The notes beneath the pieces are model-generated. The model searched no databases, was not told where the DNA came from, and saw only the letters and a program-made list of their open reading frames with translations. A stretch of 47,791 nt of DNA from Nitrospiria bacterium. GTDB lineage: Bacteria > Nitrospirota > UBA9217. The stretch's first letter is position 1, and every line of letters begins with the position of its first letter. The stretch lies in NCBI GenBank assembly GCA_919902495.1, contig CAKKRC010000016.1, positions 1 through 47,791 of the forward strand, given 5' to 3'. Both the position numbers and the translations under genes were made by a program. Below are positions 1-47,791 of the stretch, one piece after another.

Positions 1-1
1 C

Positions 2-103
2 CGTGAACGCCACACCATCGTGATGGTGACGCACAACGTGGAGAACCCGAAGCGTCCCGGAAGGACCATCGAGATCAGGGACGGGCAGGTCGTGTCGAAC
101 TGA
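2..103 (+). CDS. ABC transporter ATP-binding protein, C-terminal end (partial)
   Basis: Only the last 33 codons are in the window; the frame is open from base 2 to a TGA at 101-103. The peptide contains the stretch IVMVTHN, which is the end of a beta strand followed by the H-loop histidine of ABC ATPases. It then reads RTIEIRDGQVV, the usual closing strands of the nucleotide-binding fold. The wording resembles LolD/MacB-type ATPases of lipoprotein-release or macrolide-type exporters, which act at the cytoplasmic face of the inner membrane. The subfamily is an inference because the Walker A, signature and Walker B segments lie outside the window. Confidence 0.8.
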   Translation, partial: RERHTIVMVTHNVENPKRPGRTIEIRDGQVVSN

Positions 104-356
104 ATTTTGCCGGGGAAGTACGTGCAGAACGTTATTGCTGAAAGAACGAATGCAGGACAAAGACAGGATAACAGGATGTATGAACCACTGGCTGCTTCCC
201 CCGCTCCGTATCCATCATCATAGATGCGGGACGGAGGCAGCACACGGTAAGGACTATTCTGACCTGAGACAGGGAAACCCGGCTGTCCGTCCTTATCTGT
301 GTGTCCCGACAAGGTCGGGGCCCGTGGTTACAGAAGGTTTTTCGCTGTAGATTGGT
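104..356. other. non-coding spacer with weak hairpins
   Basis: The spacer lies between the convergent ends of the ABC ATPase fragment and the barrel gene. A perfect 6-bp stem with a 3-nt loop sits at 305-319 (CCCGAC/GTCGGG), but the T-run is about 17 nt further on, so it is a poor terminator. Purine-rich (151-178) and pyrimidine-rich (283-307) stretches are roughly complementary and may be a decayed palindromic repeat. A 71-codon open frame at 135-350 looks non-coding, with no family resemblance and no ribosome binding site. Confidence 0.4.
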
Positions 357-1022
357 TTAGAACTCGAACAGGAAACCCATGAGGTAGCTGGTCCCGCCGA
401 GGTTCACCTCGGGCGTGCCTACGGTCGCGTGCGTGACCTGGACCTCGCCGAAGAGGTAGGTATGTTGAATGCCGTAATCGGCGGAAAGGTTGTGTGCCGC
501 GTGGGGGTCGATCTCATCCAGGAGGAGTTGGATCCCTGCCCGCCCATGGTAGCCGTTCACTGAACCGCGGACCGTTGCCTGGCCATCGGTCTTCACACGG
601 TAGTACATCCGCGTCCATCCGCCTCCCGCGTAAGGTACGAGCCACTGCGTTTCCTTGAACACCCCTCGGATCAGGACGAAGACGTTGAGCGGCGCAAGTT
701 CGTAATCTACCCGCCCGGTCAGGACCTGACCGCCGAAAAATGCGCTGTTCAGGGGCGCCGATGCCAGGCCCCGGTCCTTGATATACCCCCCCTCGATCCC
801 CAATTCAACCTGCCTGAGCACCTTGTAGGCCAATGATCCCGCGTAGTGCCACGTCCTGTCGTCGCCATAGTAGGTCTTCCAGTTATCGATGTCCGGATAG
901 AAATATCCTCCCTTGACCTCGACGGACCAGTGCGGCTTGAGCGGGGCCGGCTCCGCGGCGTGAACGGCAACGGGGATAAGCAGTAGCAGCACGAGAGACA
1001 GGACGATCGTTCGAACGTTCAT
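357..1022 (-). CDS. outer-membrane beta-barrel protein
   Basis: This is a 221-residue protein with a clear Sec signal peptide (residues 1-22, hydrophobic core, AHA-type cleavage site). The mature part has alternating polar/hydrophobic strands rich in Gly, Tyr and Trp and ends in FEF, the C-terminal aromatic signature of outer-membrane barrels recognised by BAM. Its size fits an eight-stranded OmpW/OmpA-like barrel, but I cannot name a subfamily. The ATG overlaps the TGA of the upstream CFI-box gene (ATGA, 1019-1022), so the two are translationally coupled. The function is probably an envelope partner of that protein; a pore or anchor role is inference. Confidence 0.7.
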   Translation of the reverse strand: MNVRTIVLSLVLLLLIPVAVHAAEPAPLKPHWSVEVKGGYFYPDIDNWKTYYGDDRTWHYAGSLAYKVLRQVELGIEGGYIKDRGLASAPLNSAFFGGQVLTGRVDYELAPLNVFVLIRGVFKETQWLVPYAGGGWTRMYYRVKTDGQATVRGSVNGYHGRAGIQLLLDEIDPHAAHNLSADYGIQHTYLFGEVQVTHATVGTPEVNLGGTSYLMGFLFEF

Positions 1023-2944
1023 GGTTGATTCCCCATGGGGCGGCGTGTACGCAGGGACCGCTTCCGGAATGCGAGAAGCGCGGTCAGCGCGATCAGGAGC
1101 ATTACTGCAACGGCCAGCGCCAGGTGAGGGGCCCGGGTGACCAGCAAGGCAGCGGAGACGACCGGACCGAGCGCCGCCCGGACGAACGGCTTCAGCGCCG
1201 GGTGTTCATTCAGATAATGTGCCGCAGTGGGGGAGTACTCGTAATACCAGCGGACGAACGACTTGCCCGGCGCATTGGTCAGGAGCCGGGTGTCACGGAA
1301 CTCCCGGAGGACCTTGACGGCAAAGGCCTCCGGCGACCCATAGGCGGCCGTGGCGATGAAGCATCCCGTGTTCGGCAGGTTCGGATAGGGGACGAGCAGC
1401 TCGGGCAGGCCCTGTACAGGGTCGGACGGCGAGCTTATTCCCGGTATGCCCACGTACACTTTCAGCTCTTCGGAATATCTGCTTTCATCCTGCACGCCCG
1501 GTGTTCCCGCCGTTGACGAGAGGTCGTACGCGGTCACCGCAAGATAGTATGGCGCCTGCGCTACCGCGGTGATCGCGATGGTATAGAGCTCTCCATTCAC
1601 CAGACCCGACAACGTATAGGACGTTGTGTTCGCAACGGTGATGGGAGGGAACGTAAGCGTTGGCGCGGATGCCAGGCTGTAATAGATTGTGTAGCTCGTC
1701 GCTCCGGGAACAGCGGACCAGGAAAGACGCAGGCCTTCGTTGCGGGGTTCCGGTCTGGACAGGACGGGCCTTGCGGGCGTTGCCGCGGTGGTGGTCAGCC
1801 CGGTGAGGATCACGTTCGTAGCGGTGCCCACATCGATGGGCGATGTCCGGGTCACGCCTGATACGACCGCGTCGGCGCCGTTGTAGCTCCCGGTGGCCTT
1901 GCCGGAAACCTTGTCGTAATGTACATTGTAACCCTTCGTGGAGTACGCGTTGTTCGGAGACCACGAGAGCGTGATGGTGTCGGTGATCGTTCCCGTGGAG
2001 GCCGAGGCAAGGGCGGAGACGACGGAAACAATATAAGGAATCCTGTCGGATTGGCTGCCGTAAGCGCCGATGTCGGTCCCCGACGTATCTCCCGTGCTAT
2101 TGAAGCCCATCGACGTATCTCCCGCCGTAATGCAGGGCGAACTGGCCAGCAGGTGGAAATCCCTCAGGGTGACGTCGCTGGGATCCGGCTTGACGAACTT
2201 CGGGTCGAGAGCGGAAATATTCCCTCTCCAGTCAGGGGGCGGGACGGTCACGTCGTGCGGGTCGATCGTGACCGTGACCACGGCGGGGCCGATGTTGCCG
2301 CCAAAGAACAGATTGTTCTTTATGGTGAGCAGGGACACGTTTGATGAGATCGCCGTGCTGCCGGCACCCTGGTTGAAGATATTGTTGATGATATTGAGAT
2401 TCACGTCGTTGGATACGATGCCGTTGCTGTTCAAATAGAAAGTGTTGTTGAAAACGCGCGTGCTCGGCGATGCTGATATCGAGATCGCCGTACTGCTGGT
2501 CCCGATCTCGAATATATTATTCCGGATGTCGACCGACGACGAATTCTGGACCGCAATGCCCGTGTTCGCGCTGAAGAAGGTGAGATTTCTGATGCTCAGG
2601 GAAGAGACCGCGCCACTGATGGTAAGGATCGTACCCGAGCCGCCGCCGTTCAGGATCGTCTGCGCGGTCTCGGAGCCGGAGATCGAGACGCTTTGACTGA
2701 GTGTCGCATTCGCCGCGCTGTGCGTACCGGGAAGAATATCTATCGCATCACCGGAAAGAGCCGCGGCGACGGCCTCTTGAAAAGAAAGATAACAGATCGT
2801 CGTTGGCGTTTCTACCGGGCACTGATCGCTCGTCGTCGCCACGACACGCGTCACGGCCGCCGCGGCTGGAGAGGAGAACAGCAGTATCAGTATCGCGGCG
2901 GTGCAGATCGCGACAGGCAACGACAGTGATGAATTATAGTTCAT
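1019..2944 (-). CDS. secreted beta-helix / fibronectin III / CFI-box protein
   Basis: This is a 641-residue protein. Residues 1-29 are a Sec signal peptide. Residues about 30-270 are rich in short N/S/I/V repeats with recurring IxNNxF, typical of right-handed parallel beta-helix (PbH1) coils. Two fibronectin-III-like domains follow at about 300-490, with LSWSPN and LSWSAV strands. The C-terminal 114 residues begin with CFIATAAYGS at Cys528, the CFI-box, then a charged amphipathic stretch, a hydrophobic membrane segment at about 607-627 and a basic tail. That tripartite tail is known from CFI-box-CTERM proteins and is presumed to be an envelope-sorting or anchoring signal. The start has AAGGGG upstream. 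It is the first gene of a two-gene operon with the barrel protein. Confidence 0.75.
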   Translation of the reverse strand: MNYNSSLSLPVAICTAAILILLFSSPAAAAVTRVVATTSDQCPVETPTTICYLSFQEAVAAALSGDAIDILPGTHSAANATLSQSVSISGSETAQTILNGGGSGTILTISGAVSSLSIRNLTFFSANTGIAVQNSSSVDIRNNIFEIGTSSTAISISASPSTRVFNNTFYLNSNGIVSNDVNLNIINNIFNQGAGSTAISSNVSLLTIKNNLFFGGNIGPAVVTVTIDPHDVTVPPPDWRGNISALDPKFVKPDPSDVTLRDFHLLASSPCITAGDTSMGFNSTGDTSGTDIGAYGSQSDRIPYIVSVVSALASASTGTITDTITLSWSPNNAYSTKGYNVHYDKVSGKATGSYNGADAVVSGVTRTSPIDVGTATNVILTGLTTTAATPARPVLSRPEPRNEGLRLSWSAVPGATSYTIYYSLASAPTLTFPPITVANTTSYTLSGLVNGELYTIAITAVAQAPYYLAVTAYDLSSTAGTPGVQDESRYSEELKVYVGIPGISSPSDPVQGLPELLVPYPNLPNTGCFIATAAYGSPEAFAVKVLREFRDTRLLTNAPGKSFVRWYYEYSPTAAHYLNEHPALKPFVRAALGPVVSAALLVTRAPHLALAVAVMLLIALTALLAFRKRSLRTRRPMGNQP

Positions 2945-2969
2945 AGTAGAGCCCCTTGGTATCTTTTAG

Positions 2970-2998
2970 AAAATACCTAAATAGGTGATGAAAGTCAA
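2970..2998 (-). promoter_or_regulatory. sigma70-type promoter of the CFI-box/barrel operon
   Basis: Read leftwards, TTGACT (2998-2993) is separated by 17 nt from TATTTT (2975-2970). It lies 25 nt upstream of the ATG at 2944. An imperfect 20-bp palindrome (2958-2977, GGTAT...ATACC) overlaps the -10 box and could be an operator; that part is inference. Confidence 0.6.
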
Positions 2999-3101
2999 TT
3001 AAATTGCCCGGGCAGGTCGGCGAATGTCCGTGGCCCCCGAGGATGCTTGGCAATAAGTATTGTGATAGACTTTTATTACTGTTTTTTTATGCATCACAGT
3101 G

Positions 3102-3110
3102 TGTTATAAT
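3102..3110 (+). promoter_or_regulatory. extended -10 promoter of the NHL/transglutaminase gene
   Basis: TGTTATAAT is a perfect -10 hexamer (3105-3110) with a TGn extension, 73 nt before the ATG at 3184. There is no good -35; a T-run lies at the expected position. The start codon itself has an excellent AGGAGG at 3172-3177. Confidence 0.55.
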
Positions 3111-3183
3111 CCAAGCCATCAATACAGGCATGCCGCAAGACGTGGTCCTCCCTTCTCGTGCGCATCCTGCCAGGAGGAATTCC

Positions 3184-6100
3184 ATGGCCCTGTACCGCCC
3201 TGCCGCACGCATTGCCGTGCCGCTCCTGTTCATTCTATTCATCGCTACCTCCCTGCCCGCCTATCAGCAATTCGAGTTCGTACGGGAGATCGGTGAGTCC
3301 GGGAAGAAAACCCCCCAGCGCCTGCTGAACGAGCCGCGGGCCCTCGCCCTTGCCGGCGACCATATCTACATCGCCGATACCGACGCCCATCGCGTCGTCG
3401 TGCTGGACCAGTCGGGAAAGACCGTGCTCACCTGGGGAAGCAAAGGGGACCAGAACGGCCAGTTCAAGGGGCCCTCGGGTATTGCCGTGGACGAACAGGG
3501 GAACGTCTATGTCGTCGACGGGGGGAACGGGCGCATCCAGATATTCGATGGCAAAGGCATGTTCCTTCGGGGCTTCGGCGCCAAAGGCTCGGGGCCGAAG
3601 CAGTTCAGCGATCCGCGTGGCATCAGCGTCAGCCAGGGGCTTCTCTATGTTGCCGATGCGGGGAACAGCCGCGTGCAGGTCCTCACAACGGGAGGGATAT
3701 TCCTGGGACAGATCACCGTTACGACCAAAAAGGACGAGATGAAGACCCCGGTGGATGTTGCCGTTGATATGCAGAACCGGATCTATGTCCTTGACAGCGA
3801 TATGAACAAGGTGCGCGTCTTCACCGGCGGCGGGGTCCAGACCCTTTCGTTCGGTGCAAGCGGGAAGGGGACCGAAGGGTTTGACGAACCGCTGGGGCTG
3901 GCTGTTGACGGCGCGGGCAACATCTATGTCGCCGACAGCGGGAACGTCAAGATCAAGAAGTTCGATCCCCAGGGAAAGCTGTTGGGCTCAATAGGATCGG
4001 AAGGCCTCGGCCCGGGGCAGTTCAGAAGGCCGTCGGGCATCAAGGTCGACCGCGAAGGAAAGATCTATCTCCTGGATGCCGGCAAGCATACGCTCCAGAT
4101 CTTCACCAGTGAAGGCGGCGACGGAGCATTGCTTGCCCAGGTCTCCCCGCCTCCATCGGTCGTGCTGTTCAAAGAGCTCCCCGGCGAGGTCGTCGCCCTT
4201 ATGGCGGACAAACAGCTCTGGGGCATCTCCGGCGACTCGCTCATTGCCTTGGGGAGTGGTAGTGGGAAACAGATCGGGATCCGTGGCAGTGAACCGGGCA
4301 TGCTCAAGAATCCCCGGGGGGGCACCGTGGATGGGACCGGGAATTATTGGATCGCCGACACGGGCAATGATCGTCTGCAGAAGTTCAGCATTGACGGCGC
4401 CCTGCTGCAGGTGATCGGCAGGTCCGGCTCGAAGGAAGGAGAGTTCAGCTCTCCATCCGCGGTCGCGTTGACCTTGAAGGGCAACATCGTTGTCGCCGAT
4501 ACCGGCAACCGCCGGATGCAGGTCTTCAGCGCAAAGGGCCTGTTCCTCGGGGCCTTCGGCAGGTCCGGCAGCCAGGCAGGGCAGTTCTCCGAGCCTGTCG
4601 GGCTTGCCGTGGACAACAGCGAGAACATCACCGTCGTTGACCGGGGGAACAACCGGATCGCCAGGTTCGACAAGTCCGGCACCCTGCTGTGGGAGGCCGG
4701 AAAGGCGGGAAAGCAGGACGGCGAGTTCAAAGACCCGGAATCGATCATCGTTTCGCCTGACGGCGAGGTGTACGTCCTTGACGCGGGCAACGGACGGGTG
4801 CAGATCTTCGACCGGAACGGGAAATTCCTGCGCAAGTTCGGGAACGAAGGCAGGGGCCCCGGAGAGTTCCGGTCGCCCGCGGGGCTTGTGCTGGAAGGCG
4901 GCACCCGGCTGTCCGTGGGGGACCGCGGCAACAAGCGGGTGCAGGTCTTCACCCTCCTGCATACCCAGGCGGTCCCTGCCGAGGTGGCGGCCCAGGCGAA
5001 GATGAACGAGGTCCAGGTGAGCTGGAAGCCCGGCACCGAGACCTATGTGGAACATTACAAGGTCTACCGCGCCGATGCCCCGGGCGGCGAGTACAAGCTG
5101 CTCACCGCCACGGCGGAGCCGTTCTTCGTGGACCGGGGGCTGCCGAGCAACCGGTCGTACCACTACCGCATCAGCAGCCAGGCGAGGGACGGCAATGCGA
5201 GCGCCTTCTCGGGCACCGTGTCGGCGGTGACGCCGCGCCTTGTGCCCTCGCCGCCGAAAAAGGTGCGGATCGATGCCACGGAGAAGCAGATCACGCTTTC
5301 CTGGCTTCCGAACCTGGAGCCCTTCGTGACCTCCTACCGGGTATACCGGACCAGGCAGCTCGGCACCGGGTTCGCGCCGGCCGCCACGATCGACCGCACG
5401 CTCTTTGTCGACAATCCGCTGACCGACGACACGCTGTACTACTATCAGGTCACGGCGGTGGGAAAAGAAGGGGACGAGAGCCAGCCGAGCGAGGTGATAT
5501 TCGCCTCCACGCCCAAGGCATCGCTCACCGCGCCGCCCGTGGAGTTGGTAACGATCGAGATGCGCGAGATCTTCGCGTCCTCCTATAAATACTATGAGTC
5601 CCATTCGCTGGGGAAGGTCGTGCTTCGGAACAATACGGACATCCCGTTCCCAGCCGCGAAGCTCACCTTCTCCATCAAGGACTACATGGATTTCCCGACG
5701 GAGATCGCGGTCCCCGAGATCGGTCCGAAGCAGGAGATGGACCTGCTGGTCAAACCGGTGTTCAACAACCGGATCCTGGAAGTGACGGAGAACACGCCGC
5801 TCCAGAGCGAAATAGCCCTGACCTACTACAGCGCCGGCGAGGCGAAGACCGTGAAGCGGAGCTTTCCGGTCATGCTCTATGAGCGCCATGCCATGACGTG
5901 GGACCAGAAAGAGAAGATCGGGGCATTCGTGACGCCGAAGGACCCGCCGGTCGCGGACTTTGCCCGCGGCGTGATACAACCGTATGTGGACGCCTACCCG
6001 AACCTGCATCCGTCCCTCGTGTATGGCCGGACCCTGTATGCCGCCCTCGGGGTGTATGGGCTGTCGTACATCGTCGATCCCTCGAGCCCTTTCCAGGAGT

Positions 6101-6993
6101 TCTCCGAGAAGGCGACGGTCGTCGATTATCTCCAGTACCCCCGGGACACGCTTGCCCGGAAGAGCGGTGACTGCGATGACCTCACCATCCTGTTCGCGTC
6201 GGCCCTGGAGAACATCGGCATCGGGACCGCGCTCGTGGATGTTCCGGGCCACGTGTTCATTATCTTCAACACCGGGGTGCCCGAGGCGGAAAAGAACACC
6301 CTGGGGTTCTCCGACTCCCTCCTGGTCGTCCATCGCGGCACGGTCTGGATACCCGTGGAAATGACCCTGGTGGGTTCGTCGTTCACCCGGGCGTGGCAGA
6401 AGGGCGCCGAGGAATACCGTGACTGGTCGGCGAAGGGCAAGGTCGAGATCGTCGAGACCCAGAAGGCTTGGGAGCAGTTCCGGCCGGTGACGCTCCCGCC
6501 CGTTGACGGGAAGCAGATCAAGGTCAAGCAGGAGGAGATCGAGGCGAAGTTCAAGGACGAGCTCGAGGCACTGGGCCGCCAGCGGCTGGCGGCGCTCTCG
6601 GCCGGATATCTTGCGGCCCTCAAGAACAAGCCCGACGATGTTTCCGCCCTTGCCCAGCTCGGCATACTGTACGGCGAGAACGGCCTCACAACCGAGGCGC
6701 TTGAACAATTCCAGAAACTGCTTGCCGTGGAGAAGGACAATGCCATGGCGCTGAACAACATCGGGAACATCCACTTCCTGCAGGAGCGTCTTGACGAGGC
6801 GCGCCAGGCCTACGAGGCGTCGCTCAAGGTCGAGCCGGGCGACACGGGCATCATGGTGAATCTTGCGCGGGTCCACTTCAAGGCAGGCAAGAAGAACGAC
6901 GCACGGAAGGTGTTCCAGGACGCAGCGGCAGCTGACCCGCGTGTCTTGCGCCGGTACGGCGACCTTGCGGCGGAACTGGGAGTGGCGAAATAA
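3184..6993 (+). CDS. giant secreted NHL-propeller / FN3 / transglutaminase-like / TPR protein
   Basis: The protein has 1269 residues. The start at 3184 is chosen because AGGAGG lies six bases before this ATG; the longer open frame from 3004 lacks a ribosome binding site. Order: signal peptide (1-26); a six-bladed NHL propeller (about 40-310, repeats of GQFxxPxGIAVD...IYVADxGNxRIQ); a second propeller (about 330-590); two FN3 domains (about 596-780); an Ig-like linker (about 780-900); a transglutaminase-like papain fold with Cys997 in SGDCDD and His1023 in VPGHVF; then three or four TPRs (about 1136-1258). The third triad position reads WIPVEMT, so Glu1059 stands where Asp is usual. It is probably periplasmic or surface-exposed, acting in protein or peptidoglycan crosslinking or cleavage on a binding scaffold. 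The enzymatic role is inference. Confidence 0.8.
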   Translation: MALYRPAARIAVPLLFILFIATSLPAYQQFEFVREIGESGKKTPQRLLNEPRALALAGDHIYIADTDAHRVVVLDQSGKTVLTWGSKGDQNGQFKGPSGIAVDEQGNVYVVDGGNGRIQIFDGKGMFLRGFGAKGSGPKQFSDPRGISVSQGLLYVADAGNSRVQVLTTGGIFLGQITVTTKKDEMKTPVDVAVDMQNRIYVLDSDMNKVRVFTGGGVQTLSFGASGKGTEGFDEPLGLAVDGAGNIYVADSGNVKIKKFDPQGKLLGSIGSEGLGPGQFRRPSGIKVDREGKIYLLDAGKHTLQIFTSEGGDGALLAQVSPPPSVVLFKELPGEVVALMADKQLWGISGDSLIALGSGSGKQIGIRGSEPGMLKNPRGGTVDGTGNYWIADTGNDRLQKFSIDGALLQVIGRSGSKEGEFSSPSAVALTLKGNIVVADTGNRRMQVFSAKGLFLGAFGRSGSQAGQFSEPVGLAVDNSENITVVDRGNNRIARFDKSGTLLWEAGKAGKQDGEFKDPESIIVSPDGEVYVLDAGNGRVQIFDRNGKFLRKFGNEGRGPGEFRSPAGLVLEGGTRLSVGDRGNKRVQVFTLLHTQAVPAEVAAQAKMNEVQVSWKPGTETYVEHYKVYRADAPGGEYKLLTATAEPFFVDRGLPSNRSYHYRISSQARDGNASAFSGTVSAVTPRLVPSPPKKVRIDATEKQITLSWLPNLEPFVTSYRVYRTRQLGTGFAPAATIDRTLFVDNPLTDDTLYYYQVTAVGKEGDESQPSEVIFASTPKASLTAPPVELVTIEMREIFASSYKYYESHSLGKVVLRNNTDIPFPAAKLTFSIKDYMDFPTEIAVPEIGPKQEMDLLVKPVFNNRILEVTENTPLQSEIALTYYSAGEAKTVKRSFPVMLYERHAMTWDQKEKIGAFVTPKDPPVADFARGVIQPYVDAYPNLHPSLVYGRTLYAALGVYGLSYIVDPSSPFQEFSEKATVVDYLQYPRDTLARKSGDCDDLTILFASALENIGIGTALVDVPGHVFIIFNTGVPEAEKNTLGFSDSLLVVHRGTVWIPVEMTLVGSSFTRAWQKGAEEYRDWSAKGKVEIVETQKAWEQFRPVTLPPVDGKQIKVKQEEIEAKFKDELEALGRQRLAALSAGYLAALKNKPDDVSALAQLGILYGENGLTTEALEQFQKLLAVEKDNAMALNNIGNIHFLQERLDEARQAYEASLKVEPGDTGIMVNLARVHFKAGKKNDARKVFQDAAAADPRVLRRYGDLAAELGVAK

Positions 6994-7090
6994 ATTGCGG
7001 ATTGCGGATTGTAGATTGCGGATTAGAATCCGAAATCATTCGATACTGTTTCCATTGTAAATTCGCAATCCGCAATCCGAAATCCGCAAT
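6994..7090. repeat. heptamer palindrome (ATTGCGG family)
   Basis: The left arm is five 7-nt units starting at 6994 (ATTGCGG, ATTGCGG, ATTGTAG, ATTGCGG, ATTAGAA). The right arm at 7063-7090 is four inverted units (CCGCAAT type). The spacer is about 34 nt. The right arm is nearly identical to 46023-46050, 39 kb away. It lies between two co-directional genes and directly abuts the upstream stop codon. Confidence 0.85.
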
Positions 7091-7106
7091 TGAAAGGGAG
7101 GTTCCT

Positions 7107-7622
7107 ATGATCAGAAAAGCTATCATCGCGTTCAGCATGCTCGCCCTGTGCATCACCACGGCCGCGGCCCAGGAGACGAAGGGGTCCGGGACCTCTTCGT
7201 GGTTCAAGGAGCTCCAGAAGAGGATCGACATCATCTCGCCCCGGAAGAAGCTCTCGGTGAGCACGGGCGTGGCAGGCGTGCGCGGCGCGAAGGATGACAA
7301 CGGCAGGAGCAAGCTCTACTGGAAGGGCAAGAAGGGCGAGGAGTCCGTGACCGAGGCGGAACTGGCCGAGTTCAAGGAAGCCCTCGCCTATGCAGAGGCT
7401 GGGAAAAGATCCGAGGCGATCCATGAGTTCGAGGAGTTTCTGAAGCAGTATCCGGACAGCGCGCTCGTGCCCGACGCCAAGAAGAGCCTGGACATGATAA
7501 AGATGGAAGCGAAGGCCGAACAGGTTCCGGAGGCAAAGACCGAGCCGAAGGCGGAGAAGGCTGAAACGCAGCCGGAGGTCAAGGCCGAGCCGAAGCCGGA
7601 ACCGAAGGCGGAGGCGAAGTAG
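7107..7622 (+). CDS. small periplasmic TPR-like protein with Lys/Glu/Pro tail
   Basis: The protein has 171 residues. The ATG at 7107 is chosen for the GGGAGG six bases upstream and because it opens directly on a signal peptide (residues 1-21, ending AAA-QE). The middle (about 75-120) is one helical hairpin with TPR/YbgF-like spacing (EALAYAEAGKRSEAIHEFEEF followed by PDSALVPDAKKSL). The last 45 residues are low-complexity K-A-E-P repeats, probably an extended periplasmic spacer or wall-associated tail. It follows the giant NHL/transglutaminase gene in the same direction and is closed by a strong terminator, so the two likely form one transcription unit. Its function is unknown. Confidence 0.75.
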   Translation: MIRKAIIAFSMLALCITTAAAQETKGSGTSSWFKELQKRIDIISPRKKLSVSTGVAGVRGAKDDNGRSKLYWKGKKGEESVTEAELAEFKEALAYAEAGKRSEAIHEFEEFLKQYPDSALVPDAKKSLDMIKMEAKAEQVPEAKTEPKAEKAETQPEVKAEPKPEPKAEAK

Positions 7623-7651
7623 CAGGATCCATTCAGAAGACGTGATCACTC

Positions 7652-7686
7652 AAAGGCAGGGCAGGCGCCCTGCCTTTTCTGTTTTT
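7652..7686 (+). terminator. Rho-independent terminator
   Basis: A perfect 11-bp stem (AAAGGCAGGGC at 7652-7662 with its complement at 7667-7677) and a 4-nt loop are followed by a T-rich run (7675-7687). It closes the 3184-7622 unit. Confidence 0.88.
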
Positions 7687-7727
7687 TCCGCTGGACTGTC
7701 TCTCCTCAATCTGTTACGCTTTGCCGC

Positions 7728-9002
7728 ATGACCGCTCAACGCGCCGCATCCCGCAATCCCTGGACGTTCGTTCCCACGCTCTACTTCGGAGAGGGCCTTC
7801 CCTACATCCTGATCAACACCGTCTCGGTCATCATCTACAAGAAGATGGGCGCGGACAACGCCTCGATCGCCTTCTGGACAAGCTGGCTGTATCTTCCCTG
7901 GGTCATCAAGATGTTCTGGGGCCCGCTGGTGGACACGAATTCCACGAAGCGGAACTGGATCCTTGCGACGCAGGCGGCCATGGCGTGCTGCATGCTCGTT
8001 ACCGCCTGGTCGCTTTCGATCACGCAGTTCTTTTTCGTGTCCCTGGCCGCCTTCGTCGCCGGCGCCTTCATCTCGGCCACCTACGACATCGCCGCGGACG
8101 GGTACTACATGCTGGCGCTTACGGAGAAGGAGCAGGCGTTCTTCGTCGGCCTCCGCTCCGGATTCTACCGTCTGGCCATGATCTTCGGATCGGGGCTCCT
8201 GGTCTATTTCGCGGGACGGATCGAGGCCGCGTCCGGGAACGTTCCGCTCAGCTGGACCGTGGTCATGTGCATCGCCGGGGCCCTCTTTGCGCTGGCGTTC
8301 GCCTGGCATTATTACATATTGCCCTACCCGAAAAGCGACGAGCGCCGAACGGCGGGCGATCATGCCGGGCTGACATCGTTCAAGGACGTATTCACCGCGT
8401 ATCTCAAACAGGAGAAGGTCGGCGTGCTCGTGGCGTTCATCCTGCTGTACCGGCTCGGCGAGGCCATGCTGTTGAAGCTTGTCAGTCCGTTCCTCCTGGA
8501 CCCGCATCAGGCGGGCGGGCTTGGCCTCACGACCTCGGAGGTCGGGCTGGTGTACGGCACCGTCGGCATTCTCGCGCTCGTCGCGGGAGGGATCATCGGC
8601 GGGGCGCTCATCGCGAAGTTCGGGCTCAGGCGCTGCATCTGGCCGCTGGTGCTTGCCATGCACCTTCCGGACCTGTTCTTTGTCTACATGGCCTACGCGC
8701 AGCCGCCCGTGGCCTTCGCCTATCCGCTCGTGGCGCTGGAGCAGTTCGGCTACGGCATGGGCTTTACCGTCTTTACCGTCACGCTGATGTATTCGGCCGA
8801 GGGCGCGTACAAGACCTCCCACTACGCCATTTCCACCGGCATCATGGCGCTGGGCATGATGCTGCCGGGGTTCTTCTCGGGATGGCTCCAGCAGGCCGTG
8901 GGTTACCGGATGTTCTTCATCATCGTCTGCTTCCTGACCATCCCCGGCATGCTTACGATCCCGTTCCTGCCGACGAAAGACAAGGATAGCTCCTCATCAT
9001 GA
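7728..9002 (+). CDS. MFS transporter, AmpG-like
   Basis: This is a 424-residue inner-membrane protein with about 12 hydrophobic segments. The opening NPWTFVPTLYFGEGLPYILI and the loop KMFWGPLVDTNSTKRNWI resemble the AmpG/PAT branch of the major facilitator superfamily. That branch imports muropeptides (GlcNAc-anhydroMurNAc peptides) for wall recycling, or acetyl-CoA in eukaryotes. No ampD, nagZ or ampC neighbours are visible, so the substrate is not established. The ATG has no obvious Shine-Dalgarno. Its TGA overlaps the next ATG by four bases (8999-9002), which links it to the two propeller proteins downstream. Confidence 0.75.
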   Translation: MTAQRAASRNPWTFVPTLYFGEGLPYILINTVSVIIYKKMGADNASIAFWTSWLYLPWVIKMFWGPLVDTNSTKRNWILATQAAMACCMLVTAWSLSITQFFFVSLAAFVAGAFISATYDIAADGYYMLALTEKEQAFFVGLRSGFYRLAMIFGSGLLVYFAGRIEAASGNVPLSWTVVMCIAGALFALAFAWHYYILPYPKSDERRTAGDHAGLTSFKDVFTAYLKQEKVGVLVAFILLYRLGEAMLLKLVSPFLLDPHQAGGLGLTTSEVGLVYGTVGILALVAGGIIGGALIAKFGLRRCIWPLVLAMHLPDLFFVYMAYAQPPVAFAYPLVALEQFGYGMGFTVFTVTLMYSAEGAYKTSHYAISTGIMALGMMLPGFFSGWLQQAVGYRMFFIIVCFLTIPGMLTIPFLPTKDKDSSSS

Positions 9003-9943
9003 TGATCACCCTCACGCATCGTGTGCTGCTGTGGCTCCAGGCGCTGGCCCTTGTGATCTGTCTCGGCATCGCGGTGTGGGCCGGCCAGAAGGCCGGGGCG
9101 ATGCAGGGCGCCATCACGATGGTCCGCGATCCGGGCGGCGTGATCACCGTGCTGACGCAGGGGACGATCTTCACGCTGTTCCCGTCGGGCGGGATCGAGA
9201 TCGCGCGGGACCTGAAGGATGCGGGGATATCGGGTCCGTTCACTGAATTTACGACCGGCCCCGGCAAAACCGTCCAGTTCGTCCGCACGGGATCGGCTGA
9301 CAGGATGCGCTTGACCCTCGTATCCGCCCAGCTGAGCCCGGCTCCGCCGGACAACGCGCTCAAAGACGGGGGGCGGGTCTTCTACGCGCCATTTGATCCT
9401 GACCGGCCCCTGTTGTGCCAGAACCACACGCTCGACAACGACGGATGGAGGTACGCTGCCGATGCTGATGCGCGGCGGATCGTTATGCTGGATCGGCAGG
9501 GTTCGGTAGTGCAGGCCATCGCGACGATGCACGCCGGGAATCCCGTCCACACGACACCGTGTAAATTCTCCCGCTATGGCAACATGCTTTACGTTATCAA
9601 CCGGGAGCGCAACGTTGAAGGCAGCGAGATCGTAGTGGTCGACCTTGATTCGGGAAAGGTCCGGCCGTTCCTGCCGGCAGGTATTGCTATCGATCCCCTC
9701 GATATCATCGCGATGCATGACGAGGTGCTGATCGCGGACAACGTGACCAGAAATATTTTGAGCTTCTATCCCGAGGGTGTTTATCGGGGATATTTCGGCT
9801 TGCCGAACCTGCAGTATTATTTCACCGAGATAAACGGGAACTACCGGGCCTCCCTATTGACGATGGTCTGCTCCCTGGCAGCTGCGGTGTTCATCATCAT
9901 CATCGCCATCGCGGTCAGGGTCCGGCAGGCCGGGGGCCTGTAA
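8999..9943 (+). CDS. membrane-anchored propeller-like protein, short paralogue
   Basis: This 314-residue protein has one hydrophobic helix at each end (about 8-30 and 280-305), with a beta-rich extracytoplasmic domain between them. The domain has YVTN/NHL-like strands such as LYVINRERN and VVVDLDSGK. Near its end it carries IDPLDIIAMHDEVLIAD then TRNIL and GYFG, shared with the next gene. N-terminal helices and spacing match too, so the two are tandem paralogues. No named family is recognised. The start is coupled to the MFS stop (ATGA). A sensor or binding role in the periplasm is inference from topology only. Confidence 0.7.
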   Translation: MMITLTHRVLLWLQALALVICLGIAVWAGQKAGAMQGAITMVRDPGGVITVLTQGTIFTLFPSGGIEIARDLKDAGISGPFTEFTTGPGKTVQFVRTGSADRMRLTLVSAQLSPAPPDNALKDGGRVFYAPFDPDRPLLCQNHTLDNDGWRYAADADARRIVMLDRQGSVVQAIATMHAGNPVHTTPCKFSRYGNMLYVINRERNVEGSEIVVVDLDSGKVRPFLPAGIAIDPLDIIAMHDEVLIADNVTRNILSFYPEGVYRGYFGLPNLQYYFTEINGNYRASLLTMVCSLAAAVFIIIIAIAVRVRQAGGL

Positions 9944-10055
9944 AGGGGCTGGCGAAGACGTCCCGCCCGCCCCGGGCGGCGATTCGCACGATGCGGGCAG
10001 AGGGCATGTACCGTTGCGAAGAAAGCAAGGGTCGAGTCCCCGGAGGGTGTCTCGG

Positions 10056-12179
10056 GTGAACAAACGCACAATCATTCTCCTTAACATCCTTCTTCTTGCG
10101 GTCCTGTTGAAACTGGCGTTCTGGGCCGACCAGCGGTCGTTCGAGTCGCAGGGAGTGGTCCGCATGCTCGCGGGCAGTGACGGAACGCTCTTCCTGCTCA
10201 CGAACGACGAGATCCTTCACGCTTCTCAGAACGGGGACCTGCTGGCGAACTGGCCGCTGGCAGGCATGGGGATCACTGAGCCGGTGGCGGACCTTGCCTT
10301 CGGACTTGAGGGGCAGCTCCTCGTCGGACTCATCGAATCGCAGGAGATCCGGCGGTACACATCGGAGGGGAAGTTCGTGGGAACGGTACCCCGCCCACCC
10401 TCGCCGGAACGGGTCGGCGTGCCGGGACAGCACTTGCGGAACTTCAAGTTCACGCGCGACGATCGCTCCGGCACCCTCTACGTCGCTGACTCCAATCATC
10501 ATCGCATCCAGATCTATCCCTCCGGGGGAAAAGAGGCACGGGTCCTGACGTCTCCCTCCGGGACACGTCCCGTTGTCATGGACGAAGGAGAAGAGGGGTC
10601 TGAGGACGAACAGCCGCCCGCCATGGACCCGCATCGACCGTTCCGCTACCCGAACTCCCTTTCCCTCGACGGCGACCGGCTGTACGCCACGGACACGGAC
10701 AATCACCGGATCATCGTGTTCCACCTCGACGGTACGCTGGACCGCATCATCCCCACCACGCGGGGGGCCCGGAACATGAACATCTTCCCGGTCCATTTTG
10801 GCCGCATGGACGACAGGCTGTTCGTCATCAATCGCGGACCGATGTTCGTGGGCGGCGAGGTCGTCGTGCTCGATTCGGCATCACCGGTATCACGTCCGCT
10901 GTACGACCGCGGGCTCGCGATCGATCCGCTGGACATCCTGGTCCTGGGCGACGACGTACTGGTCGCCGACGGGGAGACGCGGAACATCCTGCGGTATTCG
11001 CCCGGCGGGTATTACCTTGGATTCTTCGGGAAGCCTGCGCTCCAGGAACTCCTGCACGGCAAGGAGCGGTCGTATCGAGGCTACCTGTTCCTTCGGGTGC
11101 TTGCCATCGGCGGGATGGCATTGGTGCTGATCGCATTCCTCGTGTTCAAACGGTCCGAGCGGCAGGAGCGGACGGAACAGGGACTGCCCGATGTGCATCA
11201 GCCGCTTCCGGCGCTGCAGGCGTTCCTCGGTCCCTTGGGAAGCAGCCGCCGGACCGTACTTCTCTGGCTTGTGCCCGGCCTCGGCTACATCGCAGCGGGC
11301 AGGCTGCTGCGAGCCATCATCCTTGTGCCGCCGCTTGGATTTCTGGTCCTGCTCTTTATAGTCTTGCTCGTGACGGTGTGGGGACAGGGCGCCATGCTCC
11401 TGTCCGTGTTCATGATACAGGGGATCATAACCGCGGCATATTGGACCGGCGTTGCGCTGGACGGGATGCGCCTCAGCGAGGGAGAGCAGCGTCCGGAGAA
11501 GAAGTTCGATATTCTCGCATTGCTGAAAATCGCCGGTCTTCCGTTTATCACTGTTGTTGCAGGGGCAGCCAGCCAGCTCGTTTGGGAGCTCATGAAGAAG
11601 AGCGCTCCTGACATCGCGCTGCCGATCGAGGTGTTCCTGAACACGTCGTTGAAACAGCTGGTCGGGTTGTCGGGGCAGGGCGGCGTGCTGGCTATCTCGA
11701 CGCCGGCAGGCCGGTTCCTGGGGTGGGCCGGCGCCGGCGCTGCTGTGTTCGGGACGATCTCGTGGAAGCTCGGACGCGGGCAAGTTCATATTGCGGCATC
11801 GACGGGCATCGGGTTTCTGGTGGGGATGCTGTCATGGATATTTACCGCGCTCGTTCCCGGATCGATGCCGGGCGGCGCCTATTACACACCGTTATCGCAG
11901 GGCCTGCTGGTAAGCCTTGCGGTCTATCTGCGGTTTCGGGGTCCGCTTGTCTCGTTCGGCATCGTTCCGGTGGCGGTCGCGTTCGTATGGATCGGCTCCG
12001 TGGCGCGGCTTGTTCTCTTTATGGCGTCGGCGCGGATGCTGGTCGGTCTTCCCGGTGCAGATGCCCGCATACGGGCCGTTGTCGTGGAAGCCTTTTTCAT
12101 CCACGCCGCGATCCTGCTGATGATCGCCATCCAGGAGCGAAGGGACGGGACCCGTACGGACCGGGATCGGATCGCCTGA
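10056..12179 (+). CDS. membrane-anchored propeller-like protein with polytopic C-terminus, long paralogue
   Basis: This is a 707-residue protein. GTG at 10056 is preferred because GGAGG lies at 10042-10046 and translation opens on the TM helix; a TTG at 10014 is also in frame. After the first helix come NHL-like strands (LYVADSNHHRIQIY, LYATDTDNHRIIVF) and an acidic insert (DEGEEGSEDEQ). The paralogue signature IDPLDILVLGDDVLVAD...TRNIL...GFFG follows, then a TM helix at about 345 and roughly nine further hydrophobic helices. The C-terminal half resembles generic TM2/Yip1-like membrane domains but I cannot assign it. A GC hairpin (9963-9979) lies in the 112-nt spacer before it. Probably co-transcribed with the MFS gene. 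Confidence 0.7.
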   Translation: MNKRTIILLNILLLAVLLKLAFWADQRSFESQGVVRMLAGSDGTLFLLTNDEILHASQNGDLLANWPLAGMGITEPVADLAFGLEGQLLVGLIESQEIRRYTSEGKFVGTVPRPPSPERVGVPGQHLRNFKFTRDDRSGTLYVADSNHHRIQIYPSGGKEARVLTSPSGTRPVVMDEGEEGSEDEQPPAMDPHRPFRYPNSLSLDGDRLYATDTDNHRIIVFHLDGTLDRIIPTTRGARNMNIFPVHFGRMDDRLFVINRGPMFVGGEVVVLDSASPVSRPLYDRGLAIDPLDILVLGDDVLVADGETRNILRYSPGGYYLGFFGKPALQELLHGKERSYRGYLFLRVLAIGGMALVLIAFLVFKRSERQERTEQGLPDVHQPLPALQAFLGPLGSSRRTVLLWLVPGLGYIAAGRLLRAIILVPPLGFLVLLFIVLLVTVWGQGAMLLSVFMIQGIITAAYWTGVALDGMRLSEGEQRPEKKFDILALLKIAGLPFITVVAGAASQLVWELMKKSAPDIALPIEVFLNTSLKQLVGLSGQGGVLAISTPAGRFLGWAGAGAAVFGTISWKLGRGQVHIAASTGIGFLVGMLSWIFTALVPGSMPGGAYYTPLSQGLLVSLAVYLRFRGPLVSFGIVPVAVAFVWIGSVARLVLFMASARMLVGLPGADARIRAVVVEAFFIHAAILLMIAIQERRDGTRTDRDRIA

Positions 12180-12193
12180 CGCCATCTGGCGAT

Positions 12194-12229
12194 AAAAAAA
12201 CGGCGGGCCGGGATGTCCGGTCCGCCGTT
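12194..12229 (-). terminator. bidirectional-looking intrinsic terminator
   Basis: A 13-bp stem (12199-12211 with 12217-12229, one G-T pair) has a 5-nt loop. On the plus side it is preceded by seven A, which become a T-run when read leftwards. It is therefore a strong terminator for the minus gene at 12252 and may also stop the plus-strand operon ending at 12179. Confidence 0.85.
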
Positions 12230-12251
12230 CTGTTCCACCCGCAAGAGACTG

Positions 12252-12503
12252 TTAGTCGTTCTTCGCCCCTCCGGCCAGCACATACCCCACCATGGCCCCG
12301 AGCAAGGCTGCGGTCGATTCATTGCCAAGGCTCCGCTCGAGCGACAGGATAAGGACCGCCGGAACGACAATGGCGATCGCCAGGAACTGGAGCGTCCTGA
12401 CGCTCAGGGTGATGGTGCCCTTGAAGACCCCGTAGAATATTCCGCCGACACCCCCCAGCATGATCAGCACCGCAACGATCTCAACAAGGTATCTCCACGC
12501 CAT
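12252..12503 (-). CDS. small two-helix membrane protein
   Basis: This is an 83-residue protein. The ATG at 12503 is chosen because AAGGAGG lies about six bases upstream and a good promoter sits just behind it; a longer frame to 12602 has neither. There are two hydrophobic helices (about 5-27 and 36-55) separated by a short loop with a Lys, and a Gly/Ala-rich segment near the end (ALLGAMVGYVLAGG). No family is recognised. It is transcribed alone, with its own promoter and terminator, divergently from the AEC transporter. Confidence 0.65.
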   Translation of the reverse strand: MAWRYLVEIVAVLIMLGGVGGIFYGVFKGTITLSVRTLQFLAIAIVVPAVLILSLERSLGNESTAALLGAMVGYVLAGGAKND

Positions 12504-12540
12504 GAACGTCCTCCTTACTGCAAGATTGATAATGCTGCGC

Positions 12541-12569
12541 ATTATAGGAGAAGCGGGGGAAAAAGTCAA
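12541..12569 (-). promoter_or_regulatory. strong sigma70-type promoter for the small membrane protein
   Basis: Read leftwards, TTGACT (12569-12564) is followed by exactly 17 nt and TATAAT (12546-12541). The leader before the ATG at 12503 is about 30 nt. Confidence 0.75.
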
Positions 12570-12686
12570 AGCCATCAGGGCAAGGGAAAATACCTCTTTC
12601 ACCGGTCAGGCCATATTGGTATAATGAAAACACTACTAAGTTAGTTACAAATCAAATTCTACGCAAAGTGGCAAGAAAATTATCGC

Positions 12687-12783
12687 CACGAAGGCACTAA
12701 GACACAAAGAACGTCTTGAAAATTATCGAGTTAATCAAACCACGAAACACTCAGGCATCTCTTCGTGCCTTCGTGTCTTTGTG
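12687..12783. repeat. octamer palindrome, copy 1
   Basis: The left arm is CACGAAGG-CACTAAGA-CACAAAGA (12687-12710). The right arm is three inverted octamers (12760-12783, TCTTCGTG-CCTTCGTG-TCTTTGTG). The AT-rich spacer is 49 nt. It lies between the divergent promoters of the small membrane gene and the AEC gene and is the main content of the 320-nt gap. Confidence 0.85.
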
Positions 12784-12823
12784 GCAGGTTCTGGTACCGG
12801 CTTGTCCGGGTTAGGAGAAAGCC

Positions 12824-13750
12824 ATTAACCGTGTCCTCTTATCATTCGGATTGATCGTCGCGGCGGGATACCTGTGGCGGTTCTTTGATCCGGGCGGCAT
12901 CGACCGTCACCGCGTCCGGCACGCGCTGAACATGACGGTCCTGCATTTTTTTCTGCCCGCGCTGGCCTTTGGCCTCGTTGCCACGGCGAAAGTGGACCGC
13001 AGCTTCCTCGTTGTGCCGTTCACCGCGGCCGTTGTCACGCTGGCCGGCCTGGCGGCCGGCATTGCCGTGTACCGCTTCCTGCCCTTGTTCCGGGCCACGC
13101 CGCGGGCCTCGATCGGCGTCCTTCTTCTCTCGGCGTCGTTCGGGAACGTGACCTACCTGGGGCTCCCCGTCATCACGGAGACCCTGGGCGCCCGGTACGG
13201 GTACATCGCCATCCTGTATGACCTGCTTGCCACGACGCCGATCCTGCTGACCATCGGGATGCTGATCGCGGCCCGGTTCGGCAGCGGAGCGGCCGTGTCC
13301 CTTGCGGCGTCCCTGAAGCGGGTGCTGAGGCTCCCGCCGCTCTGGGGCGTTGCCGCGGGCGTCGGCGTCCATGCCCTCCCCGTTGCGGTACCGCAGGCCC
13401 TGCTGGAAGCGGCACAGCTCATGGGCAGGGCGGTGATCCCGGTGATGATCTTCACCGTCGGCCTGGCACTGGACTTCCGGGACGTCCGGCGGCTCCCCGT
13501 GGCGGTGCCTGCGCTGGCGCTGAAACTGATCCTCGCCCCGCTCCTCGCGTGGTGGATCGCGAAGGGGGCCGGGCTGGAAGGGGCTGTCCTGAAGGCGGTC
13601 GTGGTGGAGGGGGCCATGCCGGTGATGGTGCTCTCGCTGGTCGTCGCCGACGAGTTCGAGCTGGATGTTCCGCTGGCGGCCACCTGCATCGCGGTCTCGA
13701 CGATCGCGGTGTTCTTTACGCTGCCGATGATGATGAAGGTGCTCTTCTAA
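12824..13750 (+). CDS. AEC-family (auxin efflux carrier-like) transporter
   Basis: This is a 308-residue polytopic protein with about ten hydrophobic segments and the AEC features N-M-T-V-L-H-FFLPALAF near the start, NVTYLGLP in the middle and VVEGAMPVMV near the end. Family members export organic anions or amino acids across the inner membrane, or import dicarboxylates; the substrate here is unknown. The start is unusual. An in-frame stop lies at 12812, and the only codon giving a full first helix is ATT at 12824, with AGGAG six bases before it. TTG at 12851 would cut helix 1. A sequencing change from ATG to ATT is also possible. Confidence 0.82.
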   Translation: MNRVLLSFGLIVAAGYLWRFFDPGGIDRHRVRHALNMTVLHFFLPALAFGLVATAKVDRSFLVVPFTAAVVTLAGLAAGIAVYRFLPLFRATPRASIGVLLLSASFGNVTYLGLPVITETLGARYGYIAILYDLLATTPILLTIGMLIAARFGSGAAVSLAASLKRVLRLPPLWGVAAGVGVHALPVAVPQALLEAAQLMGRAVIPVMIFTVGLALDFRDVRRLPVAVPALALKLILAPLLAWWIAKGAGLEGAVLKAVVVEGAMPVMVLSLVVADEFELDVPLAATCIAVSTIAVFFTLPMMMKVLF

Positions 13751-13800
13751 TGTGTTGTACCTGACGTGAGAGTGAGAAGAAAAGACAAAGACCCTTTTCT

Positions 13801-13887
13801 CGCAAAGACGCCAAGCCGCAAAGGAAAGCTATAGATCTTGAATCTTGAATCTGTCCACGTTTTCTTTGCGTCCTTTGCGGCTTTGCG
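13801..13887. repeat. octamer palindrome, copy 2
   Basis: The left arm is CGCAAAGA-CGCCAAGC-CGCAAAGG (13801-13824). The inverted right arm is at 13863-13887 (TCTTTGCG, T, CCTTTGCG, GCTTTGCG). The spacer is 38 nt. It lies between the AEC gene and the His-rich protein. Confidence 0.9.
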
Positions 13888-13953
13888 AGAGACAGAAGTT
13901 GCTTGTGACAGGTTCTTGCATTGCATTTCCGGGTGGGGTATCGAAGGAGTCGT

Positions 13954-14205
13954 ATGAGCGGACATCAGGAGCATCAGCACGACGAACACTGCGGTCATGA
14001 GCATCACGGCCACGGACATGACGAAGCGGGGGAGCATGAGCACGGGCTCGTCGAGGTGACGATCCAGCTCGAGGACGAGCACATCCCTGCCCTGGACGAA
14101 GTGGCGGCAGAGCTCACGAAGGAACTGAAGCAGCCTTGGGACCGGGGCGCCGTTGTGCGCCTGGCGCTCTCCGAGTTCTTTTCGCGAAGAGGAATGATAA
14201 CGTAA
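13954..14205 (+). CDS. His-rich putative ribbon-helix-helix metal-responsive protein
   Basis: This is an 83-residue protein; AAGGAG lies four bases before the ATG at 13954. Residues 1-31 contain eleven His, one Cys and several Asp/Glu, a typical metal-binding tail. Residues about 32-83 read as strand (VEVTIQL), helix (HIPALDEVAAEL), then a turn and helix (RGAVVRLALSEFF). That is the order and length of a ribbon-helix-helix DNA-binding domain. A metal-sensing regulator analogous in plan to NikR is a reasonable inference, but the NikR ligand-binding ACT domain is absent. The alternative is a metallochaperone or storage peptide. Octamer palindromes flank it on both sides. Confidence 0.65.
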   Translation: MSGHQEHQHDEHCGHEHHGHGHDEAGEHEHGLVEVTIQLEDEHIPALDEVAAELTKELKQPWDRGAVVRLALSEFFSRRGMIT

Positions 14206-14211
14206 AGCAGA

Positions 14212-14276
14212 CGCGGAGACGCGGCGACGGGGAGACGCGGTGAGAAGTGCATTTGAATTTTCCCCGTGTCTCCGTG
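14212..14276. repeat. octamer palindrome, copy 3
   Basis: The left arm is four octamers, CGCGGAGA-CGCGGCGA-CGGGGAGA-CGCGGTGA (14212-14243). The right arm is TCCCCGTG-TCTCCGTG (14261-14276). The spacer is 17 nt. Confidence 0.85.
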
Positions 14277-14291
14277 TCCTACCCCACCCAG

Positions 14292-14312
14292 CCTCCCCTT
14301 GACAAGGGGAGG
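14292..14312. repeat. short GC-rich hairpin (CCTCCCC family)
   Basis: A perfect inverted repeat pairs CCTCCCCTTG with its complement around one central base. Close relatives lie at 18700-18720 and 18791-18812. It forms the leader of the NagA-like gene, whose ATG is 24 nt downstream. Confidence 0.8.
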
Positions 14313-14336
14313 TGTGGAGGGGTCGGGGTTAACTAT

Positions 14337-15212
14337 ATGGCCTACGCAGCAGGTACAAAGCCGCAATTGACCGACATCCACGTCCACGGGGCGGAGAAGT
14401 ACGACACGCTCACCCGGAGGCAGGACGATATCCTGCGGCTGGCCGACATCCATGGCAGCCGGGGGACCGATGCGATCCTGCCGACTGTCTATCCCGGCAC
14501 CGTCGAGGACATGCGGGAGAGCATGAGCGCCATCCAGCGCGCCATGTCCACCCAGTCCTCGGGAGCGCGGGTCCTGGGGGTCCATCTCGAGGGGCCGTTC
14601 CTGAACCCTGAGCGGGCGGGTTCCCTGGACGGGAAGAACTTCAGGGATCCGTCACTGGACATGCTCATGAAGATCGTCGACGGGTTCGAGGACGTGATCA
14701 GGATCATCACGATCGCGCCCGAGCTTCCCGGCGCGCTCCGGGTCATTGAGTCCGCTCGGGAGAAGGGATTCCTCGTGCATATGGGCCACAGCGACGCTTC
14801 GTTCGAGCAGGCCGAGGAGGGGAAGCGGGCCGGCGCTACCGGCATCACGCACCTCTTCAACGCCATGCGCGGATTCCATCACCGCGAGCCGGGCCTCGCC
14901 GGGTTCGGCCTGATGGACGACGATATCTATGTCGAGGTCATCGCCGACATGGTGCACCTCCATCCCCAGAGCCTCAAGATGCTGCTCGAAATGAAGCGGC
15001 CCGAGCGGATCCTGCTCATCTCCGACTCCGTGAAGGGGGCCGGCTGGGGGAAGGGTGCCATCCGCGGGCCGGGCGGGGTCCTGCAGGGGAGCGGCATCAG
15101 CCTTGCGGACTGCGTCAGGAACCTGGTCTCCCTGGGCGTCCCCCAGGAGCTTGCCCTGCAGTTCGCCTCGGAGAATCCCAGACGCTACCTGGGGCTGGAA
15201 AAGATCATGTAA
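14337..15212 (+). CDS. minimal NagA-like amidohydrolase (N-acetylglucosamine-6-phosphate deacetylase family)
   Basis: This is a 291-residue protein. Metal and catalytic motifs of NagA are present in order: DIHVHG (His15, His17), HLEGPF, MGHSDAS, THLFNAM, DMVHLHP and LISDS with the catalytic Asp. NagA removes the acetyl group from GlcNAc-6-phosphate in the cytosol, feeding amino-sugar recycling. Usual members are about 380 residues. Here both the N-terminal and the C-terminal strands of the small beta-sandwich domain are missing, leaving the TIM barrel. The ATG at 14337 is taken because it starts just before the barrel; the ribosome binding site is weak. Substrate specificity is therefore uncertain. 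No nagB or nagE is nearby. Confidence 0.75.
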   Translation: MAYAAGTKPQLTDIHVHGAEKYDTLTRRQDDILRLADIHGSRGTDAILPTVYPGTVEDMRESMSAIQRAMSTQSSGARVLGVHLEGPFLNPERAGSLDGKNFRDPSLDMLMKIVDGFEDVIRIITIAPELPGALRVIESAREKGFLVHMGHSDASFEQAEEGKRAGATGITHLFNAMRGFHHREPGLAGFGLMDDDIYVEVIADMVHLHPQSLKMLLEMKRPERILLISDSVKGAGWGKGAIRGPGGVLQGSGISLADCVRNLVSLGVPQELALQFASENPRRYLGLEKIM

Positions 15213-15265
15213 TATGAAAAACCAACAGAAAGATCTTCGACACGGAAGAGGCGGATCGGTAAGAC

Positions 15266-15330
15266 GATAAAGGCGGATAAGTCTTCCGACCTGAGGAAAG
15301 AAAAGAGATTTTGACTTGTCCGCAGTTATC
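15266..15330. repeat. imperfect palindrome in the NagA-HAD spacer
   Basis: The left arm 15266-15283 (GATAAAGGCGGATAAGTC) is complementary at about 14 of 18 positions to 15313-15330. The unit resembles a degenerate 8-nt repeat. A further sequence, AGGCGCCTACTT at 15358-15369, recurs inside the palindrome at 34928-35068. Confidence 0.6.
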
Positions 15331-15392
15331 ATAAGTATTTTATCTGTGACGCCTAGAGGCGCCTACTTTTGGAAATCAGTGTCAAAGATTTT

Positions 15393-15416
15393 TCTCAGTG
15401 TCTCTGTGTCTCCGTG
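15393..15416. repeat. octamer repeat, single arm
   Basis: TCTCAGTG-TCTCTGTG-TCTCCGTG is an exact 8-nt period of the same family as the palindromes, in the right-arm orientation. No convincing left arm is visible upstream. It precedes the HAD phosphatase gene. Confidence 0.75.
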
Positions 15417-15459
15417 GTTAATAAGGCCGTGAATTGTTCCACGGTTTCCTGTGATATCC

Positions 15460-16107
15460 ATGAAACCCATTCGCCTCATCATCTTCGACCTCGACGGGAC
15501 CCTCGTGAATACCCTGGAGGACATCGCCCATTCGGTCAACTTCACGCTCGGCCGCCTCGGCAGGCCGCTGCTCCACCTGGACACGGTACGGCAGTACGTG
15601 GGCGACGGTCTGGAGAAGCTGCTCTCCCGCGCCCTGGACGGGCATACGGAACATCTCAAAGAGGCAAAAGCGATCTACACGGACCACCAGAGAAGGTACC
15701 TGGTCGTCAACTCGCGCCTGTACCCGGGGGTTGTGGAGACGCTCGAGCACTTTCGCTCGCTTTCCCTGGCCGTGGTGACCAACAAAACGCTTGAGTTCTC
15801 AGAGCCGCTCCTGGTCCAGCTCGGCATCCGGCACTATTTCAAAATGATCGTCGGGGCGGACTCGGGATTGCCGCTGAAGCCGGCGCCTGACGCGTTTCTC
15901 TCGATCATCAAGGATCTCCGGGTCCCCCGGGAGCGCGCGGTCGTGGTGGGAGACGGCACGACGGACGTCCTTGCGGGCAAGGCAGCAAGGATCACGACCT
16001 GCTCCGTGACCTATGGCTTCCGCTCCGAAGCGGAGCTTCGCAGGGCGGGGCCGGACCATGTGATCCACGAAATTGCTGAGCTGAAGCATTTATTCAGGGC
16101 GGAATGA
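15460..16107 (+). CDS. gph: HAD-family phosphatase, phosphoglycolate phosphatase-like
   Basis: This is a 215-residue protein. HAD motif I is FDLDGTLVNT near the N-terminus, with nucleophile and acid Asp. Motif II is VVTNK, motif III is the Lys of LKPAPD, and motif IV is VVGDGTTD. The cap is a small helical domain between motifs I and II. The pattern and length match Gph, which dephosphorylates 2-phosphoglycolate formed during DNA-end repair or oxygenase side reactions; related pyrophosphatases (PpaX) cannot be excluded. The ATG at 15460 is preferred over GTG at 15451; neither has a clear ribosome binding site. Confidence 0.78.
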   Translation: MKPIRLIIFDLDGTLVNTLEDIAHSVNFTLGRLGRPLLHLDTVRQYVGDGLEKLLSRALDGHTEHLKEAKAIYTDHQRRYLVVNSRLYPGVVETLEHFRSLSLAVVTNKTLEFSEPLLVQLGIRHYFKMIVGADSGLPLKPAPDAFLSIIKDLRVPRERAVVVGDGTTDVLAGKAARITTCSVTYGFRSEAELRRAGPDHVIHEIAELKHLFRAE

Positions 16108-16161
16108 TATGATCACGTTGTGCGCGGGTTGTTTCTCCTGGCTGCTGGTTACAAGGTCCCC

Positions 16162-17274
16162 ATGTCCGATCCCTTATTGAACATACCTCCCGAACGTTTC
16201 TCCAGTCTGCTCAAGATCGGTCTGCGCCTCACCGCCGAACGTGATCTCGACCGGCTGCTCGGCACGATCATCGAGGAGACCACCTCGGTCATGGACGCCG
16301 ACCGGAGCTCGCTGTTCCTGATCGATGTCGAACGCGGCGAGATGTGGGCAAAGATCGCGCAGGGCGTGGAGGTGGTCGAGATCCGCTTCCCCGTCGGCGT
16401 GGGCGTTGCCGGGACCGTGGGACGGACCGGCGAGATCGTCAATATTCCCGACGCATACGCCGACCGGCGGTTCAACCCCGAGTTCGACCGGAAAACAGGG
16501 TACCGGACGAAGAGCATCCTGTGCGCGCCGCTCAGGAACACCTGCGGAGAGATCATCGGCGCGATCCAGGTGCTGAACAAGAGGGCCGGGACCTTCGGCA
16601 GCGAGGACGAGACGCTGCTCGCCGCGCTCTCATCGCACGCGGCGGTCGCGATCGAGAACGCCGATCTCTACCGGAGATTGTCCGCGCTGAATCTCTCCCT
16701 TGAGCGAAAAGTGGAGGAGCGGACCAAGGAGCTCTCGGCGGCGAACGAACGACTCTCGGCGCTCAACCGTAAGCTCGCGGAGATCTCGATCACCGATGCG
16801 CTCACGAAGGTCTACAATCGCCGCTATTTCACCGAACGTCTCCTGCAGGAGGTGAAACGCGTCAGCCGCTACGGCCCGACGGTGTCCCTTCTCATGATCG
16901 ACATCGATCTCTTCAAGAAGGTGAACGATACCTGGGGCCACCAGGCGGGGGACACGGTCCTTTCGGGGGTGGCGGGGCTCATCAAGGGCAGGCTCCGGGC
17001 AACGGACCTGATCGCGCGGTACGGCGGGGAGGAATTCTGCCTGCTCGCGACCGGAACGGACCAGGCCGGAGCGCAGGTGCTTGCGGAGCGGGTTCGGGCG
17101 CTTGTGCAGAACGCCGTATTCGAGCACGGGGGGACCGCCATTGCGGTCACGGTGAGCATCGGGGTCAGCACCTGGGAACCTTCGCTCGGGGAGGACCCGG
17201 AAGAGCTGGTCCGCAGGGCGGACACGGCGCTGTACCGGGCCAAGGAGCAGGGAAGGAACAGGGTTTGCGCTTGA
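16162..17274 (+). CDS. GAF-GGDEF diguanylate cyclase
   Basis: This is a 370-residue cytosolic protein: GAF domain (about 15-165, with FPVGVGVAGTVGRTGEIVNI), an amphipathic coiled coil (about 170-215), then a GGDEF domain. The active-site loop is GGEEF at 288-292, a functional variant. An RxxD product-inhibition site (R279-D282) sits five residues before it. It should make cyclic di-GMP under control of a ligand or redox signal bound by GAF. The ATG at 16162 is preferred over the GTG at 16120. It follows the HAD gene closely and may be co-transcribed. Confidence 0.9.
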   Translation: MSDPLLNIPPERFSSLLKIGLRLTAERDLDRLLGTIIEETTSVMDADRSSLFLIDVERGEMWAKIAQGVEVVEIRFPVGVGVAGTVGRTGEIVNIPDAYADRRFNPEFDRKTGYRTKSILCAPLRNTCGEIIGAIQVLNKRAGTFGSEDETLLAALSSHAAVAIENADLYRRLSALNLSLERKVEERTKELSAANERLSALNRKLAEISITDALTKVYNRRYFTERLLQEVKRVSRYGPTVSLLMIDIDLFKKVNDTWGHQAGDTVLSGVAGLIKGRLRATDLIARYGGEEFCLLATGTDQAGAQVLAERVRALVQNAVFEHGGTAIAVTVSIGVSTWEPSLGEDPEELVRRADTALYRAKEQGRNRVCA

Positions 17275-17366
17275 GTTTGGGCTTTACTATTCCAGTATGA
17301 TTGGTTAATATAGCGAACTGTTTAAGAAACATGATCGCATAGGGTAAATTGTAAACAGGAATTTGC

Positions 17367-17453
17367 CACAAAGACGCGAAGGCACGAAGAAATACAGGGT
17401 GATGGAAGATTTTTTCATGGTTAGTGCTTTCTTTGTGTCTTGGTGCCTTCGTG
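17367..17453. repeat. octamer palindrome, copy 5
   Basis: The left arm is CACAAAGA-CGCGAAGG-CACGAAGA (17367-17390). The inverted arm is TCTTTGTG-TCTTGGTG-CCTTCGTG (17430-17453). The spacer is 39 nt. It occupies the middle of the 250-nt gap before ahbD. Confidence 0.9.
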
Positions 17454-17524
17454 GCGAAAAAAGATCTTGATTTTGTAGTTGCTAACTTTATAATTTCCAA
17501 TTTACAATCCAAGGAGTTTTTTAT

Positions 17525-18646
17525 ATGTCCCATCCCCACGCAACGAAAGCGCCCCATGGCCACGGGCATCCCGGCGGCCACCCGGGCGGCGAGAAAAAAT
17601 ACCTTCCCCGGCTTATCGCCTGGGAGGTCACCCGGAGCTGCGTGCTGAACTGCGTCCACTGCCGGGCCGCGGCCAAGTACGGTCCGTACCCGGGCGAGCT
17701 CTCGACGGAGGATGCGTTCCGGTTCCTTGACGACGTCAAGTCCTTCAGCGACCCCATCATCATCCTGACGGGCGGCGAGCCCATGATGCGGGCCGATATC
17801 TACGATATCGCCAAGTACGGCACCAAGATCGGCCTGCGCATGGTCATGGCGCCCTGCGGCCTGCTCGTGACCGAGGAACTGGCGCAGAAGATGAAGGACT
17901 CGGGCATCATGCGCGTGTCGCTGTCCATCGACGGCCTGACCGCCGAGCAGCACAACAACTTCCGCCGCGTGGAAGGGGCCTTCGAGAGCGTGATGAAGGC
18001 CATCGAGAACTTCAAGAAGGTGGGCCTCGAGTTCCAGGTGAACACGACCATCACCAAGCACAACGTGAAGGACCTGCCGAAGCTCCTCGAGATGGTCATC
18101 AAGCTCGGCGCCGTCGCCTACCATCCGTTCCTGCTCGTGCCCACGGGCCGGGGCAAGGAACTCGTGGACCAGGAGATCCCGCCCGCGGAATACGAGAGCA
18201 CGCTCAAGTGGTTCTACGAGATGCGCGACAAGTCGCCGATCCAGTTCAAACCCACGTGCGCGCCCCATTACTACCGCATCTTCCGCCAGGGAGAGAAGGA
18301 AAAGGGGGTCGCCGTCACGCCCGAATCCCACGGGCTCGACGCCATGACCAAGGGCTGCATGGGCGGCCAGAGCTTCGCCTTCGTGTCCCATGTCGGCAAG
18401 GTGCAGATCTGCGGATTCCTCGAGGAAGAGGCGGGCGACATCAAGAAGGAGCCCTTCTCGAAGATATGGAACGAATCACAGCTCTTCAAGGAGATGCGCG
18501 ACCTCGACCACTACCATGGTAAATGCGGTATCTGCGAGTACCGCAAGGTCTGCGGCGGCTGCCGCGCACGGGCCTTCGCCATTTCCGGAGACTATCTGGC
18601 CGCCGAGCCGTTCTGCACCTACGAACCGGTGAAGGCGAGAAAATAA
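17525..18646 (+). CDS. ahbD: radical SAM heme b synthase AhbD
   Basis: The protein has 373 residues and AAGGAG lies nine bases before the ATG. After a His/Gly-rich leader (1-22) comes the radical SAM cluster motif C39-x3-C43-x2-C46 in VTRSCVLNCVHC, then TGGEPMMR (SAM-binding GGE) and ISIDG-type strands. The Cys-rich C-terminal SPASM-like region holds CGFLEEE, then CGICEYRKVCGGCRAR and a final FCTYEP. This pattern is characteristic of AhbD, which oxidatively decarboxylates two propionates of Fe-coproporphyrin III to vinyls, giving heme b without oxygen. AhbC/NirJ relatives share the core, so subfamily assignment is strong but not absolute. No other ahb genes are adjacent. Confidence 0.85.
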   Translation: MSHPHATKAPHGHGHPGGHPGGEKKYLPRLIAWEVTRSCVLNCVHCRAAAKYGPYPGELSTEDAFRFLDDVKSFSDPIIILTGGEPMMRADIYDIAKYGTKIGLRMVMAPCGLLVTEELAQKMKDSGIMRVSLSIDGLTAEQHNNFRRVEGAFESVMKAIENFKKVGLEFQVNTTITKHNVKDLPKLLEMVIKLGAVAYHPFLLVPTGRGKELVDQEIPPAEYESTLKWFYEMRDKSPIQFKPTCAPHYYRIFRQGEKEKGVAVTPESHGLDAMTKGCMGGQSFAFVSHVGKVQICGFLEEEAGDIKKEPFSKIWNESQLFKEMRDLDHYHGKCGICEYRKVCGGCRARAFAISGDYLAAEPFCTYEPVKARK

Positions 18647-18699
18647 TGTTATTGAACGCGCAATTCCACGAAGCTTGCTACAGGGTTGCGTTGCAGGTT

Positions 18700-18812
18700 C
18701 CTCCCCCTTGATGGGGGAGGTTAGGTAACCCATGTGCATGTTGCACAGGGTGATGAGCACGAACGCCGGATGCTTCACCTTCCCCTTTGTCCCCTCCCAT
18801 CGAAGGGAGGGG
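18700..18812. repeat. pair of CCTCCCC-type hairpins
   Basis: Two short GC hairpins (18700-18720 and 18791-18812) are separated by about 70 nt and related to 14292-14312. The first could assist termination of ahbD but lacks a T-run. The rest of the 320-nt gap (18647-18966) shows no gene. Confidence 0.75.
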
Positions 18813-18966
18813 CGAGTTAAATGCCAAGATGCCCCGCAGTTTGCTGCAGGGAACTTAAAAGGTTGCAGAAAGACTTGACCGCGCCTGTTAGAACACCTTT
18901 CAGAACTTCTTGACTGGCCTCGCCAACGAGCGTACCATACGCTTACTACCGGGAGCGAGGTCGGGA

Positions 18967-20214
18967 ATGGGCCAGTCCTCATTGCTTAAGAACGTTCTGT
19001 TGATCGCCATCGGCGCGATCATCCTCTTCCCGCTCTACGCCATTTTCATCGAATATCCCGCCTTTGAAAAGGTCATCACCGAGAACACCTCCCGTGAGGC
19101 GGTCCGCATCGCCACCATTCTCTCGTCGGTCCTGATCGATGAGGCTGTCGAGCTCAGGGCCGACCGGCTGCCGAAGGCCTTCCTGCGGCACATCCAGCAG
19201 CTGCAGACCGATACGCGCATCATCAAGCTCAAGATATTCAATCCTTCCGGAACGATCGTCTATTCCACCAATCCCGGCGAGATCGGCCGCATCAATGAGG
19301 AAGATTATTTTCATCGCATCGTATCGACCGGCGACAGCAAGGTCCAGGAAATACCGAAGAACACGATGACCCTTGAAAATCAGATGCTGCCTGCCGATGT
19401 CGTCGAGACCTATGTGCCGATCATGAAGGACGGGAAGATGATCGGCATATTCGAGATCTACTACGATATTTCCACTGAAAAGAACGAGCTCCGGTCCCTG
19501 GCCAGACGTACGACGGGCGTGCTTGTTTTTCTGGCGGCGGTCCTGCTCATGGTCGTCATCTTAACGATACGGAAAGCCGGCGCCCTGGCGAAAGAACAGA
19601 AACGCATGGCGGACGTCCTGTCGGAGAGCGAGAACCGGTACCGGACGCTGTTCGAACATGCCGGCGACGCCATCTTCATCCTTGAGGGCGAAGGGGAGAA
19701 GGCGGGGCGGATCGTCAAGGCGAACAAGGCTGCCGCAGCGATGCATGGCTACACTGTGGCGGAGCTGACGGGCATGAAGATCACCGACCTCGATACCATC
19801 ATCGCGGCCAAGAGCGCCCCCGACATGATGCGGCGCATCCTGATCGGGGAATGGATCAAGACGGAACTGCATCACCGCAGGAAGGACGGGACTGAGTTCC
19901 CCGTCGAGGTGAGCGCCGGGCTGCTGGAGTTCGGCGGCCATAGATTCATCCTGGCCTTCGACCGGGACATCACCGAGCGCCGCCAGATCGAGGAAGGACG
20001 GGAAAAGCTCATCCGGGAACTCCGGGAGGCACTCGAAAGCATAAAGACACTGAAAGGCCTGCTGCCGATATGCGCTTCCTGCAAGAAGATCCGGGACGAT
20101 ACAGGCTACTGGAACCAGATCGAGTCCTATGTCGCGACACACTCCGAGGCCGAGTTCAGCCACAGCCTCTGCCCCGCCTGCGCGGAAAGACTGTATCCGG
20201 GTTTCAATAAATAG
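18967..20214 (+). CDS. membrane PAS-domain protein with C-terminal two-Cys-pair domain
   Basis: This is a 415-residue protein; the ATG at 18967 has GAGG six bases upstream. A TM helix (about 8-28), an extracytoplasmic sensor region (about 30-180, Cache-like strands such as KIFNPSGTIVYSTNP) and a second TM helix (about 182-202) come first. A PAS domain follows (about 225-350, ending FDRDITERRQIEE). The last 60 residues hold CASCKKIRDD...YWNQIESYV...FSHSLCPACAERLYP, a pattern seen at the end of many PAS proteins in delta-type and Nitrospirota bacteria. It is probably a metal site or output domain; no kinase, GGDEF or EAL is present. It senses an envelope signal; the output is unknown. Confidence 0.8.
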   Translation: MGQSSLLKNVLLIAIGAIILFPLYAIFIEYPAFEKVITENTSREAVRIATILSSVLIDEAVELRADRLPKAFLRHIQQLQTDTRIIKLKIFNPSGTIVYSTNPGEIGRINEEDYFHRIVSTGDSKVQEIPKNTMTLENQMLPADVVETYVPIMKDGKMIGIFEIYYDISTEKNELRSLARRTTGVLVFLAAVLLMVVILTIRKAGALAKEQKRMADVLSESENRYRTLFEHAGDAIFILEGEGEKAGRIVKANKAAAAMHGYTVAELTGMKITDLDTIIAAKSAPDMMRRILIGEWIKTELHHRRKDGTEFPVEVSAGLLEFGGHRFILAFDRDITERRQIEEGREKLIRELREALESIKTLKGLLPICASCKKIRDDTGYWNQIESYVATHSEAEFSHSLCPACAERLYPGFNK

Positions 20215-20262
20215 GGAACATTCATATTAAAATTTAAAAAGCTAATGCGAACGGCTGTCTCT

Positions 20263-20419
20263 CGCAAAGTCGCCAAGCACGCAAAGAGAGACAACGACAA
20301 AGGCCGGGGAGTCGCAGTGCTTGGATGCGAAGACCTTCGATCAAGTTCTTTTATAATCTGTTATTCTAGCAAGTCGTTCTTTTGAGGGTTGTCCTTCTTT
20401 GCGCCTTTGCGTCTTTGCG
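20263..20419. repeat. octamer palindrome, copy 6
   Basis: The left arm is CGCAAAGT-CGCCAAGC-A-CGCAAAGA (20263-20287). The right arm is TCTTTGCG-CCTTTGCG-TCTTTGCG (20396-20419). Arms are almost identical to the copy at 41153-41309, including the extra A, with a similarly long spacer. The remaining gap to 20631 is AT-rich with a 6-bp stem at 20471-20487 and no gene. Confidence 0.92.
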
Positions 20420-20631
20420 AGAAAAAGGTCTTTGTTGAAAGATTGCTGTTCCTCCTCCATGCGTGGCGATAAAGTCATTACGACTTTAATACAAGAGAAC
20501 CACAAATATTAAAGATCTTCGCTCCAGTATTTCCCCTATATCCTTTCTTGCGAAATTCAGACCTACCGTGTACAATGCATGCTTCCTTAAGGGAAAATCA
20601 ATATGACAAAAGGACGTTGACGGGACACAGC

Positions 20632-22527
20632 ATGCCTCTTATCAGTCTTCAGAATATCAGTGTCGGATTCGGAGGTCCTCTCCTGCTCGAAGGGATAGAC
20701 CTCCAGATCGAGCCGGGAGAACGCGTCTGCCTCGTCGGCAGGAACGGGACCGGAAAATCCACGATCATGCGCGTCATCACGGGTGAAGTAAAGCCGGACC
20801 GCGGCATGGTCGTCGCCCAGCAGGGGCTGCGCACGACGATCCTGACCCAGGAGGTTCCGACGAACATCAGGGGCAGCGTGTTCGACGTTGTATCGGAAGC
20901 TTTCGGCGAACAGGGGAAATTGCTTGCCGCCTACCACCACGTGAGCGCCCGGCTGGCCCATGATCACAGCGATAAACTGATGGCGGAGCTTGAGGACGTC
21001 CAGCACAAGTTCGAGGCCGCCCACGGGTGGCAGATGCAGCAACGCGTTGAGACCATCCTGACGCGGCTGCAGCTTCCCGAGGACGCCGAGTTCTCCGAAC
21101 TCTCCGGCGGCCTCAAGCGCAGGGTCCTTTTGGCCAAAGCCTTGGCCGGCGAGCCGGACCTGCTGCTCCTTGACGAGCCCACGAACCATCTGGACATCGA
21201 AGCCATCGCCTGGCTCGAGGAGTTCCTGCTTACCTTCGGAGGCACACGGCTGTTCGTTACCCACGACCGGGCGCTGCTCCAGAAGCTGGCCACCCGGATC
21301 GTCGATCTCGACCGCGGAAGGCTAACGAGCTGGCCGGGAAGCTATCATGCCTATCTCGAACTGAAGCAGGCCGCTCTGGACGGAGAGGCTGTGGAAAACG
21401 CGAAGTTCGACAAGAAGCTTGCCGCGGAAGAGGTCTGGATCCGGCAGGGTGTCAAGGCGCGCAGGACGAGGAACGAAGGCCGCGTGCGCGCGCTCAAGGA
21501 ACTGCGCAGGACCAGGAGCGAACGGCGCGAGAAGATCGGCACGGCGAACATCCAGATGCAGGAAGCCGAGCGGACCGGCAAGCTCGTGGTCGAGGCGCAG
21601 GGTGTGAGCTTCGGGTACGCGGGCAGACCGATCATCAGCAACCTGTCCACCACCATCATCCGCGGGGACAAGATCGGCATTATCGGGCCGAACGGTTCGG
21701 GCAAGACCACGCTGCTGAAAGTACTGCTCGGCGACCTGAAGCCCCAGCAGGGTAAAATGAAGCAGGGGACGAATCTCGAGGTCGCGTACCTCGACCAGCA
21801 CCGGGCCCAGCTCGATGATCAAAAGACCGTGCAGGACAACGTCGCCTACGGCAGCGATCACGTGACCATCAACGGCAACCGGCGCCATGTCATCGGCTAT
21901 CTGCAGGATTTCCTGTTTGCGCCCGCGCGCGCGCGCAGCCCGGTGAAGGTCCTGTCCGGCGGAGAGCGGAACCGCCTGCTGCTCGCCAAGCTGTTCACAC
22001 AGCCTTCGAACGTGCTGGTGCTCGACGAACCCACGAACGATCTGGACATCGAAACACTCGACCTGCTCGAGGAACTGCTGATGGACTATACCGGCACGGT
22101 GCTGCTCGTGAGCCACGACCGGGCCTTCATCAATAATGTGGTTACGAGCACGCTCGTGTTCGAGGGCGAAGGCAGGGTGAGCGAGTATGTCGGCGGTTAT
22201 GACGACTGGCTGAGGCAGAGCCGGGCGAAAAGCGGCATGCTCGTGGTCCCGGTCAGAGCCGAAGAACCAAAGGCAGCGCCGGTCCCTCAGCGGGAAAAAC
22301 AGCGGAAGTTGAGCTTCAAGGAGCAGAAGGAGCTTGACGAACTTCCGAAGCGCATCGAAGAACTTGACGCGGAACAGCAGCGGATCATAGCGACCATGGC
22401 CGACCCCGCCTTCTACCGCGAGAGCGGGAACAAGGTCGCCTCGACCAAAGCGCGGCTGGAGAATGTGGAGAAGGAACTGGCGGAGGCGTATAAACGCTGG
22501 AATGAGCTGGAGGCGATGAAGGGGTAA
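20632..22527 (+). CDS. uup: ABC-F ATPase, Uup-type
   Basis: This is a 631-residue soluble protein with two ABC cassettes and no membrane segment. Cassette 1 has GRNGTGKST, signature LSGGLKRR and Walker B LLLLDEPTNHLD. Cassette 2 has GPNGSGKTT, LSGGERNR and LVLDEPTNDLD. A linker of about 80 charged residues joins them. A C-terminal coiled coil (about 555-630) is the mark of Uup, which binds DNA and ribosomes and affects transposon excision and translation. The ATG at 20632 begins immediately before the first beta strand; the ribosome binding site is weak, and 28 extra in-frame codons upstream are judged non-coding. Confidence 0.9.
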   Translation: MPLISLQNISVGFGGPLLLEGIDLQIEPGERVCLVGRNGTGKSTIMRVITGEVKPDRGMVVAQQGLRTTILTQEVPTNIRGSVFDVVSEAFGEQGKLLAAYHHVSARLAHDHSDKLMAELEDVQHKFEAAHGWQMQQRVETILTRLQLPEDAEFSELSGGLKRRVLLAKALAGEPDLLLLDEPTNHLDIEAIAWLEEFLLTFGGTRLFVTHDRALLQKLATRIVDLDRGRLTSWPGSYHAYLELKQAALDGEAVENAKFDKKLAAEEVWIRQGVKARRTRNEGRVRALKELRRTRSERREKIGTANIQMQEAERTGKLVVEAQGVSFGYAGRPIISNLSTTIIRGDKIGIIGPNGSGKTTLLKVLLGDLKPQQGKMKQGTNLEVAYLDQHRAQLDDQKTVQDNVAYGSDHVTINGNRRHVIGYLQDFLFAPARARSPVKVLSGGERNRLLLAKLFTQPSNVLVLDEPTNDLDIETLDLLEELLMDYTGTVLLVSHDRAFINNVVTSTLVFEGEGRVSEYVGGYDDWLRQSRAKSGMLVVPVRAEEPKAAPVPQREKQRKLSFKEQKELDELPKRIEELDAEQQRIIATMADPAFYRESGNKVASTKARLENVEKELAEAYKRWNELEAMKG

Positions 22528-22638
22528 GGGAGGACGCCACCGTGAGGGGTGCGTTTTCAGCAATCCTCTCGACGGCGTTGTTGGAATCATTGTGTCAGGT
22601 TTCGGTCTGCTCTGTACTACCTGCGAGCTTTCTGCGTG

Positions 22639-23061
22639 TTATTCGCCCCATATCGCATTAAATTCTTTCCCCGTATTAAATATATAATCCTGCGCATGAA
22701 TTACTTTACCACGCTTAAGAGTTATAACAGTTACTCCGCTGTTGTGAATAGTATTTCTGTCTTTGTTCACGAGAATAATGTCCCATATTGCCGTTAGGAC
22801 GTTGGTGCCGATCATGTCGAATAGTCTTTCCGCGCAAATCCGCTTCACCTTAAAATGAATTTCAGGGAATTGGCTGCAGAAGTTGTGAAACCATGTTTCG
22901 ATGGCTTTTTTGCCCTTTACAGACCCACTGGCTCTTATAGTGCCGGGAAAAACAAAAATGGCGTCATCGTCCCAAGCTGAAATAAACGAATGAACGTCTC
23001 GCTTATTTAGGAACTCATAAGCAGCATAGATCTTTTTCTTTGCGATAATTGTGCCTATCAT
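22639..23061 (-). CDS. NTF2/SnoaL-like small protein
   Basis: This is a 140-residue protein of the alpha+beta cone fold. An N-terminal helix pair (AAYEFLNKRDVHSFISAW) is followed by DDDAIFVFPG, a GKKAIETWFHNF helix, and long strands ending GKVIHAQDYIF. That order is typical of SnoaL-like/ketosteroid-isomerase-like proteins; the substrate is unknown. Codon use is more A/T-rich than in neighbouring core genes, and the gene sits at the start of an accessory island. It has its own promoter-like sequence. Confidence 0.7.
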   Translation of the reverse strand: MIGTIIAKKKIYAAYEFLNKRDVHSFISAWDDDAIFVFPGTIRASGSVKGKKAIETWFHNFCSQFPEIHFKVKRICAERLFDMIGTNVLTAIWDIILVNKDRNTIHNSGVTVITLKRGKVIHAQDYIFNTGKEFNAIWGE

Positions 23062-23077
23062 CTCAGTAGATTAAAGC

Positions 23078-23108
23078 ATTATACGCATTGATAAAGTATT
23101 GATGTCAA
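23078..23108 (-). promoter_or_regulatory. sigma70-like promoter of the SnoaL-like gene
   Basis: Read leftwards, TTGACA (23108-23103) and TATAAT (23083-23078) are perfect hexamers, but the spacing is long at 19 nt. The leader to the ATG at 23061 is about 10 nt. Confidence 0.5.
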
Positions 23109-23122
23109 TGCCCGGGATTCTG

Positions 23123-23193
23123 CCCTCGCGGAGCGAGGGGAGAACGCGCGCCTGACGCGCCGCCTTTGACGCGTCGCTGTAGGCGCAGGTTGG
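23123..23193. repeat. GC hairpin plus ACGCG-rich repeat
   Basis: CCCTCGC/GCGAGGG (23123-23139) is a perfect 7-bp stem. The adjoining ACGCGC-rich stretch (23143-23193) ends GCGCAGGTTGGTT and resembles 32791-32842 (ending CCCGCAGGTTGATT). It lies just downstream of the 127-residue hypothetical gene. Confidence 0.6.
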
Positions 23194-23196
23194 TTC

Positions 23197-23580
23197 CTAC
23201 ACTTCTTTGGCTTGTAGCCACTGCGTTAGAAAATCGGTTATGACCTTTCGATCATTATCGTATCGATTAAAAAGCAAACTCTGAACTCGCATTAACAAGT
23301 TTGGCTTTGAAAATGTCAGCTGGACCTGAGTTCCGTTTTTAACGTCAGCCAGTATACCCTTGGCTATAAGTGAAAAGCCCGGCCCCTGCCTATTTCTCAT
23401 TTCGAATTCATTCGCCCCAATAGTTCCGCATACAGGTGATGAGCCTTTCCAATATCGGGCATTTAATGTAAGAACACTTTCGAGAAAGGTGGGATAAACA
23501 TCAAGCTGTTCTCGTAAGATATGAACTACTTGATTTCGACTATGACTGGTTTGTAAAACGATATTATTTTCATTGTTCAT
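23197..23580 (-). CDS. hypothetical protein
   Basis: This is a 127-residue soluble protein with no signal or membrane segment, not recognised. AAGGA lies upstream of the ATG at a usable distance. The N-terminal half is predicted helical (HILREQLDVYPTFLESVL). The middle has CGTIGANEFEMRNRQGPGF and alternates short strands. The C-terminus is an amphipathic helix (VITDFLTQWLQ). Base composition is more A/T-rich than in core genes, consistent with acquired DNA. It is read in the same direction as the SnoaL-like gene. Confidence 0.55.
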   Translation of the reverse strand: MNNENNIVLQTSHSRNQVVHILREQLDVYPTFLESVLTLNARYWKGSSPVCGTIGANEFEMRNRQGPGFSLIAKGILADVKNGTQVQLTFSKPNLLMRVQSLLFNRYDNDRKVITDFLTQWLQAKEV

Positions 23581-23794
23581 TTGGTGATCCTTTTCGCCAA
23601 ACCAGAAGAATAATTTCCTTCAAAACAACCAGTGTATGAAGGGACGGAAACCGCCCCGCCAAGCATTAAATTTCGGTGCTGTCGAGTTTAGCACTGAACG
23701 TGCCAAATCACTCACGGGATTATGAAAGACTATATGCCTGATCTAAAGCGATGTCAACGATGGCGGCAGGGTATTCTAAGGGCAGGCAATATCG

Positions 23795-23877
23795 CAGGCT
23801 AAAGCCTGCGGCTACCAAGGCAACCAAATCGATACGTATTGATTTCTCGAAAAGTAGCCGCACCCTTTAGGGTGCGT
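23795..23877. repeat. two related hairpins in inverted arrangement
   Basis: GCAGGCT/AGCCTGC (23795-23812) followed by GGCTAC, and GTAGCC (23854) followed by CGCACCC/GGGTGCG (23860-23877). Each is a stem-loop, and the pair together is a larger inverted repeat. It lies between the hypothetical gene and the receiver-domain remnant. Confidence 0.7.
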
Positions 23878-23902
23878 TGTTCGGGAAGTTCACGGTCAGG
23901 AA

Positions 23903-23953
23903 CTATGGCTCCAATGCCTTCCGCACCCGTGCAAGCAGCTCCGCTAGTGTGCT
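23903..23953 (-). pseudogene. remnant of a response-regulator receiver 3' end
   Basis: Read leftwards, the last codons are LAELLARVRKALEP followed by TAG at 23905-23903. This matches the end of the hybrid kinase encoded at 25593 (MELLARVRKAIDS, stop at 25593). Homology continues past the stop: 23753-23785 matches 25450-25482 (GGTATTCTAAGGG in both), and ACCAAATCG occurs in both. Only about 15 codons survive, and upstream sequence is unrelated. The lipoprotein gene lies between the two copies. Confidence 0.65.
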
Positions 23954-24004
23954 GCAGCTGCGGGTATTTTGTACATTGGATCGAGTACGACGTGAAGATG
24001 TCGT

Positions 24005-25297
24005 CTATTTGTTCCACGTAACAACATTATGGTTGCCATACACATCGTTATATGCCATGAATATTTGTGTGACATTAGACCACAATAGATTCTGACATGC
24101 CAATACATGTTCTACTGTGGTTGCGGGCAGATTTTCAGCATTATATATTCTGGTGAGCCCTTGTTGATAGCTGGCACAGGGAGTTCCATTCCCTTCTATT
24201 TGCAGCATGACACTACTAATGACCGCCAGCGGGTCTAAGGTCGCCCCACCGCCACTGCCGGGCTTATAAACCCACGTGACCTTGTTTATGGTGGTCCCGT
24301 TTCCATTCAACGTTACTGTCGGCACAGCTAATATAATATTGGAAGGGGCTGAAGACTGGTCTGAAATGTCGAAGGTCAACGTGCTGGTCTTATAGGAGAC
24401 CAGATATTGACCAGCCGGTGGGATCGCCGGGGCAGTTACGTAGGGAGAACCGTATGCAGTGCTGTCAGTATTCACCAGAGGAGGCTGAGCGGAGGCGGCG
24501 TTTGAGAGCCCGGAACCTCCCGGACCGGTGAAATATACAGTGCCAGGACGAGTAGCATCCTTAGCATGGAGACCAAATCTAAAACCGTCAATAGGCGCAG
24601 GTGTGGTGACCGTCGGAGTAAGGCTGGCCCCGAAAGTGCCTCCCGTTATGAAATAGGTGATGTACGGCCGGAAAAACTTACCATCAAGGAAGTCTATCGT
24701 TCCATTGCCATCTGCATCAGGGTTCTTTATAAGAGAGGCAAAGAAGTTGTCGCCTTGAGCGATAGCAATCTGCTCCGCGGAAGTTAACGGCAACTCAGAA
24801 CCGAGGGGATTGTAAGAAGGCGTCACCATGGAGCTGGAAGAAGAAAGGGTCTGCAGATCAATAGTGTTAACATTTTGACCAAGCTTCGTGAGGGGTATCG
24901 AGTCTACGCCGTTCTGCAGAGTAAGGTAGCCCAAATAACTATTGTTAGCCCCCACAGAGATCAACCCTATGGGTGAACCCGTTTCTACCGCAATTGAAAA
25001 ACTTCCATCGGTCACATTCGAAACAGAATATCCGCCATTACCGTGAAAAGCCATTATCTTTATAACAGCATTTTGGTTTAACGCATGCGCTGGTGGAATT
25101 ATCCATGCAAGTAATCTGTTCAGCCACGGACTTTTTGCAACATGGGTTCCCCCTGCGAAGTTTCCTTTGATCGTGATGGTATTTCCTCCACCTCCGCCGT
25201 TACCACCGCTGGCGCCTCCACCACCGCATGAGGATAAAGATACTGCCGGCAACATGCCAAACAATACGACACACAGAATTCTTAGACTGCGTTTCAT
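24005..25297 (-). CDS. lipoprotein with Gly-rich linker and EF-hand-like loop
   Basis: This is a 430-residue protein. The signal peptide ends in the lipobox LSSC (Cys24), followed by Gly-rich linker sequence (GGGGASGGNGGGGG), so it is lipid-anchored in the envelope. The body is beta-rich and Ser/Thr-rich. DADGNGTIDFLDG (about 195-207) is a canonical DxDxNGxIDxxD calcium loop, as in dockerin or EF-hand repeats. I recognise no family. GGAGG lies seven to eight bases before the ATG. The gene is A/T-richer than its neighbours and is bracketed by the duplicated kinase 3' ends. A surface-binding role is inference. Confidence 0.7.
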   Translation of the reverse strand: MKRSLRILCVVLFGMLPAVSLSSCGGGGASGGNGGGGGNTITIKGNFAGGTHVAKSPWLNRLLAWIIPPAHALNQNAVIKIMAFHGNGGYSVSNVTDGSFSIAVETGSPIGLISVGANNSYLGYLTLQNGVDSIPLTKLGQNVNTIDLQTLSSSSSMVTPSYNPLGSELPLTSAEQIAIAQGDNFFASLIKNPDADGNGTIDFLDGKFFRPYITYFITGGTFGASLTPTVTTPAPIDGFRFGLHAKDATRPGTVYFTGPGGSGLSNAASAQPPLVNTDSTAYGSPYVTAPAIPPAGQYLVSYKTSTLTFDISDQSSAPSNIILAVPTVTLNGNGTTINKVTWVYKPGSGGGATLDPLAVISSVMLQIEGNGTPCASYQQGLTRIYNAENLPATTVEHVLACQNLLWSNVTQIFMAYNDVYGNHNVVTWNK

Positions 25298-25592
25298 GCC
25301 GTTTTCCTCCGTTCTTGCCGTAGTTCACGCGAGCCGGCAATGAACAACTTGTTCCTGCTCCTGAAGAAGAGAGTGCGCCAGTTGAGAAGAAGACTATGCT
25401 ATCTATAATATAATGTCAATACTAAATATATTAGTTATTCATAGTGAGGTCTACGATGGCGGAACGGTATTCTAAGGGTAGGCGTTGCGAATACAGATTG
25501 AAGTATTAACGGGCTTTTGAAAAACTAATTACGCCCCGCAAAGCGGGACGGTTACCAAATCGTAATGAATTGATACGCATCCTCGTCTGGAA

Positions 25593-27731
25593 CTATGAGT
25601 CGATCGCCTTTCGCACCCGCGCCAGGAGCTCCATCGGCGCGATCGGTTTCTGCATCAGATCGTATCCCCGATCGACCAATCCCTGCCTGCTGATAATGTC
25701 CGCGGTATACCCGCTCATGAAAAGCGCCTTGACGTCGGGGTGGACGGCCTTGATGGCGCTGAGGGCCTGCTTTCCGTTCATCTTCGGCATGATGGTATCC
25801 AGGATGATGAGCTGGATACGGTCGCGGTTCTCGGAGAAGACGCGGACGGCCTGCTCGCCGTCCAGCGCCTCGAGTACCCGGTAGCCGTATTCCTCGAGGA
25901 GCGATCTCATCAGGGCAAGCACCATTTTGTCGTCCTCGGCGATGAGGATGGTCTCCGTGCCGCGCGCCGCCGACGTGTCGCTCCGGGGCAATTGCTCCTC
26001 CGCAGCCGGTCTTTGCAGCAGCGGCAGATAGATAATGAACGTGGTGCCTTTCCCGATCTCGCTGTAGACGGAGATCGTGCCGTTGTGCTGCCGGATGATG
26101 CCGTAGGCGATGGCCAGGCCGAGACCGGTGCCGCGGCCGACCTCCTTGGTGGTAAAGAAGGGCTCGAAGATCTTGAGGCGGGTCGCTTCGTCCATGCCGG
26201 AGCCCGTATCGGAGACAGAAAGGACCGCGAACGAGCCGGCGGCCGGGACCCCGTGAATGCGCGCCTGTTCGGCGTCGAACGTCGTTTGCCCGGTCCGGAC
26301 GGTGAAGCAGCCGCCCTGCGGCATGGCGTCACGGGCGTTCGTGGCAAGGTTCATGAGCACCTGCTCAAGCTGTCCCGCGTCTGCCTGCACGATCAGATCG
26401 GCGTCGGACAGCTCCGACGCAAGCTCGACATCCTCCCCGATCAGGGGCAGCAGCAGTTTTTCGACGCGCCGGACGACCGAGTTCAGATCAACCGGCATGG
26501 GGGACAGCGCCTGTTTCCTGCCGAAGGTGAGGAGGCTCTTTGTCAGCCGGGCGGCGCGCTGTGCCGATTCGAGGATGTTCACGACGCTGGTCTTCAGGGG
26601 ATCGGCGTCGTCCATCTTCCGCTGAAGGATGCTCCCGTACCCGATGATCGCCGTCAGGATGTTGTTGAAATCGTGCGCCACTCCCCCCGCGAGCGTTCCG
26701 ATGGCCTCCATCTTCTGCGACTGGATGAGCTGGGCCTCGAGTTTCTGGCGGTCGGTGATGTCGAAGAAGGTCACGACCGCTCCCGCGACGGCGCCCTTGC
26801 TTGCGATGGGGTAGGACCAGTACTCAACCGGGAAGCGGGTGCCGTCTGCCCGCCAGAAGCTCTCGGAGTCGTCGTGGCTGCCCTGGTTTTTCCGATAGGC
26901 GTTGTTGATCCTGCAGTCCTGCTCCGGATAAGGAGAGCCGTCCGGTCTTTGGTGGTGGATCAGGCTGTGCATATTCCTGCCGATGATGTCCTCTTCCTTC
27001 CCATACCCCAGCATCTTGAGCCCCGAGGGATTGCAGAACGTGCAATTGCCGCTGGTGTCGACGCCGTAAATGCCTTCGGCCGTTGAATCGAGCAGCAGAC
27101 GGATGTGCTCCTCGCGCCGGGCCAATTCGGCCGTCCTTTCGCGGACCAGGATCTCCAGACCGTCATGGGCATGCTGCAGCGCTGCCTCGGCGCGCTGACG
27201 GAGCTCGATCTCCTGCTCCAGGGGCGCCAGCGCCATTCTTCTCTGGGACCGCCAAAGGACGATGCCGAGGACGGCGGTGAAGAGAACGGAGCCGGCGATG
27301 AGTTGGTTCCGGAGCTTGGTGACGACCATATCGGCCTTGCTGAGGTCCGCGGTGAGCGACAGGGTCATCAGGAGCCTGCCGTCCAGCGTGATCGTTTTGT
27401 CCAATTCGATGGTCCTGGCGTTGCGACCCGGGGTCCGCTGGAACTCACCGACGACGAATCCGTTCGGCGCGGTGGCACGGATCAGCAGGAACTCCTGATG
27501 CACCGATCCCCAGCGTTCGATGAATGTCCGGATGGTCACATAGTCAGACTTGAGCAGCGACTCATAGAAGGCGTCCGCCATGAGGTCGAGCTCGGCGGAC
27601 GTTTCGGCCTTTTGCAGTTCAATGAGCATTACACGCTGCTGCCAGGTGACCAGCAGGGTCCCGGTGATGAGAAAGGCGAGCAGGACGCTGGTGAGGGCGA
27701 GAATTGCGCCCGTGTACCGGAATTTCCTCAC
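25593..27731 (-). CDS. hybrid sensor histidine kinase with PAS and receiver domains
   Basis: This is a 712-residue protein with TM helices at about 9-29 and 145-161 flanking a periplasmic sensor region, a coiled coil (170-205), PAS (about 208-325), HisKA with His353 in GGVAHDFNN, and HATPase (N-box NLATNARDAM, DTGSGM, GTGLGLA). A receiver domain follows, with phospho-acceptor Asp645 in LIILDTIMPK and Lys695. The GTG start overlaps the TGA of the PhnD-like gene by four bases (27728-27731), so the binding protein and kinase are made together. It probably reports ligand-loaded binding protein to an unknown response regulator; no HTH regulator is adjacent. Confidence 0.9.
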   Translation of the reverse strand: MRKFRYTGAILALTSVLLAFLITGTLLVTWQQRVMLIELQKAETSAELDLMADAFYESLLKSDYVTIRTFIERWGSVHQEFLLIRATAPNGFVVGEFQRTPGRNARTIELDKTITLDGRLLMTLSLTADLSKADMVVTKLRNQLIAGSVLFTAVLGIVLWRSQRRMALAPLEQEIELRQRAEAALQHAHDGLEILVRERTAELARREEHIRLLLDSTAEGIYGVDTSGNCTFCNPSGLKMLGYGKEEDIIGRNMHSLIHHQRPDGSPYPEQDCRINNAYRKNQGSHDDSESFWRADGTRFPVEYWSYPIASKGAVAGAVVTFFDITDRQKLEAQLIQSQKMEAIGTLAGGVAHDFNNILTAIIGYGSILQRKMDDADPLKTSVVNILESAQRAARLTKSLLTFGRKQALSPMPVDLNSVVRRVEKLLLPLIGEDVELASELSDADLIVQADAGQLEQVLMNLATNARDAMPQGGCFTVRTGQTTFDAEQARIHGVPAAGSFAVLSVSDTGSGMDEATRLKIFEPFFTTKEVGRGTGLGLAIAYGIIRQHNGTISVYSEIGKGTTFIIYLPLLQRPAAEEQLPRSDTSAARGTETILIAEDDKMVLALMRSLLEEYGYRVLEALDGEQAVRVFSENRDRIQLIILDTIMPKMNGKQALSAIKAVHPDVKALFMSGYTADIISRQGLVDRGYDLMQKPIAPMELLARVRKAIDS

Positions 27732-28606
27732 AATTCGACCCCCGCCTGCTTCAGCTCGTTCATGATCGCGCGGAGAGCGTCGAAGTCACGTTCGTCGGAA
27801 GGCACGAGAGCGATGACGTCGCTCCGCATGCCGCTGATGATCTGCCGGCCCCCGGCGCTGTCCGAGAGCTGCAGGAAGGCCTTTCGGAGGGCATGTACGG
27901 TCTCCTTCGGCAGGTTGTCTCGGGCAATGAAAACGTGGTCGGTGATGGGCGCGCTCCGGGCCAGGGACCGCAATCCCTGGGGCTCATATTGTAAGAAAAC
28001 CTCTTCTTTCACGGCGCCGGCGTCAAAGGTGCCCGCCAGGATGCCGAGGGCGATGTTGTCGTGGTTCGCCACGTAGCTCACCTGGGAAAAGTCCTTCAGG
28101 TCGATGCCGGCCTTCTGCAGCATGTAGCGCGGGACAATATGGCTCAGGGTGGATGAGCGGTCGCCGAAAACGAACCGTTTGCCCTTGAGCTGGGCAAGAG
28201 CGGCGACGGGGCTGTCCTTCCTCACCATGATGTGGCCATGGAAGAACTTGCCTTCCTTCGTCTTGAAGGCGGCGAGAAGCGGTCGCTTGCCGTACTGGCT
28301 GGTAAGCTTCACGTAGGATGCGGGACCCATGAAGGCAATGTCCACGAGGCCGTTCGCGATCCTGTGGATGTGGGCGTCGTAGGAAGTCCCGATCTCGAGC
28401 ATCACCGGCCGCCCCAGTTCCCTGCCGAGGTACTCGGCGAGGGGGGTGTACCGTTTGACGAGCTCGGACGCGGAGAGATAAGGATGCACGCAGAGCTTGA
28501 GCGGCTCCTTCTCCTGCGATTGCGCCGGACCTGAACAGAAGGACAGCAGGACCGCAAGCGTTACTGCAATGACAAAGGGGGTATTATTCCTAGTTATCAT
28601 GGTCAC
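27728..28606 (-). CDS. PhnD-like periplasmic substrate-binding protein
   Basis: This is a 292-residue protein with signal peptide (about 1-30), then VHPYLSASELVKRYTPLAEYL and the loop VDIAFMGPASYV. The second lobe contains FGDRSSTLSH, KEEVFLQYEP and a closing helical region. This order is that of PhnD/SsuA-type binding proteins for phosphonate, phosphite or related anions. No ABC permease or ATPase follows; instead a hybrid kinase overlaps its stop (GTGA), so a sensing rather than transport role is likely. AGGAG lies eight bases before the ATG. The ligand is not established. Confidence 0.85.
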   Translation of the reverse strand: MTMITRNNTPFVIAVTLAVLLSFCSGPAQSQEKEPLKLCVHPYLSASELVKRYTPLAEYLGRELGRPVMLEIGTSYDAHIHRIANGLVDIAFMGPASYVKLTSQYGKRPLLAAFKTKEGKFFHGHIMVRKDSPVAALAQLKGKRFVFGDRSSTLSHIVPRYMLQKAGIDLKDFSQVSYVANHDNIALGILAGTFDAGAVKEEVFLQYEPQGLRSLARSAPITDHVFIARDNLPKETVHALRKAFLQLSDSAGGRQIISGMRSDVIALVPSDERDFDALRAIMNELKQAGVEL

Positions 28607-28646
28607 GCTCCTGTTCCTGGTTCGATGGAAATGAGATGTTCCGGCG

Positions 28647-29024
28647 TCAAGGCGCCTTTTTCTTTAACAGATCACCGAGACCGGAGAAGGGCTGGTGGGT
28701 TACCGGCGAACCCTTCCCGGTGTCAGGTTCCATCGTCCCTTCGAGCTGATGCTTCTGGTGCTCGTTGTCGTGGCAATACATGCAAAGCAGTTCCCAGTTG
28801 CTGCCGTCGGTCGGGTTATCGTCATGGTTGTGGTTCTTGTGATGGACGGTAAGTTCGCGAAGCTTCTTCCCATCGAACTCGCGTCCACACCCTCCGCAGA
28901 CCGGCGGGAACAGCTTCAGTGCCTGTTCGCGGTATCCCTGGTCGCGCAGTTCCCGGGTACGCCGTGCCTCGGCGATGATCCTGTCCTGTCCGTTCTCTCC
29001 CGGTCTCGATCTATCCTGCGACAT
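28647..29024 (-). CDS. yajD: YajD-type HNH nuclease family protein
   Basis: This is a 125-residue cytosolic protein. CGGCGREF and CMYCHDNEH supply two Cys pairs for a structural zinc. TVHHKNHNHDDNP and the following NWELLC give the His-Asn-His nuclease core. The layout (helical charged N-terminus, HNH in the middle, short basic tail) matches YajD proteins, whose nucleic-acid target is not well defined. GGGGAG lies three bases before the ATG. Confidence 0.85.
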   Translation of the reverse strand: MSQDRSRPGENGQDRIIAEARRTRELRDQGYREQALKLFPPVCGGCGREFDGKKLRELTVHHKNHNHDDNPTDGSNWELLCMYCHDNEHQKHQLEGTMEPDTGKGSPVTHQPFSGLGDLLKKKAP

Positions 29025-29080
29025 GTTCTCCCCGGCCTGATCCTATATAATGACGGATAACGATTGGATCATTTCTGACC

Positions 29081-29138
29081 GTAGGGGCAACCCTGTGTGG
29101 TTGCCCTGATCTGGGCGGCCACGCAGGGCCGCCCCTAC
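29081..29138. repeat. double hairpin palindrome
   Basis: 29081-29107 (starting GTAGGGGCAACC) is self-complementary and is also the inverted partner of 29112-29138 (ending GGCCGCCCCTAC). It can form one long stem or two side-by-side hairpins. It lies between the dusB end and the HNH gene start. Confidence 0.85.
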
Positions 29139-29170
29139 GAGATGATTCTGTATGTCCGCATGTGTCCGCG

Positions 29171-30175
29171 TCAGATGCTATTACCCGGTTGACGAGCAAG
29201 TTCGGTGCCGGTCCTCAAGCCCTGAAAATACTCGTTGATCTCCCGCTTCACGTTGCCCACGCCCCACATATGATTGATGCGCTCCCGGAATTCCGCGCCG
29301 CCCTGCAGACCTTTTGTGTACCACGAGAGATGTTTGCGCATTTCCAGGATGCCGATGTCCTCGCCCGCCAACCTGACCATATCGTTCAAATGCCGCAGCA
29401 TGACCGCTCGCCGCTCTTCATGCGAGGGATGCGGCGGGACGACGCCGGTCTCGAGATACTGCTTTGCCTCGCGGAATATCCAGGGATTGCCTTCGATCGC
29501 CCTCCCGATCATCACGCCGTCGCAGCCTGTCTCGTCGATCATGCGTTTCGCGTCCAGGCCCGAGCGCACGTCGCCGTTGCCGATGACCGGGATGCCGACG
29601 GAGTCCTTTACGACCTTGATCGCGCTCCAGTCCGCGGAGCCGCCGAAGCCCTGGGCCTTGGTCCTTGCATGGACGGTCACGGCCACGATGCCGGTCCTTT
29701 CCGCGGCACGGGCGAAGTCCGTAGCGATGATGTTCTGCGCGTCCCAGCCGAGCCGGATCTTGACCGTCACCGGGACCCGTGACGCCTCAACGACCGCGGC
29801 CATGATCTCCTCGGCGAGGACGATATCGCGCAGGAGCGCCGAACCCGCGCCGGACCTCAGGACCTTCGGCACCGGGCAGCCCATATTGATGTCGATGAAA
29901 TCCACTTCGCCGATGGAGACGATCTGGGCCGCCTCGGCCATGGTCTCCGGTGTGGAACCGAAGATCTGGAACACCACGGGCCGTTCGGCGGGGTCGGTGT
30001 GGAGCATGCCGAAGGTGCGCTTGTGCTCACGCACCAGGGCCTCGACGCTCAGCATTTCCGAGTAAACGAGTCCGGCGCCCATCTCCTTGCAGATCATGCG
30101 GAAGGGGAAATCGGTGATCCCGGCCATGGGCGCCAGGACCAGCGGATTCAGACGGAGGATCTCTCTGATGTCCAT
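29171..30175 (-). CDS. dusB: tRNA-dihydrouridine synthase B
   Basis: This is a 334-residue FMN enzyme that reduces uridine in the tRNA D-loop. The TIM barrel opens with LAPMAGITDFPFR. The catalytic Cys is Cys100 in INMGCPVPK, followed by GSALL. VKIRLGW, VTVHARTKAQGFGG, VIGNGDV and DGVMIGRA bind FMN and phosphate. The C-terminal helical domain ends near the stop. The ATG at 30175 is the start expected by homology. It has no Shine-Dalgarno, but a TATAAT box lies six bases upstream, so the message may be leaderless. Confidence 0.93.
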   Translation of the reverse strand: MDIREILRLNPLVLAPMAGITDFPFRMICKEMGAGLVYSEMLSVEALVREHKRTFGMLHTDPAERPVVFQIFGSTPETMAEAAQIVSIGEVDFIDINMGCPVPKVLRSGAGSALLRDIVLAEEIMAAVVEASRVPVTVKIRLGWDAQNIIATDFARAAERTGIVAVTVHARTKAQGFGGSADWSAIKVVKDSVGIPVIGNGDVRSGLDAKRMIDETGCDGVMIGRAIEGNPWIFREAKQYLETGVVPPHPSHEERRAVMLRHLNDMVRLAGEDIGILEMRKHLSWYTKGLQGGAEFRERINHMWGVGNVKREINEYFQGLRTGTELARQPGNSI

Positions 30176-30181
30176 GGGGCT

Positions 30182-30209
30182 ATTATAAGGGATTTCGGCC
30201 CGAGAACAA
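30182..30209 (-). promoter_or_regulatory. dusB promoter adjacent to the start codon
   Basis: Read leftwards, TATAAT (30187-30182) is six bases from the ATG. TTGTTC lies 16 nt further upstream as a weak -35. Transcription would begin at or very near the ATG. Confidence 0.55.
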
Positions 30210-30293
30210 ACAGAAAACAGGTCCTCGCCGTGCCCCCGCCGCTCGTGATAGTTGAGACAAAACCGGTCCACCGTTCCTTTTTGTCCCTCCCGG

Positions 30294-30302
30294 TGCTATA
30301 AT
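30294..30302 (+). promoter_or_regulatory. extended -10 promoter of the deacetylase gene
   Basis: TGCTATAAT combines a TGn extension with a perfect -10 hexamer (30297-30302), five bases before the ATG at 30308. No ribosome binding site fits between them, which indicates a leaderless transcript. Confidence 0.55.
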
Positions 30303-30307
30303 CGCCC

Positions 30308-31021
30308 ATGCGTTCCTTCTCCATTCTTATAGTCGCTTTCGCCATGACCATACCCGTACCTGTCTATGGTGAAGGCCTTGATCCGAAGATCATCGAACAC
30401 GGCCCCCGTGATTCGCAGAAGGTGGCCCTGACCTTCGACGCGTGCCCGACGGGCCGCGGTGATGAGTATGATGAACGGGTCATCGAGGTGCTCATCAGGG
30501 AAAAGGTCCCTGCCACCCTGTTCATGAGCGGCCGATGGGTCGAGAAGAACCAGGACGTGGCGAAGTCGCTCGCCGCGAACCCGCAGTTCGAGATCGCGAA
30601 CCATGCCTTCTGGCATCCCCACATGCTGGAAAAGGACGATGCGCGCATCGTGCGCGAGTTGAAGCGTACGCAGGCGATCATCAAGAAGGTGACCGGCAAG
30701 CGGCCGAAATATTTCAGGCCTCCTTTCGGAGAAGTGGATGAACGGCTGGCGACGCTTGCATCCCGGGCCGGACTGGTCACGATCCAGTATGATATCGCCT
30801 CGGGCGATCCCGACCCGGGGCTTTCGGCGAAACGGATCACCCGTGCCGTGGTGGAGGAGGCGAAAGGCGGCAGCATCGTGGTCCTGCACATGAACGAGAA
30901 CGGCGTGCGGACCGCAGAGGCGCTGCCCGGGATCATCAAGGGATTGCGGGAGAGGGGATTCGAGCTGGTGACCGTGGGGGAGATGATGAAGGGACAGGCA
31001 AAGCTGAAGTTGAGAAGATGA
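30308..31021 (+). CDS. polysaccharide deacetylase (NodB-homology) family protein
   Basis: This is a 237-residue secreted protein: signal peptide (1-21), then the NodB fold with TFDAC (catalytic base Asp44), a metal-binding NHAFWHPH, RPPFGEVD, and LHMNENGV carrying the late His. The family removes N-acetyl groups from chitin-like, peptidoglycan or exopolysaccharide chains in the periplasm; the substrate here is open. The final codons (KLKLRR) and the TGA are supplied by the octamer repeat that begins at 31006, so the C-terminus appears to have been captured from repeat DNA. Confidence 0.87.
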   Translation: MRSFSILIVAFAMTIPVPVYGEGLDPKIIEHGPRDSQKVALTFDACPTGRGDEYDERVIEVLIREKVPATLFMSGRWVEKNQDVAKSLAANPQFEIANHAFWHPHMLEKDDARIVRELKRTQAIIKKVTGKRPKYFRPPFGEVDERLATLASRAGLVTIQYDIASGDPDPGLSAKRITRAVVEEAKGGSIVVLHMNENGVRTAEALPGIIKGLRERGFELVTVGEMMKGQAKLKLRR

Positions 31022-31102
31022 GAAGTTGGGAAACACCTGAAGCTGGGAAAATAGGAAGATGAGAAGTTGCACAATTTCCCAACCTCCTACCTTCTCACCT
31101 TC
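31006..31102. repeat. GAAGNTGN octamer array with short inverted arm
   Basis: Eight units of about 8 nt run from 31006 to 31070 (GAAGTTGA, GAAGATGA, GAAGTTGG, a 9-nt GAAACACCT, GAAGCTGG, GAAAATAG, GAAGATGA, GAAGTTGC). An inverted, degenerate arm lies at 31076-31102. The first two units are coding. Confidence 0.8.
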
Positions 31103-31113
31103 GGCATTTCGTC

Positions 31114-31581
31114 CTACGCGTGCATGAACGTCGCCAGCCACATGATGTGGCTTTTCTCTTCGTTGATGACCTCGTCCATGATCTCTTTTTCCTTCACGAT
31201 CTTCCTGAGCTCCATGAAGTACAACAGGGTCTCCTTCTCGAATCCCAGGGCGAACTTCACCGCGTCCTTCACGGACTTGATGTGCTCCATCGACGGAAGG
31301 GATTTGCCCTTGCCGAGGAAGAACTCGGACTCCACGAACGCCCGCATGTAGTTCGATACCTCTTCCCATTCCACGGGCTCCGGTCCGGACTTCGCGACCA
31401 TGTCCTTCAGTTCGGAAAACGTCTTTTCGTGCATCTTTTCCTTTGAGGCAAGCTTGGTGAAGAGGTTCACCAGTTTTTCGTCCTTCGCGAACTTCCCGGC
31501 GATGGAGGTATAGAACTGGTAGCCAAGCTGCTCGGTTCGCACCGCCATCTCCATGCACTCGTTGATATTGTACTTGTTCAT
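31114..31581 (-). CDS. ferritin-like diiron protein (rubrerythrin domain)
   Basis: This is a 155-residue four-helix bundle. Diiron ligands are visible in two ExxH sets: Glu17 on helix 1, Glu48 and His51 in KEKMHEKTF, a Glu in FEKETLLYF (115-117), and Glu141/142 with His145 in EEKSHIMW. The rubredoxin tail of classical rubrerythrin is absent. Such proteins reduce peroxide or store iron in anaerobes and microaerophiles. GGGAG lies close to the ATG, and a consensus promoter sits about 55 nt upstream. Confidence 0.85.
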   Translation of the reverse strand: MNKYNINECMEMAVRTEQLGYQFYTSIAGKFAKDEKLVNLFTKLASKEKMHEKTFSELKDMVAKSGPEPVEWEEVSNYMRAFVESEFFLGKGKSLPSMEHIKSVKDAVKFALGFEKETLLYFMELRKIVKEKEIMDEVINEEKSHIMWLATFMHA

Positions 31582-31636
31582 AGGTTCTCCCTTGCGAGTT
31601 AGATTATGATCTGAGCACGCACCTGCAACGGTTAAA

Positions 31637-31665
31637 ATAATATCGTGTTAGCGGGCGGGTGTCAA
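31637..31665 (-). promoter_or_regulatory. consensus sigma70 promoter of the ferritin-like gene
   Basis: Read leftwards, TTGACA (31665-31660), exactly 17 nt, then TATTAT (31642-31637). It is the best-matching promoter pair next to any minus-strand gene here apart from those at 12541 and 40551. Confidence 0.75.
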
Positions 31666-31745
31666 CCCCGAAAACAGCGAACGATGGATGGAACAGGGTC
31701 GCCATTCATATCCCTCATCTTGCTGGGGAAAGGTTAGCCCTGAAG

Positions 31746-31836
31746 TGTCGTTGCGAGGAGCGATTTTTGCGACGCGGCAATCGAGAAGTTCGAGATATCC
31801 CTGACTACGAGTTTGCTTCGCTTCGGTCGCAAAGAC
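31746..31836. repeat. TTGCGAGGAGC-family inverted repeat, copy 1
   Basis: The left arm starts GTCGTTGCGAGGAGC (31746). The right arm ends CTTCGGTCGCAAAGAC (31821-31836). The second copy is at 47419-47500. It fills the spacer between the ferritin-like gene promoter and the end of the cyclase gene. Confidence 0.8.
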
Positions 31837-31861
31837 ATCAATGGACTTTTTCAGCGGTTGC

Positions 31862-32701
31862 CTAGAAGCCCAGCGACCGCCTGAACTTCTGCATAGGCGT
31901 TTGCCTCGGCGTGAGCGCCCAGATCAGCAGGGCCGCGAGGGCGATCATCGCCGCGATGGTCGCGATCTGGACCGTTCGTGACCGCCGGACCTCGATCTGC
32001 CACCACGAAAATCCCCGCAGAGCGAGGTCCCCGGCCTTTTCCAAAAGGCCGCGCGCATGCTCTACGGCAGGCGCCAGCGCATCGGTGGAGAGGGGCGATC
32101 CGAGCCGGTCCCGGACGCGATCGAGGCCCCGGCCGCCGAAAGGAAGACCGCCGGATGCCGCTGGCGAATTATCGCCTCGCGGCAGTTCGCTTGTTCTCGG
32201 AACGCGATACAGGCGGACCTTGTCCGCGATGCCCTTGAGCTCCGTGTAGCCGACCTCTTCGCTCGGCACTTCACTGCGCGTCATGGACAGAAATACCGAC
32301 TCGGAAAAGTATATTTCACCCGGCCCGGCCTTGCCCTCGATGCGCGAAGCGATATTGACCGCCTCACCGAAGATGTCGCTGCCCTCCATGCGAACATCGC
32401 CCGCGTTGACGGCGGCGCGGATGGAGAACCGCTCGCACGGGTCGGCCGCGGCGTCAGTCTCGGCGATGCGGTCATGAACGGCCATGGAGCACAGCAGCGC
32501 GTCGGTAGGGGAGCGGAAGGTCAGCAGATAGGCGTCACCGATGGTCTTGATCACCTGGCCGCGGTAGGCACGGACAAGGGGCCGGACGATCCCATCGAAC
32601 CGTTTCAGCATGCGAAGGGTCTCATCGCGGGTCTGGGCGGACGTGCGCGGCGTGAAGCCGGCGATGTCGACAAAGACGATGGCGAGGTTCTCGGTTCTCA
32701 T
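31862..32701 (-). CDS. class III adenylate/guanylate cyclase with C-terminal membrane anchor
   Basis: This is a 279-residue protein. The catalytic domain (about 5-170) has metal-binding Asp12 in VFVDIAGFT and Asp56 in TIGDAYL. The signature GEAVNIASRIE carries the transition-state Asn and Arg. A Pro/Gly-rich linker follows, then one TM helix (about 248-268) and a basic tail. Placing the catalytic domain before the anchor is unusual for envelope sensors and suggests regulation through the C-terminal segment. It should make cAMP or cGMP; no CRP-like gene is in the window. No ribosome binding site is evident. Confidence 0.85.
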   Translation of the reverse strand: MRTENLAIVFVDIAGFTPRTSAQTRDETLRMLKRFDGIVRPLVRAYRGQVIKTIGDAYLLTFRSPTDALLCSMAVHDRIAETDAAADPCERFSIRAAVNAGDVRMEGSDIFGEAVNIASRIEGKAGPGEIYFSESVFLSMTRSEVPSEEVGYTELKGIADKVRLYRVPRTSELPRGDNSPAASGGLPFGGRGLDRVRDRLGSPLSTDALAPAVEHARGLLEKAGDLALRGFSWWQIEVRRSRTVQIATIAAMIALAALLIWALTPRQTPMQKFRRSLGF

Positions 32702-32790
32702 GGGTGGTAGTGGGTCAATTCAGATCGATTCAAAAACCTGCTATTCGTACCATGGAGAGGAACGGCTGTCAAGGCAATTTCTGTTTGTCA

Positions 32791-32842
32791 AACGCGCGGG
32801 TGAGACGCGCGTACTTTGCGCGTCGTTCTCGACCCGCAGGTT
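32791..32842. repeat. ACGCG-rich repeat, second copy
   Basis: This GC-rich stretch has several ACGCGC/GCGCGT inverted motifs and ends CCCGCAGGTTGATT. It aligns with 23143-23193. It occupies the spacer between the cyclase start and the low-GC membrane gene. Confidence 0.55.
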
Positions 32843-32873
32843 GATTAGCTCTTCACCTTATTGGTCTGAACAA

Positions 32874-33302
32874 TTAAAAAACATTAAAGCCCTTCGCACC
32901 AAACAATGATTTGACTTCTGTTTTAGAAAAAAATATAAGTTGATACGCATAAAATAGCACTAACAGCATGCCTACGGGCTTAGCTATAATTTCCGCTATA
33001 TCTTTTGCGGGCTCCATTGAATTGAAGAATACACTAAACAGATTATAAGCTGAGGAGATTAAAATCAATGGAATAAGCCAATGTGCTCGAACTTTTAGAC
33101 CACGACATATGATGATAAAGATAGAAAATGTTAATCCCATCTCCAACATCTTACCGCGTGAAAGAGGGTCAATAACTTTGAAAATGTTAAAGACAAGGTA
33201 TAGTCCAGTAAACCACACAAGCACCAAATAGACTTTTCGGATTCCAGAAATGACTGCATCTATTTTGTCTCGGGGCAATATTTTAGCGTTTGTTATTTCC
33301 AT
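32874..33302 (-). CDS. hypothetical four-helix membrane protein
   Basis: This is a 142-residue protein with four hydrophobic helices (about 23-45, 55-67, 75-92 and 108-126) separated by short charged loops. No family is recognised. It is clearly more A/T-rich than neighbouring genes, suggesting acquisition or relaxed selection. It is read in the same direction as the flanking cyclase and methyltransferase genes but is separated from both by repeat-like or A/T-rich DNA. Confidence 0.6.
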   Translation of the reverse strand: MEITNAKILPRDKIDAVISGIRKVYLVLVWFTGLYLVFNIFKVIDPLSRGKMLEMGLTFSIFIIICRGLKVRAHWLIPLILISSAYNLFSVFFNSMEPAKDIAEIIAKPVGMLLVLFYAYQLIFFSKTEVKSLFGAKGFNVF

Positions 33303-33537
33303 TTATTTGCTCCACGATGACACCTTAGAATTGAGAAGCCATTTGCGATCAACCAGTGATTATCTAGCCGTATCCGGCTAGTAAAACACGAAATCCCGTT
33401 CTTTACCAGCCTGCAAGAGCAATACCGCGGATAAAAGGTAGAAACTAATTTACAAGACGGACTATAGCACGGGAAGGATAGACTTTCAATAGTAGGGAAA
33501 ACGGGCAGGGCTTGACCTTTTGGGTGGTTGTTAACTG
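33303..33537. other. A/T-rich spacer with one hairpin
   Basis: The 235-nt gap holds a perfect 7-bp stem with 4-nt loop (33364-33381, CTAGCCG/CGGCTAG) followed by TAAAAC. It shows no coding potential. It lies downstream of the methyltransferase gene and upstream of the membrane protein gene; the hairpin is too far from the former's stop to be an ordinary terminator. Confidence 0.5.
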
Positions 33538-34866
33538 CTACTCTTCCCGCACCATCTCCGCCACGCATTCGATGTGGTAGGTCCAGGGAAACATGTCGAC
33601 GGGCTGGAGGCGGTCGAGGCGGAACCCGAAGAGGTGGAAGAACTTGAGGTCCCGCGCGAGCGTCGAGGGATTGCACGAGACGTAGACGATCTTCCGGGGG
33701 ACGAACGCAAGAATGCGCTCGAGCGTCTTGAGGGTTGCGCCTGCGCGGGGAGGGTCCAGGACGATCACATCGGCTTTCAGCTTCCGTTCCAGCAGCGGCT
33801 TCAATCCTTTTTGCAGGTCGTCGGCGATAAATTCCACATTGGTGATCCCATTCAGCTGGGCGTTCTTCTTCGCATCTTCAATGGCCCCGTAGCCCGACTC
33901 GATGCCAACAACCTGCTTCGCCTGCTTCGCGAGAGGGAGCGAGAAGTTCCCTATGCCGCAGTACAGGTCCAGCACGGTCTCGCTGCCGGTGAGGCCCGCG
34001 AAATCCAGAACGGTCTTGACCATGTTCCGGTTCTGTTCCCAGTTCACCTGGAAGAAGTTCCCTTCCGTTGCATGGAGGGCAAGCCCCTCTACCTCGAGTG
34101 CCAGCGTGTTTCTGCCGAGGGACCCGATCTTTGTTCTCCGCGCGAAACCGGTCAATCCGATCACTTCAGGCACGGCTTTCTGCAATTTTGCAAAGAAGAC
34201 GTCCAACGGCTTCAGGGTCTCTTCGGCCCCGAACACCAGGAGGTGAACTTCCCCCGCGGGGCTGGCATTGATGTGGATCTCCAGGAGAGGAGGGAGCAGG
34301 GCGATGAGGTTCCTTACTGCGACGAGCGTTCTGTTGATGAGGGGATGGATGAGAAACGCGTCCTCCACCTCGACCAGGCTGTAGGAGCCCTGGCGGAAGA
34401 ACCCGATGCGCTGCGCACCCTTCTCGGTACGGACGTTGAATTGGGTCCGCAGGCGGTAGTGCTCGGTTGTGGGAGAGGGGATGATGGGAAGGGGCCGTAC
34501 CGGCCTCATGCCGCCGGTGCGCTGCAGGGTGTCCAAGAGGATCTCCTGCTTCAGCCGCAGCTGCGCGGGATAGGCGATGAACGGCCACGTCGCGCCGGTG
34601 CACTGCTTCTCGCCGCCGCAGGGCGGGTCAATGCGGTCGGGGGAAGGCTCGATGATCGCTTCGGCGACCGCGTGGAAAATGCCCTTTCGTTTCCGGACGA
34701 TCCCGGCGCGGACGAGCTCACCGGGCAGTACGCCCGACACGAACACGGTCTGGCCCGAGGCGAGACGGCCGAGGCCCTCCCCGCCGTAGACCAGCTTTTC
34801 GATGCGGACCTCGTGGGATTCCCTGGATCTTCCGGACGCCAATGGTTGTGAATCTTCAATATTCAA
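33538..34866 (-). CDS. rlmD: class I RNA uracil-5-methyltransferase, RlmD/TrmA family
   Basis: This is a 442-residue protein with an N-terminal TRAM-like barrel (about 17-75, VYGGEGLGR), a substrate domain, and a Rossmann methyltransferase with LDLYCGIGNF, DPPRAG, and the catalytic Cys of SCNPSTLARDL. The final Glu-containing HIECVAEM motif acts as general base. The family methylates C5 of U1939 (or U747) in 23S rRNA or U54 in tRNA. The iron-sulfur site is degenerate: the region reads PCGGEKQCTGATW, giving Cys-x5-Cys but Ala where the third ligand should be. Start: TTG at 34866 or 34842; no ATG is available. Precise target is uncertain. Confidence 0.82.
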   Translation of the reverse strand: MNIEDSQPLASGRSRESHEVRIEKLVYGGEGLGRLASGQTVFVSGVLPGELVRAGIVRKRKGIFHAVAEAIIEPSPDRIDPPCGGEKQCTGATWPFIAYPAQLRLKQEILLDTLQRTGGMRPVRPLPIIPSPTTEHYRLRTQFNVRTEKGAQRIGFFRQGSYSLVEVEDAFLIHPLINRTLVAVRNLIALLPPLLEIHINASPAGEVHLLVFGAEETLKPLDVFFAKLQKAVPEVIGLTGFARRTKIGSLGRNTLALEVEGLALHATEGNFFQVNWEQNRNMVKTVLDFAGLTGSETVLDLYCGIGNFSLPLAKQAKQVVGIESGYGAIEDAKKNAQLNGITNVEFIADDLQKGLKPLLERKLKADVIVLDPPRAGATLKTLERILAFVPRKIVYVSCNPSTLARDLKFFHLFGFRLDRLQPVDMFPWTYHIECVAEMVREE

Positions 34867-34927
34867 GGAAGTTGTCTATCCTCACCCGGACAAGCCGGAG
34901 CCAAAAGCAGAAGCAAAAGGCGTCTCT

Positions 34928-35068
34928 CGCAAAGCCGCAACCAACAGTAGGCGCTTTTAGGCGAGGACGCAAAGGAAATCTTGAACTTCTTGTTTCTAAA
35001 ACAAAAAGACATGGCCTTTCTTTGCGAGCTTGGCGTCTCGCTTTGAAGCGCCTACTTCTGGTTGCGAG
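34928..35068. repeat. octamer palindrome with matched insertion in both arms, copy 7
   Basis: The left arm begins CGCAAAGC (34928) and ends CGCAAAGG (34969-34976). The right arm starts TCTTTGCG (35019) and ends GGTTGCGAG near 35067. Each arm carries an extra segment containing AGTAGGCGCTT or its complement (left 34946-34956, right about 35048-35058). The other copies lack it. It fills the 299-nt gap between the rlmD-like start and the response regulator end. Confidence 0.8.
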
Positions 35069-35165
35069 AAAAAGTCTTGCTCTTTTGAGATGAATTTGAT
35101 TTTGTAACTGACGAATCGCCAGCTAACCGCGCGGAAAACCGCGGGGGGCGTGCTCGCTCCTGGGT

Positions 35166-35516
35166 TCATCCGAGGATCTTCTTGACGGTATCGCGGAGGG
35201 CGGCGGTGTCGGCGGACTTGACGATGTAGGCGTCCGATGCCCAGGAGCCGAAATCGTTCTTATATTCCTCGTATGCCGAAGAGATGATGACGGGCAGGCT
35301 CGCGTCACGTTCTTTCATCTTCCGGAGGGTCTCGATGCCGTCCATGCCCTTCATGCGCATGTCGAGCGTGACGAGATCGTAGCGGGCCTTCTCCAGGGCC
35401 GCGATGGCGCTGCCGCCGTCCAGGGCAGTCGTGACCTCGTAGCCCATTTCCTCGAGCTCTTCGCGGTAGAGCTTGCAGATGTTCTCTTCATCGTCCACAA
35501 CAAGGATCTTCTTCAT
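35166..35516 (-). CDS. single-domain response regulator
   Basis: This is a 116-residue CheY-like receiver with acidic pocket Asp8/Asp9 in VVDDEEN, phospho-acceptor Asp52 in LVTLDMRMKG, a Ser pair in VIISSAY and a Lys in YIVKSAD. There is no output domain. The ATG at 35516 has GGAGG eight bases upstream; a longer frame to 35573 is not supported. It lies 68 nt downstream of the GAF histidine kinase in the same direction and is its probable partner. Confidence 0.88.
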   Translation of the reverse strand: MKKILVVDDEENICKLYREELEEMGYEVTTALDGGSAIAALEKARYDLVTLDMRMKGMDGIETLRKMKERDASLPVIISSAYEEYKNDFGSWASDAYIVKSADTAALRDTVKKILG

Positions 35517-35584
35517 TCCGGCACCCTCCTGGTAAGTTCCAAAATGAGTATAGCATATCGGCAGCGCATGCATGGCCGGTGTTA

Positions 35585-37969
35585 CTATTTTTCCTGCGGC
35601 ACGGGGAGGCGGAGGGTGAATACGGCGCCTCCGGTTTCCTTGTTGCGAAACACGATGTTTCCCTTGTGCGCCTTGACGATGCGGTGGGTAATGGGGAGGC
35701 CGAGGCCCGTTCCGCGGACCTTTGTCGTATAGTAGGGATTGAAAAGGTTGTGCATGGACTCCGGTGAGATGCCGGGGCCTGTATCGCCGATCTCCATGAC
35801 AGCGTCACGGCTGTCGGCGCTTGGATATGTCCTGACCGTGAGGGTCCCGCCGTTTTCCATGGCTTCCATCGCGTTGGCGACCAGGTTGACCACGGCCTGC
35901 TTGATCTGCTGCGGGTCCATATCGAGACTGCCGATCTCCGGTGACAGGTCCCGCTCGATGTTGATACCGCGCTGCCGGAGCTCATCCTCATAGACCGGGA
36001 GCACTTCCTCGACGATGTTGTTGAGGGATGTCCGGGAGAACTGCGGGCCGACGTTCTTGATATAGGCAAGATTGTCATGGATGATCCCCTCGAGGCGGCC
36101 TACTTCGCTCAGGATGATGTCGATGTACTTCTTCGCGTCAGGGTCGGTCACCTTGCGCGCAAGGCGCCGCGTGAATCCGCCGATGGAGACCAGGGGGTTC
36201 CTGATCTCGTGGGTGATCTCGGCCATCATGGTGCCGAGGGCGGCCATCTTCTCGGACTGCGCCAACTGCTCGTGGATGACGCGGATGTCGCGGTTCATGG
36301 TCTCCATGTTCGAGTGGATGACGGCATTGTCGATCGCCAGGGCCGCCTGGTGGGCGAACATGGTCAGGAACCGGATATCGTGGTCGGTGATCGGCCGCCG
36401 GGTGAACAGGTTGTCAACCAGGATGGCGCCGATGGCCCGGCCTTTGGCAACGAGGGGGACCGTCGCGAAGCTGTTAACCCTGAGGGTATCGCGGAGGTCC
36501 TTCGGCACCAGAGGATCTGACGCGGCGTCGAGAACATTGAAGGACCGTTTCTCCAGGACCGTTCTGGCCAGCACCCCTTCATCCGGATCCATGTGCATAC
36601 GGATGCGCCTGGCGACCTCGTTGATCTCCGAATCCCTCGATTCAAAGAGCTCGCCGGTCTGGATCCACTCCATGAGGCTCTTGTGCTTCCGGGCGACCTC
36701 GGTCCAGGCCCGGCTCGCCTCGTCCCAGGACGTGGGACCTACGCCCATCATGCCCTGGAGGATGTTGGTGCGCTCGTTCGTGAGGAGCAGGATGGCGCGG
36801 TTGAAGCCGAGACCGGTGCCGCCCATGGTCGCCGCGGTCAGGATGATCCTGAGCAGGCGGTCAAGGTTCAGGGTTGCGCTCATGGCCGTACCGACGTCAT
36901 AGAGGATCGAAAACTCCTGGGCACGGACACGCGCATCGCCGGCCATGCGCTCCTCGCGCTCGAACAGGGCTGCGTTCTCAACGGCCACGGCAGCGCCGCT
37001 GGCGATGGTGGTCAGGAACTGGAGGTCGTCATCGATGAAGGGCTGCCCCTGTTCCGTACTGTAGAGCGTGATGACGCCGGTCACCCGGTCATGAAAGATG
37101 AGCGGGACGCTGAGGATGGACACCCGGTGCTGGTTGGAAATATCCTGGACCCGTGCGTCCTGAGATGTGTCCGCGATAAGCAGGGGCCGCTTGTCCCGGA
37201 TGGTATTGGTCTGCATCCTCTCGCCGAACACGGTGTCGATGTCCCGGACGGCATCGTCAATGAACGTAAGGCGGAGTTCGCGGTTTTCCCCGTCCCCTGC
37301 GGGCAGGTCCAGGAGATGGATCGTACAACCCTGGGCGCGCAGGGAAGAGGTGGTGTTCCTGGCAATGAGCGACAGGAGCTGGTTCAGATCGAGGGTCGAG
37401 GTGAGCGCCATGCTGATCTCGTAGATGGAGGCAAGCCTGGCCAGACGGTCCTCGATGTCCTGGAACAGCAGGGTGCTCCGGATGACACCGCTGATCTGGT
37501 TCGCCGTCGTCGTGAGGATGGTGACCTCCGACGACGTGGCGTTCCAGTTCTGACCGGAGAGCACGAAGATGACGCCGAAACAGCGGTCTTCGTCCATGAT
37601 GGGCGCGGCCACGAGCGACTTGAAACGCTCGATGCCGGTCTCCGGGACATACTGGAAGCGCGGATCGGAGTAGGGGTCCGCGAGGGCGAGCGGGACCTTC
37701 TGCTCGGCAACCCATCCGGCGATGCCCTTGCCGAGGGGGAAGGTGAGCTTGCCGACGGCCTCCTGGTTCAGCCCCATGGCCGCTTCGAGGATCACGTTCT
37801 TTCCGGAGCGGTCCAGGAGGAATACCGACGCGCCGTCCTTGCCGATCCCCCGCATGACGACCTCGATGATGCGCTGGAGCTTGCGGTGGAGATCGTCGGC
37901 GGACGTGGATATCCGGCCGATCTCGCTCAGGATGCTCAGTTCTGTTCTTTCGACAGGTTCCATGGTCAT
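35585..37969 (-). CDS. cytosolic multi-GAF sensor histidine kinase
   Basis: This is a 794-residue soluble protein with three GAF domains (about 10-170, 180-335 and 350-550) with no membrane helix, then HisKA with His587 in EITHEIRNP and HATPase (NLVANAMEAM, DTGPGI, GTGLGLPIT). GAF 1 has LGKGIAGWV, and GAF 3 is longer with an inserted helical segment. Each may bind a different small ligand or redox cofactor. It probably phosphorylates the receiver protein encoded immediately downstream. The start is MTMEPVE, with a second ATG two codons later. Confidence 0.9.
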   Translation of the reverse strand: MTMEPVERTELSILSEIGRISTSADDLHRKLQRIIEVVMRGIGKDGASVFLLDRSGKNVILEAAMGLNQEAVGKLTFPLGKGIAGWVAEQKVPLALADPYSDPRFQYVPETGIERFKSLVAAPIMDEDRCFGVIFVLSGQNWNATSSEVTILTTTANQISGVIRSTLLFQDIEDRLARLASIYEISMALTSTLDLNQLLSLIARNTTSSLRAQGCTIHLLDLPAGDGENRELRLTFIDDAVRDIDTVFGERMQTNTIRDKRPLLIADTSQDARVQDISNQHRVSILSVPLIFHDRVTGVITLYSTEQGQPFIDDDLQFLTTIASGAAVAVENAALFEREERMAGDARVRAQEFSILYDVGTAMSATLNLDRLLRIILTAATMGGTGLGFNRAILLLTNERTNILQGMMGVGPTSWDEASRAWTEVARKHKSLMEWIQTGELFESRDSEINEVARRIRMHMDPDEGVLARTVLEKRSFNVLDAASDPLVPKDLRDTLRVNSFATVPLVAKGRAIGAILVDNLFTRRPITDHDIRFLTMFAHQAALAIDNAVIHSNMETMNRDIRVIHEQLAQSEKMAALGTMMAEITHEIRNPLVSIGGFTRRLARKVTDPDAKKYIDIILSEVGRLEGIIHDNLAYIKNVGPQFSRTSLNNIVEEVLPVYEDELRQRGINIERDLSPEIGSLDMDPQQIKQAVVNLVANAMEAMENGGTLTVRTYPSADSRDAVMEIGDTGPGISPESMHNLFNPYYTTKVRGTGLGLPITHRIVKAHKGNIVFRNKETGGAVFTLRLPVPQEK

Positions 37970-37975
37970 GAGTAC

Positions 37976-38060
37976 GGGGTCAGGGGTCAGGGGTCAGGGG
38001 TCAGGGGTCAGAAATAGTAGAACCGGTCTTCCATGACCCTGGACCCTTGCCCCATGACCC
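37976..38060. repeat. GGGGTCA heptamer array with inverted arm
   Basis: Five exact GGGGTCA units (37976-38010) are followed after 22 nt by four inverted-type heptamers ATGACCC, TGGACCC, TTGCCCC and ATGACCC (38033-38060). The right arm reaches the last base of the glgA stop codon. It separates glgA from the kinase gene. Confidence 0.9.
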
Positions 38061-39505
38061 TATCGTTTTTTCATCGCCTTCCGGTACAGTTTCTCATATT
38101 CCTTCGCCGATCTGTCCCACGAAAAGTCCACCTTCATCCCGGCATTGACGATGCGCTTCCAAGCAGCGGGACGGCCGTATTCCTTCAGGGCCCGTTCAAC
38201 GCAGGCGGCGAGCGCGTCCGGTGTGTACTCGTCGAACACAAAACCGGTGCCTTTGCCGGTCCGGGGGTTGAAGTTGATGACCGTGTCGGCGAGACCTCCG
38301 GTCCTCCGCACAACGGGGACCGTGCCGTAGCGAAGGGCGTGCATCTGGCCCAGGCCGCAGGGTTCGTACCGCGACGGCATCAGGAACAGGTCCGAGCCGG
38401 CATAGATCCTCCGGGCGAGGGTATCATCGTATTTGAGCAGGACGCGCATCCGGTCCGCGTTGCCTTCGCCCGCTTCGGTCAGCAGGCGGTGGTATCGTTC
38501 GTCGCCCGTGCCGAGGATGATGATCTGGCAGTTCCGCGCAAGGATCCGCGGCAATGCGTCCATGAGGATGTCCAGACCCTTCTGGTCGGAGAGGCGCGTC
38601 ACCATGCCGAGGACCGGGCCGGGGACCCGGGGGAGCTTCAACTGCTTCCGGAGCGACTCCTTGCACGCCTGTTTTCCCGATGGCCTGCTGATGCTGTAGG
38701 TCTTCGGGAGGGCAGGGTCCTTCGCGGGGTCCCACTCATCATAGTTGAGGCCGTTCACGATGCCGTAGAGGTCGGATGTCCGCCTGCGCAGGACGCCGTC
38801 CAGTCCGTGGCCGTACTCGGGGGTCTGGATCTCCCTGCTGTACGTGGCGCTCACCGTGCTGATGACGTCGGCATATACGAGCCCGGCCTTGAGGAGGTTC
38901 ATCTTTCCCCAGAACTCGATGCCCTCGGGCGTGAATACGTCCCAGCTCAGGCCGGTGAGGCGCATGTCCCAGTGCCAGAAGATCCCCTGGTAGCCGAGAT
39001 TGTGGACGGTAAACACCGTCCGCGCGCTGCGCAGTTCCTCCACGTTCGCGGAGAGCGATTTCACGTAGAGCGGGACGAGGCCGGTCTGCCAGTCGTTGCA
39101 GTGGATGATATCCGGCCTGAAGTTCAGGACGCGGCAGAGCTCCGGGACGGCGCGCGAGAAATAGATAAAACGCTCCGCGTTGTCGGCATAATCACCACGG
39201 GGCGTCCCATAGAGCCCGGGCCGGTCAAAATAGATGTCCTTGTTGAGGAAATAGACGGTGACGTTCTTCCCGAGCGTTCCGGTGAGAATATCGCACCGCT
39301 CTTTCCAGGAGGCGAGGGGAACGTAGAACGTGGCGGTGTGCTTGAGACCGAACGTCGATGTGTCGACCTGACGGTACCGGGGCAGGACGACGCGAACATC
39401 GTGGCCCAGTGCCGCCAGGGCCTGAGGAAGGCTGCCCGCGACATCGGCGAGGCCGCCGGTCATCGCGAACGGGGCAACCTCAGAGGCCGCGAACAGGATT
39501 TTCAT
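38060..39505 (-). CDS. glgA: glycogen synthase (ADP-glucose type)
   Basis: This is a 481-residue GT5 enzyme that extends alpha-1,4-glucan using ADP-glucose in the cytosol. The N-lobe begins MKILFAASEVAPFA; the C-lobe has SRYEPCGLGQMHALRYG and RTGGLADTV, as in bacterial GlgA. The highly conserved KTGGL motif reads MTGGL: residue 15 is Met (ATG) where Lys (AAG) normally contacts the sugar nucleotide. The rest of the fold looks intact. Its ATG overlaps the galT stop (ATGA, 39502-39505), so it is coupled to that gene. Confidence 0.93.
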   Translation of the reverse strand: MKILFAASEVAPFAMTGGLADVAGSLPQALAALGHDVRVVLPRYRQVDTSTFGLKHTATFYVPLASWKERCDILTGTLGKNVTVYFLNKDIYFDRPGLYGTPRGDYADNAERFIYFSRAVPELCRVLNFRPDIIHCNDWQTGLVPLYVKSLSANVEELRSARTVFTVHNLGYQGIFWHWDMRLTGLSWDVFTPEGIEFWGKMNLLKAGLVYADVISTVSATYSREIQTPEYGHGLDGVLRRRTSDLYGIVNGLNYDEWDPAKDPALPKTYSISRPSGKQACKESLRKQLKLPRVPGPVLGMVTRLSDQKGLDILMDALPRILARNCQIIILGTGDERYHRLLTEAGEGNADRMRVLLKYDDTLARRIYAGSDLFLMPSRYEPCGLGQMHALRYGTVPVVRRTGGLADTVINFNPRTGKGTGFVFDEYTPDALAACVERALKEYGRPAAWKRIVNAGMKVDFSWDRSAKEYEKLYRKAMKKR

Positions 39506-40497
39506 AGCTTCATTTCCCGCAGGAACTTCGCGGCTTCCTCCGGGGGGGTGGGATTGATGTAGAATCCGGACCCCCATTCGAACCCCGCCACGTTGGTGAG
39601 CTTGGGCATGAGCTCGATGTGCCAGTGATAGTAATCGTTGATCTCCTCCTTGAACGGGGAGGTGTGGATGACATAGTTGTAGGGCGGGAACGAGAGGGCC
39701 TTGTCGAGCCGCCGGAGCGTGTCCTGCAGGAGGAAGGCCAGGTCCTTGAAGTCGTCGTTGGTGGAGCAGGCGTAGCACGAGATGTGCCGCTTCGGCATGA
39801 TCCACGTCTCGAAGGGGAAGCGGGGGGCGAACGGCGCCAGGGCGATGAAGGACTGCGTCTCCATCACGATGCGGTTCCGGGACTGCATCTCCTGCCGGAT
39901 GATGTCGCAGAAGATGCACCGCTCTTTCAGGTCATAGTGCTTCCGGCAGCCGTCGATCTCCTCCTGCACCTGGATGGGCACGATGGGCAGGGCGATGAGC
40001 TGGGAGTGGCTGTGCTCCAGGGTCGCGCCCGCGATCAGGCCTTCGTTCTTGAAGATGAGGGTGTACTGGAAGCGCTTGTCCTTCTTGAGGTCCTCCATGC
40101 GGTCGCGGTACGCCCAGAGCACTTCCTCCATGGCCTTCCCCGGCAGGGTCGCCAGCGTGGCGTTGTGGTCCGGGCTTTCGATGATGACCTCGTGGGCGCC
40201 CAGGCCGTTCATCTTGTCGAAGATGCCCTCTCCCTGCTTGTTCAGGTCGCCCTCGATCTGGAGCGCCGGGAACTTGTTCGGCACGACGCGGAGGCGCCAG
40301 TCCGGCCCGTTGGGCACGCCGTTCTCGCGATAGGCAAGGACCTCATGAGGAGTGGTGCGCTCATTGCCGGCGCAGAAGGGGCAGAACCCTCCCCGCTTCT
40401 TGGTGCGCTGATCGGCGAACTCCGCCGGCCGCTTGCCGCGGTCCGATGAGATGATCACCCAGCGTCCGGTGATGGGGTCTTTCCGTAATTCAGGCAT
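39502..40497 (-). CDS. galT: GalT-family nucleotidyltransferase
   Basis: This is a 331-residue HIT-superfamily protein. Cys39 and Cys42 (CPFC) form half the zinc site. The active-site histidine triad reads LEHSHSQLIALP (His162, His164, Gln166), and HWHIELMP near the end supplies the second metal His set. GalT transfers UMP between UDP-glucose and galactose-1-phosphate. HSHSQ instead of HPHGQ and the operon with glgA raise the alternative of an ADP-glucose phosphorylase-like activity; this is inference. A strong promoter and GAGGAG lie upstream. Family assignment is firm, substrate less so. Confidence 0.85.
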   Translation of the reverse strand: MPELRKDPITGRWVIISSDRGKRPAEFADQRTKKRGGFCPFCAGNERTTPHEVLAYRENGVPNGPDWRLRVVPNKFPALQIEGDLNKQGEGIFDKMNGLGAHEVIIESPDHNATLATLPGKAMEEVLWAYRDRMEDLKKDKRFQYTLIFKNEGLIAGATLEHSHSQLIALPIVPIQVQEEIDGCRKHYDLKERCIFCDIIRQEMQSRNRIVMETQSFIALAPFAPRFPFETWIMPKRHISCYACSTNDDFKDLAFLLQDTLRRLDKALSFPPYNYVIHTSPFKEEINDYYHWHIELMPKLTNVAGFEWGSGFYINPTPPEEAAKFLREMKL

Positions 40498-40550
40498 GTA
40501 CGCTCCTCGGTACTTGTTCAGAAGTTCTCAGTTGTGCACGAACAGCCCTA

Positions 40551-40580
40551 ATTATAACGTTCCGGCCGCTGCTTGTCAAA
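40551..40580 (-). promoter_or_regulatory. consensus promoter of galT-glgA
   Basis: Read leftwards, TTGACA (40580-40575) and TATAAT (40556-40551) are perfect hexamers at 18-nt spacing. The leader to the ATG at 40497 is about 47 nt and ends with GAGGAG. Confidence 0.75.
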
Positions 40581-40633
40581 ACAACTTACCGTCAGGAGGC
40601 TATAGATTTTTCCGTTTGCTTTTGCGCGGATTT

Positions 40634-40641
40634 GCTATAAG
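40634..40641 (+). promoter_or_regulatory. extended -10 promoter of the DUF721 gene
   Basis: GCTATAAG with a preceding T (TGCTATAAG, 40633-40641) is eight bases from the ATG at 40650. It implies a start point at or within two bases of the ATG, so a leaderless or near-leaderless message. Confidence 0.5.
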
Positions 40642-40649
40642 ATTCCTCC

Positions 40650-41123
40650 ATGCCGTCAAGAAGGGTCGAAAAGCTCTCCTCCACGATCGAGAAGATCCTG
40701 CGCGAGCGGGGATGGGGGGCAAAGCTCAAAGAGTACCGAATCTACGGTGTGTGGGAGAAGGCCGTGGGCAAGGGCATTGCCCGGCACGCCCGGCCCGCGG
40801 GCATGCGGGGGAAGAAGCTCACGGTCATCGTGGACAGCAGCGCCTGGATGCAGCAGCTTTCGATGTTGAAACCGGAGATCATGGGGAAGGTCAACCAGCA
40901 CCTCCGCGAGGACGCCGTTGATAGCATCTCGCTCAAGCTCGGCGAGTTCGAACCATCGGCGGTCCCGCGCGATGAGTACCGGCCCGCGGACGGCACACTG
41001 GGACCGGAGGAGCAGGCGCGGATCGAAAAATGCGTCGCCGGCATTGCCGACCAGCAAACGCGGGAGTCGCTTCGGCATTTGATGGAAAGGGATCTTCTGA
41101 ACAAGAAGATGAAACGGAAATAA
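40650..41123 (+). CDS. DUF721 (DciA-like) protein
   Basis: This is a 157-residue basic protein. Residues about 5-95 form the DUF721 fold: a helix with an IEKILRERGW segment, then YGVWEKAVGKGIARHARP, strands KLTVIVDSSAW and the QQLSMLKPEIMGKVN helix. DciA, the studied member, interacts with the replicative helicase in bacteria lacking DnaC/DnaI loaders. The C-terminal 60 residues are charged and helical, unlike short DciA forms. Whether this copy loads DnaB is inference. It is divergent from galT-glgA. Confidence 0.82.
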   Translation: MPSRRVEKLSSTIEKILRERGWGAKLKEYRIYGVWEKAVGKGIARHARPAGMRGKKLTVIVDSSAWMQQLSMLKPEIMGKVNQHLREDAVDSISLKLGEFEPSAVPRDEYRPADGTLGPEEQARIEKCVAGIADQQTRESLRHLMERDLLNKKMKRK

Positions 41124-41152
41124 ACCTGCTAACTTCAGGAACGGCATTCTCT

Positions 41153-41309
41153 CGCAAAGCCGCCAAGCACGCAAAGAAAGACACGACAGAAGTTTGAAAA
41201 AGTCATTGTATCTGGATGCAATAACTATAGATGAGTGCTTTTTTGTTCTTTATTACGGCTTGCTGTTTTTGTGGGGTTTGTGCTTTCTTTGCGCCTTTGC
41301 GTCTTTGCG
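41153..41309. repeat. octamer palindrome, copy 8
   Basis: The left arm is CGCAAAGC-CGCCAAGC-A-CGCAAAGA (41153-41177). The right arm is TCTTTGCG-CCTTTGCG-TCTTTGCG (41286-41309). It is the closest relative of the copy at 20263-20419, with a spacer of similar length. It sits between two convergent gene ends. Confidence 0.92.
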
Positions 41310-41331
41310 AGAAAAAGGTGTTCCGTTGATA

Positions 41332-42066
41332 TTATCCTTCTGTTCCGTATATCTCCCGCATCTCTTTCGTATACCCTCCGCCCGGTTCATGGACGATCAA
41401 AGGCGGCAGGACTTCCAGGCTGCTTCCGCTTTCCTTTACCGATTCCAGCAGCACGAGTGATGCGGGTTTCTCCAGGAAAGGATGCACCAGGCGGAGCCGC
41501 TTGGGTTCCAGCTTCCGCCGCTTCATCAAGGCAACCAGCTCAGCCAGCCTCGCCGCAGGGAAGACGAGAAAGTATTTCCCTCTGTTCTCCAAATAGCAGT
41601 GCAAGTTCAGCCACGACTCGAGAGATGCTGCACGGTCATGCCGGGCGGTCTGCCGGGCCGCGTGGGGCGAGGTCCTGCCGGTTCCTTCTTTTATATAGGG
41701 TGGATTGGCGACAATTACACTGAGGGAGCCATGGTCGAGCGTTTTACTTAATTGCCGCAGGTCCCTTGCGATCACCGTGATCCGTCCTTCGAGAGAATTG
41801 TCAACGATGTTCTGTTCGCAGAGGTCCGCGAGCTGCGGTTGGACTTCCACCGCGGTGAAGACCGCACGGGGATGCTTCATCGCGAGGAGGAGGGAGATGA
41901 TCCCGGTACCGGCGCCGGGTTCGAGGACGCGGTCCTTCGGCTTGATGCGGCAGAAGTCTGCAAGCAGGATGCTGTCGAGGGTGAAGCGGTGTCCCTTCGC
42001 CGGCTGGGCGATCTGTACAACGCCGGCACCGCGGAGGGAGATGGAGTCCCGGGTTACCCCTGTCAC
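41332..42066 (-). CDS. trmN6: tRNA1(Val) adenine-N6-methyltransferase family (TrmN6/YfiC)
   Basis: This is a 244-residue SAM-dependent methyltransferase. Motif I is VLEPGAGTGIISLLLA, the Asp/Glu ligand region is VFTAVEVQ, and motif IV is VANPPYIKEG, the NPPY signature of N6-adenine or N5-glutamine methylases. QIAQPAKGHRFTLDSILLADF at the N-terminus is typical of TrmN6, which methylates A37 of tRNA1(Val). The GTG at 42066 overlaps the thioesterase TGA (GTGA, 42063-42066); the longer frame beyond it overlaps the thioesterase and is rejected. Confidence 0.87.
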   Translation of the reverse strand: MTGVTRDSISLRGAGVVQIAQPAKGHRFTLDSILLADFCRIKPKDRVLEPGAGTGIISLLLAMKHPRAVFTAVEVQPQLADLCEQNIVDNSLEGRITVIARDLRQLSKTLDHGSLSVIVANPPYIKEGTGRTSPHAARQTARHDRAASLESWLNLHCYLENRGKYFLVFPAARLAELVALMKRRKLEPKRLRLVHPFLEKPASLVLLESVKESGSSLEVLPPLIVHEPGGGYTKEMREIYGTEG

Positions 42067-42452
42067 GGGAGCTTTTCTCCCATGTCCGCGGGGATCCGTT
42101 TGATCTTTCCCGAGGGATCCACGCAGACCAGACGGGCTTGGGCTTCGGCGATGAGACGCCCCGAGGCCTTGTCGGACATCGTGTGGCTGAAGAGGAGGGA
42201 GGTGCGGGTCTTCTCGGCGATCCAGGTCTTGACCACAATGGTCTCGCCCAATCTGCCTGAGGAGCGATAGTCGATCTCTGCGCGCACCACAACGAAGACC
42301 GTTCCCTGGGCGGCAAGTTCGCTCACATTGAAGCCATGGTCTGCCAGGAACTCCGTGCGGCCTCGCTCCATGTACTTCAGGTAGTTGGCGTAGTAGACCA
42401 CGTTGCCGCAGTCCGTGTCCTCGTAGTAGATCTTTACCTCGATGGTGTTCAT
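42063..42452 (-). CDS. ybgC: YbgC/FadM-type acyl-CoA thioesterase
   Basis: This is a 129-residue hot-dog-fold protein. It opens with the family signature YYEDTDCGNVVYYANYLKYM, in which the Asp is catalytic, followed by ERGRTEFL on the long helix. VVRAEIDYRSSGRLGE and an edge strand with ARLVCVD complete the fold. Members hydrolyse short- or hydroxy-acyl-CoA thioesters; YbgC is often linked to tol-pal, which is not in this window. It is coupled to the downstream methyltransferase by a four-base overlap. AGGAG lies eleven bases before the ATG. Confidence 0.9.
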   Translation of the reverse strand: MNTIEVKIYYEDTDCGNVVYYANYLKYMERGRTEFLADHGFNVSELAAQGTVFVVVRAEIDYRSSGRLGETIVVKTWIAEKTRTSLLFSHTMSDKASGRLIAEAQARLVCVDPSGKIKRIPADMGEKLP

Positions 42453-42509
42453 TGATCTGGCCGCTCCTGGTAATCAATTATTTTTCACTTCAGCGACTGA
42501 GAGCAAGTT

Positions 42510-42914
42510 TCATTCAACAAATATCCAGTAAAGCGCGAGAAGGCCGCCGATTATAACTGCGGCAATACATGATGAGCTTAATACACCCCGATTGCCCATG
42601 TCTAACTCATATGCTTCAACGCTTGTAAGATTCTCGCCTTCTTCGCCGTATAATTCAGAGTTCAATTGTTTGGCAATATCTTGAAGTTTTCGCAAAGCCT
42701 CGCCCGAAGGTGTCTCTACGGCTATTTCTGGAGACCAATAATGAAAGATTGATTTTTTCTTTGATTTAGGTGCTATCCATTGGAAAGAAGGTTCTGGTAG
42801 TTGTGCCGAGACTGGATCAGGAGAAAATGCAGGGTCTTTTAATGCAATCTCAACAAATTCTTGGTAGCTGATTGGCGGACCTGCTGTTCTCTTAATAGTA
42901 ACAACATAGCTCAT
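42510..42914 (-). CDS. hypothetical tail-anchored protein
   Basis: This is a 134-residue protein. It is soluble for the first about 110 residues, with no recognised domain (SYQEFVEIALKDPAF, then QWIAPKSKKKSIFHYW), then has a single hydrophobic helix (CIAAVIIGGLLALYWIF) at the extreme C-terminus. AAGGAG lies about seven bases upstream of the ATG. Base composition is A/T-rich. It is 24 nt downstream of the Fic gene in the same direction and may be its partner, but it does not resemble a known Fic antitoxin. Confidence 0.6.
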   Translation of the reverse strand: MSYVVTIKRTAGPPISYQEFVEIALKDPAFSPDPVSAQLPEPSFQWIAPKSKKKSIFHYWSPEIAVETPSGEALRKLQDIAKQLNSELYGEEGENLTSVEAYELDMGNRGVLSSSCIAAVIIGGLLALYWIFVE

Positions 42915-42938
42915 CTACCTTTCTCCTTGGACTAACTA

Positions 42939-44102
42939 TTAGTTGTTGGCTCTATTCAGCGCTGCGGGGATAAATCCTTCATTGGCCAAGGCATGAACAA
43001 CGCCTCGTATCAGATAATTATTGCTAAAGCCAATGGTGTATTGACGCGCCCCTTCCTTGATGGGCTGCAACATTTTTCGTTCCACCAGTTTTTTGATTTG
43101 ATAGGTGCGCCGGGCGGAAGTCATGCCGGGCATGGCAGCTTCCAGATCGGCAGCCTTGGCCACGCCTTTATTGGCGGTTATCTGCAATACATTTTCTTCC
43201 ATCGACGTGATCAGTTCTCTTTCCCTGGCATACGAAAGCGCAGGCGCAAGAATCCTGTTTCTCAAATAGTCGAAGTCAGTAAGGCGATCCACTTTACGCA
43301 ATTCGTCCAGAATGCCTTGTAATACATAAATGCACCATGCCTCCAGCCCTTCCTGGGTGCCGGCATCAGCGCGTGCCAACATGGCGTAATACTGATCGCG
43401 GTCATTGCAGAATACCGCTGTCGGATTCAATACCCTGCCGCCGGCTTTTACATTAAAACCATACTTGATCATCAGGGCGTAGGTCAGGAGCCTCACTACG
43501 CGGCCATTGCCATTTCTGAACGGGTGTATCCAGCCAAAACGATGATGCGCCAACGCTACCTTGATGAGGTCATATTTGGGCGGTTGATTTTCATTGATGA
43601 ATGCAACCAGCTCCTGCATGTAGTCTGGCACCTGGACAAACTCGGGCGGCAAGTGCTCGGACTGAGCAATGTTCACCTGCGTCTGCCGATAAGTGCCCGG
43701 CGTGGCATCACCCTCCCGTGCCAGCTCTTTTACCGTGATGGAGTGCAGCTCTCGGATGAAGTGCTCTGTTAGACCATCGCCGGGCTGAAAACTCTCCTCA
43801 ATGTACGTCATGGGTGCTTCTATGTTCTCCATTTCCCGAAGTTGGTCAGATGGGGCCTGCCGGCTGCCTTCCAGCTTGCTTTCTACATAGTCCGCTAATG
43901 TAGTGTGATTACCCTCGATACGGGCTGATCCCAGACTTTCCAGCATGTGGAAAATGTGCTTGAGCTGGAAAAAGACCTGAGGCGGGGTCGTACCTTTCAG
44001 ATGCAGGCGGCGCAGATGTTCCAACTCCGTCAATACATCTACCAATGGGGAGTCGAACGACGGGTTGAGCAGGGTCAGATTATGATGATTAAATGAAGGC
44101 AT
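42939..44102 (-). CDS. fic: Fic-domain AMP-transferase, class II
   Basis: This is a 387-residue cytosolic protein. The catalytic Fic motif [12 protein letters not shown] is complete (His193 to Arg204), so AMP transfer to a protein hydroxyl is expected. The inhibitory helix motif SARIEG (Ser59 to Gly64, with Glu63) lies N-terminal to it, the class II arrangement in which the protein inhibits itself. A DUF4172-like N-terminal part and a C-terminal winged-helix (about 300-355) follow the common three-part layout. The target is unknown. Codon use is more A/T-rich than the core, consistent with acquisition. Confidence 0.9.
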
Positions 44103-44137
44103 TGCGACACCTTTCTATAGTGAGTTATTAAATTATC

Positions 44138-44157
44138 TGTAATTGTACATAATTACA
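44138..44157. promoter_or_regulatory. palindromic operator-like site upstream of fic
   Basis: TGTAATT-GTACAT-AATTACA is a perfect 7-bp inverted repeat with a 6-nt spacer, 36 nt upstream of the fic ATG in A/T-rich DNA. The protein's own winged-helix could bind it; that is inference. Confidence 0.55.
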
Positions 44158-44519
44158 ATAATAAAATCAATATATTATAGGTATACAACAGTGTATTTAT
44201 CTATAATTTGGTCGAACGGTATGTTGACTTACCATTGATGAAGTGGGAAATGAACGGCAGCCCGCACATTAGTTCTTCAGACGAGAATCCTCCCAGTCAA
44301 CAATTTCTGCATCAGGGTCAGGCTGTTAAAAAGAAAGCTAACCGATCGACAAGAATATATCATAAATACAGATTTCTTACACCATTCTTGCCGGCACGCT
44401 TTATCATCAATGTCGGAAAGAAAGAGGGTCTGAGGAAGGGAAGGGGATGATTGATGGTACGGGCGTTACTGTATCCGGTGGTCGGAAAGGATGCTTCGGT
44501 TCGGTGTGCGGTTGTCCTG
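44158..44519. other. A/T-rich spacer upstream of fic
   Basis: The 362-nt spacer lies between the fic operator and the end of hemY. It holds several TATA-like runs and a short 80-codon open frame (44208-44450) without a ribosome binding site or recognisable domain. I see no repeat of the octamer type here and no terminator for hemY. Confidence 0.4.
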
Positions 44520-45944
44520 CTACGCCTTGAGTATCTTCTCCGCCGCGATCTCCGCTTCATGCACGCAGTCTCCGATGCCGATGCCCTTGTAGGAACAGCC
44601 GATGAGGTGGAGGCCCGGATGCATGGCCACCCTGCGGTCGATGACCGTCATCCGGTCGAGATGGCCCACGGTGAACTTTGGCATGCCCTTGAACCACCGG
44701 TATACCTTGGCAAAGGCGGGGGCCGCCTTCAGGCCGAGGATGGTGTCCATCTCCTCGAGCACTGCTGTCGTCAGGGCAGCGTCGTCGAGCTCATGCACCA
44801 GCTCCTCATGGTGTCCGCCGCCCACGAACGCCCGGAGCATGATGGTGTCGTCGGGTGCGCGGTAGGACCACTTGATGGAGCTGTACGTCGAGGCGTTGAT
44901 CCTGCGGTTCTCCACTTTCGGGACGATGAAGCCGAAACCCCGGAGCGGGACCTTCACATCCTCGCGTTTGAACGCCACGGTGACGGTCCCTGACGAGGAC
45001 CACTGGATCGCGTTCATCTGGGTCGCAAGGTTCGCGTTGAAGCCCTTGATCATGTTCGCGGAGTCGTACGCGGCCGTGCCGAGGACCACGTGGTCCGCGC
45101 GAAGCTCTTCGCCCGTTGTCAGGAACACGGACCATTCCTTGCCGCGGGGCTCAACCGCCCGGACCGATGCGCCGATCCTGATGGAGTTCTTTCCGATGAA
45201 TGCCTCGCAGGCCTTCGGAAGAGAGTCCATGCCGTGTTTGAAGCTCATGAAATAGGTCATGGCTGGTTGGCCCGGTCGGGGCGGAGGGCCGCTCAAGGTC
45301 GCTTGGGGGCGGTTCTTCAGGGCCGCGAGCATTCCGCGGATGAGGCTCCCGCTCTTCTGCTCCATCTGGACGAAGCGCGGGAAGGTGGCCAGGACGCTCA
45401 TGTTGTCGGGGTTCGATGTGTGGATGCCGGCGACGAGGGGCTCGGCGATCTTGTCGAGGCACTCCCGGCCGAGCCTGCGGGTGACGAAGGAGGCGAGGCT
45501 TTCATCGCCCTGCTGCTTGCGGCGCGGCATGAAGACCTCCATGCCCATGCGCAGCTTCCCCGGCCAGGAGATGAGGTGCGACTTGGCCATGGGCCAGAAC
45601 GAGGTCGGCACCATCAGCATCACGCCTTCCGGCAGGGAGTGCAGGCGTCTGCCGGAATAGATGAACGTTCCTTTGAATTCGTCGTTGGATGGCAGCATCT
45701 CCGATTCGAGACCCAGTTTCCTGGCCAGGTTCACCGTCCAGACCTTCTCGGGCAGGAAGCTGTCGGGCCCTGCTTCCACAAGATAATCGCCGATGCGCTC
45801 CGTCAGGATCTTGCCGCCGATGCGCTGGTTCTTCTCAAGCAGCAGGACGTCCATGGTCTTGCCGTGGGCCTTGGCGCCTGCCTTGAGGTGGACCGCAGCG
45901 GCAAGACCGGCGATCCCGCCGCCGATGACGATGACTTTAGACAT
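44520..45944 (-). CDS. hemY: protoporphyrinogen/coproporphyrinogen III oxidase, HemY type
   Basis: This is a 474-residue FAD flavoprotein. The dinucleotide motif VIVIGGGIAGLAAAVHL opens the chain, then LLLEKNQRIGGKI. The substrate domain has GPDSFLPEKVW, and the C-terminal FAD strand is HLIGCSYKGIGIGDCVHEA. HemY-type enzymes oxidise protoporphyrinogen IX, or coproporphyrinogen III in the coproporphyrin-dependent route, at the membrane. A proximal operon of hemH, aminotransferase and hemY is read leftwards. AAGGA lies nine bases before the ATG. Which porphyrinogen it uses cannot be told from sequence. Confidence 0.9.
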   Translation of the reverse strand: MSKVIVIGGGIAGLAAAVHLKAGAKAHGKTMDVLLLEKNQRIGGKILTERIGDYLVEAGPDSFLPEKVWTVNLARKLGLESEMLPSNDEFKGTFIYSGRRLHSLPEGVMLMVPTSFWPMAKSHLISWPGKLRMGMEVFMPRRKQQGDESLASFVTRRLGRECLDKIAEPLVAGIHTSNPDNMSVLATFPRFVQMEQKSGSLIRGMLAALKNRPQATLSGPPPRPGQPAMTYFMSFKHGMDSLPKACEAFIGKNSIRIGASVRAVEPRGKEWSVFLTTGEELRADHVVLGTAAYDSANMIKGFNANLATQMNAIQWSSSGTVTVAFKREDVKVPLRGFGFIVPKVENRRINASTYSSIKWSYRAPDDTIMLRAFVGGGHHEELVHELDDAALTTAVLEEMDTILGLKAAPAFAKVYRWFKGMPKFTVGHLDRMTVIDRRVAMHPGLHLIGCSYKGIGIGDCVHEAEIAAEKILKA

Positions 45945-45962
45945 TGTTCAAATTCCTTTTAC

Positions 45963-45986
45963 CACGGAGGCACGGAGACACGGAGG
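45963..45986. repeat. octamer repeat, single arm
   Basis: CACGGAGG-CACGGAGA-CACGGAGG is an exact 8-nt period of the same family as the palindromes, in the left-arm orientation. No inverted partner is present; an ATTGCGG-family array follows 37 nt later. Confidence 0.8.
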
Positions 45987-46022
45987 GACGATAGGCGTCT
46001 ATGATGAAGAAACGGGAAAAAT

Positions 46023-46050
46023 CCGCAATCCGCAATCCGAAATCCGCAAT
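46023..46050. repeat. heptamer array, ATTGCGG family (right-arm orientation)
   Basis: CCGCAAT, CCGCAAT, CCGAAAT, CCGCAAT. It is nearly identical to the right arm of 6994-7090. It ends 9 nt before the aminotransferase stop codon (46060) and has no visible left arm. Confidence 0.85.
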
Positions 46051-46059
46051 GATGTGTGG

Positions 46060-47358
46060 TTATCCGTTCAGGTATTCCGTGATCTTGTCCCGCAGTGTCT
46101 TGAAGACCCATTCGAACTTCGCGTCGTCCGACTCGAGCAGGGTGACGCGGAAGCCCTGGAGGCCGCAGTTGAATCCCGTGAGTGGGACGACGCAGATGCC
46201 GGTCGCCGCCAGTAGGTAATAGACGAACCGTTTGTCGAGAGCGACGTTCTTCACGAGCCGCTCGACCTTTTCCTTCGCCTTTTCATTGGGGACCGTCAGC
46301 TTCTGGTTCGGCGTGAGCGCGTTCTCCCGGAACATCACGGTGAGGTAGAAGGCCCCGTTCGTCTGGTTCACCAGGACGCCTTTGATATCTTTCAAAAGCG
46401 TGTAGGCGAGGCGGGAGCGCTTTTCATAGATGGCGTTGCGGTTCGCGATATGCCCGCCATAGCGGCTGTCGCCCATGATCTCGGGGATGACCCGCTGGGG
46501 CAGCGTGGTGGAGCATACCTCGAGCATCTTGTCGTCCACAATGCTCTTGATGTACTTGGCGAAGACGGGGTCCTTGTCGGCGTTGTAGACCTCGATCCAG
46601 CCGCACCGCGCGCCAGGCCAGGGGAGCTCCTTGGAGATGCCCTTCATGGAGATGCCGCAGACGCCGTCGATCACGTCGGCGAGGGGTACCGACCTCTTGC
46701 CGTTGTACGTGAGGTTGATATAGATCTCGTCGCAGACGATAAAGAGGTCGTATTCCCTGGCGATGGCGACGATCTCAAGAAGGATCTCCTTCGGATAGAC
46801 GGCGCCCGTGGGATTGTCCGGGTTGATGAGCAGGATGCCGGAAATTGAGGGATTGTACTTCACCTTCATCCGGAGGTCGCTCACGTCGGGGTACCAGAGG
46901 TTCGCCGGGTCAAGATTGTAAGAGATGTATTCCGAGCCTGCGTGCGATGCCTCCGCCGAGGAATGGGTGCTGTAGGCCGGGCTCGGCCCGATGACGCGGT
47001 ATTCCTTCCGGAGCTGGCCGTAGATCTTGCTGATCGCGTCGCCGAGACCGTTAAAGAAGATGATGTCCTCTTTCGTGATCTGGACGCCCCCGTTCCGGTT
47101 CGCCCGTTGGGCGAGGAACTCCCGGGTGGCATCGAGGCCCTTGGTGGGGGAGTAGGCGTACGTCAGGTCCTCTTTCATCGCCTGCGTGATGATGTCCTTG
47201 ATCCAGGCGGGCAATTTTTCACCTTTCTGCACCGGGTCGCCGATGTTCTCCCAGGTGATGTCGACACCCATCTGCTGGAAGTCCTTGGCGACGGCCACGA
47301 TCTCCCTGATCTCGTACTTCAGTTCGTCTGCGCCTAATGATACGATGTTATTTCTCAT
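46060..47358 (-). CDS. PLP-dependent class I/II aminotransferase
   Basis: This is a 432-residue cytosolic fold-type I enzyme. It shows LINPDNPTGAVYP, the CDEIYINLTY loop with PLP-contacting Asp and Tyr, and SMKGISKELPWPGARCGW with the Schiff-base Lys. GFRVTLLE carries the substrate-carboxylate Arg. The ATG at 47358 is preferred because GGAGAG lies close upstream; an upstream in-frame extension of 30 codons runs into repeat DNA. Its position between hemH and hemY is notable, since no heme step needs it; an amino acid role is likely. Confidence 0.88.
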   Translation of the reverse strand: MRNNIVSLGADELKYEIREIVAVAKDFQQMGVDITWENIGDPVQKGEKLPAWIKDIITQAMKEDLTYAYSPTKGLDATREFLAQRANRNGGVQITKEDIIFFNGLGDAISKIYGQLRKEYRVIGPSPAYSTHSSAEASHAGSEYISYNLDPANLWYPDVSDLRMKVKYNPSISGILLINPDNPTGAVYPKEILLEIVAIAREYDLFIVCDEIYINLTYNGKRSVPLADVIDGVCGISMKGISKELPWPGARCGWIEVYNADKDPVFAKYIKSIVDDKMLEVCSTTLPQRVIPEIMGDSRYGGHIANRNAIYEKRSRLAYTLLKDIKGVLVNQTNGAFYLTVMFRENALTPNQKLTVPNEKAKEKVERLVKNVALDKRFVYYLLAATGICVVPLTGFNCGLQGFRVTLLESDDAKFEWVFKTLRDKITEYLNG

Positions 47359-47418
47359 GGTCTCTCCAGAAGTCTGCACGCTGAAAAGCAGTATTATTAC
47401 AAACGCGCTTACTATCGT

Positions 47419-47500
47419 GTCATTGCGAGGAGCATAGCGACGAAGCAATCTTTAACTTAACAACGAGATTGCCGCGCTCCCTTCGGTCGATCGCAAAGAC
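47419..47500. repeat. TTGCGAGGAGC-family inverted repeat, copy 2
   Basis: The left arm starts GTCATTGCGAGGAGC (47419). The right arm ends CTTCGGTCGATCGCAAAGAC (47481-47500). It matches 31746-31836 at both ends. It lies between hemH and the aminotransferase. Confidence 0.8.
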
Positions 47501-47527
47501 AGCGTAATAAAACTTTAGGCTTTTGTA

Positions 47528-47791
47528 TTAACGTGCCTTCCGAACAACGTCCGCCAGCGCCTTGATGAAGATCGGCGAAGTGTTCAGCGATTCCGACCGC
47601 TCAAAGGTGAGGCCCAGCTTTTCCGCGTGCCGGCGGTGCACGATATCGATGTCGTAAAGCGTTTCCAGGTGATCGCAGGTGAAGCCAAGGGGGACCTCGA
47701 GCACGAACTCGCCCTTATTTTCCGACGCGATCATGTCGAGGATCGTCTCCACGTCAGGCTCAATCCAGGGCTAGGTGGCCCGGGCGCCCTT
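47528..47791 (-). CDS. hemH: ferrochelatase, C-terminal part (cut by the window edge, internal TAG)
   Basis: The readable chain includes PWIEPDVETILDMI and VPLGFTCDHLETLYDIDI, the latter holding the conserved His/Glu region near the iron site, and ends VVRKAR with a TAA at 47530-47528. HemH inserts ferrous iron into protoporphyrin IX or coproporphyrin III. The frame continues upstream of the GTG at 47752 with family-like residues, but codon 47773-47771 is TAG directly before PWIEP; in relatives this position is normally a sense codon. It may be an assembly or sequencing error close to the contig end, or a genuine disruption. Only about 88 codons lie in the window. Confidence 0.75.

Follow-up and report, generated by a model that had tools for sequence, protein, structure and literature searches.

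LapG and DvhG are periplasmic transglutaminase-like (TG-like) proteases with a Cys-His-Asp triad. DvhG depends on calcium, for which D316 and E318 on either side of C317 serve as ligands, and its cleavage site, a [TAP]AAG motif, is preceded by a targeting helix and a turn (PMC3032545, PMC13090378). TG-like domains also occur in giant proteins. A 2013 survey reports such fusions, in which they are combined with HEPN, helicase and nuclease domains, and protein cleavage is the role that it proposes for the TG-like domain (PMC3710099).

The window analysed here, i.e., the whole stretch of 47,791 nucleotides, contains a gene for a large exported protein with a TG-like domain and, directly downstream, a gene for a small exported protein. 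The results suggest that the two are an enzyme and its partner, which act in the cell envelope as a so far uncharacterised pair. Such a pair is thereby defined in two phyla, Nitrospirota and Pseudomonadota, and a likely substrate or regulator can be named for an orphan cysteine enzyme. A short motif of the partner, which is open to mutation, makes the pair directly testable. In addition, an exported enzyme is linked to giant proteins of the defence type through their peptidase block, the role of which in the giants is only proposed. A description of the domain chain or of the pair was not found in the open-access literature, a scope outside of which most subscription papers lie.

Results and Discussion

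Architecture of the large exported protein

The original prediction had given the span 3184-7622 for a secreted protein. The open reading frame is real, and the span covers two genes, 3184-6993 and 7107-7622. The first encodes 1269 amino acids on the forward strand (open reading frame list of the window and translation), and its start was picked with the help of the signal peptide and the homologue L016. The features of the locus are:

3184..6993, +: coding sequence NHL-NHL-FN3-FN3-sandwich-TG-TPR, 1269 aa (open reading frame, Pfam, homologue L016)
3184..3264, +: putative signal peptide, residues about 1-27, without lipobox (by eye)
3271..4128, +: NHL propeller 1, six predicted blades, residues about 30-315 (Pfam, blade period)
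4156..4983, +: NHL propeller 2, six predicted blades, the first degenerate, residues about 325-600 (Pfam, blade period)
4972..5523, +: two FN3 domains, residues about 597-780 (Pfam fn3, 2 stretches)
5530..5883, +: beta-sandwich, residues about 783-900 (genome profile searches, homologues, first AlphaFold model, hhalign)
5884..6498, +: transglutaminase-like domain, residues about 901-1105 (Pfam, alignment, profile, structure comparison)
6172..6174, +: codon of Cys997, the putative nucleophile (family alignment)
6250..6252, +: codon of His1023 (family alignment)
6358..6360, +: codon of Glu1059, third triad position (family alignment)
6535..6990, +: C-terminal TPRs, residues about 1118-1269 (Pfam, AlphaFold model, structure comparison)
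7107..7622, +: coding sequence of the exported partner, 171 aa, with arm, G-V-R-G...W motif and TPR (Pfam, homologues, motif count)
7275..7286, +: partner motif GVRG, residues 57-60 (partner alignment and motif count)
7652..7677, +: strong terminator-like hairpin of 11 pairs, directly 3' of the partner gene; none was found between the two genes

The translation verified the residue numbers Cys997, His1023 (in PGHVF) and Glu1059 (in WIPVE). The N-terminus, judged by eye, looks like an ordinary signal peptide. Pfam yielded 10-11 NHL repeats (PF01436, 11 stretches, 241 bits; best stretch 94-121). The blade positions, 59, 106, 152, 199, 245 and 292 in the first half and 339 (degenerate), 386, 433, 480, 527 and 574 in the second, follow a period of about 47 residues. 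Two NHL propellers had been proposed, and these twelve positions fit two six-bladed ones with putatively closed rings. Pfam matches were also found for the anticipated FN3 domains (residues 689-772 and a second stretch) and for the C-terminal TPRs (about 1118-1265). A beta-sandwich of about 115 residues, which had been overlooked in the first reading, precedes the TG domain; it is common to DUF4011/DUF3320 proteins and to scaffold architectures that lack the TG domain. Cys997 is the sole cysteine of the whole protein.

With the model of ScyF-type NHL proteins (NF035926) the NHL part scored 329.6 bits, near the cut-off of 350 bits and below it. In contrast to the large protein, the ScyF model is an NHL model of 376 positions that lacks TG and TPR, and neither a scytonemin context nor a PEP-CTERM signal was seen for the large protein.

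Relation of the TG block to known families

The proposed TG-like domain was backed at the level of the fold by alignment, profile and structure comparison, with Pfam scores below the cut-offs. Transglut_core (PF01841) gave an E value of 0.061 and 14 bits for the window protein and 0.0052 and 17.5 bits for the homologue L020, and the cut-off of 23 bits was not reached. The E values for DUF553 (PF04473) were 0.014 and 0.0015, respectively, also below the curated cut-off. The matches lie around the Cys and extend to just before the His. The third triad residue of these two families is usually Asp, unlike the Glu of the family described here.

In an earlier AlphaFold model the sandwich and the TPR parts were good and the TG core was poor, and the TPRs filled its structure comparison. 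A model of the TG core from ten homologues (mean pLDDT 65.7, pTM 0.69) was confident over the His and Glu strands and poor before and around the Cys. VIA-align rows 1-11 comprised PNGases, a putative cysteine protease (3isr), XPC, a TGase (4xz7), LapG and a pseudomurein endoisopeptidase (PeiP), with Z values of 6.3-4.9. These values are low, yet the rows belong to one fold class, an assignment that is in part general background. According to the title of a cited paper, PNGase and XPC/Rad4 fall into one fold class. LapG (4fgo) was aligned over 124 residues with a Z value of 5.4 and an rmsd of 4.6, with the mean pLDDT of 65.7 applying to the model. The enzymes among the fold neighbours are mainly hydrolases (PNGase, LapG, PeiP; Z 4-6), and Rad4/XPC and menin rows were also present in the structure list. 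Foldseek gave no match at E <= 0.001; its best hit was Rad4 with an E value of 0.36.

Profile comparison points to the DUF4011/DUF3320 proteins as the closest relatives of the sandwich and TG block. Their N-terminus, represented by a profile of 5 sequences, matched the block in hhalign with a probability of 98.3 and an E value of 1.3e-14 over 208 columns, up to the His. In a six-sequence alignment Cys and His were aligned and the VETT-type Glu of the DUF4011/DUF3320 proteins fell into the Glu1059 column; an acidic residue was missing both before and after their Cys. The model NF058533, "anti-phage protein ProA", was matched at model positions 12-320 only (E 4.6e-13, 47.5 bits versus a cut-off of 1500), and the large protein does not have its full-length helicase/nuclease architecture. 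The giants (MTES_1575 type; NF058533) thus carry the beta-sandwich and the TG-like block in the same order, whereas they are helicase/nuclease fusions and are devoid of the Asp before the Cys. A signal peptide, NHL, FN3, TPR or partner was not seen in them. The name ProA is known from the NCBIfam table only, and no paper on it as a defence protein was found in the open-access literature.

LapG-type proteins were compared using a set of 21 proteins chosen by PF06035 loci and a GDC motif, and hhalign gave a probability of 20 over 48 columns around the Cys. The block had no PF06035 match up to an E value of 10, in a search in which the HMMER filters drop most weak matches, and the LapG model NF045674 gave an E value of 0.19 and 10.9 bits versus a cut-off of 320 bits. 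In a PDB profile search 4u65, which is titled putative cystine protease and which we take to be LapG, had an E value of 1.1, behind an unrelated chain at 0.42. Direct membership in the LapG family (BTLCP, Peptidase_C93, PF06035) was rejected, because two defining features were tested and found to be absent: the family model was unmatched, and the third triad residue is Glu instead of Asp. LapG and DvhG share with the large protein the acidic residues flanking the Cys and, in all likelihood, the TG-like fold and the periplasmic setting; unlike in these proteases, the TG domain is fused here into a scaffold of roughly 1240-1740 aa.

Conservation of the active site

Cys997, His1023 and Glu1059 were invariant in 37/37 family rows, with a minimum pairwise identity of 33%, and the same was true for Asp996, Asp998, Pro1021 and Thr1061. 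Rows were kept only if they covered most of the profile at more than 150 bits; fragments, giant proteins and L109 (see below) were excluded. Two of the 37 rows, L054 and L140, apparently represent a single gene of genome G283. The Glu at the usual Asp position had been noted in the original prediction. Its invariance makes it a feature of the family and rules out a degenerate triad. Asp996 and Asp998 flank the Cys in LapG style, and a role in calcium binding is putative.

The TG-like fold could also be an inactive scaffold for binding, comparable to Rad4/XPC or menin. The Rad4/XPC and menin rows in the structure list and the Pfam scores under the cut-off would fit to this explanation, whereas the retention of Cys-His-Glu down to the lowest pairwise identity and the fact that the Cys is the only one in the protein argue against it, and it is considered to be very improbable.

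Distribution and architectural variants

A scan of reference genomes revealed ten homologues, four of them titled Nitrospirota and six Pseudomonadota or Gammaproteobacteria. In whole-genome searches (E <= 1e-5) a profile of sandwich and TG domain, A1, matched 17 of 295 Nitrospirota genomes. The block was complete in 12 of these (split into two pieces in G012), only the sandwich was matched in 3, and the remaining 2 matches were short and weak. In Pseudomonadota 24 of 398 genomes were matched, 20 strongly (E <= 1e-99) and 4 weakly. Three of the 4 weak matches, all except the one in G134, were inspected, and two of them are giant proteins that resemble the DUF4011/DUF3320 type by eye. The third, L109 (4464-6077, -), has a length of 538 aa, looks like an exported protein by eye and contains only the sandwich and TG block, with a VETT-type Glu; it is possibly a stand-alone version of this block. 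Because the block recurs in full in 12/295 Nitrospirota and 20/398 Pseudomonadota genomes, the chain is not due to chance, and a one-off fusion or an assembly artefact was ruled out by the recurrence of the same domain order in many genomes. The predicted domain chain is thus found elsewhere, accompanied by variants with other or extra parts.

Gammaproteobacterial members have an extra TPR array inserted between FN3 and sandwich. In a tree of 36 of the 37 rows (one was removed for a masked stretch) the Nitrospirota and the short-form G429 were set apart from the other Pseudomonadota, with G429 on a long branch. Three Nitrospirota genomes (G642, G553 and G686, in the latter with pieces on two contigs) encode the scaffold without TG domain and TPRs. 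At L103 (4168-7485), L104 (6146-9211) and L105 (58-873) another, unrelated C-terminal domain, helical-looking by eye, replaces TG and TPRs; it had no Pfam match over the cut-off in L103 and L104, which were scanned. Viral contigs gave 8 pattern matches, none of which was a relative. Plasmids gave 11 matching records; where annotated, the proteins were of the DUF4011/DUF3320 type, with 23-29% identity.

The downstream gene is a dedicated partner

The next gene, for which a small TPR-like periplasmic protein had been predicted, is indeed present (7107-7622, +) and encodes an exported protein with a TPR. It turned out to be the most informative lead, because it is an almost obligate partner. Of the 34 testable TG genes, 33 are followed directly by the partner gene on the same strand; in all, 37 distinct TG genes had remained after deduplication by the last 200 residues (L122 is partial). 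The three untestable genes end at a contig edge, with 289, 1 and 276 bases of room. In the fourth exception, L096 of genome G502, the partner is on another contig and the genes are unlinked.

A genome search with A5, a profile built from the block before the TPR, detected the partner in 14/295 Nitrospirota and 22/398 Pseudomonadota genomes (21 strong, 1 weak), including every genome with a full TG block (12/12 and 20/20). Three further genomes have a strong partner match. In G006 and G346 the 3' end of a TG gene lies just upstream, cut by the contig edge, and in G533, which is 98% complete, a TG gene was not detected. The co-occurrence gave Fisher p values of 1.3e-19 (Nitrospirota) and 8.3e-33 (Pseudomonadota), which contain no correction for shared ancestry and were obtained with an A5 profile of 16 rows, about 6 from Nitrospirota positives and about 8 from Pseudomonadota positives. 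The A5 search found no partner in the three scaffold genomes devoid of the TG domain, and therefore the partner follows the catalytic/TPR half and not the propellers. Partner genes away from any TG gene were seen at L145 (8949-9323, G533) and L148 (7953-8339, G502).

The number of hairpins in the region (6) was near the level of shuffled sequences (4.0 +- 2.3), and therefore only the 11-pair site at 7652-7677, which follows the partner gene, is telling. The arrangement is operon-like, and the next gene is a dedicated partner of the large protein.

The partner motif and the proposed mechanism

The most conserved part of the partner is the G-V-R-G...W motif between a short arm and the TPR. In 19 partner sequences P45, G57, G60 and W72 were invariant and R59 was present in 18; in 37 distinct partner segments G[VILT][RG]G occurred in all and a later W in 36. 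The mean pair identity was 0.57 for the motif block, with limits set after viewing the alignment, versus 0.31 for the TPR and 0.28 for the arm. An invariant Gln, Lys or Cys was not found in the motif block of the 19 sequences. A Lys right after the W was present in 21/37 segments, and a Cys was found in 0/37. A clear amphipathic helix in the arm was not confirmed; shuffle fractions over 19 segments ranged from 0.009 to 0.56, and amphipathicity was significant in some members only.

As the best explanation, we tentatively regard the TG domain as an envelope peptidase of the LapG kind that depends on calcium and acts on its own partner, and we put the probability of this reading at about 0.4. 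The large exported protein would be a scaffold, with propellers and FN3 domains on the N-terminal and TPRs on the C-terminal side of a TG-like cysteine peptidase. The peptidase would use a Cys-His-Glu triad and would probably need calcium, with the acidic residues on both sides of the cysteine as ligands. The small exported partner would present an N-terminal arm, which appears to consist of a short, mostly basic helix (by eye), the invariant Pro and the G-V-R-G...W motif, followed by the TPR. The enzyme would recognise this arm and most likely cut in or beside the motif, and the cut would free or switch the TPR part of the partner, in much the same way as LapG processes its adhesin at the targeting helix/[TAP]AAG arm.

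Proteolysis of the arm is favoured over the other explanations because the layout resembles that of LapG/DvhG, with D996-C997-D998 in the enzyme and, in the partner, a motif of small residues that comes after an arm and an invariant Pro. Both systems would thus have a dedicated substrate with a comparable helix-turn-small-residue arm; in contrast, the LapG substrate is a large adhesin and the partner is a small TPR protein. Several results speak against this reading. The profile similarity to LapG is weak (probability 20), and the DUF4011/DUF3320 relatives lack the flanking acidic residues. No TG gene was detected in G533, which has a partner, and the two genes of G502 are unlinked. The arm is amphipathic in some members only, the TG model has low confidence around the Cys, and no Foldseek match reached E <= 0.001. 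Moreover, a docking motif would be conserved equally well, and cleavage of the partner is what we infer.

The partner could, alternatively, be an uncleaved adaptor, anchor or activator, the GVRG...W arm of which docks onto the TG or TPR part, while the enzyme acts on another envelope substrate (adhesin, peptidoglycan peptide or lipoprotein). Docking would account just as well for the pairing and for the conserved motif, TPR proteins commonly serve as adaptors, and G533 has retained the partner without a detectable TG gene. On the other hand, the motif is placed like a protease site, in an arm that is presumably exposed and that links signal peptide and TPR, and across the phyla no gene other than the partner is a constant neighbour. 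Docking is a serious possibility, albeit a doubtful one.

The original prediction of an envelope scaffold with a cysteine enzyme fits to the putative signal peptide, the repeats at both ends, the invariant Cys-His-Glu and the TG-like fold. It had left open whether the enzyme crosslinks or cleaves, and the evidence leans towards cleaving, because the enzymes among the fold matches are mainly hydrolases, the acidic residues are LapG-like and the partner is devoid of an invariant Lys/Gln acceptor. If the TG domain were instead a true transglutaminase or an acyl-transferase, it would crosslink the partner or other proteins of the envelope. In favour of this, the fold class is the same, the TGase 4xz7 is among the top structural rows, and a Lys follows the W in many partners. 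As an acceptor this Lys was discarded, its frequency being only 21/37. With no invariant Gln, Lys or Cys in the motif block and mostly hydrolases among the top fold-neighbour enzymes, crosslinking is regarded as improbable.

Peptidase action on the partner, the preferred reading, could be extended by the relationship to the giants. The pair would then be an envelope branch of a defence-associated peptidase lineage, in which a periplasmic calcium-dependent Cys-His-Glu peptidase, with a catalytic block related to the anti-phage DUF4011/DUF3320 giants, is mounted on propeller and TPR sensors and cuts one private partner at GVRG, thereby switching an envelope response. We regard this extension as unlikely.

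Gene neighbourhood

A larger conserved operon was rejected, as the neighbours vary among the loci and only the partner is constant. A CHASE2-adenylate cyclase gene adjoins the pair in three lineages, upstream at L078 (4590-6863), downstream at L080 (10901-13138) and divergently at L082 (13328-15562; L025/L082), hinting at a signalling link. Pilus genes were observed near the pair at L074, L076, L079 and L083, and an AmpG-like transporter gene in Nitrospirota.

In the window, the region 357-2944 (-) encodes an MXAN_2562-type outer-membrane barrel that overlaps a NosD/FN3 protein with a CFI-box-CTERM end, and both genes are kept upstream of the pair in several Nitrospirota loci. The region 7728-12179 (+) encodes an AmpG-like MFS transporter (below cut-off), followed by a protein that Pfam did not match and by an NHL protein, stretches of which look membrane-like. 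Further downstream of the pair, a GGDEF diguanylate cyclase is encoded at 16120-17274 (+), which is of interest because LapG is under c-di-GMP control.
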